In this document: piece after piece, positions 1 to 12,052 of the stretch
Position numbering within the stretch: the first letter of the stretch is position 1
Layout: the number at the start of each line of letters is the position of its first letter
Assembly (NCBI GenBank): GCA_023487825.1
Contig: JAMDBP010000018.1
Span: forward strand, 1-12,052
Source of the DNA: Candidatus Martarchaeota archaeon
GTDB lineage: Archaea; Micrarchaeota; Micrarchaeia; Micrarchaeales; CABMGC01
Reading direction: 5' to 3'
Length of the DNA stretch: 12,052 bases
Program-made: the position numbers and the translations under genes
Notes under the pieces: generated by a model
What the model saw: the letters and a program-made list of their open reading frames with translations, nothing else
Databases searched by the model: none
Told to the model about the DNA's origin: nothing

Positions 1-807
1 ACGCTGCGTATTATCTGTCCTTGCTTTTTTATGTGATTTGTATTTGTTCAATGTCCATGTTATTCCGTCAATAATAAAAATAGGCGTTTCCAACATAAGA
101 ATAATTCCTCCGGCAACTCCAAATATATCTAACAATCCATTTTCATTACTCTCTTTATTATATCTCTGTGAATCTTGCGAATACTTAAGCGAAACTTTAT
201 TGCTCCTAATATCTCTATGTGCAATTTCATAAATCATCTGTGATTTTTGTATGAAAGTACTTGAAAGTGCTTTGGCAGATGTCTTGTTTACATTTGCATT
301 ACCGAAATTGTCCATCTCACTTTCTCCTCCCAATCTAATATATGTATACGCCAAGTTCATCTCATCTACAGCAAGATTGTTATTTTCTGCCTTTGCCTTT
401 TCCGAAGCAACGTATAAAAACTGAGTGGCATTTCTAAAATGATCATATTTGAGATCACGAATTGCTGTAAAAACATACGGTCCAATATTCTGGTCATAAA
501 GTAACGGATAAAGTATTTTATACTCGGTACTTGCAATAAGCCCGTTATTTTCGGATAATGATAAGTTAACAGCGTCTGATGTATAAGACGTTCTGATAAA
601 ATTATCCTCTCCTCTCTTCGCCTTGATTACGTTATCAACTAAAGGATTTACGTAATCTTTATTTGCACTATACTGTACTGCACTCTGTTCTGTCCTTACT
701 TCTAATTGCAGAGGCTGTCTTTCAGAAGCATTACAATTAACTGCTGCACTAGCTATCACTGCTCCTGCTAACACTGCGATTGTCTTATTTTTCAGTTTCT
801 TATCCAT
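1..807 (-). CDS. Secreted/membrane-anchored protein of unknown function (3' end beyond window)
   Basis: An open minus-strand frame of 269 codons runs without a stop to base 1, so the C-terminus is missing. Residues 1-8 (MDKKLKNK) are basic and are followed by a hydrophobic stretch to about residue 22, as in a signal peptide. The middle is polar and mostly helical in character. A second hydrophobic segment lies at about 226-253, followed by a basic tail (KYKSHKKAR). This suggests an exported domain anchored near its C-terminus. The family is not recognised. In-frame ATGs also exist at 828, 864, 897 and 918. I chose 807 because it begins directly before the signal-peptide-like segment and lies about 29 bp from a TATA-like box. 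The gene is more AT-rich than its neighbours and uses TTA/CTT leucine codons freely, so it may have a different origin or weaker constraint. A cysteine near residue 25 is not in a good lipobox. Confidence 0.72.
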   Translation of the reverse strand, partial: MDKKLKNKTIAVLAGAVIASAAVNCNASERQPLQLEVRTEQSAVQYSANKDYVNPLVDNVIKAKRGEDNFIRTSYTSDAVNLSLSENNGLIASTEYKILYPLLYDQNIGPYVFTAIRDLKYDHFRNATQFLYVASEKAKAENNNLAVDEMNLAYTYIRLGGESEMDNFGNANVNKTSAKALSSTFIQKSQMIYEIAHRDIRSNKVSLKYSQDSQRYNKESNENGLLDIFGVAGGIILMLETPIFIIDGITWTLNKYKSHKKARTDNTQR

Positions 808-830
808 ATTCCCAATTGAATTATGCATTT

Positions 831-842
831 CTTTATATTTAA
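831..842 (-). promoter_or_regulatory. TATA box for the left-edge minus-strand gene
   Basis: Read on the minus strand the sequence is TTAAATATAAAG. It is centred about 29 bp before the ATG at 807, which would place transcription start only a few bases before that codon, as in leaderless archaeal genes. The call rests on position and sequence only. Confidence 0.5.
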
Positions 843-865
843 TGATTACTGCTGAATAAGGCATG

Positions 866-875
866 TTTTTATAAG
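866..875 (+). promoter_or_regulatory. TATA box for the 896 gene
   Basis: TTTTTATAAG is centred about 26 bp before the ATG at 896, the spacing expected for a leaderless archaeal transcript. It lies back to back with the minus-strand box at 831-842, so the 88-bp gap appears to be a divergent promoter region. Confidence 0.55.
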
Positions 876-895
876 CTGACTGCATATCTTTAATC

Positions 896-1978
896 ATGCT
901 GTGGCTTCTGGGACTCATGCACCTTGTGCTGTCGCTTGGGGACGTAGACGCACTGATACCAATAATTATAATACTCATACTAATAGCTGCGGCAGGAGGG
1001 CTTACAAGAGGCTTTGATATATTCAGTTTATTCGGTCTTGGCACACTTGCAGGCATAGGACTTGGCAGCAGGGGATCCATGGCAAAAAGAACAGCATATG
1101 ATAAAAGCAGCAGTCAGTATAAGGAAGGTTTCGTATCTGGCTCTAATGAAGGTAATACACATCTTCCTGTAGGCAGGGAAGGGAAATTAACTAAATCAGA
1201 TAAATTCAAGGCAATGGGTTCTATCAGAGGTGCAAAGTATGGGAATACTCCAAAGTCCTCTAGTCTTATTGCAGGTGCATATCACTCTTATCATGCACTT
1301 TCAGGTAAGGCTAAGGCAGGAACCTCCAATCCTAGCAGAGATCTTATACCAGGTCCAAACGTATTAACTAAAGGCGCAGCTATAGATTCTTCTCCACTTG
1401 TGATATCAAAAGCTGCAGTGATAGGCGCAGGCGCAATGACTGTCAAACAGATGAATGATCATATAGCAAACAGGGTAAGGATGGCAGTACTAAATCCTGA
1501 AAAATACGGGCCTAAAAAAAGAACAGTTGAGCAGCCTTCTTATTCTGGTAAACCAAATACTCTTCCATTCTCAAGCACTGATAACGCGGTCGGATGGCTA
1601 CTCTCCGGACGCAGCGGAGCTGCGCTAAAAACATCCCGTATGCGACAACTAGCTGCAAATGATCCTAAGGCATTTAGAAAGGAGTATAATAAAATAGTAA
1701 GAAGAGAACTATACAGGCACATGGTCAATAACAAAATGATAGAAAAAGGATCCTCTTTCAGGATGCCTAGTGACAAAGAGCGTATGAAAATGAGATATTC
1801 CAAGACTATATCTAAAGAATGGTACAGTGGATTTAAAGGGCAGATTGAAAAAACCCGTAATACTCCCTCAAAAATAAGCGTAAATATGCCTGGGATAAAA
1901 TTATCTAAAGATTCTGAGGGATTTAAGGGAAGCATATTAGGGAAGAAGTTTCCTGCCAAAAAGAAAGAGAAAAAATAG
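896..1978 (+). CDS. Membrane protein with long basic cytoplasmic-type tail, unknown function
   Basis: This 360-residue protein has hydrophobic segments at about residues 1-14, 20-35 and 43-58. The remaining 300 residues are polar, rich in Lys, Arg, Ser and Gly, with no cysteine, and end in a lysine cluster (KKFPAKKKEKK). By the positive-inside rule the tail is probably cytoplasmic, where it could contact nucleic acid or the acidic face of a partner. I do not recognise the family. The start is supported by a TATA box 26 bp upstream and no Shine-Dalgarno, giving a leaderless mRNA; Met8 at 917 is a possible alternative. It precedes the VirB4-like genes on the same strand with a 60-bp gap, so it may be part of that system, perhaps as a channel or adaptor subunit. 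That role is inferred from position alone. Confidence 0.8.
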   Translation: MLWLLGLMHLVLSLGDVDALIPIIIILILIAAAGGLTRGFDIFSLFGLGTLAGIGLGSRGSMAKRTAYDKSSSQYKEGFVSGSNEGNTHLPVGREGKLTKSDKFKAMGSIRGAKYGNTPKSSSLIAGAYHSYHALSGKAKAGTSNPSRDLIPGPNVLTKGAAIDSSPLVISKAAVIGAGAMTVKQMNDHIANRVRMAVLNPEKYGPKKRTVEQPSYSGKPNTLPFSSTDNAVGWLLSGRSGAALKTSRMRQLAANDPKAFRKEYNKIVRRELYRHMVNNKMIEKGSSFRMPSDKERMKMRYSKTISKEWYSGFKGQIEKTRNTPSKISVNMPGIKLSKDSEGFKGSILGKKFPAKKKEKK

Positions 1979-1998
1979 CATTTACTACATGCAAATGG

Positions 1999-2006
1999 TT
2001 TATTAA
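1999..2006 (+). promoter_or_regulatory. Possible TATA box for the 2039 gene
   Basis: TTTATTAA is centred about 36 bp before the TTG start at 2039 and would give a leader of about 10 bases. A second AT-rich string at 2019-2026 is too close to the start to serve. Read-through from the 896 gene is also possible. Confidence 0.3.
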
Positions 2007-2038
2007 GTTGACCTATTATTTTATATCAGGTAATCTGG

Positions 2039-2860
2039 TTGAACAAGAACTTTTCTTTTCTGATATTCTTGGGCCTGCTTTCAGGATCTTTCATATGCGC
2101 AGTAATAATCGGCATACTGCCTCCGGGATATGGGATAGTTGCAATAATCCTGGCGATAATAGGGCTTCTTTTGGATGTAATCGCCGCATCTGCCAGGTTC
2201 TATTCATACTATTTTGTTCCGTTTATCAAGCGCAAGAACAATGTGGTTACGCTTAGCAATGAGCCACCATTCTACATGACAGCTTCAGGAAATGCAATAA
2301 TAGTAAAAGAGGAAGATAATACTTATGCGAGTGTCTTTGTAAAGATACCTGTCTATCTGTCTTCAACGGAGATGTCTGACGAAGAGAAGCTCAATTTTGC
2401 AAGATCCTTTTCAAAGATGATAACCGTTAACAGCAGATACCCGATGAAACTTGCATCGCAGCTCTATTACCTTAACAAGGATGAATACATACGAAGGATA
2501 AGTGCAAAGCTGAATGAGGTTGAAGATAAGTACGACAAACTAAAAGCTGATAAGACCACTCCTGACAAACTTCTGGAGCGCGTAGAAGGGGAGTTGGCTA
2601 TGTGGCACAACCTCTTTGACGGAGTTAACAAGTCATCTTCGCAGAATCAGATGGCATATGCTATGATAAGTGCTCCTGGTGCGAACGAAGAAGAAGCCGT
2701 GGCGATAGCCATGCAGCGTGCTGAGGAGGTTGCAGCAGGAGCAGGATCAATCTTCGGCGTGACTGCAAGCATAGCTACTGGAGAGGAAATGCTGGTATTT
2801 GTAGAGCCGGAATACAGCATACCTCCTGCAACTATCAGCGAGCTTCTTAAGAAGGGATGA
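2039..2860 (+). CDS. Two-helix membrane protein, PrgI-like with VirB4 N-terminal-domain-like region
   Basis: The protein has 273 residues. Two membrane helices lie at about 5-27 and 32-52, joined by a short PPGY turn, and are followed by a basic stop (FIKRKNN). The soluble part, about 95-256, shows the pattern of the VirB4/TraC N-terminal domain: a YPMK strand after a helix, a DEYIRR helix, a long charged helical hairpin (about 155-195), a strand (MAYAMIS), then a helix and a final GEEM turn. PrgI-type helices and a VirB4 N-domain commonly occur in type IV secretion loci. The assignment is from pattern and context, not from a search. The start is TTG at 2039; no in-frame ATG occurs before residue 80, and a later start would remove both helices. 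Its last four bases overlap the start of its paralogue at 2857, so the two are translationally coupled and probably act together as the membrane base for the ATPase. Confidence 0.75.
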   Translation: MNKNFSFLIFLGLLSGSFICAVIIGILPPGYGIVAIILAIIGLLLDVIAASARFYSYYFVPFIKRKNNVVTLSNEPPFYMTASGNAIIVKEEDNTYASVFVKIPVYLSSTEMSDEEKLNFARSFSKMITVNSRYPMKLASQLYYLNKDEYIRRISAKLNEVEDKYDKLKADKTTPDKLLERVEGELAMWHNLFDGVNKSSSQNQMAYAMISAPGANEEEAVAIAMQRAEEVAAGAGSIFGVTASIATGEEMLVFVEPEYSIPPATISELLKKG

Positions 2861-3687
2861 GCATGGACGAAGAGACAATATTCAGGGTTGGAATCACATC
2901 GATACTTGCATTGATGTTCGCATCGTTCAGTGCAGCTTATGGTCCGTTGGACATAATTGCAATAATATTCTTTCTAGCTGCATTCATTCTGATAATGATT
3001 ATAAGTTTTGCAGACTTCTTAATATTCCCTATATTCACAAAACTCCTCAAGGTCAGTACAATTCCTGCAAGGGATTACACGATTCCGAAAGAAAATGATG
3101 GTATAGTAAAGTATGTAAATGGCCTTTATTATGCAACCGGATATCTTACTGCCAACGTCTATAACTACGTCTTCCAGGCCGAGCAGATGGTAGAGGGGGA
3201 GGAGAGTGAGATGGTGATGGGGCCTGATAAGTGGGAGAAAGCAGTAATGAGCGTAAAATTCCCATTCAAGTTCATAGCGATAGGGCAGGCTGTAGACATA
3301 CAGAAGTACAGGGATGATCTGGAAGGAAGAAGGGCATATCTGGAATTCCAATACTCAAAAAGCGAGAGCGCTCCTAACGTCTCAACATCGGTGCTTGAAG
3401 ACTTAAAGAGGAGAATGAGAGTGCTTCAGGTAAGGATAGACAGGCTTGGCGCAGGGGAGCGGCCTCTTAGCAGCATGATGTACATAGAGACAACAGCAGT
3501 AGGAATAACAATGAATGATGCAATGAGCAAACTTACACAGCAGACAGAACAGTTGCAAACGGTATTCAATGTATTTGACCTTGACCTGATAAGGGTAGTA
3601 GGAAGAGAGATGTATAGCCTTTACAAGCTCAATTATTACGTACCGGCTATGGAAGAGATTATATCATCATTCCAGTTCCAAAAATGA
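2857..3687 (+). CDS. Two-helix membrane protein, paralogue of the preceding PrgI/VirB4-N-like protein
   Basis: This 276-residue protein has the same architecture and length as its upstream neighbour. Membrane helices lie at about 7-27 and 32-60, followed by a soluble domain at about 96-262. The two proteins align almost without gaps: FPFK (135-138) matches YPMK, the helix with KYRDDL (150-155) matches DEYIRR, the charged hairpin matches, SSMMYIE (205-211) matches QMAYAMIS, and GREM (249-252) matches GEEM. Overall identity is low, so the duplication is old. The start overlaps the preceding stop as ATGA; Met3 at 2863 is an alternative. I infer that the pair forms a heteromeric, membrane-anchored equivalent of the VirB4 N-terminal domain, onto which the ATPase encoded next would dock. 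Confidence 0.75.
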   Translation: MSMDEETIFRVGITSILALMFASFSAAYGPLDIIAIIFFLAAFILIMIISFADFLIFPIFTKLLKVSTIPARDYTIPKENDGIVKYVNGLYYATGYLTANVYNYVFQAEQMVEGEESEMVMGPDKWEKAVMSVKFPFKFIAIGQAVDIQKYRDDLEGRRAYLEFQYSKSESAPNVSTSVLEDLKRRMRVLQVRIDRLGAGERPLSSMMYIETTAVGITMNDAMSKLTQQTEQLQTVFNVFDLDLIRVVGREMYSLYKLNYYVPAMEEIISSFQFQK

Positions 3688-3689
3688 TA

Positions 3690-3703
3690 AATAAATAATA
3701 TGT
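3690..3703 (+). promoter_or_regulatory. Possible internal TATA box before the ATPase gene
   Basis: An AT-rich string (AATAAATAATAT core) in the 41-bp gap is centred about 32 bp before the ATG at 3729, so the ATPase may have its own promoter as well as operon read-through. TGTGA at 3718-3722 is a weak Shine-Dalgarno 6-7 bases before the start. An in-frame TGA at 3720-3722 rules out an earlier start. Confidence 0.3.
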
Positions 3704-3728
3704 CCGAACAATGTTTATGTGAACGATT

Positions 3729-5234
3729 ATGGGATTAATAAGGATACAAAATGTAATGAGCAATGAACTTGCAAAGCGAGTCTTCCTTAGCAGACCTCCA
3801 GAGCCTCCGCCAGAATTCCTTCTCAATGATCCCACTGATTCTATATTCATAGGAATAACAAGAAGGTTTGGCGTACCGCTTACATGGACGTTTGCCACTC
3901 TTACAAATCCTCACATATCGGTAGTGGGAATAACAGGAGCCGGAAAATCCTTCTTCGTAAAGACCTTCCTTATACGTGCCAGCTATGTATGGAACGCAAA
4001 TGCGATAATAATAGACTGGGCAGGAGAGTACAAATCATGGGTAGCGCAGAGCGGAGGGAAGATTGTCGCACTTGGAAAGGGGGACTTCATAAATATAATG
4101 GATCTTGCAGGCATGAAGCCTTTGGACAGGGCAAAGCAGATAATGAATGCGCTTGATATACTGACAGATATCACAAGCTTCGCAGAGCAGAGAAGACTTA
4201 CAGCAGAGGCTATAGAACAGACCTACGTCAACGCAGGCTTCCCTCTTACTCAGATCCCAAAGGATGGGAAGGATGCTCCTACTCTAAAGAACGTTACCGC
4301 GCTGCTTGAGGAGAAGCTTGGTGAAGGTAATTACGCATATCCTGCCGAGCTTGAGAATGCGATATACAGGCTAAGAGAGTTCTCAAGGGAGGGAGAAGAC
4401 TACTTTGCAAGGAAGAGTACAGTCGATCTTGACAAACTCATCACATCAGGTCTTGTAGACCTTGACCTTTCCGGTCTTCCAGATGAGAGATTCAGGGCGC
4501 TTGCAGGGCTATTCATACTGCAGACACTGAAGGAGAAGATGCGCTTTGAGGGATGGAGTCCTAGCAAGGGGCTAAAAGCAATAATAGTGCTTGACGAGGC
4601 ATGGAAGATAGCCAGCGATGAAAGGAGCGATGCGATTACTATAATAAGAGAGGGAAGAAAGTATCAGTTCGGTCTCATAGTTGCATCGCAGAACCCTACG
4701 GATATAAACGAAGCCATATTCTCAAACGTAGGCACATCAATAATACTGAGGATAAGGTTCGAGAAGTTCCTCGACTACCTGCAGGGATCACTTGGCTTCA
4801 CGGCTTTCATGAGGGATGAGATAAGCAGGTTCGGGGTAGGGCAGGCTGCCATAGACCTATCATTCCAGACCTCTATAAAATTCCCATCAGTATTCATAAT
4901 AGAGCATATAGTCGGTGAAATGCCGCTTAATGTCTATGCCATAACTCTGGGTGACGTTCTCCAGGAAAGTGAGACAAATGACACTAACCTACAGAAGGAC
5001 TACTATCTGAAGAAAATGGATATAACTGCAAAACTGGTAAGGACAAATGCCAGCATCGATACGATAAACAGCATAATATTTGACATGGACAAGGCAAACA
5101 GATCAGTAGATGTGAAAAACATGGTAGCAATACTCGCCAAAAACAACATAAACCGCGAAGCCATAATACAATTCTTAAGGGAAGTCGGAGTACCTGATAA
5201 CATTATAAGCAGAGTGTTCATATATACAAGATGA
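3729..5234 (+). CDS. VirB4/HerA-family ring ATPase lacking the VirB4 N-terminal domain
   Basis: This 501-residue protein is an ATPase of the FtsK-HerA-VirB4 class, which forms hexameric rings that power DNA or protein movement through membrane complexes. Walker A is GITGAGKS at residues 67-74. Walker B is IIVLDEA with D289 and E290. The family's glutamine sensor motif is ASQNP at 319-323. After Walker A comes IIDWAGEY, the usual VirB4/HerA strand with an acidic residue, followed by an all-helical insertion (about 130-240). Only about 60 residues precede Walker A, whereas canonical VirB4 has several hundred, so the N-terminal domain is absent. The two upstream membrane proteins appear to supply it. 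The last 70 residues (about 431-497) form a helical module repeated in the next gene. There is no membrane helix, so it would be a cytoplasmic protein. HerA of the HerA-NurA repair pair is an alternative, but no NurA gene is nearby and HerA's N-terminal barrel is not evident. Confidence 0.88.
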   Translation: MGLIRIQNVMSNELAKRVFLSRPPEPPPEFLLNDPTDSIFIGITRRFGVPLTWTFATLTNPHISVVGITGAGKSFFVKTFLIRASYVWNANAIIIDWAGEYKSWVAQSGGKIVALGKGDFINIMDLAGMKPLDRAKQIMNALDILTDITSFAEQRRLTAEAIEQTYVNAGFPLTQIPKDGKDAPTLKNVTALLEEKLGEGNYAYPAELENAIYRLREFSREGEDYFARKSTVDLDKLITSGLVDLDLSGLPDERFRALAGLFILQTLKEKMRFEGWSPSKGLKAIIVLDEAWKIASDERSDAITIIREGRKYQFGLIVASQNPTDINEAIFSNVGTSIILRIRFEKFLDYLQGSLGFTAFMRDEISRFGVGQAAIDLSFQTSIKFPSVFIIEHIVGEMPLNVYAITLGDVLQESETNDTNLQKDYYLKKMDITAKLVRTNASIDTINSIIFDMDKANRSVDVKNMVAILAKNNINREAIIQFLREVGVPDNIISRVFIYTR

Positions 5235-5238
5235 GTGC

Positions 5239-5538
5239 ATGGCAGGGACATATATAATAAACAAGATAGAACTGAAGCGCATACTAAACTCATTCGGGGT
5301 TAACATACGAAGCGTTGAGGGCATGCTCGGTACACTTGACAAGATGCACAAGAATGTCAACGCGATAGAGTTTGCAAAGATGCTCTTTGGGCTTGGGTTG
5401 AAACAGGTTCAGGTAGAGACGATACTAAGAAGAATAGGCGTAGACGACCTGGCAATATCTGACATATTTGACAGGATAGACGAAGACAAGATACACCAGT
5501 CATTCGGAAGGGTTGTGGAGCTTAGTGTTGATATATAA
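5239..5538 (+). CDS. Small helical protein repeating the C-terminal module of the ATPase
   Basis: The protein has 99 residues, starts four bases after the ATPase stop, and has no membrane helix or cysteine. Residues 11-77 align with ATPase residues 431-497 without a gap. Identities include I23, D34, K35, V40, L49, L63, R64, G67, V68, D70, I73, S74 and F77, and many other positions are similar. The shared signature is an ILRRIGVDDLAISDIF-like segment (62-77) matching FLREVGVPDNIISRVF. I infer that a domain was duplicated and now occurs both fused to and separate from the motor. The free copy could compete with, cap or bridge the motor's C-terminal domain. No named family is recognised. It is tightly packed between the ATPase and the zinc-ribbon gene, so it is surely co-transcribed with them. 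Confidence 0.82.
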   Translation: MAGTYIINKIELKRILNSFGVNIRSVEGMLGTLDKMHKNVNAIEFAKMLFGLGLKQVQVETILRRIGVDDLAISDIFDRIDEDKIHQSFGRVVELSVDI

Positions 5539-5539
5539 A

Positions 5540-5544
5540 GGTGG
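5540..5544 (+). promoter_or_regulatory. Ribosome binding site fixing the 5549 start
   Basis: GGTGG lies just before AAATATG and matches the archaeal anti-Shine-Dalgarno. It favours the ATG at 5549 over the in-frame ATG at 5513, which would overlap the preceding gene and add 12 residues before the zinc-binding start. Confidence 0.5.
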
Positions 5545-5548
5545 AAAT

Positions 5549-5929
5549 ATGCCAGGCAGCTACTGTATAATATGCGGCAAGAAGAAGGACGGGATAAAGG
5601 TTGCCGACGATCATGTCCTAAAAACACTCAGGTGGTTCAAGACTAATGTGACAAAGAACGTGCAGAACAATACGCTTGTGGTGTGCAAGACCTGCTATCC
5701 GCAGTACAGCAAGCAGCGCAAGAAGTATGTAAGCAGAAGGACTGCGTATGTGGCTCTAGGCATAATATTCCTTATATTATCAATGATAATATCATCAAGC
5801 GCATGGCTGACTGCATTATCGATAGGGATATTCATAGTGCTACTTCTATATGGATTGTCACTTATCAATTACATGCCGGGTCTGCAACTAAAGGGAACGG
5901 GCAAAAAGGACGGATTGAGGAAGAGATAA
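5549..5929 (+). CDS. Zinc-ribbon protein with two membrane helices, unknown function
   Basis: This 126-residue protein has two CxxC knuckles, C6/C9 (YCIICG) and C46/C49 (VVCKTCY), spaced as in a four-cysteine zinc ribbon or treble clef. A basic linker (KQRKKYVSRR, 55-64) leads to two hydrophobic helices at about 66-82 and 86-106, ending in a short basic tail (KKDGLRKR). The zinc domain and both termini are probably cytoplasmic, with a helical hairpin in the membrane. It could be a membrane adaptor binding a protein or nucleic acid. It starts 10 bases after the preceding stop behind a good Shine-Dalgarno, so it belongs to the ATPase operon. The family is not recognised and a function cannot be assigned. 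Confidence 0.82.
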   Translation: MPGSYCIICGKKKDGIKVADDHVLKTLRWFKTNVTKNVQNNTLVVCKTCYPQYSKQRKKYVSRRTAYVALGIIFLILSMIISSSAWLTALSIGIFIVLLLYGLSLINYMPGLQLKGTGKKDGLRKR

Positions 5930-5935
5930 GTACCC

Positions 5936-5951
5936 TTTTTATTCTTTCATT
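5936..5951 (+). terminator. Possible T-rich terminator after the zinc-ribbon gene
   Basis: Five Ts at 5936-5940 followed by ATTCTTTCATTT occur just after the stop. Pyrimidine/T-rich non-template tracts end transcription in archaea. The signal is short, and read-through into the 5985 gene on the same strand cannot be excluded. Confidence 0.25.
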
Positions 5952-5972
5952 TATCTATAATAAAGTAATAAT

Positions 5973-5977
5973 GGAGG
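5973..5977 (+). promoter_or_regulatory. Ribosome binding site for the TTG-start gene at 5985
   Basis: GGAGG ends seven bases before TTG at 5985. It supports TTG rather than the in-frame ATG at 6003 as the start. An AT-rich string at 5950-5962 (TTATCTATAATA) could be a TATA element, though it would sit close to the start for a transcript carrying this site. Confidence 0.5.
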
Positions 5978-5984
5978 AGTTGTT

Positions 5985-6710
5985 TTGGCTGAAGATACTA
6001 TAATGCTTCCGAAAGTGGAGGAATTGCAGCTTGACGGGAAGCTTAAGACCTCATTCTCAGAGATTAAAGCAAAGCTTTCAAAGCTTCCCTTCTATGATGT
6101 TGGTTCAGATGCCAATTCCGTGACTGCTGCAAAAGTGGAGAGCAGGAACATAGACAAGGCGCCTTATCTGTTTCATATAGTGAAGATAAGCTCTAACAGC
6201 ATAGATGTAAGTTATTCGATAATCCCGGACACAAGCGAAAGCATGCGGAGAGCATATGTTGTAAAGAACCTTGCAGGCATTCTTTCTCTTATAAACAACG
6301 ATTACGAGATTGACGTTCCGAAGTTCATGCAGTATATAGATTCTACACTCGGAAATCTGATAGACGGCATTTCTCAGAACTACAATCTCCTGTACAACAA
6401 ATATGATTCGCTTTCCTCAGAATACAGGGAGATAAAGAGGCTTAACAATGAACTTGAAGCGTCAAACAAGAATATCACAGTCCAGATAACTCAGTTAAGC
6501 GAAGAGAACAAGGAACTTAAAGAGGAGCTGGACAAGCTGAAGAAGTATTCAGACGAAGCGCTCATGGGACTGGTGCAGGAGTGGGTGGAGGTACATGACA
6601 ATTCCATAGATACCGAACAGTTCGCAAAGAACTATGCAGTATCGATACCTAGAGTGGAGCAGATACTTAACAAGATGGTGATGCAGGGCTATCTCGAGGT
6701 AAAGTCATAG
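5985..6710 (+). CDS. Coiled-coil protein with C-terminal winged-helix-like domain
   Basis: The protein has 241 residues and no membrane helix. Residues 1-120 look like an alpha/beta domain, with strands around YLFHIVKIS and SIDVSYSII. Residues about 130-187 form a coiled coil rich in Glu, Lys, Leu and Asn. Residues 190-241 have a winged-helix pattern: helix (ALMGLVQEWVEVH), helix (DTEQFAKNYA), recognition-type helix (IPRVEQILNKMVMQG) and a wing (YLEVKS). A DNA-binding, dimerising or tethering role is plausible. It may link the neighbouring membrane machine to the chromosome or regulate it, but this is inferred. The TTG start is set by an upstream GGAGG. It follows the ATPase cluster on the same strand and is followed after 8 bases by a small basic ORF. 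The family is not recognised. Confidence 0.8.
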   Translation: MAEDTIMLPKVEELQLDGKLKTSFSEIKAKLSKLPFYDVGSDANSVTAAKVESRNIDKAPYLFHIVKISSNSIDVSYSIIPDTSESMRRAYVVKNLAGILSLINNDYEIDVPKFMQYIDSTLGNLIDGISQNYNLLYNKYDSLSSEYREIKRLNNELEASNKNITVQITQLSEENKELKEELDKLKKYSDEALMGLVQEWVEVHDNSIDTEQFAKNYAVSIPRVEQILNKMVMQGYLEVKS

Positions 6711-6718
6711 GTTATCCG

Positions 6719-6865
6719 ATGAGATATAATGTTGTCGTTAAGAGGCGCTTCCAGGATATACGGGTATACAAGATAATAAAACGCATGAATGACAGATCCA
6801 ATAAACTATCAAGAGCCGTAATGAAATTCTTGGAGAAGAAGATGAGCGAGGAAAAGAAAGTATAA
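6719..6865 (+). CDS. Small basic protein, possible ribbon-helix-helix DNA binder
   Basis: This is a 48-codon ORF beginning 8 bases after the preceding stop and ending about 25 bases before the surface-protein gene. About one third of its residues are Lys or Arg. The order is a short strand (YNVVVKRR, 3-10), a helix (about 12-25), an N-x-S-like turn, and a second helix (LSRAVMKFLEKKM, 30-42). That layout resembles the Arc/CopG ribbon-helix-helix fold, where a strand pair from a dimer enters the DNA groove. The codon choices (AGA, AGG, ATA, AAG) match neighbouring genes. Against it are its small size and a weak Shine-Dalgarno (AGGTTA). It may be a local regulator of the operon; this is inference. 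Confidence 0.5.
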   Translation: MRYNVVVKRRFQDIRVYKIIKRMNDRSNKLSRAVMKFLEKKMSEEKKV

Positions 6866-6890
6866 CTGTTTATTTTAGTGGTTAGGTTTG

Positions 6891-9314
6891 ATGAAGAGAA
6901 GGAAGCTGTCCAAGACAGTGGTTATAGGGGTAATCGCGGTAATCTTAATAGCAATAATGGCAGTTATTCTGATAGAAAATGCCATAAGCAGCGCATTAAG
7001 CTCGTACCACCCTCCAGTCCCTGCAGGCAATATTAGCAGCTCATTAAGCATGCAGAATGCGTTTTTCGGTGACTATGCAAATTCAACAGCGTTTGCAGCA
7101 TACGCGAAACTGAATTATAGGGAAACCAATGCCTCGTATGTTAACTTTACATTAAGGGTATTCAAAACAAATCCTATCCCAAAGATATATCTTGTAGACA
7201 CTGACAACTATTGTATAAACTGCTTCCTCGGAGCGACCATGGAGCAGGAACTTCAGCATTATCTGAGCCAGTACGGACTAATACTGAACCAATCGAGTTT
7301 CAACTACATACAGCTTAATAACCTCTCCTCTGTAGCTCCAAATTCAATAATAATAGTGCCTTCAGGACTCATCCCACTGTCCTTCCTTCCGATACAGAAC
7401 AGCTCCCTAAGCGGCTACAATTCCTGCCCGTTAAACTACAACTACAGCATAATAAAGATGTTAAATAATGGAGACACGATATTCTATGTAGGTGACAATT
7501 TCTCAAGAACAGTATCGTGCGGACAGCAGATAATACAAACTCCTCAGAGCATAATAAATCAGCTCTCATCAATTGGTATAGGCACAAGACCTGCAAATGC
7601 CACTGATATAAGAGTGGCAAGGGAGCAGAAATACCTCACATTTAACTCACCGACATTCCTGTTCACAAACGGATACGTTGCGCCAGCATCAACATACGTT
7701 AATGCCTACAATGGAAGCGTAGTCGCACTTAGCAGCTATCCTTCCGAAGGGTGGAAGAACGCATCTGCGCTTTCGAGGGATATAGCTGCACTCATAGACC
7801 TGCACTACTGGAATGACGAGCTGGCATCAGGCAGCACAGGAATTAATATAATAACTAACAAGAGCTCATCAGGACAGATTGCGCTTGTGACAAACACCAC
7901 TCAGGCAAGCATGCAAGATATTACGAACATCTCGTTATCAAGCACATATGTACTGGCAAGCGCATATTTCTATAATTCTGCAGGTCAATTAAGGGAGAAT
8001 AATACACTATTCAGGCTAAACGGACTTGAAAACGGATATTTAGATACGCTGGCAGCGGTACCACAGACTGCAAGCGAATACATAAGTGCTGGTGCTACAA
8101 ACATAACGAGCAATTTTGACTCCTTCCATATCTACATATACAATCTAAGCTATGAAGAGCCGGTGCAGTATCTTTTCATAGGCCAGATGAAGCCGAATGT
8201 GACGTTCATAAAACCAATCTCATTCTCGCTTCCTGGAGGGTATTATATAGCATCACTCATAGACTCCAACAATAATACATACGCGCGTGCAATCTTCAGG
8301 ATATACAATACAAATATAACTACAGCACAGCCATTCTCATTCAGTAACAGGACATTCACATTCTCGCTTCATAGCGGAGGGTATCCACTTACAGGAATTC
8401 CCTATAGTATATCCCTTAACGGACAGTATGTTCAAAACGGCACCGTAAACAACAGCATAATAAAATACTCCTTACCTGGAGGTTCTGTACTTAGCTACGG
8501 GAACGAGACATTTACCGTGAAGGTCTTAGGTGCCACTGATACAATAATAATGCCTTATACCAACTCGATATTTAACATACCTCCTTTATACATAGAGTTC
8601 GCCATAGCAGCAATCGTTATAATCTTATTAAATAAAATACTTGTTCCTCCAAATATAGACAGATACTACATAAACGTGCAGGAATTCAGCCATACTAACA
8701 GGGCAAAGGTTAAAGAGCCTCCAGAGACAATCCTTAAGGTATTTGATCAGGTCAACTATTACTATCACTGGAGATATATGCCATTAACAGCAGAAGAGGT
8801 AAAATCCGGGATATCCGGAAATGTGAGATATGGCAATATGCCAATAGCTGTGACACTGCAGAATACGTATACTGTGTTGAACAGGATGATGAGGAAGGGG
8901 CTCGTGGTTGAGGCTTCAGATTATTATGCGCCCAAGAGCTGGGAGGAAGCATCAAAACATGACATAGAGTATCTTGTAATCTTCCGTAAGCTCAGGGACT
9001 ACAGCGTAGCTAATGCAATGCTCTTCACAGACCTTGATGCTTATGACAATGTGGACATGATGATAACAAACAAGGGAGTGCAGAACTATGTCTACATATA
9101 CTCAAAGCTGTCAGAGAACCAGAAGCTCAGGAACATACCGTTGAGCAAGAATCACAAGACCTTTATCGTCTTCTTGACAGACGAAGACAGACTGGCATTC
9201 ATAGATAGGCTAAATATCTCATATGGAGAGGAGAGCGAGATATTGAGGATGAGCATCGAATCCCTGGATATAAGGCTCATAGATACTGGCGATCTGACAC
9301 AGCTCAAGCTCTAA
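6891..9314 (+). CDS. Large sequon-rich surface protein with cytoplasmic winged-helix-like domain
   Basis: The protein has 807 residues. A basic start (MKRRKLSK) is followed by a membrane helix at 9-28, an external region of about 530 residues, a second helix at about 563-583, and a cytoplasmic part to the end. The external part holds about 25 N-x-S/T sequons; the last 225 residues hold only one. This fits an N-glycosylated exterior and cytoplasmic ends. Residues about 95-230 show strand-helix repeats (IYLVDTD, SIIIVPSG, GDTIFYVGDN) like a Rossmann or glutamine-amidotransferase-like fold, but no catalytic triad is evident. Cysteines 108, 111, 179 and 210 could form disulfides. Later segments are beta-rich. 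Residues about 625-690 resemble a winged helix (LTAEEV...TVLNRMMRKGLVVE). ATG 6891 is preferred to the TTG at 6888; AGGT lies just upstream. It may be the surface-exposed or receptor component of the adjacent machine, an inference from position. Confidence 0.85.
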   Translation: MKRRKLSKTVVIGVIAVILIAIMAVILIENAISSALSSYHPPVPAGNISSSLSMQNAFFGDYANSTAFAAYAKLNYRETNASYVNFTLRVFKTNPIPKIYLVDTDNYCINCFLGATMEQELQHYLSQYGLILNQSSFNYIQLNNLSSVAPNSIIIVPSGLIPLSFLPIQNSSLSGYNSCPLNYNYSIIKMLNNGDTIFYVGDNFSRTVSCGQQIIQTPQSIINQLSSIGIGTRPANATDIRVAREQKYLTFNSPTFLFTNGYVAPASTYVNAYNGSVVALSSYPSEGWKNASALSRDIAALIDLHYWNDELASGSTGINIITNKSSSGQIALVTNTTQASMQDITNISLSSTYVLASAYFYNSAGQLRENNTLFRLNGLENGYLDTLAAVPQTASEYISAGATNITSNFDSFHIYIYNLSYEEPVQYLFIGQMKPNVTFIKPISFSLPGGYYIASLIDSNNNTYARAIFRIYNTNITTAQPFSFSNRTFTFSLHSGGYPLTGIPYSISLNGQYVQNGTVNNSIIKYSLPGGSVLSYGNETFTVKVLGATDTIIMPYTNSIFNIPPLYIEFAIAAIVIILLNKILVPPNIDRYYINVQEFSHTNRAKVKEPPETILKVFDQVNYYYHWRYMPLTAEEVKSGISGNVRYGNMPIAVTLQNTYTVLNRMMRKGLVVEASDYYAPKSWEEASKHDIEYLVIFRKLRDYSVANAMLFTDLDAYDNVDMMITNKGVQNYVYIYSKLSENQKLRNIPLSKNHKTFIVFLTDEDRLAFIDRLNISYGEESEILRMSIESLDIRLIDTGDLTQLKL

Positions 9315-9336
9315 TCTAATCAATGCACTGGAAAGC

Positions 9337-9351
9337 AGATGAAATTCATCT
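9337..9351. repeat. 15-bp palindrome between convergent genes
   Basis: AGATGAA and TTCATCT flank one central A in the 44-bp gap between the surface-protein gene and top6B. The arms match perfectly over 7 bp. A stable hairpin would need a larger loop, so it may be a protein site or a weak bidirectional end signal. No long T tract is present on either strand. Confidence 0.4.
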
Positions 9352-9358
9352 ATGGTAA

Positions 9359-10975
9359 CTACTCTTCAGCAGAATCTTCAGAAGCCTGATCCTCTACCGG
9401 TTCTTCTTCCTCCGGATCTTCCTTTCCCATGTCATATTTGCTCTCTACTATACGCTTAAGGGAGCTCTCTATCTGCTCCTTTTCAACTCCTGTAATATCG
9501 CTAAGGTCGGCAGAAAGCTGACCAACATATCTCATTATTGTCTTGTATCTGGACTCACGCACATGCATGTTCTTCTGTTTGTTTATATGTATCTGGAGCT
9601 TCCTGGCGCACTCCATGATTCCAAGTTTTAGCTCTTCTATTATCTCAGGCTCCTGTGATACCGCCTGCTTTCCTATTCCGTTATAAGGTATATAAACGCT
9701 GGATATGTTGACAAAGACGCTTATAGGCTCATCCCCGAAGTCTCTTATTCCGTATCTCTTCCATTGTATCTGATTTACAGCTTCTGTTATCGCACAGACA
9801 GAGCCGTCGAACAGCAGTGGAACCTTATTTGCAAAACGCATTATAGTCCCCTTTGTACCCTCCTCGGTCTTCTTTCCCGCGTCTCCTCCGTAAGCTATTC
9901 CAGCTTCAACGACAAATGGTATTCCTCCCTTGAATATCTTTGGCTTTCTCTCAGTTACGCTGATAAACTGGGGATTTATTATGTTCAGCATTGCGGTTTC
10001 CATCTGCGCTGCGCCTATGACCGAGAGCGAATCTGTCTCAGGGGCTATCCACTTGACACCCTTAAAAGCATTGACGAGCTTCTCTGCCTCGGGCCACGTT
10101 AATTCACGCGGCTTCTTACCAAAATCGATGTCCTTTGCAATCCCTTTGAGTTCATCTATCTTTGCGGCACTGACTCTTGAGAAGCTCTCCATAAGGAAGG
10201 ACGATATATTGCTATTATCAGTAACATGCGCAAAGTCGAGCAGGTCCCTCGCGCTTATTCCAAGAGGATGCGGTTTGGTCTGCTTTGGCCTTTTCGGCAT
10301 CTCGTTAACTGACCTGGGGAAGACAGTCTCTTTCCCATCCGGCTCAAGAAGTTTTATTGTTGCATGAGGATTTGATAGTGCAGTTCGCTTCACATATTCA
10401 TAGACTCCATGGTCACTCCTCTCATACTTCGTATCTCCAAACTCTCCGCTTACAGATGTGCCCCTGAAGTCCTCAAGCGTTGTCTTCATGTTTGTTATGA
10501 GAGGTTTGTTTGTCTTTATGTCTATTGCGATATCGCACTCAAAGGCACCCTTTCCTGTACCTGATTTTGCATGTATCGGCTTTCCAGTGGTTATTGCCGC
10601 AAAGAGAGTGCATCCTCCGGCCCCTATTCCCTGCTGTCCGCGCTGCTGGAGGTATCTGTGGAACTTTGTTCCTGAAAGTATGCTGGCAAGCGCCTTTCCT
10701 ATATGCTTCTGTGGTATTCCCGGACCATTGTCAGTAACAGTTACCATGTGCCTGTTCTCATTTACCTCTTTGACCTCTACGCTTATCTCAGGGAATATTC
10801 CTGCCTCTTCGCAGGCGTCAAGGGAGTTGGCAACATACTCGTGCACTACTGTAGTAAGGGATCTGACCTTCCCGGAATAACCGAGCATCTGGCTGTTCTT
10901 CCTGAAGAACTGCGTTATCGACTGCTCCTTGAACTCCTTGAATATCTCATCAGCGTTTTTCTCTCCGGTCGCCAT
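9359..10975 (-). CDS. top6B: DNA topoisomerase VI subunit B (type IIB topoisomerase ATPase)
   Basis: This 538-residue subunit binds ATP, dimerises and gates the Top6A cleaving subunit, giving strand passage that relaxes and decatenates DNA. The GHKL (Bergerat) motifs are intact: N-box HEYVANSLDA with E46, N50 and D53; G1 box DNGPGIP at 82-88; and G2 box GQQGIGAGG at 113-121. A helix-two-turn-helix region follows at about 235-285 (from PHPLGISARDLLDFA), then the transducer domain to about 500 and an acidic tail (DPEEEEPVEDQ onward). Length and order match archaeal Top6B. I start it at ATG 10975, four bases after the KH stop; a GTG at 10987 would overlap that gene by 8 bases and add only four residues. 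It is co-transcribed with the KH gene. Top6A, often adjacent in archaea, is not in this window, because the next gene is convergent. Confidence 0.96.
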   Translation of the reverse strand: MATGEKNADEIFKEFKEQSITQFFRKNSQMLGYSGKVRSLTTVVHEYVANSLDACEEAGIFPEISVEVKEVNENRHMVTVTDNGPGIPQKHIGKALASILSGTKFHRYLQQRGQQGIGAGGCTLFAAITTGKPIHAKSGTGKGAFECDIAIDIKTNKPLITNMKTTLEDFRGTSVSGEFGDTKYERSDHGVYEYVKRTALSNPHATIKLLEPDGKETVFPRSVNEMPKRPKQTKPHPLGISARDLLDFAHVTDNSNISSFLMESFSRVSAAKIDELKGIAKDIDFGKKPRELTWPEAEKLVNAFKGVKWIAPETDSLSVIGAAQMETAMLNIINPQFISVTERKPKIFKGGIPFVVEAGIAYGGDAGKKTEEGTKGTIMRFANKVPLLFDGSVCAITEAVNQIQWKRYGIRDFGDEPISVFVNISSVYIPYNGIGKQAVSQEPEIIEELKLGIMECARKLQIHINKQKNMHVRESRYKTIMRYVGQLSADLSDITGVEKEQIESSLKRIVESKYDMGKEDPEEEEPVEDQASEDSAEE

Positions 10976-10979
10976 AAAA

Positions 10980-11477
10980 TTACACACTCTTTAGCTTTCT
11001 CCTTTCCTTTTCCATCACCGCATAAGCCGTGCTGTGCTTTCCTCCGTCAAGCAGTATGTTTATGCCTGCCTTTGCGATTCTTATTTCATCTATATTGCCT
11101 ATAAGGCTTATGGTATCTCCGTATATCTCTATTGCAGCTCCGCTCACTTCTTCCATATAAATCTTTGCCTTGCCATCAGTGCCTATTATCCTTGCAATCA
11201 TCCTCTTCTTCTTTACCTTATTGGATGCTATGTCCCCAACATCTATGCTTTCGAAGAAGAAGTCTTCGTTCAGCAGCTTAAAAGCGGTATTCAGCTTGAA
11301 GCCTCGCGCTATCGCCTGAATAATGCCCTTTGCAGCATATTCTGCGTATGCGTCCCCATCTATTGTGACCTCGTTCTTGCCCTCAATAATTATCTTGCAC
11401 TCCAATCTCTTCTCTATAGTGGCAATTGCGTCTTTCAATGCGTGGACTCTTGCCGCAGGTATGAGTATGCGCTCCAT
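10980..11477 (-). CDS. Dim2/Pno1-type KH-domain RNA-binding protein
   Basis: The protein has 165 residues and two KH domains, as in archaeal Dim2/Pno1, which binds 16S rRNA near its 3' end during small-subunit maturation and, in archaea, can bind initiation factor 2. The first KH (about 1-60, MERILIPAARVHALKDAI) lacks a clear GxxG. The linker contains the typical AIARGF and LLNEDFFFESIDV. The second KH (about 91-150) carries RIIGTDGKAK with GxxG at 99-102, then EIYGDTISLIGN. The ATG at 11477 is chosen because a TATA-like box is centred about 33 bp upstream; a GTG at 11486 would lie at or before the predicted transcription start. It leads a two-gene operon with top6B. The recognition is of the family; orthology with Dim2 is very likely. 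Confidence 0.92.
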   Translation of the reverse strand: MERILIPAARVHALKDAIATIEKRLECKIIIEGKNEVTIDGDAYAEYAAKGIIQAIARGFKLNTAFKLLNEDFFFESIDVGDIASNKVKKKRMIARIIGTDGKAKIYMEEVSGAAIEIYGDTISLIGNIDEIRIAKAGINILLDGGKHSTAYAVMEKERRKLKSV

Positions 11478-11506
11478 TGTAAACACGGTGAATGTGCAGC
11501 CTTTAC

Positions 11507-11513
11507 TTAATAA
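11507..11513 (-). promoter_or_regulatory. TATA box for the KH-top6B operon
   Basis: On the minus strand the core is TTATTAA, preceded by CAAAG, which resembles a purine-rich BRE. It is centred about 33 bp before the ATG at 11477 and predicts a leader of roughly 7 bases. Confidence 0.5.
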
Positions 11514-11588
11514 CTTTGCGCTGGAAAGCCTGTAATGGCTCTACAAAGCAGATATTTATGCACCAGGATCAGGACATGTACAATTTCA

Positions 11589-11645
11589 CTGCATATTTCT
11601 TCATGCAGCACATGTTCCGACGTGAACAAGTAATCGGAAGTTCCA
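11589..11645. repeat. Cluster of short inverted repeats in the divergent intergenic region
   Basis: The roughly 280-bp gap between the KH gene and the right-edge gene holds several dyads: CTGCAT/ATGCAG at 11589-11608; TGTTC/GAACA at 11613-11628; TTCCGA/TCGGAA at 11615-11639; and GGAA-N-TTCC at 11637-11645. Each is short and they overlap. They may be regulator sites or chance. No tRNA or credible ORF was found in this gap. Confidence 0.3.
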
Positions 11646-11660
11646 ACTCTTTCAGTAAGG

Positions 11661-11670
11661 TTTAAATATC
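11661..11670 (+). promoter_or_regulatory. TATA box for the right-edge gene
   Basis: TTTAAATATC, preceded by GTAAGG, is a strong archaeal TATA candidate and predicts transcription start near 11691. A second AT-rich element (TTATTTTATA, 11671-11680) follows it. The predicted start falls inside the TCATGA array, so a protein bound there should block initiation. Confidence 0.6.
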
Positions 11671-11683
11671 TTATTTTATACAT

Positions 11684-11733
11684 TCATGATTGAATCATGA
11701 TTCATTCTGAAATAGTTCATGAATCTTTCATGA
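11684..11733 (+). promoter_or_regulatory. Helically phased array of TCATGA palindromes (putative operator)
   Basis: TCATGA occurs at 11684, 11695, 11717 and 11728, with spacings of 11, 22 and 11 bp. The empty grid position at 11706 holds a degenerate copy (TCTGAA). The flanks agree too, giving a rough consensus NTTCATGATT. Two larger perfect palindromes are nested in it: 11684-11700 (8-bp arms around one G) and 11691-11704 (14 bp). All sites face the same side of the helix and overlap the predicted transcription start, as expected for cooperative binding of a dimeric repressor. The binder is unknown; autoregulation by the adjacent gene is possible. Confidence 0.65.
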
Positions 11734-11756
11734 TACAATTGCGAGCTGTGTTGGGT

Positions 11757-12052
11757 ATGGATACAAACAAACAAATCACAGAAGAGATTAATAAACTTAG
11801 GGAGGAGATCCGCTTACTTTCGGAAAAGAAGGAATCCGACCAGGGAGCAGGTATGATCGCACTTATAAAGTATGTTACAGAGGAGAGGGAGAGGACGGAG
11901 AAACTGCTAATGACAATGGCAGAGAAGATAAGAAGGATGGAGAGCAGGCAGCAGTTGGGGGTACAGGAACATGTGCCTGCTCAGGATAATGCTAAAGGAA
12001 AGAACTTCGAAGAGATTGCACTATCAGATACTGACAGAAGGATAATAGACTT
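11757..12052 (+). CDS. Coiled-coil protein, likely DNA-binding regulator (3' end beyond window)
   Basis: An open frame of 98 full codons reaches the right edge. Residues 1-65 are a charged coiled coil (EEINKLREEIRLLSEKK; TEERERTEKLLMTMAEKI). After a polar linker comes an LSDTDRRIIDF segment, the kind of sequence that often opens a helix-turn-helix in archaeal regulators, but the remainder lies outside the window. Codon use is typical of the window from ATG 11757 onward. In-frame ATGs at 11730 and 11697 would extend it into the palindrome array with unlike codon use. ATG 11697 would fit a leaderless start about 32 bp from the TATA box, so the start is uncertain. Its placement behind a phased operator suggests a self-regulating transcription factor, which is an inference. 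Confidence 0.65.
   Translation, partial: MDTNKQITEEINKLREEIRLLSEKKESDQGAGMIALIKYVTEERERTEKLLMTMAEKIRRMESRQQLGVQEHVPAQDNAKGKNFEEIALSDTDRRIID

Follow-up and report, generated by a model that had tools for sequence, protein, structure and literature searches.

The window, which comprises the whole analysed stretch of 12,052 nucleotides, includes three adjacent genes on the forward strand, and the open reading frames (ORFs) placed at 2039..5234 by an earlier note made from the letters alone were confirmed. The first gene, N1 (2039..2860, 273 aa, TTG start), encodes two transmembrane (TM) helices and a soluble domain resembling the N-domain of VirB4, the motor by which type IV secretion is recognised. 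The second, N2 (2857..3687, 276 aa), is a paralogue of N1 according to the profile alignment and the tree. The ATG of N2 at 2857 overlaps the N1 stop codon, and the true start is probably the next ATG (2863), used in most relatives among those listed. The third gene (3729..5234, 501 aa) encodes a VirB4/CedB/CedD-type ATPase motor without an N-domain and with a C-terminal extension. The halves of VirB4 are thus encoded separately: two diverged copies represent the membrane-anchored half, and the motor is a bare ATPase.

Also the adjoining genes of the window are on the forward strand. The ATPase is followed by a 99-aa protein (5239..5538) homologous to its C-terminal extension and by three conserved operon genes: a 138-aa protein containing cysteine pairs and a single TM segment (5513..5929; family 3), a 241-aa coiled-coil-like protein (5985..6710; family 4) and an 808-aa membrane protein in which hydrophobic segments flank a large region (6888..9314; family 5). 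These were present in 70, 63 and 62 of the 81 loci with two N genes, respectively, and each in all 20 loci of the deeper lineages. Between N1 and the channel genes lies a lineage-specific 360-aa protein (896..1978) with two N-terminal hydrophobic segments, whose family (family 38) was found in seven loci including the window and whose membership in the machine is uncertain. Topoisomerase VI B was the chromosomal neighbour in 57 of the 81 loci.

The 81 loci consisted of the window and 80 fetched loci, these being the best 80 of the 82 found with the N2 family; the presence of N2 was therefore selected for, that of N1 was not. The order and strand of the N1–N2 pair were constant in all 81 Micrarchaeota loci, and the pairing is therefore not due to chance. 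An ATPase ORF followed the pair in 75 of the loci at a distance of at most about 1.9 kb, so that the three-gene order, which the earlier note had wanted checked, is widely kept. The six loci without the ATPase included two (L020 and L052) that stop at or about 160 bases past N2 and four (L038, L040, L043 and L044) with other ORFs in its expected place. In L080 the N2 family match was spread over two overlapping ORFs. N-domain and motor do not share a polypeptide, since their genes are separate both in the window and in the 75 loci, and this supports the split VirB4 that had been proposed. The cassette was repeated in second loci, and in 10 of the 12 included, which were chosen from the CedB search and not at random, a separate N gene lies directly ahead of the ATPase. 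A VirB4 gene broken by a frameshift or sequencing error can practically be dismissed: no supporting evidence was found, and the identical gene borders in 75 of the 81 loci and the separate genes of the second loci already contradict it.

The N2 profile matched 174 of the 196 Micrarchaeota genomes. This distribution, the stable operon and its stable topoisomerase VI B neighbour all speak against an ordinary conjugative or integrated element, which the co-occurrence of VirB2-, VirB6- and VirB4-like genes would fit. Also the VirD4 coupling ATPase (PF02534) was found in none of ten genomes searched, with matches in five of 14 controls, and we consider such an element very improbable.

The Walker A motif of the ATPase (GITGAGKS) begins at residue 67, leaving 66 residues ahead of it, close to the roughly 60 estimated earlier. 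The Walker B match (IIVLDE, 285) and SQNP (320) complete the motifs that the ATPase had been said to keep (Walker A, Walker B and ASQNP). The fetched loci gave 92 ATPases of full length; Walker A and Walker B were found in all of these, SQ[NSTD]P in 90 and SQHP in the remaining two; Walker A started at residues 67–120 (median 67). The Pfam matches above cut-offs were DUF87 (1.5e-13), AAA_10 (8.2e-12) and P-loop_TraG (2.7e-10), and together with the two Walker motifs they identify a motor of the HerA/VirB4 type. The nearest NCBIfam families were CedD (68.2 bits, equivalog cut-off 600) and CedB (64.4 bits, cut-off 700), both below their cut-offs, with bacterial TraC close after, and the full-length VirB4 family TIGR00929 gave 29.4 bits against a cut-off of 643.1. 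HerA chains were the top PDB sequence matches. A tblastn search against plasmids returned 62 records, all with less than 60% identity and none covering 80%.

The shared layout of two helices and a soluble domain attributed earlier to the two preceding genes was borne out by hydropathy, with TM segments at matching places (residues 8–26 and 32–50 in N1, 8–26 and 33–51 in N2). Hydropathy and the models together place this helix pair beside the predicted VirB4 N-domain. In the Foldseek comparison, the 12 best PDB matches of the N1 model were all TrwK/VirB4, none of them reaching E 0.001, and VIA aligned N1 to TrwK 219–380 and 218–379 in two entries; the predicted fold of N1 is thus that of the VirB4 N-domain. 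The N2 model was weak and was aligned by VIA loosely to TrwK inside 44–385; the same fold is likely for N2 because of its paralogy with N1. These ranges lend no support to N1 and N2 covering different halves of the VirB4 N-domain in the manner reported for CedB and CedD, which may still be the case. With hhalign, 264 columns of the two families were aligned (probability 95.7%, E 9.7e-9), so the nearly gapless alignment reported earlier holds between profiles, the single sequences showing 19% identity and 6% gaps (E 0.012, one comparison).

The suggestion that both genes follow the pattern of a PrgI–VirB4 N-domain fusion was supported by the TM pair and the predicted fold of N1. In the profile search recommended with it, the Pfam scan of N1 and N2 gave no PrgI, VirB3 or CagE_TrbE_VirB match, nor any PrgI/VirB3 family at E ≤ 1. 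Also for the 92 members of set A3, PrgI and VirB3 were absent among the matches listed (25 of 94 families). The weak Pfam/NCBIfam matches comprised CedB in three of the 42 members of set A2 (best 0.14) and VirB4_plasma in one of the 42 (0.0019) and in two of the 92 members of set A3 (0.02). The broad N profile A4 matched only coiled-coil-type chains among the PDB sequences.

In the deeper lineages mostly a single N gene precedes the ATPase; the N gene of L093 runs off the contig end, so that a second copy is possible there. The tree included 64 rows, from 20 of the 81 two-N loci (excluding N2 of L051, an over-long ORF), five deep pairs and 15 single genes. A single tandem duplication giving N1 and N2 would be the cheapest reading of this unrooted tree without an outgroup. 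In the CedB and CedD searches none of the 22 genomes exceeded either cut-off, and the N-part of the CedB profile matched free-standing N genes below the cut-off. Two CedB matches (G115:C4:650477, 1.7e-8, and G079:C35) were dropped as N-domain evidence because their alignments leave the N gene and enter the ATPase across a stop codon. At E ≤ 0.05 the CedB profile was found in 10 and the CedD profile in 12 of 14 control genomes; the N-part matches have no separate control, since the profile part matched in these genomes was not given.

N1 and N2 could instead be helical-hairpin membrane scaffolds merely resembling the VirB4 N-domain, beside a stand-alone HerA-like enzyme. The HerA matches of the ATPase, the weak N2 model, the lack of Pfam matches for N1 and N2 and the coiled-coil-type matches of A4 agree with this; the exclusively TrwK best matches of N1, the CedB N-part matches and the N gene directly ahead of the ATPase in most second loci argue against it, and we regard it as improbable.

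Upstream and outside the window are a gene for a VirB2/TrbC-like pilin and six paralogous polytopic proteins weakly similar to CedA (VirB6-type). Six channel-family ORFs were present in 50 of 80 loci, some with the first ORF cut, and the other 30 had 0–5 such ORFs or, in L017, eight pieces, mostly because of cuts at contig or flank ends; L048, L064, L066, L068 and L080 had more than 3 kb upstream yet no channel-family ORF. Family 6 was built by single-linkage BLAST clustering, and 41 complete channel sets were carried into further analysis. The CedA profile matched 58 of the 196 genomes (best E 2.7e-8), none above the cut-off; among the N places listed, the best match lay beside an N gene in 26 genomes and elsewhere in 23, and was unplaced in nine. 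The channel family had no Pfam match, its profile A5 found nothing among PDB sequences at E ≤ 5, and TrbL (PF04610) gave only one weak match in 12 genomes (E 0.023). PF04956 exceeded the gathering threshold in two of five proteins and in 20 of the 196 genomes. The pilin has two TM segments, and its profile also matched the second channel protein at its N-terminus. Our own pilin profile matched 18 of 20 upstream regions, and at least two of these 18 pilins (L144 and L145) were among the sequences that had built it. A VirB2-type pilin gene thus occurs near the motor, and the cassette pilin–channel–N–ATPase was found by computation to recur.

The cluster resembles a pared-down type IV secretion system (T4SS) or DNA-import machine. 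Its probable explanation, held with good confidence, is a reduced Ced/Ted-like T4SS inner-membrane motor in which VirB4 was severed at the linker between N-domain and ATPase. The N-half with its VirB3-like TM helix pair would be made as a protein of its own, in the lineage of the window as two diverged paralogues. N1 and N2 would jointly form a membrane-tethered collar seating the ATPase ring beneath a channel of VirB6/CedA-like subunits, and ATP hydrolysis would drive a substrate through the channel, build a pilus from the upstream VirB2-like pilin, or both. DNA is slightly favoured as the substrate. The same architecture might serve protein export or a contact pilus only, without DNA movement. 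Some known T4SSs lack a VirD4 partner and have other roles, and PF02534 was missing from all ten genomes. The 808-aa membrane protein could serve contact, and ARMAN cells are listed with possible pili-like contact to Thermoplasmatales (PMC7308576). Against these points stands the motor, nearest to the DNA-import ATPases CedD and CedB with TraC close after, and this use seems rather unlikely. Within the preferred motor, obligately mixed rings are rather improbable; N1 and N2 would fill the non-equivalent central and outside positions of the hexamer of dimers, which in bacteria are occupied by identical VirB4 chains, with one bare ATPase and the six VirB6/CedA-like paralogues as channel, and DNA uptake from neighbouring cells or hosts would be a core trait of the phylum.

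No paper on a T4SS or VirB4 of Micrarchaeota was found among the titles and abstract starts listed by searches of open-licence literature. The nearest precedent is CedB/CedD of the Sulfolobales Ced system (CedA, CedA1, CedB, CedD), whose N-domains are reported to correspond to distinct portions of that of VirB4 (PMC11868833). The two systems share a VirB4-type ATPase, which here has CedD and CedB as its nearest families; CedA-profile matches, below cut-off, lie next to the motor in 26 genomes. Also shared is a two-TM pilin, with a profile that matches the second channel protein N-terminally, as was reported for CedA1 and CedA (PMC9905601), and in both systems two paralogues seem to share the N-domain role. 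However, CedB and CedD are each described as one chain of TM, N-domain and ATPase (PMC11868833), whereas the Micrarchaeota ATPase is separate and the N-halves motorless; six channel paralogues stand in place of CedA and CedE, and the proteins fall below all Ced cut-offs.

TrwK/VirB4 of R388 resembles the system in the predicted fold of N1 and in the ATPase domain type. In R388, the central VirB4 is bound at its N-domain by the two TM helices of VirB3, and the 12 VirB4 copies are arranged as a hexamer of dimers (PMC9259494); TrwK/VirB4 is one chain, while in Micrarchaeota the N-domain is joined to the TM pair and the motor is a protein of its own. Each R388 protomer contains a central and an outside VirB4 subunit, which are similar, the role of the latter being called unclear in that account (PMC9259494), and a separate, twice-copied N-half with single-copy relatives makes a division of labour between VirB4 subunits testable. 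The SPEARE giants of nanohaloarchaea likewise include VirB4/TraG-type ATPases of DPANN, proposed as part of a T4SS, but in the second protein the N-domain (PF03135) shares the chain with the ATPase (PMC10266531). In Patescibacteria, VirB4 was reported from 2,417 of 3,035 assemblies as one protein with VirB3/PrgI separate, and no VirB3–VirB4 fusion is reported in the dataset (PMC12102498). The T4SS is there retained by a host-associated phylum with reduced genomes (PMC12102498), and the Micrarchaeota cluster points to a parallel transfer or contact machine that most of the genomes sampled from a reduced archaeal phylum possess.

The two membrane-anchored genes N1 (2039-2860) and N2 (2857-3687) and the separate VirB4-type ATPase (3729-5234) are all ORFs of the plus strand. 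Both N proteins have two transmembrane segments at matching positions together with a soluble domain, which agrees with the plan described in the earlier note, and its statement that they align with each other held for the profiles (264 columns, 95.7%). Sequence against sequence, N1 and N2 share 19% identity (E 0.012), and their family HMMs cross-match in many loci. The probable start of N2 is the ATG at 2863 rather than that at 2857, most relatives beginning at 2863.

Before Walker A the ATPase has 66 residues, close to the short stretch of about 60 noted earlier. In the family profile scan its matches started at position 251 of CedB and 223 of CedD, and the cut in VirB4 was therefore placed in the linker that joins the N-domain to the motor. 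The top named families were CedD (5.8e-19), CedB (8e-18) and TraC (5.9e-15), all far below the cut-offs, and among solved structures HerA-type helicases gave the best matches, the VirB4 domain 4ag5 also being matched. The 99-aa protein encoded at 5239-5538 (plus strand) is homologous to the C-terminal extension of the ATPase (hhalign 99.0%, E 2.8e-18), and an ORF of 80-135 aa follows 80 of 100 ATPase ORFs. Given this homology between the sequences, the motor seems to be modular at both ends.

The three-gene order, for which a conservation check had been proposed, recurs: N1 precedes N2 in all 81 two-N loci, the window included, and an ATPase follows in 75. Two of the remaining six loci reach contig ends and four have other ORFs; in L043 (12358-20811) and L044 (12405-20813) the place of the ATPase is taken by a minus-strand ORF followed by one of more than 2,800 aa that runs to the end of the stretch. 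The named homologues among the matches listed (28; 120 of 177; 120 of 337), the majority of which bore no name, were Micrarchaeota or kin, or uncultured archaeon. Titles of Micrarchaeota, Micrarchaeaceae or Marsarchaeota were carried by 78 of the 80 fetched loci (the best 80 of 82), the exceptions being L022 ("uncultured archaeon") and L044 ("bacterium"). Of 196 genomes in the phylum, 174 were matched by an N2-family profile.

A single recognisable N gene precedes the ATPase in 15 of the 20 deeper loci fetched, one of which, L093, is cut by the contig end, and two N genes are present in five. The single genes match both models (N1 94-136 bits, N2 130-147 bits). The tree of 64 N genes included three separate groups: N1 with the first copies (98/97), the single genes (98/96), and N2 with the second copies (100/99), with long branches leading to the window's group (1.98 for N1, 1.52 for N2). 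The cheapest reading is one tandem duplication with gene order retained and fast divergence thereafter; in a tree without an outgroup, it is also possible that the duplication was older and was followed by loss.

Twelve second ATPase loci, chosen from the CedB search, were also fetched. An N gene lies ahead of the ATPase in 10, and in nine of these a channel-family gene precedes it on the same strand. In four (L155, L159, L160 and L162) a pilin gene stands directly ahead of the channel gene, giving a compact row of pilin, channel, N and ATPase. L162 lies within a two-N genome and its N gene is much diverged. L158 has N and ATPase with no channel match, and L157 and L161 the ATPase alone. The composition of these loci thus indicates that the split form of VirB4 occurs repeatedly, and in the same company. 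Fused forms coexist with it, CedB N-part and motor matches falling in one ORF of 803-1048 aa (G142:C7, G115:C4:514870, G062:C2 and G055:C1:1114361).

Outside the window, ahead of N1, 50 of 80 loci have a tandem row of six polytopic proteins. All 15 profile pairs among them are homologous (97.7-99.6%; 41 complete sets), and Pfam gave no match for the six of L030. One family-6 ORF of L070 (5405-9118; 1,237 aa) has a long repeat-like region. The CedA profile matched 58 of the 196 genomes (best E 2.7e-8), none above the cut-off, and among 14 controls Sulfolobus acidocaldarius only. In 26 of the 58 genomes the best CedA match shares its strand with the N gene and lies upstream of it by at most 10 kb; in 23 it is not so placed, and in nine it has no placement. 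Except for G160, these 23 genomes have N genes with low N2-profile scores, like those of the deeper lineages. Each of the 20 deeper genomes tested has 5-18 channel-family matches, and in those with a single N gene the matches listed are mostly on contigs other than that of the N gene.

Further upstream than the channel genes lies a VirB2/TrbC-like pilin gene. TrbC exceeded the Pfam gathering threshold in two of five proteins tested (L075 and L076), and at E<=0.001 its matches extended to 62 of 196 genomes, with 20 over the cut-off. In 18 of 20 fetched regions a profile built from such pilin genes located one that shares its strand with the channel genes and lies upstream of them; one of the 18 is from G001, the source genome of L001, whose N2 is 96% identical to that of the window. 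The profile also matched the second channel protein at its N-terminus (e.g. E 2.7e-6 in L005), a kinship of the kind reported for CedA1 and CedA and, less strongly, for VirB2 and VirB6 in the available text of PMC9905601. In two deeper lineages, two or three tandem pilin-like genes directly precede the single N gene (L101 292-1551, L098 8695-9419).

Downstream of the motor, on the plus strand, locus clustering placed the genes of families 3 (5513-5929), 4 (5985-6710) and 5 (6888-9314) in 70, 63 and 62 of the 81 two-N loci, respectively, and in all 20 deeper loci. After the operon, the minus strand (9359-11486) encodes topoisomerase VI subunit B and a KH-domain protein (57 and 54 of 81 loci); neither appeared in the 20 deeper loci, many of whose stretches stop at about that point. 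Between the channel genes and N1 sits a lineage-specific plus-strand gene (896-1978), found in seven loci including the window, whose protein begins with two hydrophobic segments and has a long basic tail.

In R388, as far as the available text of PMC9259494 goes, VirB3 attaches by its two transmembrane helices to the N-domain of the central VirB4, the VirB8 tails bind the outside VirB4 only, and VirB6 forms a pentamer. The two N proteins may by analogy combine the roles of VirB3 and the VirB4 N-domain, and would seat the separate ATPase ring beneath a channel of VirB6/CedA-like subunits. A VirD4 coupling protein was absent from all 10 genomes tested (five of the 14 controls matched); because of this, and of the kinship of the ATPase with CedD and CedB, a Ced-like DNA transporter is favoured over conjugation, its substrate and direction being what we infer. 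The main rival is protein export or a contact pilus in place of DNA transport. A table of PMC7308576, citing Baker 2010, has ARMAN cells in possible pili-like contact with Thermoplasmatales, which fits either.

An N-half that is membrane-anchored, duplicated and motor-less, next to a separate, bare ATPase, turned up in none of the open-licence papers listed, most of which were judged from less than the full text. As no Ced cut-off was reached and VirB4 is here not a single chain, the system is read as a variant of the T4SS/Ced kind, Ced-like in its working and not a member of Ced. The nearest precedent is CedB and CedD. According to the available text of PMC11868833, their N-domains superpose on different portions of that of VirB4; either protein has its own ATPase, whereas the N-halves of the window are motor-less.
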